Translations under genes and position numbers: made by a program | In this document: in pieces, positions 1 through 42,137 of the stretch | Layout: every line of letters begins with the position of its first letter | How positions within the stretch are numbered: the stretch's first letter is position 1 | The notes under the pieces: generated by a model | Told to the model about the DNA's origin: nothing | What the model saw: the letters and a program-made list of their open reading frames with translations, nothing else | Databases searched by the model: none | Source of the DNA: a virus | IMG/VR virus record: IMGVR_UViG_3300025168_014374 | Location: 1 to 42,137 of that record | DNA length: 42,137 nt | Reading direction: 5' to 3' (one strand)

Positions 1-1
1 T

Positions 2-100
2 CATTTCTGTTTTGAAATAGATGATGAATGGGTGGTAGGTTATGGATTAGATGATAATTCATTAAAAAGAAATTATAGAAACATTTATAAAATAAATTGA
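2..100 (+). CDS. Hypoxanthine phosphoribosyltransferase-like protein, C-terminal fragment
   Basis: An open frame enters from the left edge and ends at TGA 98-100, leaving 32 residues. The fragment contains FEIDDEWVVGYGLDD followed by a YRN segment. This matches the C-terminal signature of hypoxanthine/guanine phosphoribosyltransferases (FEIP-[DN]-KFVVGYGLDY...YRNLP), the strand and loop that close the purine site. These enzymes convert hypoxanthine or guanine plus PRPP to IMP or GMP. The catalytic PRPP loop lies outside the window, so activity cannot be judged. A salvage role fits the nucleotide and replication genes that follow. Confidence 0.7.
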   Translation, partial: HFCFEIDDEWVVGYGLDDNSLKRNYRNIYKIN

Positions 101-109
101 AAAAGATTA

Positions 110-140
110 GGTTATATGAAATATATTTCTTATCTTTATA
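110..140 (+). promoter_or_regulatory. Class 1 (middle/early-type) promoter, copy 1
   Basis: GGTTATATGAAA starts at 110 and TTATCTT at 130-136, exactly 20 nt after the GG. The same spacing recurs at 2864, 8927 and 37486. A TATAT tract follows. It lies 24 nt upstream of the ATG at 160 and would transcribe the small membrane protein and the DNA polymerase. Promoter function is inferred from recurrence and position. It is the weakest copy because its downstream box has C where the others have A. Confidence 0.65.
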
Positions 141-159
141 TAAATAAAAAGAAAAAGTT

Positions 160-357
160 ATGAGAAAGGCAAAAGCGCAAGCTAAACGAATAAAATCATT
201 AATATCATATCCAGATGCTAAAAAACATCAAATAATTAGTTTTATTAAATCAGGAATTAGAATATTTGGATACATATTATTTACAGTTGATATACCGACA
301 GCAGTTGTTGTTTTAGTATTGAGTGAAATATTAGGAATTTTTGAAGAACTAGTTTAA
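160..357 (+). CDS. Small membrane protein, unknown function
   Basis: A 65-residue protein with a basic N-terminal third (RKAKAQAKRIK) and a hydrophobic stretch at about residues 34-60 (FGYILFTVDIPTAVVVLVLSE) that could form one membrane segment or hairpin. I do not recognise the family. Its stop is directly followed by the ATG of the DNA polymerase gene, so the two are almost certainly co-transcribed from the promoter at 110-140. The first ATG after the promoter was taken as the start. A positive-inside orientation would leave the N-terminus in the cytoplasm. Confidence 0.7.
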   Translation: MRKAKAQAKRIKSLISYPDAKKHQIISFIKSGIRIFGYILFTVDIPTAVVVLVLSEILGIFEELV

Positions 358-2844
358 ATGTATCAAGCAGTATCATATCACAAACGTACTAATAAAGTAC
401 ACATATGGGATGACCAAAAAGGTCATATTGAAGTAGACTATAAGCCTTATGCATATCGTAAATCTGATTATGGTAGATTTGTAGCATTAGATGGTAAACA
501 AGTTGAAAAGGTTTATAATCCAGACCCAGGAGATAGAGGTTTATATGAAGCTGATATCAATCCAGAAATGAGGACATTGATTGACATGTATACAGACTCT
601 GATGATGCATCGGTAGGACATAATACATTGTTTATTGATATTGAGGTTGATATCGAAGATGGATTTCCGACACCGGAAGAAGCTCAGCATGAAGTAACCT
701 CAATTGCAATTTATGATCAATTAGGCGATCAAAGATTTGTTTGGATATTAGATAAAGATAATGTAGTTGATAATGTAGTCCAATCTGGATATGAAGTTTC
801 ATCATGTTCAGATGAAAGAATCTTGTTAGCTAGATTTTTAAACAAGTATCAAGAAATTCGACCAACAATTATAACTGGTTGGAATATAGACTTTTTTGAT
901 ATTCCATACTTGTACAATAGAATGGTAAGGATATTAGGAGAAAAACAAGCGAGAGGGCTATCTCCAATTAATGATGTGATATGGTTAAAACATAGAAATA
1001 GATATAGAATATCAGGAGTATCATGTTTAGACTATATGGCACTTTATAAGAACTTTACTTATAATCAAGAATCAAGTTATTCACTTGAAGCTATATCACA
1101 AAAAGAATTAGGTAAAGGTAAGATGAAATATGAAGGCTCATTAAATGATTTGATGAGAGATGATATACAAGGTTATATTGATTACAACATGAATGATGTT
1201 GATTTGGTTTGGGAGATAGATGAGAAGATGAAACTTATTGATTTGGCTAGAAGTATATGTCATAAAGGCCATGTTCCATATGAAGACTTTTTATTTCCAA
1301 CTAGATATCTAGATGGTGCGGCATTAACATATCTGAAACGATTAGATATTGTATCACCTAGTAGAAAGCCAAGAACTTCAGATGAGCCATTAGAATTACT
1401 AGGAGCATATGTAAAAGCACCTAATCCAGGTAGATATAAGTGGGTTTACGACCTCGATTTAACATCTCTGTATCCTAGTATCATCATGACATTGAATGTT
1501 TCTCCAGAAACTAAAGTAACTAAATTGCAGAAGTTTGATGGCCATGCATATGTAAAAAATAAAGGACAGCATTATTCTGATGAATGGAATGGTTGGGAAA
1601 CTAGTCAAGATTTGAGAGAATATTTAGAAAAGAATAAATATTCAATTGCCGCTAATGGTGTTGTATATGATACTCAAATAAAAGGATTTCTGCCAAGTAT
1701 ATTGGATAAATGGTTTAATGAAAGAGTTGAATACAAAAATTTAAGAAAGAAGTATGAAGCTGAAGGCGATGAAGCCAAAGCAGAATATTTTGATAGGATG
1801 CAATTGGTAACTAAAATTTTATTGAATTCATTTTACGGTGTACTAGGTAATCCAGGTTTTAGATTTTTTGATCCTGATAATGCAGTAGCCATTACAAGTA
1901 CAGGACAGCAATTAATTAAGTTCACAGCTGATATTGGAAATAAATTTTATACAAGAGAGTTAGGCATAGAAAAAGATTATTGTATTTATACAGATACAGA
2001 TTCAACTTTCTTTTCATCATTACCAATTATAAAACATCGGTATCCAGATTATAATGAAACAAATGAAAAATGGATGGCAGATAAAACAATAGAAGTTGCA
2101 GACGAAGTTCAAGGATTTATCAATAGGTCATATGATATATATGGTAAACGATTTCATAATGTAGATATTCATAGATTTGATATTAAACAAGAAAATGTTG
2201 CTAAGGCCGGTTTATGGATTGCAAAGAAACGATATGCACAATGGATAATTAACGTTGAAGGCCATACCGTTTCAAAATTAGATGTAAAAGGATTAGATGT
2301 TGTTAGATCATCCTTTCCACCATCATTTAGAAAATTTATGGCTGAAGTTTTAGAAGACATTTTAAATGATACTGATAAGCCAACATTAGATGAAAAGATT
2401 CTTAAGTTTAAAGAATATATGAAAACATTAGGCCTAATGGAAGTAATGTTTCCAGTCGGTGTTAAAAATGTAAAAAAATATACTAGGAAAGGAGATGCAC
2501 CATTTGCTGTGAGATTAAAAGGCACACCAATCCATGTTAAGTCGGCATTAAATTATAATGACATGTTACGACATCATAAAATAAAATCAGTACGTGGAAT
2601 TATTAACGGTGAAAAAATTAAATGGACATATTTAAAAAATAATTCTATGGGTTTAGAAACAATGGCTATGAAAGGATATGATGATCCAGAGCCAATAGAA
2701 AAATTTGTAGAACAATACATAAATCATGATAAAGTTTTCAAATCAGCATTTGCTAACAAATTGAATGATTTTTATGGAGCAATGAATTGGGGTAGAATTC
2801 CCGAAAATAATAATTTAGGAAAATTTTTTGCATTTGATAATTAA
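358..2844 (+). CDS. 43: Family B DNA polymerase (T4 gp43-like)
   Basis: Replicative DNA polymerase with 3'-5' proofreading, 828 residues against about 900 for T4 gp43. The exonuclease motifs are visible: Exo I FIDIE (92-96), Exo II GWNIDFFDIPYLYNR (174-188) and Exo III Y276-x3-D280. The polymerase motifs follow in order: A, DLTSLYPSI (367-375); B, KILLNSFYGVLGNPG (486-500); C, YTDTDS (544-549); and KKRY near 620. Both catalytic aspartates are present, so the enzyme should be active. It should work with the clamp at 5693 and the loaders at 6848 and 8007. The ATG directly abuts the upstream stop. Confidence 0.97.
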   Translation: MYQAVSYHKRTNKVHIWDDQKGHIEVDYKPYAYRKSDYGRFVALDGKQVEKVYNPDPGDRGLYEADINPEMRTLIDMYTDSDDASVGHNTLFIDIEVDIEDGFPTPEEAQHEVTSIAIYDQLGDQRFVWILDKDNVVDNVVQSGYEVSSCSDERILLARFLNKYQEIRPTIITGWNIDFFDIPYLYNRMVRILGEKQARGLSPINDVIWLKHRNRYRISGVSCLDYMALYKNFTYNQESSYSLEAISQKELGKGKMKYEGSLNDLMRDDIQGYIDYNMNDVDLVWEIDEKMKLIDLARSICHKGHVPYEDFLFPTRYLDGAALTYLKRLDIVSPSRKPRTSDEPLELLGAYVKAPNPGRYKWVYDLDLTSLYPSIIMTLNVSPETKVTKLQKFDGHAYVKNKGQHYSDEWNGWETSQDLREYLEKNKYSIAANGVVYDTQIKGFLPSILDKWFNERVEYKNLRKKYEAEGDEAKAEYFDRMQLVTKILLNSFYGVLGNPGFRFFDPDNAVAITSTGQQLIKFTADIGNKFYTRELGIEKDYCIYTDTDSTFFSSLPIIKHRYPDYNETNEKWMADKTIEVADEVQGFINRSYDIYGKRFHNVDIHRFDIKQENVAKAGLWIAKKRYAQWIINVEGHTVSKLDVKGLDVVRSSFPPSFRKFMAEVLEDILNDTDKPTLDEKILKFKEYMKTLGLMEVMFPVGVKNVKKYTRKGDAPFAVRLKGTPIHVKSALNYNDMLRHHKIKSVRGIINGEKIKWTYLKNNSMGLETMAMKGYDDPEPIEKFVEQYINHDKVFKSAFANKLNDFYGAMNWGRIPENNNLGKFFAFDN

Positions 2845-2863
2845 AAAAGTAGTTAAATAATTT

Positions 2864-2894
2864 GGTTGTTTGCAAAAAATTTCTTATATTAATA
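2864..2894 (+). promoter_or_regulatory. Class 1 (middle/early-type) promoter, copy 2
   Basis: GGTTGTTTGCAAAA starts at 2864 and TTATATT lies at 2884-2890, 20 nt after the GG as in the other copies. It sits in the 64-nt gap after the polymerase gene, 14 nt before the ATG at 2909. The TTTGCAAAA part, about 12 nt from a TATATT box, recalls the T4 MotA-box arrangement of middle promoters. That comparison is inference. Confidence 0.75.
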
Positions 2895-2908
2895 TAAATT
2901 AGAAAAAT

Positions 2909-3328
2909 ATGTACGGAAAAAGTTACTGGTATGGTAAAGAAGTAGAAGGAAGGTTATCTGATATAGAGACAGTATTTGTTAGAGGACAATTGCCTAAAAA
3001 TTATAAAGAATATCCTCATGTATATTTTACAATTGAATATATTGAAATGTGCTGTGTACATGGTAATTGGGATGATATTCATAGTATATTAGAGACAAAA
3101 CAGTATGTGACAATTGAAGCTAATTCAAAAACAATGGATAAGATTCCAATGTCTATATTTAATAGAGCACATGTTATATACAGAATATCAGATATCCATG
3201 TTGCCAAACTTAAGAAGACAGATACATTATCAATTGATGCCGGCTGGTATCGTGTACATCAAATTACAAAATGTAATATGATGGAAATTAACCCAGATGA
3301 TTATAAATTTGACAGAATAAACGAATAA
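2909..3328 (+). CDS. Conserved-looking phage protein of unknown function
   Basis: A 139-residue soluble, slightly acidic protein that I do not recognise. It is rich in aromatic residues (YGKSYWYGKE at the start) and has no clear catalytic motif; paired cysteines CC occur at residues 48-49. It is the first gene behind the promoter at 2864 and is followed after 5 nt by a glycosyltransferase and then the dpdA-like gene. It could belong to that modification set or be a small replication accessory; the sequence does not decide. Confidence 0.75.
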   Translation: MYGKSYWYGKEVEGRLSDIETVFVRGQLPKNYKEYPHVYFTIEYIEMCCVHGNWDDIHSILETKQYVTIEANSKTMDKIPMSIFNRAHVIYRISDIHVAKLKKTDTLSIDAGWYRVHQITKCNMMEINPDDYKFDRINE

Positions 3329-3333
3329 AAATT

Positions 3334-4500
3334 ATGAAAAGAAACGTATTTTATTTTGGTCTAGAACCATTAAAAGCTAGGTATACATATCAATTATGTA
3401 AAGAATGGATGCCTAAAACATTTGAAACATATTCAAATAAATTAAATTTTATCGATGTAGATGGAGACTTTGATGAAGATTGTGAAATTAAAGTTGGTGC
3501 AGTATTAGATGCAATTGGTAGAGGTAAATATAGTTTATCTCAATGCCAAAACTTCTTACAAATGTTGTATGATGATAAAGTGAATGACGGTGATATAATA
3601 TTCTTGCAAGACTATTGGACACCAGGAGTTGAGGCCATATGGTATGCATTAGATCTATATGGATATAAGAATGTAAAGGTATATACAATGTGTCATGCTC
3701 AGTCAGTAGATGAGTATGATTTTACTTGGCCAATGAGAGATTGGATGCGCCCATATGAATTAGGATTGGATAAAAGATTGACTGGTATATTTGTAGGTAG
3801 TTCTATTCATAAAGAACAATTAAGATCTGCCGGATTCAATGCTCCAATACATGTTGTTTCATTGCCAATACATAAACAGGCAACATTAGAAAAACTTCCA
3901 GCCGGATCATATAAAAAGAAAAATACAATTGTATATTCATCTAGATTAGATAAAGAAAAGAATCCTTTCTTTATGATGAAAGTTGCAGAAGCCTTTTTGC
4001 AAAATCATCCAGATTATGAATGGCATGTAACTACATCAGGTAAATCATTTAGATCAATGTTACCAGGTGTTATAGATGCATTAACTTTATTAGCAGAGAA
4101 GCAGCCTAGATTTAAACTAATGACAGGATTAACAAAAGAAGAATATTATACAGAATTAGCAACATGTAAGATTCAATTCAATTCCGCATTACAAGATTAT
4201 GTATCATGGACAGTTATTGAATCGACAGCATTTGGTGCTGATATAGTATTTCCATTCTTCAGAAGTTTTCCAGAATTTATAGATGCTGATAGAATGTATA
4301 AACCATTTGATGTTAAAGATGCATTAGAAACAATAGAAGATGCATTAGAAACGCCTAGAGTTCATCCACATATAGTTGAGAGATCTGATTTAGGAAGACG
4401 AATGGAAGGTTATATTATTGCTAATGATTATGAAAATGAATTATGTGTTTGGCATGAAAAGGAATTATGTGAAGCATTATTAGAACAAGAGAACGTATGA
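3334..4500 (+). CDS. GT-B glycosyltransferase (GT4-like) beside dpdA
   Basis: A 388-residue protein with two Rossmann-like halves. The C-terminal half carries the usual group 1 (GT4-like) pattern: IVYSSRLDKEKNPFFMMKVAE for the donor domain start, TGLTKEEYYTELATCKIQFN, and a VIESTAFG segment where family members bind the nucleotide sugar. The acceptor is unknown. Its stop overlaps the ATG of the dpdA-like gene in an ATGA, and it lies inside the replisome cluster, far from the large glycan island. That placement suggests DNA or a modified base as a possible acceptor, by analogy with T4 DNA glucosyltransferases; this is inference. Confidence 0.8.
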   Translation: MKRNVFYFGLEPLKARYTYQLCKEWMPKTFETYSNKLNFIDVDGDFDEDCEIKVGAVLDAIGRGKYSLSQCQNFLQMLYDDKVNDGDIIFLQDYWTPGVEAIWYALDLYGYKNVKVYTMCHAQSVDEYDFTWPMRDWMRPYELGLDKRLTGIFVGSSIHKEQLRSAGFNAPIHVVSLPIHKQATLEKLPAGSYKKKNTIVYSSRLDKEKNPFFMMKVAEAFLQNHPDYEWHVTTSGKSFRSMLPGVIDALTLLAEKQPRFKLMTGLTKEEYYTELATCKIQFNSALQDYVSWTVIESTAFGADIVFPFFRSFPEFIDADRMYKPFDVKDALETIEDALETPRVHPHIVERSDLGRRMEGYIIANDYENELCVWHEKELCEALLEQENV

Positions 4501-5681
4501 AAGATTTAATTTATTATCCATCATTATCTGCAGGAGGCTGTGCAGGAGACTTTAAAAAGAATAAAGAAGTTAAGCCCGGATTATCGTGTAGATTTTATGA
4601 TAAAGACTTTCCTGAAAGATGGAGACATCCATATTTTCTTATAACTGCTGGTCATCATTATAAATGGATGGATGCAAGAGAAAGGTATGGATTAGAAGAT
4701 GATGTCCTAGTATTAGGCGATTCAGGAGGTTTCCAATTAGCCACCGGTGCTATTAAATGGGACCCATCTTTTAAGAAAACTATATTTGATTGGTTAGAAG
4801 CAAATTGTGATTTAGGAGTTAATTTAGATATTCCTCCTAGAGCAAAATATGATGGAAAGTTTTATGAATGTATGGATATTAGTTATGATAACTTTAAATA
4901 TTTTGCAGATAATCAAACTGGTAAATGTAAATTCTTAAATGTTATTCAAGGTAATAATGTTGAAGAATATGAGGCGTGGTATCAGAAAATGAAAGATTTT
5001 GAATTTAATGGTTGGTGTATCGGAGGAGCTCAAAAAAGAGTTACTATGTTTATGTCTGCATTAGTTCCAATGATTAAGAATAGAGAATTTGAAAAAGTAA
5101 GAAATCAATTTATACATGTATTAGGTATTTCAAAAATTTCAGATTTCTTTATGTTAAGTTTCTTTCAAAAGATGGTAAACAAATATCATGGAGGTAGAAT
5201 ACAAATATCAACAGATTCAAGTTCACCTGGGCTATATCCTGTATATGGAACTTATTTGCATTCACCTCAATTAAGTAAAATGACTTTTACAGATTTATAC
5301 TTTCCAAAAGGTGAAAATCTTCCTTATAATGCTGATGACTTAGTTCCTAATCCGTTAGGACATCCAGTATCAGAAGGAATGACATTTGGTGAAGTATCAA
5401 ATTATAAAGGTGATGTGACAATGAAAATGACATTAAATAATTTATTTGTATTTAATGAAACTGTTAGGCAAGTAGAAGAAATAGTAAAATGTCATAACGA
5501 ACTACTACAAACAGTAGTACCGAGAGATTTTTATAGTGTACTGATGAGCATGGAACAAATGTTTCAAGATCCAGACAAAGCTATTCATATCTATAATAAG
5601 AATAGACAATTATATGATAGATTTGGTGGTAGCACTAGAGATTTAGTAAATAATGAAGTAATGAACAAATTTTTTGAATAA
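4497..5681 (+). CDS. dpdA: DpdA/TGT-like 7-deazaguanine transglycosylase
   Basis: A 394-residue protein with the tRNA-guanine transglycosylase fold pattern. It has GDSGGFQLATG (74-84; D75 aligns with the TGT general base in DSGGFQ), VIQGN (149-153) like the TGT VQGG, GWCIGGAQK (172-180) like GFAIGGL, VLGIS (209-213), and ISTDSSSPG (237-245), where D240 fits the nucleophilic aspartate. The C-terminal C-x-C-x2-C...H zinc site of tRNA TGT is not seen. Phage proteins of this kind (DpdA) exchange guanine in DNA for a 7-deazaguanine. Its place among polymerase and clamp genes favours DNA over tRNA as substrate. No preQ0 synthesis genes (folE, queD, queE, queC) are in the window. Confidence 0.8.
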   Translation: MKDLIYYPSLSAGGCAGDFKKNKEVKPGLSCRFYDKDFPERWRHPYFLITAGHHYKWMDARERYGLEDDVLVLGDSGGFQLATGAIKWDPSFKKTIFDWLEANCDLGVNLDIPPRAKYDGKFYECMDISYDNFKYFADNQTGKCKFLNVIQGNNVEEYEAWYQKMKDFEFNGWCIGGAQKRVTMFMSALVPMIKNREFEKVRNQFIHVLGISKISDFFMLSFFQKMVNKYHGGRIQISTDSSSPGLYPVYGTYLHSPQLSKMTFTDLYFPKGENLPYNADDLVPNPLGHPVSEGMTFGEVSNYKGDVTMKMTLNNLFVFNETVRQVEEIVKCHNELLQTVVPRDFYSVLMSMEQMFQDPDKAIHIYNKNRQLYDRFGGSTRDLVNNEVMNKFFE

Positions 5682-5692
5682 AAAGGAAATAT

Positions 5693-6409
5693 ATGGAAAA
5701 GAAAAAATTAATTAGTTTTATTGATAAGTATCATTTAGCAGGTAATGCAAATTCTGTTAAATTAGAAATAAAAGATAAAACAATGCATTGTAATTTTATT
5801 ACAGATGACCAAAATGTAATAGGCTCAGTAACAATGAAAGGATTTGATGTTGAAGACTGCATACTAGGAGTTTATGCAACATCTCAATTGACAAAATTAT
5901 TAACAGCATTAGATAATGAAATAGATTTTAAAGTTAGTAAAGCAGATGCAAGTGCATTTTCAATTAAAATATCTGATAAAACAACAAAGGTAACATTTAT
6001 GTTAGCAGATTTATCAGTTATAAGACAAGTACCAGATCTTAAGAATACACCTGATTGGAACGTGTCATTTGAATTGACAAAGGATTTTACAGATAAATTT
6101 ATAAAATCAAAAAATGCATTACCAGAAACAGAAAATTTTGCAGTACAATCAAATAATGGAAGAACTGAAATGATTCTTAATTATTCTACTTTGAATACTA
6201 ATAGAATAACATGGCCTTTGGAAATACCAGGTGCAACAGATTTATCTGCAACATGTTTCTCAGCTAATTTATTTAAAGAAATATTACATGCAAATAAAGA
6301 TTGTGAATACGGTGAATTAAATGTTTCAAGTGCAGGATTGGCAAAAGTTGTATTTAAATTAGCTGAAGGAGCATCGACTTATTATTTAGTACAATTACAA
6401 GCATCATAA
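5693..6409 (+). CDS. 45: Sliding clamp (T4 gp45-like)
   Basis: A 238-residue protein, near the 228 of T4 gp45. It starts MEKKKLISFIDKYHLAG, has the GSVTMKGFDVEDCILGVYATSQLTKLL segment, and ends in a YYLVQLQAS strand, all typical of phage gp45-type processivity clamps. The trimeric ring tethers the polymerase to DNA and in T4 also activates late transcription. A purine-rich AAAAAGGAAAT precedes the ATG. Its stop shares one base with the dut start (TAATG), so the two are translationally coupled. If the late promoters here work as in T4, this clamp is the expected co-activator. Confidence 0.88.
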   Translation: MEKKKLISFIDKYHLAGNANSVKLEIKDKTMHCNFITDDQNVIGSVTMKGFDVEDCILGVYATSQLTKLLTALDNEIDFKVSKADASAFSIKISDKTTKVTFMLADLSVIRQVPDLKNTPDWNVSFELTKDFTDKFIKSKNALPETENFAVQSNNGRTEMILNYSTLNTNRITWPLEIPGATDLSATCFSANLFKEILHANKDCEYGELNVSSAGLAKVVFKLAEGASTYYLVQLQAS

Positions 6410-6846
6410 TGAAAGTAAAATTTAAAAAATTAGTAGATACAGCTATAATTCCATCATATGCAAAAGCAGGTGATGCCGGATTAGATATGGTCGCGACTAA
6501 ACATTTAGTCAATCCAGATCATAATTTTATTCAATATCATACAGGTATTGCGGTTGAAATACCAGAAGGACATGTAGGATTATTATTTCCAAGATCATCA
6601 ATATCAAAAACAGATTTGAGATTGGCAAATGGAGTTGGAGTAATAGATTCAGGATATAGAGGAGAAGTTGTATTTAGATATAAGTTTAAAAAGGATACAT
6701 ATTTTGCAGGAATGAAAAGATATGTAGACGGAGACAGAGTAGGTCAATTAATAATAATTCCAATACCACAAATAGATCTTGAAGAAGTTTCTGAATTAAC
6801 AGATACGGATAGAGGTGATGGTGGATTTGGATCAACAGGTAAATAA
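6409..6846 (+). CDS. dut: dUTPase
   Basis: A trimeric-type dUTP pyrophosphatase of 145 residues, normal for the family. It keeps dUTP out of DNA and supplies dUMP. Conserved motifs in order: AGDAGLDM (20-27), FPRSSISK (about 60-67), NGVGVIDSGYRGEV (74-87, with the catalytic Asp in IDSGYRGE), DRVGQLII, and the glycine-rich RGDGGFGSTG at the C-terminus. All five motifs are intact. The start codon overlaps the clamp stop, and the gp44-like gene begins one base after its stop. Confidence 0.96.
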   Translation: MKVKFKKLVDTAIIPSYAKAGDAGLDMVATKHLVNPDHNFIQYHTGIAVEIPEGHVGLLFPRSSISKTDLRLANGVGVIDSGYRGEVVFRYKFKKDTYFAGMKRYVDGDRVGQLIIIPIPQIDLEEVSELTDTDRGDGGFGSTGK

Positions 6847-6847
6847 T

Positions 6848-7774
6848 ATGTTTGGAAATCAAGAACACACATTATGGGTAGAAAAGTTTAGACCCGGTAC
6901 ATTAGATGGTTATGTCGGTAATGAAGATATAATTGATAAGGTTAAAATTTATATAGAATCAGGAGATGTTCCTCATCTGTTGTTTTATGGAGGAGCAGGA
7001 ACAGGTAAAACTACATTAGCCAAGATTATTGCAAATAATGTTGATGCAGATATCATGTATATAAATGCCTCGGATGAAAATAATATTGAAACAGTTAGAA
7101 CCAAGATCAAGAATTATGCAAGTACAGTAGGATTTAAAACATGGAAGATTGTTATATTAGATGAAGCAGATTATATGACTCCAAATGGCCAAGCAGCCTT
7201 AAGAAATTTGATGGAGACATTTAGTAAGACAACTAGATTTATATTGACATGTAATTATGTTGAAAAGATTATAGATCCTATCCAATCCAGGTGTCAGGTG
7301 TTTGGTATTACTCCTCCTAATAAAAAAGAAGTTGCCAAAAGGATTGTGTCAATATTGGAAGAACTTGAAGTGTCTTATGATAACAAAGACCTTGTTACAA
7401 TTATAAACGCCGGCTATCCTGATATAAGAAGGGTATTAAATGGGTGTCAGAGGCAGGTTATTGATGGAGTATTGAAAATAGATGATACTAGTGTCATGCA
7501 AGCAAATTATATGAACAAACTAGTTGAGATAATAAAAAATGATGACAAGAAATCAGCCTTTAAAAATATTAGACAATTGATAAATGATAGTAAAGTTAAA
7601 GACTTCTCCGCATTACACAAATATTTATTTGATGAAGTGGATAGTTATGCAACAGGTCATATAGCAGGTGTTATATTAATATTAGCAGAATCACAATATC
7701 AAGATGCATTTGCAGTCGATAAAGAATTACATATCATGTCTACAATAGTAAAATTATTAAACGAATTAAAATAA
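6848..7774 (+). CDS. 44: Clamp-loader large subunit (T4 gp44-like AAA+ ATPase)
   Basis: The AAA+ ATPase that opens and loads the gp45-type clamp, 308 residues (T4 gp44 has 319). Walker A is GGAGTGKTT (48-56), Walker B ILDEAD (103-108), sensor 1 LTCNY, and the clamp-loader SRC motif is at 147-149. Start: the frame is open further upstream, but ATG 6848, one base after the dut stop, begins the family's usual N-terminus (LWVEKFRPGTLDGYVG); an upstream start would lie inside dut. The partner small subunit is at 8007. Confidence 0.95.
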   Translation: MFGNQEHTLWVEKFRPGTLDGYVGNEDIIDKVKIYIESGDVPHLLFYGGAGTGKTTLAKIIANNVDADIMYINASDENNIETVRTKIKNYASTVGFKTWKIVILDEADYMTPNGQAALRNLMETFSKTTRFILTCNYVEKIIDPIQSRCQVFGITPPNKKEVAKRIVSILEELEVSYDNKDLVTIINAGYPDIRRVLNGCQRQVIDGVLKIDDTSVMQANYMNKLVEIIKNDDKKSAFKNIRQLINDSKVKDFSALHKYLFDEVDSYATGHIAGVILILAESQYQDAFAVDKELHIMSTIVKLLNELK

Positions 7775-7783
7775 AGGAAAATT

Positions 7784-8065
7784 ATGGCAAAAAATTATAA
7801 TATACATAATATGAAAGCAGGTCCAGCACAATCAAATGCAGGTCTTAATACAAATATTAATATCAAGCCAGAAGACTTAGATGATATTGTATGTGAACAA
7901 TGTAGTAGTAAATATTTTAGACAAGTACAGGCATTTAAAAGATTATCAGCACTAATATCACCAACTGGTAAAGAACAAATAGTTCCAGTCCCAGTATATA
8001 GATGTGATGAATGTGGATTTATTAACGAATCATTTAGACCAGTTGAAGCAAAAAATAAAAAATAA
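7784..8065 (+). CDS. Small zinc-ribbon protein
   Basis: A 93-residue protein with two CxxC pairs, CEQC (37-40) and CDEC (74-77), spaced as in a zinc ribbon. The N-terminus is low-complexity and rich in Asn and Gly, and the C-terminus is lysine-rich. AAAGGAAAA precedes the start. It lies between the two clamp-loader genes, so a replication or late-transcription role is possible. I do not recognise a named family. The 3' end overlaps the likely start region of the gp62-like gene in another frame. Confidence 0.75.
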   Translation: MAKNYNIHNMKAGPAQSNAGLNTNINIKPEDLDDIVCEQCSSKYFRQVQAFKRLSALISPTGKEQIVPVPVYRCDECGFINESFRPVEAKNKK

Positions 8066-8489
8066 ACCAGCTACATTATTTGACCATTTAGCAAATATAA
8101 CATGGAAAAAGAAGCCATGGTCAATGCTTACTGAATTAGATCAAAAATCATTTACGCCATATCTAATTAATAGATGGTTATCAATGAATCCAGACTATAT
8201 AGAAATAGTTGATATGTTTCAACAATATACTATTGGTCCATTAAATAAAAAACATGTGTATCAATTATATTATGATATTTTGCCAAAAGCAAAAACATTT
8301 AATAAGTATATAAAAGGAAAGAAAATGAATAAATACAATAAAAGTTTAGTTACAGTAGTTGCAAACCATTATCAAGTTTCTAGAATAGAAGCAGAATCAT
8401 ATATCGATTTATTAGAACAAGATGAAATAACAGATTTACTAAAAATGTATGGCAAACAAGAAAAACAAATTAAAGAGTTATTAAGATGA
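8007..8489 (+). CDS. 62: Clamp-loader small subunit (T4 gp62-like)
   Basis: About 150-160 residues, unlike any ATPase. The segment FTPYLINRWLSMNPDYIEIVDMFQ, then YQLYYDILPKAKTFNKYIKG, matches the phage gp62 pattern (short family helix with PFLVNR-LS, later K-KRF-KWIKK). gp62 forms the loader with four gp44 subunits. The position two genes after gp44 supports the call. The start is uncertain: GTG 8004 and ATG 8007 lie inside the previous gene, and TTG 8043 would begin just before KNKPATLFDHL, which looks like the true conserved N-terminus. No good ribosome site decides between them. Confidence 0.75.
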   Translation: MNVDLLTNHLDQLKQKIKNKPATLFDHLANITWKKKPWSMLTELDQKSFTPYLINRWLSMNPDYIEIVDMFQQYTIGPLNKKHVYQLYYDILPKAKTFNKYIKGKKMNKYNKSLVTVVANHYQVSRIEAESYIDLLEQDEITDLLKMYGKQEKQIKELLR

Positions 8490-8923
8490 AAACGATAAAA
8501 GCAATAAAAGATTCACCGCGCGCAGAAGAAACTCCGACACATAAAGTAGTATTCAATCAAATTCAAAACGAAATTATTATGCAAAATGAAGAAGCAGTTG
8601 TATATTGCGAAAAAGAATATCCAGAAACATGTAATGAGTTTAAGAATATAATGGCAGAACAATATGTTTTATTTTGTAAGAAACAAAAGAATTATGGTCC
8701 AGGTAATATATCAGTAGGAACTGATTTAAGAACAGATGGTGATGTTAAATTATCATTAACTGGGTTATGGTTTAGAATAAATGACAAAGTACAAAGATTA
8801 AAACAATTAATCATATTAGGACATAAAGATGAAGTTGGAGAATCTGAACTAGATACATTTCAAGATCTATCAGTTTATGGTATAATTGCTCAAATAGTTT
8901 CTGCAAAGAAATGGGGCAAATAA
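8486..8923 (+). CDS. DUF1599 / Nmad1-like nucleotide-modification-associated protein
   Basis: A 145-residue protein with KKQKNYGPGNIS followed by LTGLWFRINDKVQRLKQLI and a helix ESELDTFQDLSVYGIIAQIV. This is the pattern of DUF1599, also called nucleotide modification associated domain 1 (Nmad1), an alpha-helical family often encoded beside base-modification enzymes in phages and distantly similar to MazG-type pyrophosphatases. The acidic E/D residues in the last helix could bind metal. It overlaps gp62 by ATGA. With the dpdA-like gene 3 kb upstream, a role in handling modified nucleotides is plausible. Confidence 0.75.
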   Translation: MKTIKAIKDSPRAEETPTHKVVFNQIQNEIIMQNEEAVVYCEKEYPETCNEFKNIMAEQYVLFCKKQKNYGPGNISVGTDLRTDGDVKLSLTGLWFRINDKVQRLKQLIILGHKDEVGESELDTFQDLSVYGIIAQIVSAKKWGK

Positions 8924-8926
8924 TTA

Positions 8927-8957
8927 GGTAATATGAGATTTTTTTCTTATATTTATA
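8927..8957 (+). promoter_or_regulatory. Class 1 (middle/early-type) promoter, copy 3
   Basis: GGTAATATGAGA starts at 8927 and TTATATT lies at 8947-8953, again 20 nt after the GG. The ATG of the nuclease gene at 8959 begins 12 nt after the first base of TTATATT, about where a transcript would start. The mRNA would therefore be leaderless or nearly so. No Shine-Dalgarno sequence is present. The same 12-nt geometry occurs at 37486-37518. Confidence 0.78.
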
Positions 8958-8958
8958 T

Positions 8959-9894
8959 ATGAATAAGTTCCTAAAATATAATAAGCGAGAGCCGTTACCA
9001 GACGAGCGTAAAATTTCATATTCTCAATTTTCTATGTATTCTAGTTGTCCTAAACATTGGGAATTAGCATATGCAAAAGGTTTACGTACTTTTAGTCAAT
9101 CAATTCATACAATATTTGGTACAGCCATGCATGAAACGTTGCAACATTATTTAACGGTAATGTATGATGATTCTGTCAAGGCTGCAGATGCTATTGATAT
9201 AAATGATTATTTGAGAGATCAAATGTATACATTATATAAAGAAGCAGTTGATAAAATGGATAATCATTTTTCTAATAAATTTGAATTAGGAGAATTTTAT
9301 GAAGATGGAGTTGCTATATTAGATTGGTTTAAGAAAAAACGATCTTTATATTTTTCTAGAAAGAATGAAGAACTACTAGGAATTGAAATTCCAATTTATC
9401 ATCCAGTTAATGAAACAAATGATAAAGTAATGATGTTAGGTTACTTAGATGTAGTTGTAAGAGATAAGCGAGATAATACAATAACTATTATTGATATTAA
9501 AACTAGTACAAGAGGTTGGAATAAATGGCAAAAGGCAGATAAAACAAAGACATCTCAATTAGTTTTATATAAAAAATATTTTGCAGATCAATATGGATTT
9601 GATGTTGAAAAAATTAACATTAAATATATGATTGTGAAAAGAAAACTAATTGATGGAGCCATGTTTCCGCAAAAAAGAATAACAGAATTTGCTCCTGCAA
9701 GTGGTAAACCAACTAGAAATAAATTAGCATCAGAAATTAAATCATTTGTCGATTCAAGTTTTCATGCAGATGGAGCATTTAATTTAGATAGAAATTATGT
9801 AGCAAGTGCAGGTAAAAATAATAAAAACTGTAAGTGGTGTGAATTCAAAGATCAACCAGATATGTGTCCAATAGCTAATAGAATTAAAGTATGA
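8959..9894 (+). CDS. PD-(D/E)XK exonuclease (RecB/Cas4-like) with probable Fe-S cluster
   Basis: A 311-residue nuclease-superfamily protein. The N-terminus ISYSQFSMYSSCPKHWEL and GTAMHETLQHY (H58, E59) are typical of the RecB-like family. The core follows: GYLDVVV (D164), IDIKTS (D179, K181) and QLVLYKKYF (Q200, Y204). Cys30 plus a C-terminal trio C291, C294 and C303 reproduces the AddB/Cas4 four-cysteine pattern that binds 4Fe-4S. It probably processes DNA ends in recombination or host DNA degradation. It stands alone behind its own promoter, and its ATG may start a leaderless message. Confidence 0.88.
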   Translation: MNKFLKYNKREPLPDERKISYSQFSMYSSCPKHWELAYAKGLRTFSQSIHTIFGTAMHETLQHYLTVMYDDSVKAADAIDINDYLRDQMYTLYKEAVDKMDNHFSNKFELGEFYEDGVAILDWFKKKRSLYFSRKNEELLGIEIPIYHPVNETNDKVMMLGYLDVVVRDKRDNTITIIDIKTSTRGWNKWQKADKTKTSQLVLYKKYFADQYGFDVEKINIKYMIVKRKLIDGAMFPQKRITEFAPASGKPTRNKLASEIKSFVDSSFHADGAFNLDRNYVASAGKNNKNCKWCEFKDQPDMCPIANRIKV

Positions 9895-10292
9895 AAGTAG
9901 CAATAATAGGAAGTAGAGAATATGAGAATATTAGAAAGATTAAAGATACTCTAACTGAATTAAAAAAGAAATTTGGAGAGGATTTAATTATTATATCAGG
10001 AGGAGCTCAACATGGTGCAGATAAATTTGCAAGAAAGTATGCATTAGAGTTTGGAATTAGATATAGAGAATTTAATCCTGCCCATACAGTTAAAAATTTA
10101 TATTCAGCTATGTCAGAAACTTATTATGAAAAGCCATATCATGTATCACAATTTCATCATAGGAATATGTTGATAGCAAGAGATTGTAATGTTATGATGG
10201 CATTTATTCAAAACGGAGTTTCATCAAATGGAAGTATGAGTGCAATTAAACAAGCTAAAAAATTAAACAAACCAGTAACAATAGTATCATGA
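9891..10292 (+). CDS. SLOG-type nucleotide-binding protein (DUF2493/YspA-like)
   Basis: A 133-residue Rossmann-like protein beginning MKVAIIGSREY, then ISGGAQHGADKFARKYA (35-51), RNMLIARDCNVMMAFIQNG and a final KPVTIVS strand. This is the DprA/LOG-like pattern of DUF2493 proteins, whose members are thought to bind nucleotides or nucleotide-derived ligands. The ligand is unknown. The start overlaps the nuclease stop by four bases (ATGA), so it is co-translated with that nuclease. Confidence 0.8.
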   Translation: MKVAIIGSREYENIRKIKDTLTELKKKFGEDLIIISGGAQHGADKFARKYALEFGIRYREFNPAHTVKNLYSAMSETYYEKPYHVSQFHHRNMLIARDCNVMMAFIQNGVSSNGSMSAIKQAKKLNKPVTIVS

Positions 10293-10537
10293 GTAGAAAA
10301 GATAGATTTTATATTATAATTAAGTATCATTATAATCCAACAAGTAATGAGGCTAATAAGAAAAAGCCATTACCTGTGCTAATGTTAGGTAATGAAGGAG
10401 ACCCATTAGAATTTGATTCACAAGAATCAGCAGATGAATTTGTAAGTATATGTAATATAAATTCAAATCAAGGATTTAGATATGAGGTTAAAGAATTAGG
10501 AAAGAAATATTTAAAAGTTAATCAAAAAACAGTATGA
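10289..10537 (+). CDS. Small protein of unknown function
   Basis: An 82-residue soluble protein beginning MSRKDRFYIIIKYHYNP, with LPVLMLGNEGDPLEFDSQESADEFVSIC in the middle. The pattern of short strands around a DSQESADEF helix resembles small phage accessory proteins, but I cannot assign a family. Both ends overlap neighbours in ATGA junctions, which supports it as a real gene. Confidence 0.7.
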   Translation: MSRKDRFYIIIKYHYNPTSNEANKKKPLPVLMLGNEGDPLEFDSQESADEFVSICNINSNQGFRYEVKELGKKYLKVNQKTV

Positions 10538-10719
10538 AAAAGTATTTAACATATCACGCAAAATGGCAATTAGGTATAATTGTCTCATGGCCATGTATGT
10601 ATCTGTTCTCAGATATATTAGGTTGGTCAAATTTAGAAACAGTAATAGGATTTCAATTTGTTGGAGCCATAATTTTTTGGCCAATTGACAAATTTATATT
10701 CAAAAAGATGAAAGGTTAG
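10534..10719 (+). CDS. Small two-helix membrane protein
   Basis: A 61-residue protein with two hydrophobic segments, about 12-30 (LGIIVSWPCMYLFSDILGW) and 36-54 (TVIGFQFVGAIIFWPIDKF), and basic ends (MKKYLTYHAK, KFIFKKMKG), so both ends are predicted on the cytoplasmic side. Its function is unknown; inner-membrane phage proteins of this size may act in superinfection exclusion or lysis control. It closes the replication block, and a late-type promoter follows 11 nt after its stop. Confidence 0.75.
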   Translation: MKKYLTYHAKWQLGIIVSWPCMYLFSDILGWSNLETVIGFQFVGAIIFWPIDKFIFKKMKG

Positions 10720-10730
10720 AATGCCAAAAG

Positions 10731-10745
10731 CATATTTATAATAAA
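10731..10745 (+). promoter_or_regulatory. Class 2 (late-type) promoter, copy 1
   Basis: CATATTTATAATAAA lies 32 nt upstream of the ATG at 10763, with ACGGAGATTTA as ribosome site between. The same 15-mer with at most two changes recurs at 35929 and 38513 at near-equal distances from an ATG. It is the only promoter-like element I see for the whole glycan run that follows. Confidence 0.68.
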
Positions 10746-10762
10746 GTTATACGGAGATTTAA

Positions 10763-12217
10763 ATGGAAATAAAGTTACCAAAATTACAAAAAGTAAACCC
10801 AAACAAACGTAAAAAGAAAAAGATATTATTATTGTCAGATGATTTAAGAATGCATTCTGGAATAGGAACGATGTCAAGAGAATTTGTACTAGGTACAGTT
10901 GATAAATACGATTGGGTTCAATTAGCAGCCGCAGTACAGCACCCAGATAATGGAAAAGTATTTGATCTATCACAAGATGTTCAAAAAGAAACAGGTATAT
11001 CAGATGCACATGTAAAACTATATCCATGTACAGGATATGGTAATGCAAATACTTTAAGACAATTATGTGAGACAGAGCGCCCAGATGCGATCTTACATTT
11101 TACAGATCCTAGATTCTGGGGATGGTTATATGATATAGAACATGAATTAAGACAGCGCATGCCAATTATGTATTATAATATTTGGGATGACCTTCCGTAT
11201 CCATTATGGAATGAGCCATATTATGATTCTTGTGATTTAATAATGAATATATCAAGACAGACAGATAATCTTGTAAAAAATGTCTGCAGAACATTTCCAA
11301 AACCAGATTGGGCAGTACAATGGGTTCCTCATGGAATAAATGAAAGTGATACATATCCAATATCTGAATTACATACAGAGTTACAAGAATATCAAAAAAT
11401 GGTAAAAGAATTTAAAGCTGTAAATGAAGTTGAATTTGTAGTATTTTGGACAAATAGAAATATTAGAAGAAAACAACCAGGTGATTTACTTTTAGCATTT
11501 AAATCTTTTTGTGATCAATTACCAAAAGAAAAGGCTAATAAATGTTGTTTATTATTACATACACAGATATCAGATCCAAATGGAACAGATTTATCGGCTG
11601 TACATCAAGCTATTTGTCCCGAGTATAAAGTTGTATTCTCAACATCAAATGCAAGTAGAAAGCAATTGAATTTTTATTATAATATGGCAGATGTAACAGT
11701 TAACATTGCTTCAAATGAAGGTTTTGGACTATCTCATGCAGAATCATTAATGGCCGGAACACCTATTATTAATAATGTAACAGGAGGATTACAAGATGGC
11801 TGTAGATTTGAAGATGAAAATGGAGATTGGATAGAATTTACATCAGATTTTCCAACTAATCATAATGGGACATATAAAAAGCATGCGAAGTGGGCAAAGG
11901 CAGTATTTCCATCAAATAGATCATTACAAGGTTCGCCACAAACACCTTATATATTTGATGACAGATGTAATTTTCAAGATGTTGGTAATGCAATAAAATA
12001 TTGGTATGATATGCCAAAAGAAGATAGAGATGAATGTGGTATGGCAGGTCATGATTGGGTTTGTGGAGATGAATCAAATATGTCAGCTAGACGAATGTCA
12101 GAAAGATTTATTGAATGTATTGATGAATGTCTGGAAAAATGGACACCAAGAAAGAAATTTACAATATATAAAATTGAACAAGCAAAACAAAATAAAAAAT
12201 CAGGAGTTATAGTATAA
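10763..12217 (+). CDS. GT-B glycosyltransferase (GT4-like) with KLPKLQKV N-terminal tag
   Basis: A 484-residue group 1 glycosyltransferase. The acceptor domain begins KKILLLSDDLRMHSGIGTMSREF (glycine-rich loop near 32-38). The donor domain has FWTNRNIRRKQPGDLLLAFK and the E-x7-E motif E319...E327 in NEGFGLSHAESLMAGTP. All key features of a retaining GT-B enzyme are present. Oddly, the first residues contain IKLPKLQKV, and the same motif appears twice at the C-terminus of the next protein. This is the first gene after the late-type promoter. Acceptor and donor are unknown. Confidence 0.88.
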   Translation: MEIKLPKLQKVNPNKRKKKKILLLSDDLRMHSGIGTMSREFVLGTVDKYDWVQLAAAVQHPDNGKVFDLSQDVQKETGISDAHVKLYPCTGYGNANTLRQLCETERPDAILHFTDPRFWGWLYDIEHELRQRMPIMYYNIWDDLPYPLWNEPYYDSCDLIMNISRQTDNLVKNVCRTFPKPDWAVQWVPHGINESDTYPISELHTELQEYQKMVKEFKAVNEVEFVVFWTNRNIRRKQPGDLLLAFKSFCDQLPKEKANKCCLLLHTQISDPNGTDLSAVHQAICPEYKVVFSTSNASRKQLNFYYNMADVTVNIASNEGFGLSHAESLMAGTPIINNVTGGLQDGCRFEDENGDWIEFTSDFPTNHNGTYKKHAKWAKAVFPSNRSLQGSPQTPYIFDDRCNFQDVGNAIKYWYDMPKEDRDECGMAGHDWVCGDESNMSARRMSERFIECIDECLEKWTPRKKFTIYKIEQAKQNKKSGVIV

Positions 12218-13572
12218 TGAAACCATTTATAGTAGTACAAGGACCAGTAGCAACTAGATCAGGATACGGAGATCATACAAGAGATTTAGTAACAGCGTTA
12301 ATTAAATCTAATAAATACGATGTACAAATAATTTCAATGAGATGGGGTGATACACCTTTTACAGGACTTAAACCTGATAATTTAGATCACGTAGAAATAA
12401 TTAAAAGATTTGCAAGAGGTAATATAGCTCGACAACCAGATGTTTATATTCAAATCTCAGTTGCAAATGAATTTTGTATAGCACCAGATGGCAAAACTGA
12501 ACAGCGACCTGGTAAATTTAATATTGGCATTACAGCAGGTATAGAAACAAATATAGTTTCAACTGAATTTCTTGCAGGATGTAATCGAATGGATTTAGTT
12601 ATAACAACATCAGAACATTCGAAAAAAGGATTTATTGATTCGGTATTTGATAAAATTGATAATAAGACAAAAGAAAAACAAGGATCTTTAAAGATTGAAA
12701 AACCAATAGAAGTTTTATTTGAAGGAGTTGATCTAGATGTATACAAGAAAACAGAAAATATAAATGATACAGTAAAAGAAGAACTATCAAATATTAAAGA
12801 AGATTTTTGTTATTTATTTGTAGGGCATTGGCTCAAAGGAAATATTGGACAAGATCGAAAAGATGTAGGAATGATGATAAAAACATTTTGTGAATCATTT
12901 AAGAAAAAATCTGTAAAAAACAGACCAGGACTAATTTTAAAAACATCTCATGCACATTTTTCATATAAAGATTATCATATAATAAAACACCGAATACAAT
13001 CAGTTATAAGGCAATATGGTAATGATATGCCAAATATATATTTGTTACATGGAGACTTTACAGATCAAGAAATGAATTCGTTATATAACCATCCAAAAGT
13101 TAAGGCAATGATATCATTTACAAAAGGTGAAGGTTATGGAAGACCATTAGCAGAGTTTGGAAGAACAGGAAAGCCAATAATAGCAAGTAATTGGTCTGGA
13201 CATGTAGATTTCTTACATAAAGATTATTGTACATTATTGCCAGGAAAATTAACTCAAGTAGATGCATCAGCAGCTGATAGATTTATTTTAAAAGAGGCAA
13301 GTTGGTATACTGTAGATTATGCATATGCATCTCAGGTATTACAAGATTGTATGAAAAATTATAAAACGTATTTAGAAAAGTCTAGAAAAATGCCGCAATA
13401 TATAAAAGAAAATTTCAGTTTAAAGAAAATGCAAGAATTATTTTGCAAAATTATTGATAAAGGTACAAAAAATATACCACAACAAACTGGGTTAAAATTG
13501 CCAAAATTAAAAAAGGTAACAAATGAAAAGCCAAAATTAAAATTACCAAAATTAAAAAAGGTTGAAGTATGA
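12217..13572 (+). CDS. GT-B glycosyltransferase (GT4-like) with repeated LKLPKLKKV tail
   Basis: A 451-residue GT-B protein. The N-terminal domain has GPVATRSGYGDHTRDLVTALI (glycine loop). The donor domain has FVGHWLKGNIGQDRKDVGMMIKTF and the E-x7-E motif E305...E313 in GEGYGRPLAEFGRTGKPII. The last 26 residues hold two copies of LKLPKLKKV (426-434 and 441-449) separated by a short TNEKPK linker. This tail is outside the catalytic fold and could be a docking or membrane/DNA-tethering peptide. The start shares one base with the previous stop (TAATG). Confidence 0.88.
   Translation: MKPFIVVQGPVATRSGYGDHTRDLVTALIKSNKYDVQIISMRWGDTPFTGLKPDNLDHVEIIKRFARGNIARQPDVYIQISVANEFCIAPDGKTEQRPGKFNIGITAGIETNIVSTEFLAGCNRMDLVITTSEHSKKGFIDSVFDKIDNKTKEKQGSLKIEKPIEVLFEGVDLDVYKKTENINDTVKEELSNIKEDFCYLFVGHWLKGNIGQDRKDVGMMIKTFCESFKKKSVKNRPGLILKTSHAHFSYKDYHIIKHRIQSVIRQYGNDMPNIYLLHGDFTDQEMNSLYNHPKVKAMISFTKGEGYGRPLAEFGRTGKPIIASNWSGHVDFLHKDYCTLLPGKLTQVDASAADRFILKEASWYTVDYAYASQVLQDCMKNYKTYLEKSRKMPQYIKENFSLKKMQELFCKIIDKGTKNIPQQTGLKLPKLKKVTNEKPKLKLPKLKKVEV
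13492..13563 (+). repeat. Direct repeat encoding LKLPKLKKV twice
   Basis: Two 27-base copies at 13492-13518 and 13537-13563 differ only at two third-codon positions (TTG/TTA and GTA/GTT). Both encode the same nine residues at the end of the glycosyltransferase gene. A related sequence at 10769-10795 encodes IKLPKLQKV at the start of the preceding gene. Only synonymous differences separate the two tandem copies. Confidence 0.85.
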
Positions 13573-14063
13573 AAGAAAAATTAAAATTAGAATATGATAG
13601 TATATCTCCTATTACAGGAAATAAATGTGTATTGCAAGAAACTAATGATGAAGATAATTCTATATCATATCTTTGTATGCAATCAGGATTTTCATCTCAT
13701 GAAAAGTTAACAGAAGGATCAGAATATCAGTCAAACTTTGAGCGGTCATTGACATCATTAATGGTCGATTGTAAGATAGTAGATGACGAAAAGAAAATAT
13801 GGTATCCATCTTTTATGAGAACACCATATGGCATGTTATATATAGATGGCCAAGAAAAAACTAAATTTATATGGAAGGTTGCAAAAATTATTCCTATAGT
13901 AGGAAAAGAAAGAAAAAAATATCCTATACCAGGAAAAGAAAATGAATTTCATACATCTAAATTAGATGTAGACAATGCCGAATCATTTGAAAAAGAAGAC
14001 TTTTCAAGTGCGATAGATCAATTATATGCTATAGTAAAAGAGGAAGCTGAAAATGAAAATTAG
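13569..14063 (+). CDS. Conserved-looking protein of unknown function in glycan run
   Basis: A 164-residue acidic soluble protein that I do not recognise. The N-terminal part has SPITGNKCVLQET and SYLCMQSGFSS, the sort of paired-cysteine strand arrangement seen in small zinc-ribbon-like domains, but only two cysteines are well placed. The middle has WYPSFMRTPYGMLYIDG. It overlaps the preceding glycosyltransferase by ATGA and the next one by 11 bases, so it is translated with them. It could be a structural or regulatory protein caught in the operon. Confidence 0.72.
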   Translation: MKEKLKLEYDSISPITGNKCVLQETNDEDNSISYLCMQSGFSSHEKLTEGSEYQSNFERSLTSLMVDCKIVDDEKKIWYPSFMRTPYGMLYIDGQEKTKFIWKVAKIIPIVGKERKKYPIPGKENEFHTSKLDVDNAESFEKEDFSSAIDQLYAIVKEEAENEN

Positions 14064-14682
14064 TTATGCGATAACAGTTTGTAATGAACACAAAGAAATA
14101 GAAAAATTATTAACATTTCTATTCGAACATAAAAGAACAGAGGACCAAGTCGTCGTTCAAATGGATGCGGATAATGTAACAGCTGAAGTTATAAATGCAT
14201 GTGAAAAATGGGAATCAAAACCAGCAAAGGAGTATAGTTTAATCCAATGTTCATTAAATAAAAATTTTGCAGCATATAAAAATAATTTGAATAAAAATTG
14301 TGACGGTAATTGGATATTTCAGATAGATGCGGATGAAATACCAAATGAATATTTAATGCAAGCTTTGCCATATATTTTAGAAGCAAATGATGATACAGAA
14401 GCTATATGGGTTCCAAGAGTAAACACAGTAGCAGGTATTACAGATGAACATATTGCCAAATGGGGTTGGGCATTAAATACAGAAGGATGGGTCAATTTTC
14501 CAGATTGGCAAATGAGATTATATAGAAATACAGAAACTATATATTGGATAAAGCCAGTACATGAACAATTAAAAGGTTACACTAAATTTGCTCCTCTACC
14601 TGCAGAAGAAAAGTTTGCTCTATATCATCCAAAAGATATTGGTAGGCAAGAAAAGCAAAATGCATTTTACGATACGATATGA
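14053..14682 (+). CDS. GT2-like glycosyltransferase (GT-A fold)
   Basis: A 209-residue compact GT-A protein. It begins MKISYAITVCNEHKEIEKLL, the usual GT2 start, and has WIFQIDADEIPNEYL with a DxD motif at 92-94 for metal and nucleotide-sugar binding. It also has an NWxxxxxDWQMRLYRNTETIYW segment and ends KPVHEQLKGY...HPKDIGRQEKQNAFYDTI, a pattern common in small waaE/KdtX-like transferases. It is short for GT2 but looks complete. The substrate is unknown. Confidence 0.83.
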   Translation: MKISYAITVCNEHKEIEKLLTFLFEHKRTEDQVVVQMDADNVTAEVINACEKWESKPAKEYSLIQCSLNKNFAAYKNNLNKNCDGNWIFQIDADEIPNEYLMQALPYILEANDDTEAIWVPRVNTVAGITDEHIAKWGWALNTEGWVNFPDWQMRLYRNTETIYWIKPVHEQLKGYTKFAPLPAEEKFALYHPKDIGRQEKQNAFYDTI

Positions 14683-15704
14683 TAAAAATAAAATTATATG
14701 AACATGATAAACATCGAAATGAATGTACATTTCGACCATATATATGGGCACAACATGTTTTAAAAGATGTTGGAATTGAATTTACAGATGGCGATTCATA
14801 TGATTATGCATGGATTGCGCAAGCAAGTATTATAGATAAAAAAGTTTCTTTAAAAGAATCCGTAGAGAATGGATTAAAATTCCTTTCAAATATTTCAGGT
14901 GATTATATGATACTTGATGGTCAAGACTCGACATCATTGATAGGAACATATGAAGTGTTTAAGGAATCAAATGCCTTATTACTCTTAAAGAATAGTTTAT
15001 TAAAAGATAGATCATTATACAAACAAGGATCGGTCCTAGGACGACATTACTGGGGTCCAGGAGATTATAAACTAGATGATTTTGATCAATATTCAGATAG
15101 AATTATTTTATCAGGAACAAATTGGTTGGCAACTCATTGGGCTGGAATCAAAGTTCAATGGTTTGATTATTCTCGTCCAAAACAATATGATGTATCAGCA
15201 ATGTTTCAATATCCGTCATTAGCTCCAAGTCATGAACATGGTCAAATACAAAGTGATTATTATGATAAGTTTAGACGTCCTAGTATTGATGTATTAAACA
15301 AATTAAATTATAATATTGCTAAACTTGATAAAGGTAAACGAGTTAATCAAGAAGAATACTTTAAAAGATTAATTGATTCTAAAATAATCTTTGCACCATT
15401 TGGTTACGGAGAAATGGCACCTAGAGATTTAGAAGCAGCAATGTTTGGGGCGGTATTGATAAAGCCAGATATGAGTTATATAGACACATCTCCTAACCCA
15501 TTTGTTGATGGAGAAACGTATATTGCATGTAAACATGATTTTAGCGATCTGGAAGAAAAAATAGATATGATATTAGGAAATACGAAAAATTATCATTATA
15601 TTATAGAAAATGCAAGGAAAAAGTTTTCTGAATTATATAATCCAGAAAATATTGCATTAAATGTTTATAACATATTTAAAAACTTAAACGGAGTATCTAC
15701 CTAA
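14679..15704 (+). CDS. Glycosyltransferase-like protein (GT-B type)
   Basis: A 341-residue protein. The C-terminal part has FKRLIDSKIIFAPFGYGEMAPRDLEAAMFGAVLIKPDMSYIDT, resembling the donor-site region of exostosin/CgeB-like GT-B transferases, where an E residue follows the glycine loop. It ends in a helix (NALNVYNIFKNL-like) typical of these proteins. The N-terminal half has no strong signature. It overlaps the gene before by ATGA and shares a base with the gene after. Donor and acceptor are unknown. Confidence 0.65.
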   Translation: MIKIKLYEHDKHRNECTFRPYIWAQHVLKDVGIEFTDGDSYDYAWIAQASIIDKKVSLKESVENGLKFLSNISGDYMILDGQDSTSLIGTYEVFKESNALLLLKNSLLKDRSLYKQGSVLGRHYWGPGDYKLDDFDQYSDRIILSGTNWLATHWAGIKVQWFDYSRPKQYDVSAMFQYPSLAPSHEHGQIQSDYYDKFRRPSIDVLNKLNYNIAKLDKGKRVNQEEYFKRLIDSKIIFAPFGYGEMAPRDLEAAMFGAVLIKPDMSYIDTSPNPFVDGETYIACKHDFSDLEEKIDMILGNTKNYHYIIENARKKFSELYNPENIALNVYNIFKNLNGVST

Positions 15705-16693
15705 TGAAATTTGCATTTATAGTTGACAATTGTGGAGTTGAATCTTATTATATTAAAGATAAGCAATCTTATTCATTTAGGAATAATGAATTAACTGTTA
15801 ATCATAATTCACTTTCTACAAAATCAATGATCGGAATGTGGTCTTATCCATTTATTTTTGATGGATGTTTTTTAAATTGGAAAGAATGGGGTGATAATTT
15901 ACCTGATTATAATTTAGAAACTATAATAGTTGCAATTGAAAAAGACTTTGAAACATATACTATTGATAAATTGAGAAAAAAATATCCAAATGCATTTATT
16001 ATCGGAATGATAAAAGAAATATTTCTAGGCAATGTAGGTTCAGTAGGATATTCTCCAGCATTTCAAAGCGAAAAACATAAAAATCGTATAAAATTTTTAA
16101 ATCAATGTGATGCAGTAGTTCAGCCATTTCCAGAATTAGAAAAATCTCCTTTAACTCATTTAATTGATGATTGTAAAGGTAATATATCTTATATACCTTT
16201 TCCAGTTGATGTAGATTACATTTATGAAAATTATTATAAAGCCGAAAAACATGATAGTATCTTTATGTATACTACTCCTACACATGGTAGACGTGCTAAT
16301 ACATTAGAGTTTACAAAATATATTAGTAATAAATTTAATATTCCATGGCATCATAAAGGAGATCAATATGTTCCGGTATTAGGAGATTTATATAACATAT
16401 GGTCACAGTCTACATTCCATTTTAATTTAGACCCTATAGAATGGTTTCCAGGATCTCAAGCCATACAAGTGGCCGCGGCAGGAGTTATCAATGTAGGTGG
16501 ATCAAACAATAGTCATAAATATTTATTTCCTGAATTAGCTACAAATGATTTATCTAAATTAGAAGCTGTTATTGGAAATATTATTTCTGATCAGAATAAA
16601 AGAACTGAAATAATGCAGACTGCATTTGACAAAGTAAATGAATTATATAGCTTTAATACAGTTAGACGACAAGTAAAAGAATTACAAAAATGA
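15704..16693 (+). CDS. Glycosyltransferase-like protein (GT-B type)
   Basis: A 329-residue protein with FMYTTPTHGRRANTLEFTKYI at the start of the second domain and SQSTFHFNLDPIEWFPGSQAIQVAAAGVINVGGSNNSHKYLFPE, a donor-loop-like region, followed by the usual C-terminal helix with FNTVRRQVKEL. The domain order suggests GT-B, but the E-x7-E motif is not clear. It lies between another glycosyltransferase-like gene and a UDP-sugar dehydrogenase, so a role in glycan assembly is likely. Confidence 0.6.
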   Translation: MKFAFIVDNCGVESYYIKDKQSYSFRNNELTVNHNSLSTKSMIGMWSYPFIFDGCFLNWKEWGDNLPDYNLETIIVAIEKDFETYTIDKLRKKYPNAFIIGMIKEIFLGNVGSVGYSPAFQSEKHKNRIKFLNQCDAVVQPFPELEKSPLTHLIDDCKGNISYIPFPVDVDYIYENYYKAEKHDSIFMYTTPTHGRRANTLEFTKYISNKFNIPWHHKGDQYVPVLGDLYNIWSQSTFHFNLDPIEWFPGSQAIQVAAAGVINVGGSNNSHKYLFPELATNDLSKLEAVIGNIISDQNKRTEIMQTAFDKVNELYSFNTVRRQVKELQK

Positions 16694-17484
16694 AAATAGG
16701 AATAATAGGAATAGGTGTTGTAGGCAGTGCAATCAAATTTGGATTTGAATCATTAGGCCATACAGTTAAATTTCATGATACAAAATATGATACAAATTTA
16801 AATGATGTATCAGATACTGAAATATGCTATATATGTGTACCAACACCAATTGGGAATAATGGCAAATGTGATATTTCTATAGTTGAAGAAGTTATTGAAG
16901 AATTATATCATATCAATTATCAAGGAGTGATAGCAATTAAATCAACAGTAGTTCCTGGGACAACAAAAAGTATTAAAGAAAAATATAAAAATGCAAATAT
17001 ATGTTTTGTGCCAGAATTTTTAAGAGAAAGATGTGCAATTCCTGATTTTTGTGAAAATCATGATTTATTAGTTATAGGTACAGATGATAATAAGGCATTT
17101 GAATTAATTAAAAAATCTCATGGAAAATATCCAAAAAAAGTTATACAGGTTTCAGAAACAGAAGCAGAATTTTGTAAATATTTTAATAACATTTATAATG
17201 CAGTAGTAATAACTTTTGCAAATAGCTTTTATGAAGTATGTAAAGCTTCAAATGTTAATTATGGTAATATAAAAGATGCAATAGTCAATAGAGAAAATAT
17301 TTTAGATAAGTATTTGGATTGCAATGAAAACTTACGAGGTTTTGGTGGCATGTGTTTACCAAAAGATACTACTGCAATTGCGGCATTAGTAAAACAATTA
17401 AATTTAGATGTAGAATTTTTTGATACAATATTATCAGAAAATGAAAAATATAAAACAACAGTATTTAATGGGATGCGAAAATGA
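16690..17484 (+). CDS. UDP-sugar 6-dehydrogenase-like protein, lacking the C-terminal domain
   Basis: A UDP-glucose/GDP-mannose dehydrogenase family member that would oxidise a nucleotide hexose to the uronic acid. N-terminal GIIGIGVVG binds NAD; catalytic residues are seen in PEFLRE (108-113), K163 and N167 (CKYFNNIYN), and GFGGMCLPKD with nucleophile C222. At 264 residues it stops about 38 residues after that motif, whereas bacterial enzymes run to about 390-440 residues with a third, UDP-binding domain. A second truncated copy is at 34126. The missing domain could be supplied by another protein or may not be needed. Confidence 0.85.
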   Translation: MKIGIIGIGVVGSAIKFGFESLGHTVKFHDTKYDTNLNDVSDTEICYICVPTPIGNNGKCDISIVEEVIEELYHINYQGVIAIKSTVVPGTTKSIKEKYKNANICFVPEFLRERCAIPDFCENHDLLVIGTDDNKAFELIKKSHGKYPKKVIQVSETEAEFCKYFNNIYNAVVITFANSFYEVCKASNVNYGNIKDAIVNRENILDKYLDCNENLRGFGGMCLPKDTTAIAALVKQLNLDVEFFDTILSENEKYKTTVFNGMRK

Positions 17485-18488
17485 AAAAAATATTAGTAAC
17501 AGGTAGTCAAGGATTTATTGGAAGTTACATATGTAACGAATTATTAAACAATGGATATAAAGTTGTTGGAATTGATAATTATTCAAAATATGGAAAATTA
17601 TCAAGGCCACATGATACTCATAAAAATTTTACATTTTATGAAATAAATGTTCTAGATAATAAATTTGATCAAATATTTCAAACTGAACAACCAAATATGG
17701 TTATTGCAGGAGCTGCAATGATTGGTGGTATTAGTTATTTTCATAAGTTTGCATATGACTTGTTAGCTGAAAATGAAAGAATTATAGCTCAAACATTCGA
17801 TTCAGCAATTAAAGGACATAAGTCTGGTTATTTAGAACGTATATGTGTATTATCAAGTTCAATGGTATTTGAAGAAACAAATATATATCCGACACCAGAA
17901 ATAGAAACAAAAAAATGTCCGCCTCCTGCATCTACATATGGTTTTCAAAAATTAGCAGTTGAATATTTTGCAAAAGGCGCTCATGAACAATATGGCCTAC
18001 CTTATACAATTATTCGTCCATTTAATTGTGTTGGTGTTGGTGAAGAAGATTCTGTACATGAACATGAAGTTACAAGTGGTAATATAAAATTAATGATGTC
18101 ACATGTATTACCAGATTTAATTAATAAAATTCTTAAAGGACAGAGTCCATTACATATATTAGGAGAAGGTAATCAAGTTAGATGTTATACTAACGGAAAA
18201 GATTTAGCTAGGGGTATTAGAATGTGTATGGAAAGTGATAAAGCAATAAATACAGATTTTAATATTTCTACAAATGTTGCAACATCAGTATTAGAATTAG
18301 CAGAAATTATTTGGGAAAAATTAAATCCAGAATTGCCATTTGAATATATATCTGATGAACCTTATAGATATGATGTACAAAAAAGGATACCTGATACTAG
18401 TAAAGCAAAAAACATATTAGGATTTGAACATGAAATATCATTAGAAGAATCAATTAATGAAGTAATTGAATATATGAACAATAAATAA
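17481..18488 (+). CDS. NAD-dependent sugar epimerase/dehydratase (extended SDR)
   Basis: A 335-residue extended short-chain dehydrogenase. ILVTGSQGFIGSYI binds NAD (GxxGxxG); VLSSSMVFEE supplies the catalytic Ser; STYGFQK supplies the Tyr-x3-Lys pair. VIAGAAMIGGISYFHKFAYDL is reminiscent of GDP-fucose-synthase-like enzymes, while the C-terminal half resembles GalE/dehydratase-like SDRs. The substrate is a nucleotide sugar, not determinable here. It may act with the dehydrogenase just upstream, which it overlaps by ATGA. Confidence 0.82.
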   Translation: MKKILVTGSQGFIGSYICNELLNNGYKVVGIDNYSKYGKLSRPHDTHKNFTFYEINVLDNKFDQIFQTEQPNMVIAGAAMIGGISYFHKFAYDLLAENERIIAQTFDSAIKGHKSGYLERICVLSSSMVFEETNIYPTPEIETKKCPPPASTYGFQKLAVEYFAKGAHEQYGLPYTIIRPFNCVGVGEEDSVHEHEVTSGNIKLMMSHVLPDLINKILKGQSPLHILGEGNQVRCYTNGKDLARGIRMCMESDKAINTDFNISTNVATSVLELAEIIWEKLNPELPFEYISDEPYRYDVQKRIPDTSKAKNILGFEHEISLEESINEVIEYMNNK

Positions 18489-18496
18489 AGTATAAT

Positions 18497-19078
18497 ATGA
18501 ACAATTGTCAAGACGTAATAAATTATTTAATAACAGAACAAAAGTATACAAAATTTTTAGAATTAGGTGTACGTGAAAATAATGGAACATTATCTATTAA
18601 TCATATAAACTGTGAACATAAAGATGGTGTTGATATAATACCAGGGCGATGTAACTATACAATGACAACTGATAAATTTTTTAAAACAATACCAGATAGT
18701 CGTATGTATGATATAATATTTGTTGATGGTGATCATGAAAGGTCTCAAGTCTTTAAAGATATAAATAATTGTTTGAATCATTTAAATGAAGGCGGAGTAA
18801 TTTTATGTCACGATATTAATCCAATTTCAGAAATGCATTTGCTTCCAAGATATTCTCATTCAGCATGGGAGGCCTGGGTAGAATTAAGAAGTACAAGAAC
18901 AGATTTAGAAATGCATGCAATGAATGTAGATTTAGGTCCTGGTATTATTCGTAAAGGAAGTCAAGAAATTTATTCAGATGAAATTGAATATACATGGGAT
19001 TATTTAAATACAAATCGTAAACAATTATTAAATGAAATAAGTGTAGATGAATTGAGATCAATTTTTGGAAGTAAATAA
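18497..19078 (+). CDS. Class I SAM-dependent methyltransferase
   Basis: A 193-residue protein with the SAM-binding strand-loop FLELGVRENNGTL (18-30) and the later acidic motif YDIIFVDGDHERSQVFKDINN, the pattern of Methyltransf_24-type small methyltransferases of glycan clusters. LNEGGVILCHDINP follows as usual. It probably O-methylates a sugar, though the acceptor is unknown. A MTase domain of the same general type is fused to a glycosyltransferase at 27412. Confidence 0.82.
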   Translation: MNNCQDVINYLITEQKYTKFLELGVRENNGTLSINHINCEHKDGVDIIPGRCNYTMTTDKFFKTIPDSRMYDIIFVDGDHERSQVFKDINNCLNHLNEGGVILCHDINPISEMHLLPRYSHSAWEAWVELRSTRTDLEMHAMNVDLGPGIIRKGSQEIYSDEIEYTWDYLNTNRKQLLNEISVDELRSIFGSK

Positions 19079-19731
19079 TGCAAGTAGGTTTATTAGGTTA
19101 TGGATATTGGGGTAAGATATTATTATCTAAATTAGAACAGTTAGATAATATAGAAGTGATGTGGACTTGTACATCTCAAGATGAATGGTGGACAAATATT
19201 ATTGATCTAGATTGGGTATTTATCGCAACTCCAAATGATATACATTATAAACAAGTAAAGCATTTTATAGAACAAGGAGTAAATGTATTCTGTGAAAAAC
19301 CATTAACACCAACATATGAACAATCGAAAGAATTATTTGATTTGGCAGAAAAACATGATGTAAAATTATATGTTGATGATGTATTTAATTATAGAACAGA
19401 ACGAAATATTATCAATACTTTGACTAAACCTATAGAGGTTGTATGGAATAAAGTAAGTGATAATACATTATATGATTTAATGTATCATGATTTGTATTTA
19501 CTTTGGCCATATTGGTCATATTCAAATGATATAAAATTTAATTATGGTCAATCTGATGATAGAACTCATAAGATTAATGATATAGATTTTACTACTTCAA
19601 AAGACAGTAATGATGCATTATTTGATATGTTAAATAAAGTGTTATTCGGGAATCCAAATTACAAATATAATAAAACAATATCACTAATGTGTAACAAAGT
19701 AATAGATGATCTGAATGCAGAAAAGGATTAA
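19078..19731 (+). CDS. Gfo/Idh/MocA-family oxidoreductase, short form
   Basis: A 217-residue NAD(P)-binding protein: LLGYGYWGK (5-13) is the dinucleotide loop, VFIATPNDIHY and NVFCEKPLTPTY (with E73-K74-P75) are the family signatures. Family members are usually 330-390 residues with a C-terminal beta-sheet domain; here only about 100 residues follow the EKP motif, so the second domain is reduced. The reading frame ends cleanly and overlaps the next gene by 17 bases, so this looks like a natural short form. The substrate is likely a (nucleotide-)sugar. Confidence 0.82.
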   Translation: MQVGLLGYGYWGKILLSKLEQLDNIEVMWTCTSQDEWWTNIIDLDWVFIATPNDIHYKQVKHFIEQGVNVFCEKPLTPTYEQSKELFDLAEKHDVKLYVDDVFNYRTERNIINTLTKPIEVVWNKVSDNTLYDLMYHDLYLLWPYWSYSNDIKFNYGQSDDRTHKINDIDFTTSKDSNDALFDMLNKVLFGNPNYKYNKTISLMCNKVIDDLNAEKD

Positions 19732-20686
19732 AATAATAGGAGCTGGATTATTTGGCTGTGCCATAGGGTACGAATTGAGCCGGGTCGGCCATCATGTAAC
19801 TATTATTGAACAAGATAGTGATATAATGCAACGTGCTTCCAAAGCCAATCATAATAGATTACATTTAGGATATCATTATCCTAGAAGTGTTGAAACTGCA
19901 GAACAAAGTTTAGATGGGTTAATATCATTTCTTACTAATTATAAAGAAGCTATTGTATCTCATTTTCCAAATTATTATATGATAGCTAAAGATAATAGTC
20001 ATGTTACTGCAGAAGAATATATTAAGTTCTGCGATGACGTAAAAATAGATTATACAATACAATTTCCAATTAAATCATTAGTTAATAAACAATTAATAGA
20101 TTTATCAATAATTACAGATGAAGCAGTATTTGATTATGATATTTTAAAGTTAATAGTAAAGAAATATATCAAAGGAATTGATGTAAAATTAAATACAGTA
20201 TTTGATGGCAATATAAATGATTGTGATTATTTAATAAATACAACATATGCTAATATAAATGAAGTCAATAAATTATTAGGAGTTCCAGAACTAAAATTAA
20301 AATTACAAGATGTAGTTGTGCCATATTTTAAAATGAAATCTAAACCATTCGGTGTAACTATAATGGACGGGCCATTTTGTAGTGTAATGCCAAAAGGAAA
20401 AAATCCAAATGAATTTTTATTATATAGTGTAGAACATTCATTAGTTAAAAATAATAATTTAGATATAGACAATATCTATAAACAATCAGAAAAATATTTT
20501 CCATTTCTTAAAGATGTCGATCGATTAGGATATTGGAGAACAGAAAGAGCATTACCAATAAATGATAATGACGAAAGATTATCAGAAATATTTACATATA
20601 AAGATCATCCAAAAATTATAAATGTATTATCTGGTAAAGTATCAACATGTCACAAATTAGGACAAGAAATAAAGAAACTGATATGA
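19715..20686 (+). CDS. FAD-dependent oxidoreductase (DAO-like)
   Basis: A 323-residue flavoprotein beginning RIKIIGAGLFGCAIGYEL, an FAD-binding GxGxxG loop, with VTIIEQDSDIMQRAS where E binds ribose. NHNRLHLGYHYPRS follows, a segment typical of FAD oxidoreductases found in O-antigen clusters. The C-terminus has VLSGKVSTCHKLGQEI. The reaction is unknown; these proteins are predicted to oxidise an amine or alcohol on a sugar-derived substrate. It is translationally coupled to the Gfo/Idh protein. Confidence 0.8.
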   Translation: MQKRIKIIGAGLFGCAIGYELSRVGHHVTIIEQDSDIMQRASKANHNRLHLGYHYPRSVETAEQSLDGLISFLTNYKEAIVSHFPNYYMIAKDNSHVTAEEYIKFCDDVKIDYTIQFPIKSLVNKQLIDLSIITDEAVFDYDILKLIVKKYIKGIDVKLNTVFDGNINDCDYLINTTYANINEVNKLLGVPELKLKLQDVVVPYFKMKSKPFGVTIMDGPFCSVMPKGKNPNEFLLYSVEHSLVKNNNLDIDNIYKQSEKYFPFLKDVDRLGYWRTERALPINDNDERLSEIFTYKDHPKIINVLSGKVSTCHKLGQEIKKLI

Positions 20687-22074
20687 AACAAAAAGATGAA
20701 ATCTTATTACAAGAGCTTAACAATAAAATGTTAAATAAAATTCCATTTGCATTTTCAAGATGGGGAGATGGAGAATGGTTATGTTTAGAAAAAATAGATG
20801 ATGCAGATTGTGATGGCAACATATACTATAAAGATTTAAGCGAAAGATTAAAGAAAATAGCTACAGTTACTCAGCCATATTATATGGGACATCAACATGG
20901 TGAGCCAACACCAAATAATCATTCATTAGCAATTGACAAAAAGGCATATCCACAAACATGGGTTAATTCTGATATATGGCATGACTTGAGTATAGAACGT
21001 GGAATGAAAGAAATATTTAATGTACTAAATAACGTACATGTAGTACTTGTAGGTAATAAATCATTATCAGCATTACCATTTATAAATGAATTTGTAGAGA
21101 TACCTATTAAGAATGTTTGGTTACAATATGATGAAGTTTTAGATAAAATAAAATCTAAAATTAAACCAAATGAACATAAAGTATTTTTACTTGCAATGGG
21201 AAGAGCAACTAATGTATTTATTGACGATCTTTGGTCTTATAATGATGAAAATACATTTATGGCAGCCAGTAGTGCATTTGATCCATATGTAGGAAGAAAA
21301 ACAAGAGGGTATCATCATCGACTAACAAATATACATAAAGTATATGAAAAACAAACAAAGGTCGCATATACATTTACATTCCATCATTCAGAAAAAATAA
21401 GACCTGCAGGAAAGGAAGTAACGTTACCTAGTGTAGAAAGTTTTTATAATAATTGTAACTATAATTTTGAAACATTTATAATTGATAATCAATCTGAACC
21501 AAGAACATCCTTTTCAGAAATAATTGATACATCAACAGAAAATATGCATTATACATATGTTGAAAATCAATTTGAAAAAGGAATAACAGGTGCATGGGAT
21601 TTAGGAGTTAGGAATGCAATAGAAGCTGGAAGTGATATAATTATTTTGGCAGGTGATGATATAGTATTTGATGATACAATAAATAATCTTATCAATTATA
21701 TTGAAAATGATATAGATAGTGATAATTCTATATACGGCCCAGTAGCTTCAGGGATAACAAATCAAATTCAATTATCTGATAAACCAACCGATAAAATAAC
21801 TCAGATATTAGGTTCTAAATTTTTACAACATTTAGGTGGTCATTTATATGCATTCACGAAAGAATTTTATCATAAATATAAACAACCAAATGGTGAACTG
21901 TTTATAATTAATCAACATCATAACGGCGGAGATGGTAAATGGGGTGGTAATGAAGGAAATGTCATGTGTTGGGCAGAACAAGGAGCTAAATGCATTTTAG
22001 TAGGAACATGCCATGTACATCATCAAATAGAAACAAGAAGATCCTGGGCAATTGCAAAAGATTTAGACAAATGA
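20683..22074 (+). CDS. Two-domain glycosyltransferase: GT-D (DUF1792-like) fused to GT-A
   Basis: 463 residues from ATG 20683, which overlaps the previous stop as ATGA; a longer frame from 20647 is rejected because it would run deep into the preceding gene. Residues 1-215 begin PFAFSRWGDGEWLCLE (RWGDGE 26-31), the hallmark of the GT-D/DUF1792 fold, and contain VVLVGNKSL and VFLLAMGRATNVFIDDLW. From about 228 a GT-A-like domain follows: FIIDNQSEP, then IILAGDDIVFD (acidic GDD at 324-326) and HLGGHLYAFTKEFYHK. The two domains probably add two sugars in sequence. Confidence 0.78.
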   Translation: MKQKDEILLQELNNKMLNKIPFAFSRWGDGEWLCLEKIDDADCDGNIYYKDLSERLKKIATVTQPYYMGHQHGEPTPNNHSLAIDKKAYPQTWVNSDIWHDLSIERGMKEIFNVLNNVHVVLVGNKSLSALPFINEFVEIPIKNVWLQYDEVLDKIKSKIKPNEHKVFLLAMGRATNVFIDDLWSYNDENTFMAASSAFDPYVGRKTRGYHHRLTNIHKVYEKQTKVAYTFTFHHSEKIRPAGKEVTLPSVESFYNNCNYNFETFIIDNQSEPRTSFSEIIDTSTENMHYTYVENQFEKGITGAWDLGVRNAIEAGSDIIILAGDDIVFDDTINNLINYIENDIDSDNSIYGPVASGITNQIQLSDKPTDKITQILGSKFLQHLGGHLYAFTKEFYHKYKQPNGELFIINQHHNGGDGKWGGNEGNVMCWAEQGAKCILVGTCHVHHQIETRRSWAIAKDLDK

Positions 22075-22784
22075 AAATTTATATAACTACATGTGATCAA
22101 AGAATTGATCAAACTATTGAAATGTATGAATATTGTATACAAAAATATTGGCCACAAGCTGATGTTTATGTGTTAGGATATAAACAACCAGTATATAAAT
22201 CAGATACCATTAAATTTATTTCATTAGGAGAAGATAAAGGTCCAAATCATTTAAATAAACAATTGTATGAATATTTTTCTTCGGTCGAAGATAAAAATTT
22301 TATTTTTAATGTCGATGATATGCCAATCATTCGTCCTGTAGATAATGAATTAATAACATATACTAAAGAATTGCTAGAATCAAATAAAGAAATAGGCAGA
22401 ATTGGATTATCCGCGGATAATTCAAATAGACCTTATATAAAAATTTCTGATATTGATAATTCAAATTATAGTTTATTCGAAAATACAAATACAGTAGGAG
22501 AAACGTATAAATTATCTGCGGTATGGTCAGCATGGAATCGTGAATATTTTTTATTATATCTTAATCAATATGATAATTTATGGCAATGGGAAGTAAAAGG
22601 ATCATCAAAAAGTAATTCAGATAATTTTAAAATATTAGGATTTATACCAGCACCAATTTGGTTTGCACATTTAATCAAACAAGGAACATTTAAAAGTACT
22701 TGGAATCTTGAAGGAGTTGGACATAAATTTGCCGCGGATCAAGTGGATCAAAACAAAATAAAAAGTATATATGACATCAAATAA
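22071..22784 (+). CDS. Glycosyltransferase-like protein (GT-A type)
   Basis: 237 residues starting at ATG 22071 in an ATGA overlap; a longer upstream frame lies inside the previous gene. It begins MKIYITTCDQRIDQTIEMYEYCI and has NFIFNVDDMPIIRP, whose VDD (81-83) fits the metal-binding motif of GT-A enzymes, followed by SAVWSAWNREYFL and a GVGHKFAADQ tail. The similarity is to pattern and context, not to a named family. The acceptor is unknown. Confidence 0.65.
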   Translation: MKIYITTCDQRIDQTIEMYEYCIQKYWPQADVYVLGYKQPVYKSDTIKFISLGEDKGPNHLNKQLYEYFSSVEDKNFIFNVDDMPIIRPVDNELITYTKELLESNKEIGRIGLSADNSNRPYIKISDIDNSNYSLFENTNTVGETYKLSAVWSAWNREYFLLYLNQYDNLWQWEVKGSSKSNSDNFKILGFIPAPIWFAHLIKQGTFKSTWNLEGVGHKFAADQVDQNKIKSIYDIK

Positions 22785-23664
22785 AATATTAGTAACAGGA
22801 GGGACAGGAATGTTAGGTAAACATCTTCAAGATATAATACCTAATGCTATATATGTTGGCAAACTATATGATTTAACTAATTGGATAACTGTTGATAAAT
22901 TATTTTTAAAAGTAAAGCCTACTCATGTAATTCACCTTGCAGCAAAAGTTGGAGGCATTCAAGATAATATAAATCACCCAGCTGATTTTTTTGATGATAA
23001 TATTTTAATTAATACTCACGTTTTAAAGGCAAGTCATAAATATAATGTAAAAAGATTTATAGGAATGTTGAGTACATGTGTATATCCAGATATTGTATCA
23101 ACATATCCCATGAAAGAAGATGATCTATTTTCAGGACCTCCAACTACGACAAACTTTAGTTATGGTTATGCTAAAAGATGTTTAGCTGTACAGATAAATG
23201 CATACAATCAACAATATGGAACAAATTACAATTATCTAATTCCATGCAATCTATATAGCGAGTATGATAATTTCAGTAATGGAGAAAAAATGCATTTTAT
23301 TACTGCACTTCTTAAAAAAATAAAAGAATCAGATAATGAGCTCAATTTATTAGGCACAGGTAAATCATTAAGACAATTTATGTATGCAGGAGATTTAGCA
23401 AAAGTTATTAAAGAAATTATTGATAAAAATATAACAGAAAATTTCAACGTTGCTAGTTCAGAAAATTATTCAATAAACGAATTAGTACAAAAAACCTTAG
23501 GTTCTTTGAATAAAAATCATTATATTAAATATAATAATAATGCCAATTTAGACGGACAGTATCGTAAAGATGTATGTTCAGACAAAATGAAAAGTGTATT
23601 ACCTGACTTTAAATTTACAAAATTTGAAGATGGAATTAAACAAGTTTATGATAAAATTAGTTAA
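22771..23664 (+). CDS. GDP-L-fucose synthase-like / GDP-colitose synthase-like (Fcl/ColC)
   Basis: A 297-residue extended SDR close to GDP-4-keto-6-deoxymannose epimerase-reductases: ILVTGGTGMLGKHL (cofactor loop), HLAAKVGGIQDN, MLSTCVYPD (catalytic Ser), SYGYAKR (Tyr-x3-Lys) and PCNLYSEYDNF. It would epimerise C5 (and C3 in Fcl) and reduce C4. It is followed directly by a ColD-like 3-dehydratase and by gmd, so ColC (giving GDP-L-colitose) is as likely as Fcl (giving GDP-L-fucose). The 14-base overlap with the gene before is usual for this run. Confidence 0.82.
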   Translation: MTSNKILVTGGTGMLGKHLQDIIPNAIYVGKLYDLTNWITVDKLFLKVKPTHVIHLAAKVGGIQDNINHPADFFDDNILINTHVLKASHKYNVKRFIGMLSTCVYPDIVSTYPMKEDDLFSGPPTTTNFSYGYAKRCLAVQINAYNQQYGTNYNYLIPCNLYSEYDNFSNGEKMHFITALLKKIKESDNELNLLGTGKSLRQFMYAGDLAKVIKEIIDKNITENFNVASSENYSINELVQKTLGSLNKNHYIKYNNNANLDGQYRKDVCSDKMKSVLPDFKFTKFEDGIKQVYDKIS

Positions 23665-24793
23665 CGATACAATAAATAATAAAGATATAGATCAATTAGT
23701 TAATTGGTTAAAAACATATCCAAGATTAACTAAAGGTGAATTGACTGTACAGTTAGAACACAAGTGGTCTGATTGGTTAGGTGTGAAAAATTCTATATTT
23801 TGTAATTCAGGCTCTTCTGCAAATTTATTAATGTTATGGGCTTTAGTTGAAGCCGGTAGAATTACTAGAGATGCAAAAGTAGTTGTTCCATCTGTTGCAT
23901 GGGCAACTGATTTAGCTCCAGTGATGCAATTAGGTATGACGCCTATATTATGCGATTCTAATTTAGATAATTTATCAGTTGATTTAGATCATTTAGAAAA
24001 TATATTTAAAGAAACAAAACCTGAGATATTATTATTAGTTTCTGTATTAGGTTTAGTTCCTGATATGAATTGTATAACTTATTTATGTTCAAAATATAAT
24101 GTTATTTTATTAGAAGATACATGCGAAAGTATGGGGTCTCAATATCAGGATAGAAATTTAGGAACATATGGATTAATGTCTAGTTTTTCAACTTACTTTG
24201 GACATCATATATCAACTATTGAAGGAGGATTTGTTTCTACTAATGATGATGAGTTATATGAAGTTCTTAAATCAATAAGAAGTCATGGGTGGGATAGAGA
24301 TGCAAGTCCAGAATATAGTAAACAGTTAAGAGATAAATGGAATACTTCTGATTTTGATTCTTTATATACATTTTACCATTCAGGATTTAATTTAAGATCT
24401 ACTGATTTACAAGCATATATTGGTTTAGGTCAAATAGATAAATTAGATGATATATTAATTAAGAGAAATAAAAACTTTAAAATATATCAAGAGGAGTTAG
24501 CTAATTATAGGCCCTATATATTAGATTGGCCAGAAAATTTTGTATCTAACTTTGCATACCCAGTTATTGCCAAAAATAGAGATGAAATTGTAGAGCGATT
24601 ACAAAAAGCTAATATTGAAGTACGACCTATGATATGTGGTTCAATGGGAACTCAACCATTTTATGTAAAAAAGTATGGAAGAAATGAATTACCAAATGTA
24701 TCAGTTATAGACAAGTATGGATTCTATGTTCCTAATCATCCAGGACTAGATAAAAATGATATTATAAAAATAACAGAAGTTATTAAAAAATGA
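23648..24793 (+). CDS. colD: PLP-dependent sugar 3-dehydratase, ColD-like (DegT/AHBA family)
   Basis: 381 residues from ATG 23648 (17-base overlap); an upstream frame start at 23594 would overlap the Fcl-like gene more. The fold I aspartate aminotransferase pattern is clear: FCNSGSSANLLMLWAL, VVPSVAWATDLAPV, ILLEDTCESMGSQY and then SFSTYFGHHISTIEGGFVST. The internal-aldimine lysine expected six residues before the EGG glutamate is replaced by His186. This Lys-to-His change defines the PLP/PMP-dependent 3-dehydratases such as ColD, which makes GDP-4-keto-3,6-dideoxymannose. The neighbouring gmd supplies its substrate. Confidence 0.82.
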   Translation: MIKLVNDTINNKDIDQLVNWLKTYPRLTKGELTVQLEHKWSDWLGVKNSIFCNSGSSANLLMLWALVEAGRITRDAKVVVPSVAWATDLAPVMQLGMTPILCDSNLDNLSVDLDHLENIFKETKPEILLLVSVLGLVPDMNCITYLCSKYNVILLEDTCESMGSQYQDRNLGTYGLMSSFSTYFGHHISTIEGGFVSTNDDELYEVLKSIRSHGWDRDASPEYSKQLRDKWNTSDFDSLYTFYHSGFNLRSTDLQAYIGLGQIDKLDDILIKRNKNFKIYQEELANYRPYILDWPENFVSNFAYPVIAKNRDEIVERLQKANIEVRPMICGSMGTQPFYVKKYGRNELPNVSVIDKYGFYVPNHPGLDKNDIIKITEVIKK

Positions 24794-25767
24794 AAAAAGC
24801 ATTAATAACAGGAATAAACGGACAGGATGGAAGTTATCTTGCTGAATTATTATTAGATAAAGGATATGAAGTATGGGGTATATTAAAGAGAAACTCTGTA
24901 GCCGAGAATCAAACAGCCAGAATACCTGATCATATATTTAACCAAATCAAATTAGAATATGCTGATATGTTAGATATGTCATCATTAATTAGAGTACTAC
25001 AATTATGTAAGCCTGATGAGATATATAACCTTGCAGCTCAATCACATGTAAGAATTAGTTTTGATATGCCTATATATACAACTCATTCAATTGCAACAGG
25101 AACATTAAATTTATTAGAAGCTGTACGATTAACATGTCAAGAAACTAAAATATACCAAGCAAGTTCATCAGAAATGTTTGGTAATAATATAGATGATGAT
25201 GGATATCAAAGAGAAACCACTCCTATGAATCCAGTTTCTCCTTATGGTTGTGCAAAAGTATATGCGTATAATATATGTAGAAACTACAGAAATGCATATG
25301 ATATGTTTATATCAAATGGAATACTTTTTAATCATGAATCACCAAGAAGAGGAATTAATTTTGTAACTAATAAAGTCGTAAAAGAGGCTGTGAAAATAAA
25401 ATTAGGATTATCTGATACATTAAAATTAGGTAATTTAGATGCTAGTAGAGATTGGGGCCATGCACAAGACTATGTTTATGCTATGTGGTTAATGTTACAA
25501 CAAAATAAATCAGATGATTTTGTTTGTGCATCAGGAGTATCTCATACGGTTAAGGAGTTAGTAGAATATGTTTTTGGAAAATTAGATTTGAATTGGAAAG
25601 ATTATGTTGAAACAGATAAAAAGTATATGAGATCAGAAGAGTTAGAATTTTTAAAAGGCGACTGTTCAAAAGCACGAAAAGAATTAGGTTGGATACAGTT
25701 GTATACATTTGAATCAATGTTAGATGAAATGATAGAATATTGGTTAGAAAATCAAAATAAATTATGA
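24790..25767 (+). CDS. gmd: GDP-mannose 4,6-dehydratase
   Basis: A 325-residue extended SDR of the GMD type: ALITGINGQDGSYLAELLL (NADP loop at 8-14), YNLAAQSHVRISF, the catalytic SSSEMFG, YGCAK, NHESPRRGINFVTNK and DASRDWGHAQDYV, all near-invariant GMD motifs. It converts GDP-D-mannose to GDP-4-keto-6-deoxymannose. It is a little shorter than the usual 345-370 residues. GDP-mannose must come from the host or from outside the window. The product would feed the ColD-like and Fcl/ColC-like enzymes directly upstream. Confidence 0.95.
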   Translation: MKKALITGINGQDGSYLAELLLDKGYEVWGILKRNSVAENQTARIPDHIFNQIKLEYADMLDMSSLIRVLQLCKPDEIYNLAAQSHVRISFDMPIYTTHSIATGTLNLLEAVRLTCQETKIYQASSSEMFGNNIDDDGYQRETTPMNPVSPYGCAKVYAYNICRNYRNAYDMFISNGILFNHESPRRGINFVTNKVVKEAVKIKLGLSDTLKLGNLDASRDWGHAQDYVYAMWLMLQQNKSDDFVCASGVSHTVKELVEYVFGKLDLNWKDYVETDKKYMRSEELEFLKGDCSKARKELGWIQLYTFESMLDEMIEYWLENQNKL

Positions 25768-26711
25768 AAAATAAAATTATATTAATTATAGGAGGTACAG
25801 GTGCATTAGGTAAAACATTAACTCATCGGTATCATAATGATAATAAGATAATTATTTTATCACGTGATGAACATAAACATGTTGCAATGCAAAGAATATA
25901 TCCAGATGTGACATATTGCATTGGAGATGTAAAAGATAAAGATTCAATATTACAATCTTTAAATGAATATAAACCAGATGTCGTTATCAATACAGCTGCA
26001 TTAAAACATGTTCCTATATGTGAAGATAATCCATATGAAAGTGTTAAAACAAATATAATAGGACATAAAAATTTAATTGATAGTGTTGCAGTATGTAATC
26101 ACCAAATTGAAACATTAATGTTTATATCAACAGACAAAGCATGTGCACCTATTAATGTGTATGGACAATGTAAAGCTATATCAGAAAGATTATATATAGA
26201 TTTTGCAAATAAACAAAAAGATATAAAAGTATGTTTATGTAGGTACGGAAATGTATTAGAATCGACGGGCTCTGTAATTCCATTCTTCAAACAATTATTA
26301 GAAAATGGAGCAACAGAGTTACCTATTACTCATAAAGATATGACTAGATTCTTATTGACACTAGATGATGCGGTTGAATTAATTGATTGGAGTTATGAAT
26401 ATCCTTTCTCACATGGTAAAATTGTCATCCCTAAAATAAAGGCATTGAAGATAACAGACATTGCAAAGTCATTGGGTAGGTCATATGACCATAAAGACAT
26501 TAAATTATCTTATGTAGGTATTAGACCCGGAGAAAAACTACATGAAGCAATGATAAGTGAATCAGAATCATTCCGGACAGTGTCCGACGGACAATATTAT
26601 ATGATTACTGATAATATCATTAACAAAGAAAGTTGGCAATTTAGTTCAGATACAAGTTTAATGGAATCAAATGAAACAGATAATTTTTTGAAAAAATCGA
26701 AAGTAATATGA
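25764..26711 (+). CDS. UDP-GlcNAc 4,6-dehydratase/5-epimerase-like (CapE/FnlA/PseB family)
   Basis: 315 residues of the polysaccharide-biosynthesis SDR family. IILIIGGTGALGKTL binds the cofactor; VINTAALKHVPICEDNPYESVKTN and FISTDKACAPINVYGQCKAISE carry the catalytic TDK and Tyr-x3-Lys; GIRPGEKLHEAMISE is the family's late signature. These enzymes make a UDP-2-acetamido-2,6-dideoxy-4-hexulose. Because the next gene is an RmlD/FnlB-like reductase, the FnlA/CapE branch (5-inverting, leading to L-FucNAc, L-RhaNAc or L-QuiNAc) fits better than the pseudaminic-acid branch; no PseC-like gene is adjacent. Confidence 0.85.
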   Translation: MKNKIILIIGGTGALGKTLTHRYHNDNKIIILSRDEHKHVAMQRIYPDVTYCIGDVKDKDSILQSLNEYKPDVVINTAALKHVPICEDNPYESVKTNIIGHKNLIDSVAVCNHQIETLMFISTDKACAPINVYGQCKAISERLYIDFANKQKDIKVCLCRYGNVLESTGSVIPFFKQLLENGATELPITHKDMTRFLLTLDDAVELIDWSYEYPFSHGKIVIPKIKALKITDIAKSLGRSYDHKDIKLSYVGIRPGEKLHEAMISESESFRTVSDGQYYMITDNIINKESWQFSSDTSLMESNETDNFLKKSKVI

Positions 26712-27412
26712 GAGTATTAGTATTAGGACATAATGGTATGTTAGGTCATATGGTTGTAAAATATTTACAAAGTCAAGAAATGGATGTTGTAAAATTTGTA
26801 GGTAGATTTCCAAAAGATCAAAAAACATTATTAGAGTTTAAAGGAGATTATATTATTAACTGTATTGGAGCAATACCGCAGAGAACAGATAATTTTGATA
26901 TCAATTGGCAATTACCAATTTGGTTAGATTTAAATTCACCATGTAGAGTTATCCACCCAGGTACAGATTGTGAAATAGATGATGATGATTATGGCATTTC
27001 AAAACGTATTGCTGCAGATTATATACGTGATCATGGTAGACAAACTAAATCAATAAAAACATCTATATTAGGTCCAGAGCCATATACTAAAGCCAGTTTA
27101 ATGGAATGGTTCCTAGATCAAGAAGGAGAGGTATTTGGATATACAAAGGCAATGTGGAATGGTAATACAACATTAGAATGGGCAAAGTATTGTGAACATG
27201 TAATGCAGACCTGGGATATGATTGATACTGAATTAACAATAGCTTCACATTGTATCCCAAAATATGAGCTATTATGTACAATAAAAAAGGTATTTAATAA
27301 AGATATAAAAATAAATAAAAAGGAATTAGGTAAAGATAAATGTTTGATTGGAACAATTACTACTGATCCTATAATCGAACAATTAAAAGAATTAAAGGAG
27401 TTTTATTACTAA
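26708..27412 (+). CDS. RmlD-like nucleotide-sugar reductase
   Basis: 234 residues, short for the RmlD/FnlB family (about 280-300). It begins RVLVLGHNGMLGHMVVKYL with the cofactor loop, has IINCIGAIPQR, VIHPGTDCEI (catalytic Ser replaced by Thr-like context) and DYGISKRIAADY (Tyr-x3-Lys), and ASLMEWFLDQEG like the RmlD substrate loop. It would reduce C4 of the keto-sugar made by the preceding enzyme. A gene order of CapE/FnlA-like then RmlD-like suggests a UDP-2-acetamido-2,6-dideoxy-L-hexose; the exact isomer cannot be read from sequence. Confidence 0.8.
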   Translation: MRVLVLGHNGMLGHMVVKYLQSQEMDVVKFVGRFPKDQKTLLEFKGDYIINCIGAIPQRTDNFDINWQLPIWLDLNSPCRVIHPGTDCEIDDDDYGISKRIAADYIRDHGRQTKSIKTSILGPEPYTKASLMEWFLDQEGEVFGYTKAMWNGNTTLEWAKYCEHVMQTWDMIDTELTIASHCIPKYELLCTIKKVFNKDIKINKKELGKDKCLIGTITTDPIIEQLKELKEFYY

Positions 27413-28806
27413 TGAAGAAAAATGTAGTTTATTGGATCGGAATAAAGAATCCAGATCTAGCAGAAAAATATGGTAATTTTGAATATTTTGAATATTCAAA
27501 AGCTACTTGGAAATATTGGTGTGAACAAAATGATTGTATATTTGTAGAATTTGATCAACCAGTAGAATCAGATATGCTCCGTTTTAGAGTTAATTGGCAA
27601 AAGGCAATATTTGTATTTGATGAATTAGAAAGGAAAGGTATAGAATATGATCAAATATTTTTAGTTGATAGTTCATGTATGATTAAATGGGATGCACCTA
27701 ATGTATTTGAATTGACAGAACATAAATTTTGCGGATGGCCTGATACAGATAACATGAGATGGATATATGATAGTATTCAAGGATATAAATCATTCTTTGA
27801 CAATTTTGAATTAGATCAAGAAAAATACATTAGCTCAGGAGTAATTATATTTAATGAACAACATAAAGAATTTTTTAAATCATTTAAAAATTTGTATTAT
27901 GATCAAATAGATACATTTGTTGATTTGCAAGACAATATTGTAAAGAAAGGAACAGAACAAACACCAATGAATTATTGGTTACAAATACAAGGTGTAGATG
28001 TTAAATTAGATTTACCAAAAGGATTTAAATTAACTCATATGCATAGATCAGAATTATTTAATCATAATTGGCAAGACGGTGATGATAAAACTCCATTTTT
28101 TATTAAGTATGGATACAATTGGGTGTTTAATGGAATACCAAAAGAGCAGAGATCAAAAATAATGTTAGATACATGGAATTTGGTAAAAAATAATTACATT
28201 GAATTAGATAATGAAACTATATTAGATCAAATGGATCATAAAGATACTGCTAAATATACTACATCAAGAAAATTCAAACAAGATATTTTAGAAATGTTTC
28301 GTAATAAGGAATTTAAGAACAAGACAATTGTTGAAATAGGTGCATCACAAGGACAGTCGACTAAAATGTTAAGTTATGCATTTAAAAAGGTTATTGCAGT
28401 CGAATGGGATGATTGGAATTTAGAACAAGCTAAAAATCGTAATGCAGATAGAAGTAATGTCAAGTTTATCAAAATGGATTTATATAATGACAATTGGCAA
28501 GATTATTTGCCAACTGATGTTGATGTAGTATTTATAGATGCGGGTCATCAATATCATCAAGTTAAAATGGACATTGAAAATTCTCTTAAACATTTTAATG
28601 ATCCTATTTTTATATTTGATGATTACGGATTAAATGATCCAGGATCAGGTATTAATGAAGTGAAAAAGGCAATAGATGAAAAGTTAGATACTAAAGAATT
28701 AATACTACATAAATTTATTGGCGAAACACCAGAAGATTTAGTACATGCAGGAGGCGTTAAGTTTAATGATATGGAAGGATGTATATGTAATATGAGAAAA
28801 ATATGA
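27412..28806 (+). CDS. Fusion of a GT-A-like domain and a SAM methyltransferase
   Basis: 464 residues. Residues 1-260 are a GT-A-like domain paralogous to the whole of the next protein (shared pattern YSxxxWxYxCxxxx...NWQxxxxFDxLxxxxIxYDQxxLVD, later KGTxQTPxNY). The expected DxD is degraded to VDSS (85-88). From about 290, a class I methyltransferase domain follows: IVEIGASQGQST (306-317), VIAVEWDDWN, then DVVFIDAGHQYHQVKMDIENSL (catalytic region about 371-391) and DPIFIFDDYG. The fusion may transfer and methylate a sugar, or the glycosyltransferase half may only bind. Confidence 0.78.
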   Translation: MKKNVVYWIGIKNPDLAEKYGNFEYFEYSKATWKYWCEQNDCIFVEFDQPVESDMLRFRVNWQKAIFVFDELERKGIEYDQIFLVDSSCMIKWDAPNVFELTEHKFCGWPDTDNMRWIYDSIQGYKSFFDNFELDQEKYISSGVIIFNEQHKEFFKSFKNLYYDQIDTFVDLQDNIVKKGTEQTPMNYWLQIQGVDVKLDLPKGFKLTHMHRSELFNHNWQDGDDKTPFFIKYGYNWVFNGIPKEQRSKIMLDTWNLVKNNYIELDNETILDQMDHKDTAKYTTSRKFKQDILEMFRNKEFKNKTIVEIGASQGQSTKMLSYAFKKVIAVEWDDWNLEQAKNRNADRSNVKFIKMDLYNDNWQDYLPTDVDVVFIDAGHQYHQVKMDIENSLKHFNDPIFIFDDYGLNDPGSGINEVKKAIDEKLDTKELILHKFIGETPEDLVHAGGVKFNDMEGCICNMRKI

Positions 28807-29546
28807 AAAATATAATTTTTATGGTAGCGTTTAAAAAAGACGGCCAATTGAAAAAGGAATATCAATATTCTATTGATTCATGGAGATATTTTTGTAAAAA
28901 GTATAACGCTGAATTATTATTAATGGAAGATCCAGTAGTTGATATTTCACAAATGAATATTATATGGCAACGATATTTCTTATTTGATATATTGGACGCA
29001 AATGAAATAAATTATGATCAAGTATTAATGGTTGATGCAGATACTATAGTACATCCGGATTGTCCAAATTTCTTTAATGAAACAGATCACAATTATTGTA
29101 TGGTTCATGATGCTGGTAGTTATGATTGGATATTAAGAGGCATGGAGCATTATAAGAAACATGTATTTAAAAATGAATGGTTTGATTTTTGGACATATGG
29201 TAATGCAGGATTTCAGATTGTTAATAAAAAACATAAAGACTTTTTCAAATCAATGACAGATTTTTATTTTAATAATCAGGATACAATACAATTCATACAA
29301 AAAAGTTATGGAACAGGTACAGATCAAACTCCATTAAATTATATGTTAAGAAAACATAAAGTTGATTTAAAATTATTACCATGGAAATATAATATGGGTG
29401 GCATGGCAAAGAGAGAAATTATTGGTGATGATATGTTGCATACAAAAATGGGATATGTAATGCACTTCAATGGATTGCCTGGGAAAAAAGAAGAGGTGGT
29501 TCCATATTGGATAGAAAAAACTTATAAGTATTTATATGAAAACTAA
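28803..29546 (+). CDS. GT-A glycosyltransferase, paralog of the preceding fusion
   Basis: 247 residues with MVDADTIVHPD: intact DxD at 78-80. The rest parallels the N-terminal half of the preceding protein, including YGTGTDQTPLNYMLRKH and a tail MGYVMHFNGLPGKKEE with the His-Asn pair often seen in GT8-like enzymes. The pair probably arose by duplication, one copy then fused to a methyltransferase. An ATGA junction precedes it and an 11-base overlap follows it. The substrate is unknown. Confidence 0.78.
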   Translation: MKNIIFMVAFKKDGQLKKEYQYSIDSWRYFCKKYNAELLLMEDPVVDISQMNIIWQRYFLFDILDANEINYDQVLMVDADTIVHPDCPNFFNETDHNYCMVHDAGSYDWILRGMEHYKKHVFKNEWFDFWTYGNAGFQIVNKKHKDFFKSMTDFYFNNQDTIQFIQKSYGTGTDQTPLNYMLRKHKVDLKLLPWKYNMGGMAKREIIGDDMLHTKMGYVMHFNGLPGKKEEVVPYWIEKTYKYLYEN

Positions 29547-30489
29547 ATTTGCAATAGGGTGTCTAGTTCAATGGTATGAATGTGATATCATTGAAGAATA
29601 TGTAGACTCTTTAAAGGATGCTATAGAACAATATGACGGCCAAGTTATAGTTGATTTTACTGTTGTAATGAATCAAGGCCTAGAAAAATGTATATCAGAC
29701 AGACAATTGCTTAGTTGTAAAGTTAAAATTGGATCAATATGTAATTTTGGAAACGTTCGTTATACGGATGATCTTCATACAATTGCAGACTATAGAAGGA
29801 TATTCAATACCGACTACTGTGACCAAGTAGATGTTCTCTTATGGGGTGAAAGCGATGCCTTATTACCCAAGCAGACCTTTGGTATATTAGATAATTTACA
29901 TCAAATGTCATTACAAAATAATAATCCAAAGTATCTAGCATTTTTTGGTACATGTAAGATGTGGGATGATAGCTGGAAACAATTAGAACATCCAGATTTT
30001 ACTGATAAACCATTTTATTCAGAGCCAGAAGATTTCAAACCAGACCATTGGTGGAGTTTACGATATTCAATGACTATAGATGAAATGAATAAAATAAATG
30101 ATAAAACAGATGATTTAGATGTTAGTATATTACCTCAACATAAATTTAATGGTTGTGGATTAGTAATATCATCAGAAGTAATTAAATCAGGTGTTAATAT
30201 TCCTAAATCTGTTTTCTTTGTCCACGAAGATACAGCCTTTATGTTTATGACAAATAAAGTATTAGGAAACATACCACAATATGTTATCAAGAATATATTA
30301 TTAGTACATAATAGAAATCATCCTAATAAAAGAATGTATATTAAAGATGAACGTACAGATGGGACCATGAACGAAAAGAGAAGAAGTAATGATTGGTATG
30401 TAAAGGCAAATAAAATGTGTGAAGAAAATTATGTGAATTTATTTAATCCAAATTATAAATCATGGACATGGGAAGACGTATGGAAGTAA
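29536..30489 (+). CDS. Glycosyltransferase-like protein (GT-A/GT2 type)
   Basis: 317 residues. It begins KFAIGCLVQWYECDIIEEYVDSL, like GT2 N-termini, and has VDVLLWGESDALLP, where ESD (105-107) stands in the DxD position. GCGLVISSEVI and VFFVHEDTAFM with a later NRNHPNKRMYIKDERTDGT follow. The fold prediction rests on order of motifs and on context. It lies between two other sugar-active genes with short overlaps at both ends. The donor and acceptor are unknown. Confidence 0.62.
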   Translation: MKTKFAIGCLVQWYECDIIEEYVDSLKDAIEQYDGQVIVDFTVVMNQGLEKCISDRQLLSCKVKIGSICNFGNVRYTDDLHTIADYRRIFNTDYCDQVDVLLWGESDALLPKQTFGILDNLHQMSLQNNNPKYLAFFGTCKMWDDSWKQLEHPDFTDKPFYSEPEDFKPDHWWSLRYSMTIDEMNKINDKTDDLDVSILPQHKFNGCGLVISSEVIKSGVNIPKSVFFVHEDTAFMFMTNKVLGNIPQYVIKNILLVHNRNHPNKRMYIKDERTDGTMNEKRRSNDWYVKANKMCEENYVNLFNPNYKSWTWEDVWK

Positions 30490-31139
30490 CAATAGCAATA
30501 GATGATATACACCCGGGTAAAGGATGGGGAATAGAAGGCGATGAGTGTATGTATTATTTAGAAGAACTTAATAAAGAGTTCGGGGCTAAGTTTACATTAT
30601 TCATTCCATCTAATTATCATAACAAATTTCCTTTATCAAATCATAAGGATTGGATTGATTGGCTGAAATCAAAAGATTATTTTGAACTGGCCGCGCATGG
30701 CCATTTTCATATGTGTGAAAGAAATGATATAGGAGAATGTGAATTTTTTGAATTGGATACTGAAGATAAAGTTCAATCAAGAATAAATTTAATGATGACC
30801 GAATGGGGTAAAGTAGGACATAATCCAGTAGGTTGGAGAAATCCAGGTTGGTTAGCACATCCGGAGGCAGTTAAATGTTTAGGAACTTATTTTAAATATG
30901 CAGCAGTTCATTATGAACATAATCATAATTTACAATGGGATTGTAAAATGATATATGGAGCAGATGGTATTCATGAAACAGATATATCATTACATGATGG
31001 TAATATAATGTTTCAATCACATATAGCCGGAAACCATAATGATAATGTCTGGAATGAATCTAATTATCAACAACTAAGGTTATCATTAAATCATTTGAAG
31101 CCTATGGGAGTTGAATTTAAAACACTGAATGAATTATGA
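30480..31139 (+). CDS. Polysaccharide deacetylase-like protein
   Basis: 219 residues from ATG 30480, which overlaps the previous stop by 10 bases; a start at 30462 would add six residues. The pattern is that of NodB/DUF2334-type carbohydrate esterases: TIAIDDIHPGKGW with the metal-binding acidic pair near the start, FELAAHGHFHM supplying the two metal histidines, and GWRNPGW at the R-x-P position. MFQSHIAGNHNDN near the end contains a further His as expected for the catalytic acid. It could remove N- or O-acetyl groups from a glycan or nucleotide sugar. Confidence 0.75.
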   Translation: MEVTIAIDDIHPGKGWGIEGDECMYYLEELNKEFGAKFTLFIPSNYHNKFPLSNHKDWIDWLKSKDYFELAAHGHFHMCERNDIGECEFFELDTEDKVQSRINLMMTEWGKVGHNPVGWRNPGWLAHPEAVKCLGTYFKYAAVHYEHNHNLQWDCKMIYGADGIHETDISLHDGNIMFQSHIAGNHNDNVWNESNYQQLRLSLNHLKPMGVEFKTLNEL

Positions 31140-32059
31140 GAATAGCATTTTTTACAGAAGGTAACTGGACAGGAAAAGTTTCTAGAGATAATACAAATAT
31201 GAGAACTGAAATGGCCTGGATGTGTGCATTAAATGCTGATCATTATAATATACACGGAGGACCTATACAAGGAGTGTATGATATAGCTATCTGTATAATA
31301 CCTAAAAAGAATCCGCAATTTGATATTCATAGAATAAGAACTCATTGTCTCCAAATAGCATCGATGCAAGAAGGACCTCATTGGTATTTTCAAGACTATC
31401 CATTAGATCAGCAGATATGGTATTATAATACATTACACGAAATGGATTTCCTATATGTACATAATGAAATAGATAAAAAATATTTTCAAGGATTGACTGG
31501 TAAGAAATGTAAAATATTACCTAGTTTAATGATAGAAGATACACTTAAAGATATACCAGATAATATAGGAGAAGGGGTTATGATGGGAGGAAATTTCTGT
31601 CATTGGTATGGAGGATTTGATTCATATATAGTTGCACAAGAATTTGGAACAGATGTATGTGTACCAAGTATGGGTAGAAAGATTGACGGAGAGGAGAGTA
31701 TGGAAAACTTAACTCACTTATCATATCTGAATTGGACAAATTGGATTGCAGAATTAAGTAAAAGAAAATATGGAGTTCATTTAATGAGAACTCATGCAGC
31801 AGGAACATTTGCTCTTAATTGTGCTTACCTAGGCATTCCATGTATTGGCTATGAAGGATTAGATACACAAATGAAACTACATCCGGATTGTACAGTAGAA
31901 GTTGGCAATATAACCAAAGCTAAACAAATTGCAGAAAAGCTTAGGAAAGATGAAAAATTTTATTTATATTGTAATAATAACGCAAGAAAAAACTATAAAA
32001 AATATTATCATGAAGATCAGTTTTATAATTCCTTCGAGGAACAATTTAAAATACCTTAA
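31136..32059 (+). CDS. Glycosyltransferase-like protein (GT-B type)
   Basis: 307 residues. The N-terminal half reads MRIAFFTEGNWTGKV and LQIASMQEGPHWYFQDY; the second half KYGVHLMRTHAAGTFALNCAYLGIPCIGYEGLDTQMKLHPDCTVEVGN has the donor-site shape of GT-B enzymes, with a C-terminal helix ARKNYKKYYHEDQFYNSFEE. No E-x7-E motif is clear. The 3' end overlaps the next gene by 50 bases, the longest overlap of the run. Confidence 0.62.
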   Translation: MRIAFFTEGNWTGKVSRDNTNMRTEMAWMCALNADHYNIHGGPIQGVYDIAICIIPKKNPQFDIHRIRTHCLQIASMQEGPHWYFQDYPLDQQIWYYNTLHEMDFLYVHNEIDKKYFQGLTGKKCKILPSLMIEDTLKDIPDNIGEGVMMGGNFCHWYGGFDSYIVAQEFGTDVCVPSMGRKIDGEESMENLTHLSYLNWTNWIAELSKRKYGVHLMRTHAAGTFALNCAYLGIPCIGYEGLDTQMKLHPDCTVEVGNITKAKQIAEKLRKDEKFYLYCNNNARKNYKKYYHEDQFYNSFEEQFKIP

Positions 32060-33230
32060 ATGGTGTTGTGATTCGATAAGAAAGAATCAAGACGATCATG
32101 AAGTAGAAATTTGTATTGCAGATGATGCAAGTACAGATGGTACATGGAATTGGTGTCAAGAAATGATGGAAAAGGATTCTAATTTTAAAGCAATTAGAAA
32201 TGAAGGACCAGAAAGGCAAGGATTAGTCATATTAAATGATAAGTTAATTGACGAAGTTGCTAGCTATGATATTTGTATGGTATTCCATGCAGATATGTAT
32301 TTATGTCCAGGATCAATAGATGCAATTGAAAAATATATAAAACCAAAAACAATTGTATCACTAACAAGAATTGAACCTCCATTACATCCAGAAGGGTCTG
32401 AAAAAATAGTAAAGGATTATGGCATTGAACCAGAAGAGTTTAAAGAAGAAGAATTGTTAAATTTTTTATATAGAAATGAAAAGTTGTTAGGTAGAGTAAC
32501 TGAGGGTATATTTGCTCCATGGGCATTTTATAAAAAAGACTTTCAAGAGATAGGAGGACATGATGTTTTATTTGCTCCACAATCAAAAGAAGATTCAGAT
32601 ATATTTAATAGATTTCAATTGAATGGAGTACATTTTATTCAAACATGGAGAGGAAGTGTATATCATATGACAAGTAGAGGAAGTAGATTTAATCCTTATT
32701 CAGGAGGTGCACCAGGAAAGAATTCAGATGAATGGATTGGTACTACTACTAAAAATATGAGAAACTTTATTAGAAAATGGGGACATGCTGTAAAACATGA
32801 TGATTATATGAAACCTATCATTCCACCAAAGTATGATGTAGGATTTAAGATACATAACTGTAATTTAGATCTTTTAAAAGTTCTAGAACCATGGTGTACT
32901 ACGTTGTATTGTGATGAACAGTTCACTATAGGTAGAGTTGCAGATTATGTTGAAATGGAAGATACTACATATGATTTATATGATAAGATTCTAAAATATG
33001 ATGATGATGTAGAAAATGGAATATTAGTTGAGATAGATGGAACTAAATTTACTCAACAAGATTATAATTATATACAAAATTTTGCAGAAATAATTGCAAA
33101 CGATAAAGATTTACCTGATCAACTAATTCATTTCTCAGATGATCCAGAATTTGAATTAGGTAATTTAAAGGTAACAATAAATAGTTTAAAAACATACGAA
33201 AAAGAGTTAATAATATGCAAAAAGCAATAG
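32010..33230 (+). CDS. GT2-family glycosyltransferase
   Basis: 406 residues from ATG 32010, chosen because it begins the standard GT2 start MKISFIIPSRNNLKYLKWCCDSI; an upstream start lies inside the previous gene. It has EICIADDASTDGTWNWC (nucleotide-binding aspartates at 37-45) and ICMVFHADMYLCPGS, where HAD (93-95) takes the DxD place. FAPWAFYKKDFQEIGGHD and SKEDSDIFNRFQLNGV match the later GT2 acidic motif (ED) that supplies the base. A C-terminal domain of about 150 residues with no recognised function follows. Confidence 0.87.
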   Translation: MKISFIIPSRNNLKYLKWCCDSIRKNQDDHEVEICIADDASTDGTWNWCQEMMEKDSNFKAIRNEGPERQGLVILNDKLIDEVASYDICMVFHADMYLCPGSIDAIEKYIKPKTIVSLTRIEPPLHPEGSEKIVKDYGIEPEEFKEEELLNFLYRNEKLLGRVTEGIFAPWAFYKKDFQEIGGHDVLFAPQSKEDSDIFNRFQLNGVHFIQTWRGSVYHMTSRGSRFNPYSGGAPGKNSDEWIGTTTKNMRNFIRKWGHAVKHDDYMKPIIPPKYDVGFKIHNCNLDLLKVLEPWCTTLYCDEQFTIGRVADYVEMEDTTYDLYDKILKYDDDVENGILVEIDGTKFTQQDYNYIQNFAEIIANDKDLPDQLIHFSDDPEFELGNLKVTINSLKTYEKELIICKKQ

Positions 33231-34129
33231 TAACAGGAGGAGCCGGATTTATAGGTTCTCATATAGTTGACAGATTAATTAATGATGGTTACAAGGTAAT
33301 TGTAATCGATGATGAGTCTGCAGAATCAAATGATGTATTTTATCATAATGAACAAGCCGAATATCATAGGATATCAATTGAAGAATATGATAAGATTGAA
33401 CCTCTATTTAAAAACATAGATTATGTATTTCATTTAGCGGCCGTAGCACGTATACAATTGACAATGAATAAACCAGAGAAAGCTGTCTCGGTAAATTATA
33501 CAGGAACTCATAACGTCTTGCGTGCATCTAAAAAGCATAATATTAAAAGAGTAATGTATTCATCTACTAGTTCGGCATATGGATTAAAAAATGAAATACC
33601 CTTAAAGGAAACAATGCCAAAAGATTGTTTGAATCCATATTCTGTTACTAAAACAGGAGGAGAAGATTTATGTAAAATGTATAGTGATGTATATGGATTA
33701 GAAACAGTTATATTTAGATATTTTAATGTATATGGTGACAGGCAACCAACTAAAGGACAATATGCACCTGTTATAGGATTATTTGCTAGACAAATTCTAG
33801 AAGGAGGAAAAATGACAGTTGTAGGAGATGGATTGCAGACAAGAGATTATACTAATGTTTTAGATGTAGTTGATGCCAATATATTAGCTGCATATACTAG
33901 TAATAATGTTACAGGAGAAATTTTTAATATCGGATGTGGTAAAAATTATAGCGTGTTAGATATTGTTGAAATGTTAAAACCAGATTATTTTGAATACATA
34001 CCAGAAAGGCCTGGTGAAGCTAGAGATACATTATCTGATATAACAAAATCAAATGAATTATTAAACTGGAATCCAAAAATTGAATTAGTGGATTGGATGA
34101 AAAAATATAGGAATGAATTAGGATTATGA
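33215..34129 (+). CDS. UDP-hexose 4-epimerase-like SDR (GalE/WbpP family)
   Basis: 304 residues with all family motifs: AIVTGGAGFIGSHIVDRL (NAD loop), VFHLAAVARIQLTMNKP, MYSSTSSAYG (catalytic Ser-Thr/Ser), NPYSVTKTGGEDLC (Tyr-x3-Lys), FRYFNVYGDRQ and GDGLQTRDYTNVLDVVDA. It would interconvert UDP-Glc/Gal or UDP-GlcNAc/GalNAc, or act on uronic acids made by the adjacent dehydrogenase. It overlaps that dehydrogenase gene by ATGA, so a UDP-uronic-acid epimerase is a reasonable alternative. Confidence 0.88.
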   Translation: MQKAIVTGGAGFIGSHIVDRLINDGYKVIVIDDESAESNDVFYHNEQAEYHRISIEEYDKIEPLFKNIDYVFHLAAVARIQLTMNKPEKAVSVNYTGTHNVLRASKKHNIKRVMYSSTSSAYGLKNEIPLKETMPKDCLNPYSVTKTGGEDLCKMYSDVYGLETVIFRYFNVYGDRQPTKGQYAPVIGLFARQILEGGKMTVVGDGLQTRDYTNVLDVVDANILAAYTSNNVTGEIFNIGCGKNYSVLDIVEMLKPDYFEYIPERPGEARDTLSDITKSNELLNWNPKIELVDWMKKYRNELGL

Positions 34130-34980
34130 AAAAAATAGGAATAGTAGGAAATGGATTTGTAGGTAACTCAATAGCATTTGGGTTTTCACCTACACATGAA
34201 ATAAGAATTCATGATAAAGATCCTAAAAGAAATATGAATACTTTAGAAGAAGTATTAGAATGTGAATATATTTTTGTAGCTGTACCAACGCCAATGCATG
34301 CCGATGGCTCAATTAGTTTAGCTATAATAGAAAAGGCTTTACAAGAGATATCAGAAAAAAATAAAAAACGAAACAATGTTATTATCTTAAAGTCTACAAT
34401 GATACCTGGTTCAACTAATAACTTTGCAAAACAGTTTCCAAAACTAAATATAGTATTTAATCCAGAATTTTTAACTGAGAGGACAGCTAAGTTAGATTTT
34501 TTAACTCAAGCAAGGATAGTATTAGGTGGTCCAAAACGATTAACTAAAAGAGTAGCTAAATTATTTGAAGATAGATTTATGCATGTTTATTTAATAGAAA
34601 CAGATGCAATAACTGCAGAAATGATAAAATATATGAATAATGTATTTTTTGCAACTAAAGTTTCTATTATGAATGAAATGAAATTAATGTGTGATGCAGT
34701 TGGTGGTAATTGGAAACAGGCATTGAAAGGATTTGCAGCCGATCAAAGAATAGGCGATTCTCATTTGAATGTTCCTGGACCGGATGGTAAGTTAGGATTT
34801 GGTGGATCATGTTTTCCAAAAGACATTAATGCATTTATGTCCATGGCAGATGATTTAGGTGTTGATATTCCAACCATTAATGGCGCCTGGGATACAAATC
34901 TAAATGTTAGGCCGGAAAGAGATTGGGAGAAATTAGAAGGAAGAGCTATAGTAAAAAAAGAGTCAAACAATGGAATATGA
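34126..34980 (+). CDS. UDP-sugar 6-dehydrogenase-like protein, second short copy
   Basis: 284 residues: GIVGNGFVGNSI (NAD loop), VPTPMHADGSISL, KSTMIPGST, FNPEFLTERTA (113-121), K168 with NN, and GFGGSCFPKD with nucleophile C229. Like the copy at 16690 it lacks the C-terminal nucleotide-binding domain of the UDP-Glc/GDP-Man dehydrogenase family. The two copies are clearly diverged (GMCLPKD against GSCFPKD; different spacing), so they are not a recent duplication. It may feed uronic acid to the adjacent epimerase. Confidence 0.85.
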   Translation: MKKIGIVGNGFVGNSIAFGFSPTHEIRIHDKDPKRNMNTLEEVLECEYIFVAVPTPMHADGSISLAIIEKALQEISEKNKKRNNVIILKSTMIPGSTNNFAKQFPKLNIVFNPEFLTERTAKLDFLTQARIVLGGPKRLTKRVAKLFEDRFMHVYLIETDAITAEMIKYMNNVFFATKVSIMNEMKLMCDAVGGNWKQALKGFAADQRIGDSHLNVPGPDGKLGFGGSCFPKDINAFMSMADDLGVDIPTINGAWDTNLNVRPERDWEKLEGRAIVKKESNNGI

Positions 34981-35680
34981 TATAATAGGATTTTGTTCAG
35001 AAAATTATAAAGCATGTTATGATTTTTCAATTGAATCATGGTTAGCTACAAAGGCACGAAAAATTTACATTTATACAGACGGCTGGAGTGATGATACAAG
35101 AAATGGAAGAATAGAATTTATTAATATAACTCAGAAAGATACTGAATGGGTAGTAAATACAGGTAAGAAGGTTGATTGTATACTAGATTATTGGGATAGA
35201 GAAGATACATTAGATAATTTTTGCTTTTTAGACGTAGATAATTATATCGTATCTGACATATCAGAAGTATTTGATATAATTGAGACTATAGGATTAACAC
35301 GAATATATACAAGAACGACAAGTGCTGGTAATGTGTTTTTCATAAAAAATGAAATATCAAAAAAGTTTTTAGATGAATGGGCAATAAAACAGCAAGAACA
35401 TAAACAAAGTAAAGATTGGACAGGTCATCATGGTACAGCTTATGATCAATGGTCATTGCATGAAATTACAACTAAAGATTTAAATGTACATAAAAAATAT
35501 GATGTTGCTGAGAATCAATATAAAATTACTTCATTGACAAATGAGATATGGAATTGCGAACATGATCGAGTAGATGCATGGATGCAAATGATTACAGACA
35601 ATGATTGTAAAATTTTACATTTTAAAATGGGATATTGGAAAAATCATAATCTAGTTAATGCCATTAAAAATATAATATGA
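34970..35680 (+). CDS. Glycosyltransferase-like protein (GT-A, DxD)
   Basis: 236 residues. It begins DIIGFCSENYKACYDFSIESW, reminiscent of GT8-like proteins, and has NFCFLDVDNYIVSDI with DVD at 88-90, followed by SAGNVFFIKNEISKKFLDEW and HHGTAYDQWSLHEI, the usual arrangement (DxD, then a conserved DQ) of these enzymes, and KILHFKMGYWKNH with the C-terminal metal-binding His. The acceptor is unknown. This is the last recognised sugar gene of the run. Confidence 0.78.
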   Translation: MEYDIIGFCSENYKACYDFSIESWLATKARKIYIYTDGWSDDTRNGRIEFINITQKDTEWVVNTGKKVDCILDYWDREDTLDNFCFLDVDNYIVSDISEVFDIIETIGLTRIYTRTTSAGNVFFIKNEISKKFLDEWAIKQQEHKQSKDWTGHHGTAYDQWSLHEITTKDLNVHKKYDVAENQYKITSLTNEIWNCEHDRVDAWMQMITDNDCKILHFKMGYWKNHNLVNAIKNII

Positions 35681-35922
35681 GATACTACATTTTATATCCA
35701 GGCAACACAGAAGCCGATACCGTTAATTCTATCAATCAATTAGGTGACCAATCATTCAAAACATTTTGGGCACAGAGAGGATTTAATATATTAATGAAAG
35801 CGGTAGAACAACATCATGCCGATCTAGATCATTTTATTATTAAAGATGAAAAGGGAAAGGGATATTCAATTGAAGAATTTTTAGATAAAATTAAGACCCT
35901 TAAAGTTAGAATTCAAAATTAA
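35677..35922 (+). CDS. Small protein of unknown function
   Basis: An 81-residue soluble protein beginning RYYILYPGNTEADTVNSINQLG and ending in a charged helix (SIEEFLDKIKTLKVRIQN). No motif is recognised. It overlaps the last glycosyltransferase by ATGA and is followed by a gap with a late-type promoter, so it closes the long transcription unit. Its content looks more like a small virion or accessory protein than a sugar enzyme. Confidence 0.68.
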   Translation: MRYYILYPGNTEADTVNSINQLGDQSFKTFWAQRGFNILMKAVEQHHADLDHFIIKDEKGKGYSIEEFLDKIKTLKVRIQN

Positions 35923-35928
35923 TTACTA

Positions 35929-35943
35929 CATATTTATATAAAA
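35929..35943 (+). promoter_or_regulatory. Class 2 (late-type) promoter, copy 2
   Basis: CATATTTATATAAAA lies 38 nt upstream of the ATG at 35967. A strong ribosome site AAAGGAG is at 35953-35959. It matches the elements at 10731 and 38513 at 13 or more of 15 positions. It separates the glycan run from the virion-type genes. Confidence 0.72.
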
Positions 35944-35966
35944 TTAATCAATAAAGGAGTTTATAT

Positions 35967-36581
35967 ATGTATACACGAAAACAGATAGAAGCCGCTGTTA
36001 AAGCAAAAGGCTATGTTTGGTTTGAAGATGCTAACAATAAAGGCTACGATGTAAATATTGTAGGTGTTAGGAATTCTGAAACTAATGGAAAAGTCACAAA
36101 TGCATTTGATGACAAAATTACAATATCATACAAAGTAGATGGAGAATGGTGCTTTGAATGCTTTAATTGTACTACCGATCCAGGATCACATTGGGTTGAA
36201 AACATAATGAGAAAAGAAGGGGTCGCTGTATTAAAACCAGGCCAATATAGAAAATCTCATAAATTAAGATTACATCAAGGTAAATATCTTGCATTAGGTC
36301 AACAAAATCCTGTAACTGTTTATAGAGATAATAATCGTGATGATAATTATGATTTAGATGATAACAATACACAAACAGGAATATATGGAATTAATATTCA
36401 TAGAGCTACTGGCAGAGCTGGAAAGAAATCTACTCAAGTTGATAAATGGTCAGCAGGTTGTCAAGTAATTGCTGATAATGATGATTGGCATTGTTTCTTG
36501 GACATATGTCAACAAGCAAGAGAAACATGGGGAAATAATTTTTCATATACGTTAATTGAGAGCAAAGACCTTGTGGTATGA
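35967..36581 (+). CDS. YkuD-like (L,D-transpeptidase fold) cell-wall protein
   Basis: 204 residues. The middle of the protein has YLALGQQNPVTVYRDNNRD and then GINIHRATG (His145) followed 17 residues later by SAGC (162-165). A catalytic His followed by S/T-x-G-C is the signature of the YkuD L,D-transpeptidase fold, and phages use the fold in peptidoglycan-active proteins. An N-terminal domain of about 100 residues has cysteines (C62, C65, C68). No signal peptide is seen. It could be an endolysin or a tail-associated enzyme; the late-type promoter and strong ribosome site support high late expression. Confidence 0.6.
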   Translation: MYTRKQIEAAVKAKGYVWFEDANNKGYDVNIVGVRNSETNGKVTNAFDDKITISYKVDGEWCFECFNCTTDPGSHWVENIMRKEGVAVLKPGQYRKSHKLRLHQGKYLALGQQNPVTVYRDNNRDDNYDLDDNNTQTGIYGINIHRATGRAGKKSTQVDKWSAGCQVIADNDDWHCFLDICQQARETWGNNFSYTLIESKDLVV

Positions 36582-37486
36582 TAAAACTAAAAACCATATT
36601 ACAAGAAAGAAAGGTATTATCAGTATTTGATTTTGATGATACTATTGCTCTTACAGATTCTTGGATATATGTCATGAGGGCTGGTAGAGAAATAAAAAAA
36701 TTAGATCCGGCACAATTTGCAGTATATAATCCAAGACCAGGTGAAACATTTGATTTTAGAGATTTTGACAAAAAATTAAGAAATCCAAGATTGATAAGAC
36801 AAAATGCACAATTGTTAAAGAAACAATTAGATAAAGCCAGAAGAGCATCTAGAGGCTCAAGAAAGGTTACTATATTAACTGCAAGAAGGTTAGGACAGCC
36901 TGTAACAAGTTTTTTCAAATCAATAGGATTAGATGCATATGTAGTTCCATTAGGAAGTAGTAATCCATTAGATAAAGCAAATTGGATTGAAAAGCAAATC
37001 AAGAAAGGATATGATACAGTTTACTTTATGGACGATTCTCCTAAAAATATAAGAGCTGTAGATAACATGTTGAGGCGATATCCAAATGTAAGATCATTAA
37101 CTAAATTGATTAAGGAAGTAGAAGAAAATGTAGCTCCTAATCATGATGGTAAAGCAGCTCCATATGGGTCTGGATATGATGAGATAGATGAACTGGTAAC
37201 AGATTCTCATATTATTTGTAATAAATGTAAATGGGCATGGACTAAAGCATCTGGAGGTGATGATTTATATAATTGCCATAAATGTGGCCATGACAATACT
37301 CCAGTTAAAGAAAATTTCGCAGATGGAAAGAATCCAGGTAGAAAAGGAATATCCAAAAGAGTTGGCATCCCAAAAGGAGCTACTTTAACTCAATTAGCTA
37401 AACTAGCAAAAGCCAAAGGTGAAAAGGGCAGAATGGCTAGATGGCAATTAAACATGAGAAGAGGTAGAAAGAAGTCAAAAAAATAG
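36578..37486 (+). CDS. HAD phosphatase-like protein with zinc ribbon and packaging-type N-terminus
   Basis: 302 residues in three parts. It starts MIKLKTILQE, shared with other proteins here (see findings). A HAD domain follows: VFDFDDTIAL (nucleophile D18, acid/base D20), TILTARR (motif II Thr), and YDTVYFMDDSPKN (motif IV aspartates). Then CNKC (214-217) and CHKC (233-236) form a zinc ribbon. The last 50 residues are a basic domain with KNPGRKGISKRVGIPKG and KGRMARWQLNMRRGRKKS, which looks nucleic-acid-binding. It could be a polynucleotide or nucleotide phosphatase. The start overlaps the previous stop by ATGA. Confidence 0.82.
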   Translation: MIKLKTILQERKVLSVFDFDDTIALTDSWIYVMRAGREIKKLDPAQFAVYNPRPGETFDFRDFDKKLRNPRLIRQNAQLLKKQLDKARRASRGSRKVTILTARRLGQPVTSFFKSIGLDAYVVPLGSSNPLDKANWIEKQIKKGYDTVYFMDDSPKNIRAVDNMLRRYPNVRSLTKLIKEVEENVAPNHDGKAAPYGSGYDEIDELVTDSHIICNKCKWAWTKASGGDDLYNCHKCGHDNTPVKENFADGKNPGRKGISKRVGIPKGATLTQLAKLAKAKGEKGRMARWQLNMRRGRKKSKK

Positions 37487-37516
37487 GTTATTTGAAATAT
37501 TTTTGTTATATTATTA
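37486..37516 (+). promoter_or_regulatory. Class 1 (middle/early-type) promoter, copy 4
   Basis: GGTTATTTGAAA starts at 37486, overlapping the last base of the preceding stop codon, and TTATATT lies at 37506-37512, 20 nt after the GG. The ATG at 37518 begins 12 nt after the first base of TTATATT, exactly as at 8947/8959, so the message may be leaderless. There is no Shine-Dalgarno sequence. Confidence 0.78.
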
Positions 37517-37517
37517 T

Positions 37518-37922
37518 ATGAAAGAAAAAATAATAAACACAGTAGTCCATACAGCAGCATTTTTTAATTTAGAATTAGATATGTATTCTATTACATTGTC
37601 CAATCGTATGAATGTACCTTCATCTATTAAAAATGGTGTATATGTTATTGAATCTAAAGATAATATTGTTTATATAGGAAAAGGCACTGTACGTGATAGA
37701 TTAAAAACACATATTGAAAAGATATCAGGAAAATTCCATACAGCCAAAGACACGACTGGATTCAAGATATTAAGAGAGACTACGAATATAACAGTAGGTG
37801 AATGTAATGTCCATTATATGGACTGTAAGACTGAAATTGATGCAACTGCAATGGAAGGAGCATTGATGAAAAAATTAATGCCATTGGCAAATAACGAAAC
37901 ATATAAAACAAAATTATTATGA
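37518..37922 (+). CDS. GIY-YIG nuclease domain protein
   Basis: 134 residues from ATG 37518; an upstream start at 37503 would place the promoter's TTATATT box inside the gene, so it is rejected. It has GVYVIESKDNIVYIGKG (GIY-YIG pair as GVY...YIG), R in TVRDRLKTH, and the catalytic Glu in EGALMKKLMPLAN, followed by N. This single-domain form suggests a structure-specific or homing-type endonuclease; there is no intron or DNA-binding domain next to it. Its own middle/early promoter sits directly in front. Confidence 0.85.
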   Translation: MKEKIINTVVHTAAFFNLELDMYSITLSNRMNVPSSIKNGVYVIESKDNIVYIGKGTVRDRLKTHIEKISGKFHTAKDTTGFKILRETTNITVGECNVHYMDCKTEIDATAMEGALMKKLMPLANNETYKTKLL

Positions 37923-38161
37923 GTAAATTTAAAATAGGCGATAAGGCCATTAAACCAAAAGGGTATAAATTTCCATGTACAATAGTATCAATATTTGAAA
38001 CAACATCAGGTGATATAAGAGTTGTGGGTGAATTAGATGAATTAAAAATGTTACATATATTCAATGAAAGACAATTGGAACATTGCCCAAAAGCTTTTTT
38101 TGAAAATCCATTACAAGTAGACTCAGATATCATTGAAGGTACCAAACCAAGTAATTTATGA
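37919..38161 (+). CDS. Small protein of unknown function (SH3/KOW-like beta protein)
   Basis: 80 residues beginning MSKFKIGDKAIKPKGYKFPCTIVSIFETTSGDIRVVGE, a beta-rich pattern often seen in SH3- or KOW-like small domains. No catalytic residues are evident. It overlaps neighbours by ATGA on both sides, so it is co-translated with the GIY-YIG protein and the next membrane protein. The function is unknown. Confidence 0.68.
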   Translation: MSKFKIGDKAIKPKGYKFPCTIVSIFETTSGDIRVVGELDELKMLHIFNERQLEHCPKAFFENPLQVDSDIIEGTKPSNL

Positions 38162-38502
38162 GTAAATTTTTACTAAGTATAGCATTATTCTTTTTTGGAC
38201 AAACATTAATCTGGTATCAAACTAATGGTCAATTTGTTTGGAAGTGGGCTAAAGACCATCCATTTGCAATGGCATGTATATTTGCTGTACCCATATCATA
38301 TGCATTTATCATTGCAACTAAATTAGTAGTAGGTTATTTTGATGGATTACTATGGCCTGGAAGATTTATAGGATTTGCAACTGGAATGATTTCATTTGCG
38401 ATCTTGACTTCTATTTATATGGGTGAAGCAATAACTCCAAAAACCGCCGTTTCATTAATATTAGCAATTACATTAGTTAGCATTCAAATTTTCTGGAAAT
38501 AA
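38158..38502 (+). CDS. Four-helix membrane protein, unknown function
   Basis: 114 residues with four hydrophobic stretches: about 4-20, 35-58, 68-88 and 93-112. The charged residues are few and lie in short loops (KWAKDHP, TPKTA). The arrangement resembles small four-helix integral membrane proteins, but no family is recognised. A phage inner-membrane protein of this kind might serve lysis timing or superinfection immunity; this is speculation from topology only. Confidence 0.75.
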   Translation: MSKFLLSIALFFFGQTLIWYQTNGQFVWKWAKDHPFAMACIFAVPISYAFIIATKLVVGYFDGLLWPGRFIGFATGMISFAILTSIYMGEAITPKTAVSLILAITLVSIQIFWK

Positions 38503-38512
38503 GTTTCTACAG

Positions 38513-38527
38513 CATATTTATATTAAA
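38513..38527 (+). promoter_or_regulatory. Class 2 (late-type) promoter, copy 3
   Basis: CATATTTATATTAAA lies 33 nt upstream of the ATG at 38546, in the 43-nt gap after the membrane protein gene. It differs from the copies at 10731 and 35929 only at positions 11-12 of the 15-mer. It would transcribe the set of possible head-internal proteins that follows. Confidence 0.72.
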
Positions 38528-38545
38528 ATAAATAGCAGACAATAT

Positions 38546-39427
38546 ATGGAACCAGTAAAAGTATTTAATAATGTTATAATAGGACAATTTGTATTAACAG
38601 GTGTCCCAGTTAAGGTATATGTTTATAGTAGATATTTAACTATTACAGATGCAGATGACATAGACGATCCAATATATGGATTTGGTATGGATGAAGATGG
38701 AGATATGATGCAATTTGATTATCGCGAAGTTGACCATCTTTTAGTTGCAGGTAATAGAATCGATTTAGAAACATACAATACAGGTATGGGAGCGACAGAA
38801 GAACCAGAAGGCGAAGAAGAAGAGAAAGAAGAGGAAGATGATGAAGAAAAGAAAGAAGAAGCCAAATATGATGATTTTAATGAAAAAGCTGTGAAATTAG
38901 GAAATATTCTTAAAGAGATGAGTCAAGATGAATCAGTTAATGAAGCTGAAGAATTCAAGAAGGGTACTAAAATAGCAATTAAAAGTCCAAAAGGGAGATC
39001 CCATAATGTTGATATGTATATCGTAAAATATACTGGTGATGGATATTTTTATACTGATGCTGGTGAAAGAAGTTCTAAATGGATAGATGAGGAAGACCTA
39101 ATGAAACTGCTCAAAACTAAAAAGGCAGTTGTTGAAGGCAAATTAAATGAATATCATGCATTTAATCAAATTAAATCAAATGGATATACATTTGGTGTAG
39201 GTGATATAGTTAAAAATAAAAATAAATCATGTCCACATCATGGTTCAATGGGTATTGTTAAAAAGATAATGGACTTACCTGATAATACGGGAACAGTAGC
39301 AATTTATACAGTTACAAACTCAGGACCAACATATAAGCCAGGAATGTCATTAACAAAGACAATCGATCAACTAGAACCAATACAAAAACCAGATGCTGTA
39401 ACAGATGATGTTAATGAAAAAATATAA
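38546..39427 (+). CDS. Acidic modular protein with internal cleavage-like sites
   Basis: 293 residues in three modules. The N-terminal 80 residues are a beta-rich domain (VFNNVIIGQFVLTGVPVKVYVYS). Residues about 84-106 are almost all Glu, Asp and Lys, a flexible acidic linker. KLGNILKEMSQ (118-127) and VNEAEEF (131-137) precede a second domain, then EGKLNEYHAF precedes a third with CPHHGSMGIVKKI. The LKE/LNE sites look like prohead-protease sites (L-x-E). I do not recognise the family. It is first behind the late-type promoter at 38513. Confidence 0.72.
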   Translation: MEPVKVFNNVIIGQFVLTGVPVKVYVYSRYLTITDADDIDDPIYGFGMDEDGDMMQFDYREVDHLLVAGNRIDLETYNTGMGATEEPEGEEEEKEEEDDEEKKEEAKYDDFNEKAVKLGNILKEMSQDESVNEAEEFKKGTKIAIKSPKGRSHNVDMYIVKYTGDGYFYTDAGERSSKWIDEEDLMKLLKTKKAVVEGKLNEYHAFNQIKSNGYTFGVGDIVKNKNKSCPHHGSMGIVKKIMDLPDNTGTVAIYTVTNSGPTYKPGMSLTKTIDQLEPIQKPDAVTDDVNEKI

Positions 39428-39436
39428 GAAATAACA

Positions 39437-39760
39437 ATGGCAGATCATGATAAAAAGATAAAATTAGCTGATCTAATTAAAGGTACAGGATATGAAGAAA
39501 CTCCTAAGGAAGTTAAAAAGTATTCTGATATACAATTAGCCCCGGGTAAGAAAATAGTACTACAAGCACAGACTAATGAAAATGAAAGAGGCTTAATTGT
39601 AACTTGGAGAAAGGATGGCGGATATGATGTTGCATATTGGTATGACAAGCCAACTAATATAGTACCAGCAGAATTGAAAGGCGATGGCAAATCGTTTGGA
39701 GATATTAAAAACGTATATTTAGGGTATCACCCGGAGTTAGATGATGACAAAACTTATTAA
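39437..39760 (+). CDS. Small protein of unknown function, virion-gene block
   Basis: 107 residues starting MADHDKKIKLADLIKGTGYEE; KIKLADLIKG loosely recalls the shared N-terminal peptide of its neighbours but lacks the L-x-E end. The rest is beta-rich (KKIVLQAQ, GLIVTWRKDGGYDVAYWYD). The function is unknown. Its 3' end overlaps the next gene by 20 bases. Confidence 0.68.
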   Translation: MADHDKKIKLADLIKGTGYEETPKEVKKYSDIQLAPGKKIVLQAQTNENERGLIVTWRKDGGYDVAYWYDKPTNIVPAELKGDGKSFGDIKNVYLGYHPELDDDKTY

Positions 39761-40199
39761 ATTATTAAAAGAAGCCAAAATAAAAGGTGCAGATGGTAAG
39801 GCATGTTGGGACGGTTATAGATATGCCGGAACTAAAGATGGTAAAGACAAATGTGTTAAAGTGAGTGAATCATTAGGATTAGAAATGTGGGAACACTCTC
39901 AACCAGTATTATGGCAAGAAGCAGAATACCAAGGTAGAAAAGTTAAATTAGGCAAAGTTACTAGAGGAGGCTCAAAAAAGTTTCAAGTATATGTAAAGAA
40001 TCCAAAAACAGGAAATGTTAAAAAGGTATCATTTGGAGACACAACTGGATTAACTATTAAAACAAAAGATCCAGCTAGAAGAAAATCATTTAAGGCAAGA
40101 CATAATTGTGATACAAAGAAAGATAGAACCAAGGCCGGATATTGGTCATGTAGAATGTGGGCTGGTCCAGATTCTGTAAAAAATATGTTGAAGAAGTAA
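39741..40199 (+). CDS. Basic protein with packaging-type N-terminus, unknown function
   Basis: 152 residues. The start MMTKLIKLLKEAKI carries L-K-E before Ala, a T4 prohead-protease-type site. Then GADGKACWDGYRYAGTKDGKDKCVKV, a Cys-pair module, and WQEAEYQGR as a possible second junction. The C-terminal 80 residues are strongly basic: KDPARRKSFKARHNCDTKK and AGYWSCRMW, a module I have seen in other phage and virus proteins but cannot name with certainty. The basic domain might bind packaged DNA. Two ATGs occur in tandem at 39741. Confidence 0.75.
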   Translation: MMTKLIKLLKEAKIKGADGKACWDGYRYAGTKDGKDKCVKVSESLGLEMWEHSQPVLWQEAEYQGRKVKLGKVTRGGSKKFQVYVKNPKTGNVKKVSFGDTTGLTIKTKDPARRKSFKARHNCDTKKDRTKAGYWSCRMWAGPDSVKNMLKK

Positions 40200-40200
40200 T

Positions 40201-40725
40201 ATGAAAAAATTAAAGGACTTATTAAACGAATCATTATCAGAATTTGGATTAGATACTTATAAAATTGCAGATAGTTTTACTCCGCAAGAGCTCAAAAAAT
40301 TAAAAGCAGATGGGAAGATTTCGGCTGAATCATTAAATGGCGCACTTGAATTACAAAGAGGTTGGAAACAACGTCATCCATCAATGACAGTAGGTGGAGG
40401 TAATTATAAACAAGATATGTTAAAGAAATTAAACAAAGTAAATGAAGCTGAATTCAAATTTAAATCTATATCAAAGGCCTTAGATTATATACAAGACTTA
40501 AGAGGTCAGTCCATGGACTTAGAACAAACTATGAGATCAACATTAGCTGATTTACAAGACGTTCAAATGGACATGGAACAAGAAGCTGAACCAGAAGGTG
40601 GTCCAATTGCAGATAAGTATGCAAGAGAAATGGCATATCATAAAAGGCAATATAATAAAACCAAAGCTGAATTTGAAAAGGTAATGGACGAGATAGAAAA
40701 ATTTGATGCAAATTATATGGGATAA
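40201..40725 (+). CDS. Helical protein with packaging-type N-terminus
   Basis: 174 residues. MKKLKDLLNESLSEF opens the protein and fits the shared N-terminal peptide, with L-N-E before Ser. A helical stretch KIADSFTPQELKKLKADGKISAESLNGALELQRGW follows, then KKLNKVNEAEFKFKS (a possible second cleavage junction at VNE/A, 80-83), and residues 84-170 form a long charged coiled-coil-like region. The function is unknown. It begins one base after the previous stop. A scaffold-core or internal head protein is a reasonable guess. Confidence 0.72.
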   Translation: MKKLKDLLNESLSEFGLDTYKIADSFTPQELKKLKADGKISAESLNGALELQRGWKQRHPSMTVGGGNYKQDMLKKLNKVNEAEFKFKSISKALDYIQDLRGQSMDLEQTMRSTLADLQDVQMDMEQEAEPEGGPIADKYAREMAYHKRQYNKTKAEFEKVMDEIEKFDANYMG

Positions 40726-40727
40726 TC

Positions 40728-41396
40728 ATGATTAGACTAAAAAACATATTAACAGAAGCAGTACAACAAAAGTTTGAACAAGTAAAACTTAAATTCAAGT
40801 TTAAAGATTATGCACCTGCATTTGATGAGGAAACGATGAAGACTCATTACAATAAACATTATCAAGCATATATTGATAAATTGAATACAGCTATAAAAGA
40901 AGAAAATATTCCAGTAGTAATGGGAGAAGGAATGTCTGGAATAAGAACAATATTGAATTCAGTTTCACAATATTCAGATGCAGTAAGAAATAATGGTGGA
41001 GGATTTTATAATCATACATTATTCTTTAACAATTTAAATCCGAAAGATAAAGGCAAATTAATAGATTCGCCATTAGAAGAAGCTATTAAAGAACAATATG
41101 GAACTATAGAAAAGTTTAAAGCAGAATTTAAAGAAAAGGCATTAGGACATTTTGGTTCAGGATGGTGTTGGTTATTAAATAATAAAGGACAATTACAAAT
41201 TGTTACAACATCTAATCAAGACAATCCACTTATGGACATAGTAAAGGCACCAGGAGATATACTTATAGCTTTAGATTTATGGGAACATTCATATTATTTA
41301 AAATATAAAAATGACCGTGGCAAATATATAGACGCGTTCTATAAATTGTTATGTTGGAAATCAGCTAACAAAAGATACTTAAAAGATCAATATTAA
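40728..41396 (+). CDS. Fe/Mn superoxide dismutase with packaging-type N-terminus
   Basis: 222 residues. From about residue 26 the Fe/Mn SOD fold is clear: YAPAFDEETMKTHYNKHYQ with ligand H40, GGGFYNHTLFF with H96, FGSGWCWLL, and DLWEHSYYLKYKNDRGKYID with ligands D183 and H187. All four metal ligands are present, so it should convert superoxide to peroxide and oxygen. Metal choice cannot be told. Before the fold there are about 25 extra residues starting MIRLKNILTEAVQQK, the peptide shared with neighbours, ending in L-T-E before Ala. This suggests the enzyme is packaged in the head. Confidence 0.93.
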   Translation: MIRLKNILTEAVQQKFEQVKLKFKFKDYAPAFDEETMKTHYNKHYQAYIDKLNTAIKEENIPVVMGEGMSGIRTILNSVSQYSDAVRNNGGGFYNHTLFFNNLNPKDKGKLIDSPLEEAIKEQYGTIEKFKAEFKEKALGHFGSGWCWLLNNKGQLQIVTTSNQDNPLMDIVKAPGDILIALDLWEHSYYLKYKNDRGKYIDAFYKLLCWKSANKRYLKDQY

Positions 41397-41412
41397 AAAA
41401 GGAGACCATTAA

Positions 41413-41706
41413 ATGGCATTAAAAAAAGGAACACGAGTAAAAAAGGCAGTTAAAAAGATTTTAGACAAAACAACTGTTGATGAAAAAGTAATTGGACATG
41501 TAAACAAAAATAAAGGTTTATATAATACAATTTTATGTTACACAAAATGTTATGGTGGCTATCTATTAGCAGTAGGAGCCGGATGTACATTTGGTATAAA
41601 CATTTGGATAGGACTAGGATTACTAGTTGCTGCCGGAACATGGGGATGGTTGTCTACATGTGGTTGTAAATTATGCAAGGGCGGTGATGGTTCTTGTTGT
41701 AAATAA
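41413..41706 (+). CDS. Small membrane protein with cysteine-rich tail
   Basis: 97 residues. A basic N-terminus (MALKKGTRVKKAVKKILDK) is followed by hydrophobic segments at about 45-62 and 65-80, and ends in CGCKLCKGGDGSCC, five cysteines in the last 15 residues. The ribosome site is AAAAAAGGAG (41395-41404). The cysteines could bind metal or be lipid- or disulfide-linked. I do not recognise the family. Confidence 0.75.
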   Translation: MALKKGTRVKKAVKKILDKTTVDEKVIGHVNKNKGLYNTILCYTKCYGGYLLAVGAGCTFGINIWIGLGLLVAAGTWGWLSTCGCKLCKGGDGSCCK

Positions 41707-41714
41707 GAAGTAAC

Positions 41715-42113
41715 ATGGAAAAATATATTTACAGAGCAAAATTAGATAGAGTAGTTGATGGTGATACCATCGATGCAATGATAGATTTAGGATTCAACAC
41801 TTGGGTAAAAAGACGTATTAGATATATGGGACTTGATACTTGGGAAAGTAGGACAAGAGATCTTGATGAAAAGAAAAAAGGTTTAGCAGCAAAAGCTAGA
41901 AATAAAGAACTACTTGAAAAGGTAAGTTCAAAGTCTGGTTTCTTTAGAATAAAATCTCATGGTACTGGAAAGTATGGTAGAGTATTAGGAGAAATATTTA
42001 TACAAGATATTGATGGTAAACAATATAACATTAATGAGACTCTTAAAGCAGAAGGACATGCTTATGAGTATCATGGAGGAAAAAAGAAAGTATTTACAAA
42101 AAAAGGAGAGTAG
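41715..42113 (+). CDS. nuc: Thermonuclease-like (SNase) nuclease
   Basis: 132 residues of the staphylococcal nuclease family, which cleave DNA and RNA with Ca2+. DRVVDGDTIDAMIDLG has the metal-binding D15; IRYMGLDTWESR has R36, D41 and E44; GKYGRVLGEIF has R89. These are the counterparts of D21, R35, D40, E43 and R87. The typical secretion signal is absent, so it is cytoplasmic or virion-borne. It is complete and ends just before a new gene with AAAGGAG as ribosome site. Confidence 0.93.
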   Translation: MEKYIYRAKLDRVVDGDTIDAMIDLGFNTWVKRRIRYMGLDTWESRTRDLDEKKKGLAAKARNKELLEKVSSKSGFFRIKSHGTGKYGRVLGEIFIQDIDGKQYNINETLKAEGHAYEYHGGKKKVFTKKGE

Positions 42114-42115
42114 TT

Positions 42116-42137
42116 ATGAACTGGATAAACAGTTGGA
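42116..42137 (+). CDS. Start of a gene cut by the window edge
   Basis: ATG at 42116 follows AAAAAGGAGAG and the TAG stop of the nuclease by two bases; it encodes MNWINSW before the sequence ends. The ribosome site and spacing argue for a real start. Nothing can be said about the product. Confidence 0.5.

Follow-up and report, generated by a model that had tools for sequence, protein, structure and literature searches.

We analyzed a window comprising the whole 42,137-base IMG/VR virus record IMGVR_UViG_3300025168_014374, which has 29% GC and is a piece of a low-GC T4-like phage genome. Most of its genes are on the same strand, including those for the DNA polymerase, smX, the glycosyltransferase (GT), the transglycosylase, the sliding clamp, the dUTPase, and the clamp loader. 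The features at its left end are listed below.

2..100, + strand: C terminus of an HGPRT-like phosphoribosyltransferase whose gene is truncated at the contig edge (translation HFCFEIDDEWVVGYGLDDNSLKRNYRNIYKIN*, a near-exact match to the end of the phosphoribosyltransferase of L005 and L013)
358..2844, + strand: DNA polymerase B (PHROG 262, E 6e-194; Pfam DNA_pol_B, E 1e-35)
2909..3328, + strand: smX, a conserved 139-aa accessory island protein with homologues across the GT loci
3334..4500, + strand: GT4-like glycosyltransferase, 388 aa, a candidate 7-deazaguanine glycosyltransferase (Pfam, PDB, conserved residues)
4497..5681, + strand: DpdA/TGT-superfamily transglycosylase, 394 aa, a candidate DNA 7-deazaguanine insertase (profiles, fold, catalytic residues)
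5693..6409, + strand: sliding clamp (PHROG 223 processivity factor, 3.6e-9)
5693-7774: sliding clamp, dUTPase, and clamp loader block, directly after the transglycosylase gene

A first-pass annotation of this DNA had placed the GT and transglycosylase genes inside a replisome cluster, and so they proved to be, with polymerase B (358-2844) before the pair and the clamp, dUTPase, and clamp loader genes (5693-7774) after it. The island thus lies within a replisome operon, and in the window phage group the polymerase gene divides it into two halves. The GT gene ends and the transglycosylase gene begins within a shared ATGA at 4497-4500, both reading frames being open, and the GT gene (3334-4500) is remote from the glycan island (10763-35680), both as annotated. 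The glycan island itself is very large, about 25 kb as read from the translations, and contains many glycosyltransferases, sugar epimerases, dehydrogenases, and an aminotransferase. Elsewhere in the window, positions 8486-8923 give a weak Pfam match to DUF1599 ("nucleotide modification associated domain 1"; E 3e-4), and positions 9891-10292 encode a SLOG-family protein that is YspA/DprA-like (E 2e-12).

The 4497-5681 protein had been called DpdA-like on the strength of TGT landmarks in its sequence. These were found in the order claimed, at D75-SGGFQ80, D111, Q151-G152, G172-WCIGG177, and D240, and the active site is intact: across 22 relatives, down to 21-27% identity, D75, S76, G77, G78, Q80, D111, Q151, G152, G172, H207, and D240 are invariant, while GG176-177 is kept in all but one of the 22 sequences. 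The zinc motif CxCxxC of tRNA TGTs, reported to be missing, is absent from all 22 aligned relatives, and the Pfam TGT family (PF01702) gave no match to the window protein. The DpdA proteins of two marine relatives, L241 (residues 308-315) and L224 (residues 305-312), carry a Cx3Cx2C cluster in the C-terminal half, which is absent from the window protein.

Profile matches of the protein to the PADLOC DpdA (E 1.8e-4), NCBIfam DpdA (E 9e-4), and TgtA (E 1.8e-3) models were each weak alone, and the NCBIfam equivalog for bacterial DpdA (NF041059) scored 18.1 bits, below its curated cut-off of 200. When searched against the PDB, a ten-sequence transglycosylase profile matched queuine TGTs only (E 0.002), across the DSGGFQ, QG, and GG motifs; the larger DpdA profile (A8) reached no PDB TGT by sequence, and superfamily placement was settled by fold comparison. 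An AlphaFold model built from 22 environmental relatives (pLDDT 86.9, pTM 0.89) found archaeosine TGT 1j2b as the best Foldseek match (E 5.7e-10), along with queuine TGTs from bacteria and eukaryotes and a crystal structure of DpdA, the enzyme that inserts preQ0 into DNA (7ui4, E 2.7e-8). VIA comparison of the model with TGTs gave Z values of 23-26 over about 300 residues at an rmsd of 3.2-3.9. These data indicated that the predicted product is a divergent guanine transglycosylase of the DpdA/TGT superfamily with a TGT-type TIM barrel. The label DpdA-like thus holds at the superfamily level (fold, active site, weak profiles) but not at the curated cut-off for bacterial DpdA, and the proposed structure check, which did return DpdA 7ui4, matched tRNA TGTs as well. 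The modeled fold fits tRNA TGTs and DpdA alike, and it does not fix the target as tRNA or DNA. Positive charge at K180/R181 by the base pocket was considered as a mark of a carboxylated base and dropped, being inconsistent across the family.

The fold, which in the model is as near to tRNA TGTs, archaeosine TGT included, as to DpdA, would suit a transglycosylase that acts on tRNA, with the GT glycosylating the 7-deazaguanine there as vertebrate queuosine mannosyl- and galactosyl-enzymes do; glycosylated queuosine in tRNA is established chemistry. We nevertheless regard a tRNA target as unlikely: the protein has neither the zinc motif nor a Pfam TGT match, no tRNA gene was found in the 42,137-base window, the island lies between polymerase and clamp, and known phage members of the superfamily modify DNA (PMC6884629). 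A protein target, as in type IV CBASS deazaguanylation with the TGT-like Cap10, is highly implausible, since the Foldseek match to the Cap10-CdnD complex 9ntn (E 9e-4) is far weaker than those to TGTs and DpdA, no CBASS-like genes were noticed in the island, and the location is a replisome.

As first described, the neighboring gene encodes a GT4-like enzyme. Its match to Pfam Glycos_transf_1 (PF00534; E 2.4e-4, 21.1 bits) is weak, below the curated cut-off of 26.4, and in the PDB the family profile matched GT4 structures, WlaC among them (E 2e-4). Among members 22-36% identical, the invariant residues are E11, R16-Y17, D93, R204, E208-K209, E296, S311, and E314; a D/E-x7-E acidic pattern is present in the family alignment, and an N-terminal E-x4-RY(T) signature is invariant. 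Going by the GT4 family, we take R204 and K209 to be the donor-phosphate pair and E296 to be the acidic motif. The predicted product is GT4-like with conserved donor-site residues. For its N-terminal domain, on the acceptor side, no known family gave a match, and the Pfam search gave no T4-glucosyltransferase match. In comparisons with relatives, dN/dS was 0.03 to 0.12 for DpdA, 0.11 to 0.22 for the GT, and 0.08 to 0.21 for the 139-aa smX gene, ratios that indicate purifying selection on all three; in the closest comparisons, amino acid change was about 4 to 5 times faster in the GT than in DpdA.

Bases 2-100, missed in the first-pass annotation, are the C terminus of a phosphoribosyltransferase and mark the edge of a gene cluster cut by the contig end. 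The complete protein in L005 matches HGPRT (TIGR01203, E 6e-43), which in the relatives is the final gene of a 7-deazaguanine cluster. L005 and L013 are close relatives whose DpdA is 96% identical to the window protein, and in both the polymerase is preceded, in order, by genes for ribonucleotide reductase, a 98-aa protein, QueD, QueE, a GroES-like protein, FolE, and HGPRT. The full order in the close relatives is QueD-QueE-GroES-FolE-HGPRT-Pol-[139 aa]-GT-DpdA-clamp, and Pfam, PHROG, and NCBIfam searches of the relatives confirmed PTPS/QueD, a QueE-type radical SAM protein, GTP cyclohydrolase I, and HGPRT. Judging by this synteny, the window phage itself presumably carries FolE, QueD, and QueE. 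At L005 636-4666, the ribonucleotide reductase gene adjoins the cluster and the GroES-like gene lies within it. FolE was present in 15 of the 22 records tested, three large phage genomes of other groups included.

The suggested genome search for folE, queD, queE, and queC thus located the first three close by in relatives, QueC being no part of the island. QueC had no match in the window group, nor in W02 and W04; it fell below the cut-off in W01-W04 and most large relatives, the few weak partial matches lying far from the island, and the same search detected it in 12 of 14 control genomes. Since the island holds no QueC, its product is likely to be 7-carboxy-7-deazaguanine or a derivative, and not preQ0. 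The base is probably the QueE product 7-carboxy-7-deazaguanine itself, unless the host provides QueC.

Two further island proteins were compared with the same pathway. The PTPS-like protein is likely a QueD relative (hhalign probability 75%, E 2.6e-5). For smX, whose homologues adjoin GT or DpdA in phages ACP17 and X1 and also occur in a PA5oct-like phage, the structure model (pLDDT 86) and the sequence gave no clear match in the PDB. The idea that smX is a degenerate QueE without the iron-sulfur loop, raised by a weak structural similarity to QueE 6nhl (VIA Z 5.5) and by motif likeness seen by eye, was rejected at a profile comparison probability of 0.8%. In X1 and the window group, the smX and GT genes are neighbors. 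They could make up a small-molecule module, in which the GT would modify the free base, or a precursor of it, and DpdA would then insert the glycosylated base. The small base pockets of TGTs and the small size of the known phage 7-deazaguanine decorations make this order of events very unlikely.

To see how widespread the arrangement is, IMG/VR was searched with GT sequences alone, in two scans that gave at least 560 and at least 526 confirmed matches and that may overlap. Among the matches listed, 148 GT loci were kept, 51 of them with at least 5.5 kb on both sides. In these 51 loci, again among the matches listed, DpdA and smX were each found in 51, QueE in 50, and FolE and the PTPS-like protein in 46 each. 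The GT-anchored loci among the matches listed formed 83 GT clusters at 90% identity and 2 at 50%; they belong mostly to two sequence groups, and therefore 51 of 51 does not represent 51 independent events. One group has the order Pol-clamp-like gene-DpdA-smX-PTPS-GT-FolE-HGPRT-QueE and the other the order FolE/QueD/QueE/HGPRT-Pol-smX-(PTPS)-GT-DpdA-clamp.

In a set of 50,697 phage records, members of the GT family were confined to the PA5oct group (PA5oct, MIJ3, Paride, and others), X1, ACP17, BUCT-ZZ01, and Phosso, with one distant exception, a 26%-identity relative in PhiXhv/Ep032 that stands alongside other sugar genes. In the PA5oct group, X1, ACP17, and BUCT-ZZ01, DpdA adjoins the GT or is one gene off, QueE is near, and FolE is either near the GT or at another genomic site. 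Phosso has FolE and QueE alongside its GT, with DpdA about 170 kb distant. Gene order differs among all of the GT-carrying phage lineages. In Xanthomonas phage PhiXhv-12, the distant GT relative lies beside a GlmS-like aminotransferase and a deacetylase (L099 2654-5888), and a separate transglycosylase-like gene occurs in another part of that genome (L100). L190, a contig classified under Bacillota but phage-like, carries QueD, QueE, a phosphoribosyltransferase-FolE fusion, PTPS, the GT, and a weak DpdA-like gene. The fusion, at 4745-5674, has its phosphoribosyltransferase-like part at the N terminus, and a second radical SAM gene (6629-7969) is found beside the GT.

The combination also occurs in bacteria, where 3 of 136 Devosiaceae genomes encode DpdA, a queuosine-precursor-transporter-like protein, and the GT together in the following islands.

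L188, 3919-9035: DpdA, queuosine-precursor-transporter-like gene, GT
L264, 3529-9113: DpdA, queuosine-precursor-transporter-like gene, GT
L265, 131-3250: DpdA, queuosine-precursor-transporter-like gene, GT

Neither FolE nor QueE was found next to the GT in these islands, and the GT is tied to DpdA all the same. With no QueE nearby, they may rely on a different base, for instance preQ0 or preQ1, and they could be a host modification or defense module; cells, too, may use the modification. Two of the three have a phage integrase or resolvase nearby, and in the same two the resolvase/integrase is accompanied upstream by two weakly conserved genes of no known function. Across the wider order of Devosia, the seed genome was the only one of 397 sampled to carry the GT module, and the GT family was not found on plasmids.

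The gene linkage among GT, DpdA, and the 7-deazaguanine genes makes a functional link between the GT and this pathway very probable. One could still suppose that the base is a plain, unglycosylated 7-deazaguanine and that the GT is merely carried along, acting on a glycan of the host surface, on a protein, or on some small molecule; the window's glycan island at 10763-35680 does show sugar use elsewhere. Such a passenger role is quite unlikely, because the GT lies outside the glycan island and keeps company with 7-deazaguanine genes both in phages unrelated to one another and in bacterial islands, which have little else in common. We consider it likely instead that DpdA places a 7-deazaguanine in the phage DNA and that the GT glycosylates it, DNA being the probable target and the base the probable site of the sugar. 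Of the first-pass proposal that 7-deazaguanine insertion is paired with a dedicated GT, the genomic part is strongly supported by linkage with FolE, QueD, and QueE across phages and by the bacterial islands; the acceptor, the base, and the sugar stay at the level of proposal.

In the mechanism we propose, FolE, QueD (or the PTPS-like protein), and QueE would convert GTP to 7-carboxy-7-deazaguanine. The DpdA-like transglycosylase would then exchange guanine in newly replicated DNA for this base or a close derivative, via a covalent intermediate at Asp240, and the guanine set free may be returned to GMP by the island HGPRT, a role we infer with some help from the FolE fusion in L190. The GT4-like enzyme would finally attach a sugar, taken from a nucleotide-sugar donor, to the 7-deazaguanine, and the glycosylated DNA might serve as a shield against host nucleases. 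A sugar on the 7-carboxyl would form a glycosyl ester, which is unusual chemistry, and an extra unseen step may exist.

In the phage DpdA/DpdA2 pathway of phages 9g, CAjan, and nt-1 (Hutinet et al. 2019, PMC6884629), a TGT-superfamily transglycosylase is likewise encoded with FolE, QueD, and QueE, and DNA is modified after replication, as also proposed here; the authors point out that the QueC substrate could occur in a phage lacking QueC, and glycosyltransferases go unmentioned in their paper. The present island differs in having no QueC, a dedicated GT4-like GT, usually smX, and a divergent transglycosylase (18 versus 200 bits). In T4-like phages, cytosines bearing sugars are established (PMC13390438, PMC13216743). 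Like the T-even glucosyltransferases acting on 5-hydroxymethylcytosine, the GT is a phage enzyme thought to sugar a modified DNA base, but the position would be guanine 7 rather than cytosine 5 and the donor domain is of the GT4 type.

The vertebrate enzymes QTMAN and QTGAL are mannosyl- and galactosyltransferases of queuosine-tRNA. They resemble our proposal in putting a sugar on a 7-deazaguanine placed by a TGT, and they differ in being eukaryotic, in acting on tRNA, and in using the cyclopentenediol of queuosine as the acceptor. Eight phage 7-deazaguanines were reportedly described by Cui and colleagues in 2023, 7-carboxy-7-deazaguanine among them, in line with the possibility that QueC-less phages insert the QueE product; to our knowledge, none of the eight bears a sugar. 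A search of published papers returned no report of a glycosylated 7-deazaguanine in DNA or of a GT linked to it, in keeping with the novelty first claimed.

On balance, we lean towards glycosylated 7-deazaguanine being a distinct and widespread DNA hypermodification, perhaps with an odd linkage to 7-carboxy-7-deazaguanine. In that reading, the hypermodification island of aquatic T4-like and jumbo phages comprises FolE, QueD/PTPS, QueE, HGPRT, DpdA, the GT4 enzyme, and smX, and the bacterial module is a minimal DpdA-transporter-GT set. If true, it would join base replacement by 7-deazaguanines with the sugar coating of DNA, a combination not described in the literature searched. Across hundreds of viral contigs, as well as cultured phages including PA5oct and Paride, it would account for mostly "hypothetical" genes. 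Guanine that carries a sugar should alter sequencing and the action of restriction enzymes and CRISPR nucleases, and the GT and transglycosylase could serve as DNA-labeling tools. In BUCT-ZZ01, a second GT-like gene lies immediately before DpdA (L081 5007-6350), and its product perhaps adds a second sugar.

Follow-up and report, generated by a model that had tools for sequence, protein, structure and literature searches.

The question raised by this locus was whether a virus that encodes a superoxide dismutase (SOD) also carries the enzyme in its particle. The window, meaning the whole 42,137-nucleotide stretch analysed (positions 1 to 42,137 of IMG/VR virus record IMGVR_UViG_3300025168_014374), comes from a T4-like virus of bacteria and holds an SOD gene whose N-terminal leader is like the address tag used by T4 for loading the head, and on that likeness the virus probably carries SOD in the particle and injects it with the DNA.

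Superoxide dismutase gene and fold

The gene, its fold and its metal ligands were located as follows.
40728..41396, + strand: Fe/Mn SOD gene with N-terminal leader, 222 aa (open reading frame, Pfam, NCBIfam, PDB relatives, Foldseek)
40773..41375, + strand: SOD fold, residues 16-216 (Pfam, invariant columns, SodA alignment)
40845-40847, + strand: H40, SOD metal ligand
41013-41015, + strand: H96, SOD metal ligand
41274-41276, + strand: D183, SOD metal ligand
41286-41288, + strand: H187, SOD metal ligand

In the 222-aa open reading frame (ORF), Pfam searches recognised Sod_Fe_N (E 2.9e-17) over residues 16-103 and Sod_Fe_C (E 1.3e-33) over residues 115-216. H40, H96, D183 and H187, identified as the metal ligands from known SODs, were invariant in the SOD alignment (A1). 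With both domains and the four ligands (H, H, D, H) in place, the ORF is a complete Fe/Mn SOD, and the earlier note's claim of an SOD fold with all metal ligands at 40728-41396 was borne out by the Pfam domains and the invariant residues. The top NCBIfam match was the Mn SOD family, at a score under the family cut-off. PDB sequence matches were Staphylococcus SodA and its relatives (E 6e-51), and Foldseek searches with the AlphaFold2 model (mean pLDDT 87 overall) returned Mn SODs at a target-normalised TM of ~0.9. As to the metal, the relatives, which are the sole guide, suggest the Mn type, and the protein would be expected to be enzymatically active.

N-terminal leader

The fold had been said to start near residue 26. 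Alignment to SodA and the Pfam match both moved its start to near residue 16; since residue 3 of Staphylococcus SodA pairs with residue 16 of the window SOD in the PDB sequence alignment, the extension amounts to ~13 residues and not 25.
40728..40757, + strand: putative capsid-targeting leader MIRLKNILTE, residues 1-10 (T4 IPIII/gp24 layout, shuffle test, conserved Glu, low pLDDT); predicted cut after E10

A cut after E10 (LTE↓A, the arrow marking the cleavage position) would, judging from the alignment, yield a near-normal SOD N-terminus. The leader, MIRLKNILTE↓A, has Glu at position 10, an aliphatic residue at 8 and hydrophobic residues at 4 and 7. In the T4 record, IPIII begins MKTYQEFIAE↓A, gp24 begins MAKINELLRE↓S and gp23 contains FLTE↓A, the cut positions in these three being marked as is usual for T4. 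Like the T4-type internal proteins, the window SOD has a leader of ~10 residues that closes with a gp21-type site, Glu standing at P1. T4 loads internal proteins into its head by such a capsid-targeting sequence (CTS), for which the first 10 residues of IPIII are enough; positions 4 and 7 serve chiefly targeting, and 8 and 10 processing (PMC9026906; further CTS facts in PMC5694885). Foreign proteins and enzymes given the T4 CTS were packaged and then delivered into cells (PMC9026906).

A position rule was taken from IPIII (hydrophobic at 4 and 7, aliphatic at 8, Glu at 10) and applied to ORFs started at the furthest upstream ATG, so that some leaders are possibly too long. In the window, 4 of 55 ORFs (36578, 39741, 40201 and 40728) obeyed the rule against 0.29 expected from shuffled N-termini, and the shuffles gave at most three fits, never four, in 2000 trials. 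The positions themselves were drawn from T4 work, and the rule was picked after the SOD leader had been seen, so SOD is not a blind hit and the other three ORFs are. The closest large relative (G007) gave 5 of 115 ORFs against 0.70 expected, with shuffles reaching 4; in G010, where 5 ORFs obeyed the rule, 1.44 were expected and shuffles went up to 7, the rule did not stand out clearly from chance.

The leader might instead fold as an amphipathic helix that promotes oligomerisation or attaches the protein to membranes, with the head protease uninvolved. We give this hardly any credence: AlphaFold2 does place a short helix at residues 4-8, but residues 1-10 are modelled at low confidence (mean pLDDT 49), and neither the invariant Glu described below nor the resemblance to T4 cleavage sites would be accounted for.

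Other genes of the window

That SOD shares its peptide with further ORFs, as the earlier note had observed, was confirmed, the leader being carried at 36578, 39741, 40201 and 40728.
40201..40725, + strand: gene of unknown function with leader MKKLKDLLNE↓S (CTS rule)
39741..40199, + strand: phrog_7595-like gene with leader (M)MTKLIKLLKE↓A (CTS rule, G007 homolog)
36578..37486, + strand: HAD-phosphatase-like gene with leader MIKLKTILQE↓R (weak polynucleotide kinase match; CTS rule)

The phrog_7595-like gene has an additional WQE-like site ahead of its conserved domain, and its homolog in G007 begins MIRLKDLITE↓A. In the HAD-phosphatase-like gene the leader directly precedes the VFDFDDT motif, ahead of which the G007 homolog has MKLHE↓ARGKR; by its sequence this protein is possibly another packaged enzyme. 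In the HAD-phosphatase-like proteins of window 36578-37486 and L096:6963-7535 alike, the leader site directly abuts the domain (LQE↓R and LHE↓A).

Elsewhere in the window, a long gene run (10763-35680) resembles, by N-terminal sequences, glycosyltransferase and nucleotide-sugar (NAD-dependent epimerase-like) genes, and is partly common to G007 and G010. The late-promoter motif TATAAATA was counted 12 times over the window, where 17.6 copies would be expected, and none lay just upstream of the SOD gene; sigma-70-type promoters and terminators were at chance level.

Phage and bacterial superoxide dismutases

Scans of viral contigs yielded 131 non-redundant SODs, the window SOD included, which were thinned to 61 diverse sequences. 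These were picked because they resemble the window SOD and other phage SODs, and the set therefore does not stand for all phage SODs. An [ILV]xE site with its Glu 8-14 residues ahead of the fold was present in 61 of 61; P3 was I, L or V in every one and the preceding residue hydrophobic in 87%, and shuffled leaders gave the site in at most 37. A comparable site was found in one of 78 bacterial SODs, most of which begin right at the fold or have signal-peptide-like extensions; with that one exception, the leader is missing from homologs that are not virion proteins. P1' was often Met or Ile in distant phage relatives, unlike in T4.

In the SOD tree, 61 of 62 phage rows were split from the bacterial rows by a supported branch (97/96). 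The exception, L054, the one viral SOD with an odd-looking leader, falls among bacterial SODs in the tree and was dropped from the count of 61. GenBank phage records were also rejected as independent evidence: H14 (MW462191) has bacterial-type genes around it, one of them for a class C beta-lactamase, and most other GenBank SOD matches were unannotated records or carried bacterial names.

Homologs lacking the extension had been named beforehand as evidence against a packaged SOD. The expectation stood for the 61 close to moderately distant phage SODs, all of which have the extension; the very distant SOD of Vibrio phage 2.275.O (24% identity) has no such N-terminal leader. This last protein, from a cultured jumbo phage (L186:3001-3570), has MLDE↓S near its C-terminus.

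The leader may have been gained once and then kept while other residues changed, as the tree would suggest. A common origin of the phage SODs is possible, and the 61 cannot then be counted as separate events. An ordinary auxiliary SOD, made during infection and working in the infected cell only, with the leader as a neutral inherited tail, would agree with this single clade and with a complete SOD domain that needs no packaging. Yet all 61 preserve Glu together with an aliphatic residue two positions ahead of it while the rest of the leader varies, and unrelated neighbouring genes of the window have the same leader layout; we consider an auxiliary SOD of this kind unlikely.

Fused relatives

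Some phage SODs are 508-520 aa long and have a C-terminal domain (e.g. L073:9923-11464 and L012:9860-11416). In 22 aligned fused SODs (alignment A2), linker residues E240 and E250 (L073 numbering), ten residues apart, were invariant, as in the linker KE↓STTAKEFLTE↓G. The fused model fell under pLDDT 50 at residues 27-35 (leader site) and 237-251 (linker sites). The C-terminal domain had no Pfam match; it keeps E403, D436, Q449 and K451, which we take to resemble a PD-(D/Q)xK nuclease. In phage SODs of ~361 aa the added domain is N-terminal and contains the motif HEWQHE. At L019:9515-10597 and L064:6311-8446 this domain (HEWQHE or HEWVHE) is zincin-like and had no Pfam match, and the L064 protein (712 aa) bears both the N-terminal and the C-terminal additions.

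On sequence grounds, such an arrangement is what one would expect of a polyprotein that the prohead protease cleaves. It is possible, and we offer it tentatively, that a wide phage group injects SOD as a standard module of early infection, often as a polyprotein with an HExxH-type and/or PD-(D/Q)xK nuclease-like domain that is cut apart inside the head by the prohead protease at CTS-like linkers.

Head maturation genes

There was no prohead protease match in the 42 kb window, which is a fragment. A Peptidase_S77 (gp21-type) match was obtained in 11 of 44 related records, among them G007, whose gene order is largely common with that of the window (DNA polymerase 74% and SOD 60% identical) and whose protease is a PHROG head maturation protease (gp21-type). 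Its gp23-type capsid protein has QLVTE↓A shortly ahead of the conserved capsid region, approximately where T4 gp23 is cut, and capsid proteins of more distant relatives have HLINE↓A at the corresponding place. Between the protease and capsid genes of G007 lies a scaffold-like ORF with no family match, which begins MKDILKE↓A and contains eight [LIVMF]xE[ASG] sites. These motifs in the capsid and scaffold-like proteins are cleavage sites predicted by comparison. In G010, small ORFs between protease and scaffold (L100, G010:66535-67433) begin with a recurring peptide, M-K-x-S-E-L-x-x-I-I-R-E-E, which may by its recurrence be another targeting type.

Sites of this kind are present in the T4 core proteins gp22, gp67 and gp68, which gp21 degrades. 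The leader could correspondingly take SOD to the prohead core, where it would act in assembly or core filling or be lost in maturation, with no delivery to the next host. This is very improbable, given that both the SOD fold and its ligands have been conserved and that the invariant site precedes the fold, an arrangement found in those T4 internal proteins that stay in the head and are injected.

Proposed packaging and its consequences

SOD probably enters the head, has its leader removed there by the prohead protease and is injected with the DNA, a reading that is well supported by comparison. The N-terminal capsid-targeting leader would load the Mn-type SOD into a T4-like prohead, where a gp21-type protease would cut after E10, and the mature enzyme would stay among the internal proteins of the head. 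Ejected with the DNA, it would lower superoxide in the cell before phage gene expression; DNA inside the head may be protected by it as well. For this SOD we infer that it is packaged, cut, injected and of benefit to the phage, and early action in the cell would come on top of DNA protection in the particle.

The SOD of chlorovirus PBCV-1 was reported to be packaged in the virion, and infected cells contained less superoxide than cells infected by a virus lacking the gene (PMC7019647). Campylobacter jejuni sodB, katA and ahpC mutants lowered the plating efficiency of a T4-like phage (0.30 for sodB; PMC6024767), and a follow-up study gave 61% plating on the sodB mutant (PMC8540345). The PBCV-1 and sodB results make it plausible that host superoxide can limit infection. 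Both benefits, DNA protection and the blunting of an oxidative response, are proposed from precedent only.

If the packaging reading is true, a large phage group brings an antioxidant enzyme into the cell just as infection begins, which would imply that superoxide limits infection in its first minutes. The [ILV]xE rule at the leader, with Glu near position 10, would then predict injected cargo of uncultured T4-like phages.

Comparison with known systems

Bacterial MnSOD (SodA, e.g. Staphylococcus aureus 5n56) has the fold and ligands of the window SOD at ~40% identity; SodA-type enzymes are without the leader, however, and the phage SODs form a separate clade. Polyvalent phage proteins are multidomain and thought to be injected, to which the fused SOD relatives are similar (PMC5512222, which makes no mention of superoxide); the window SOD is single-domain, and several unlike domains are found only in relatives such as L064 and L073. 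PBCV-1 A245R is virus-encoded, like the window SOD, and reportedly virion-packaged, as is proposed here, but it is a Cu/Zn SOD of unrelated fold from an algal virus, whereas the window SOD is of the Fe/Mn type. Searches of the open-access literature turned up no packaged Fe/Mn SOD of a phage; the CTS mechanism is known from T4, and SOD would appear to be a new cargo for it. The T4 internal proteins IPI-III and Alt, which are CTS-targeted, gp21-processed and injected, differ in that the cargo here is a metabolic antioxidant enzyme whose packaging is read from sequence, and in that some SOD relatives are fused proteins with sites between their domains. They agree with the window SOD in leader length, layout and Glu 10, and the same kind of protease is found in relatives.
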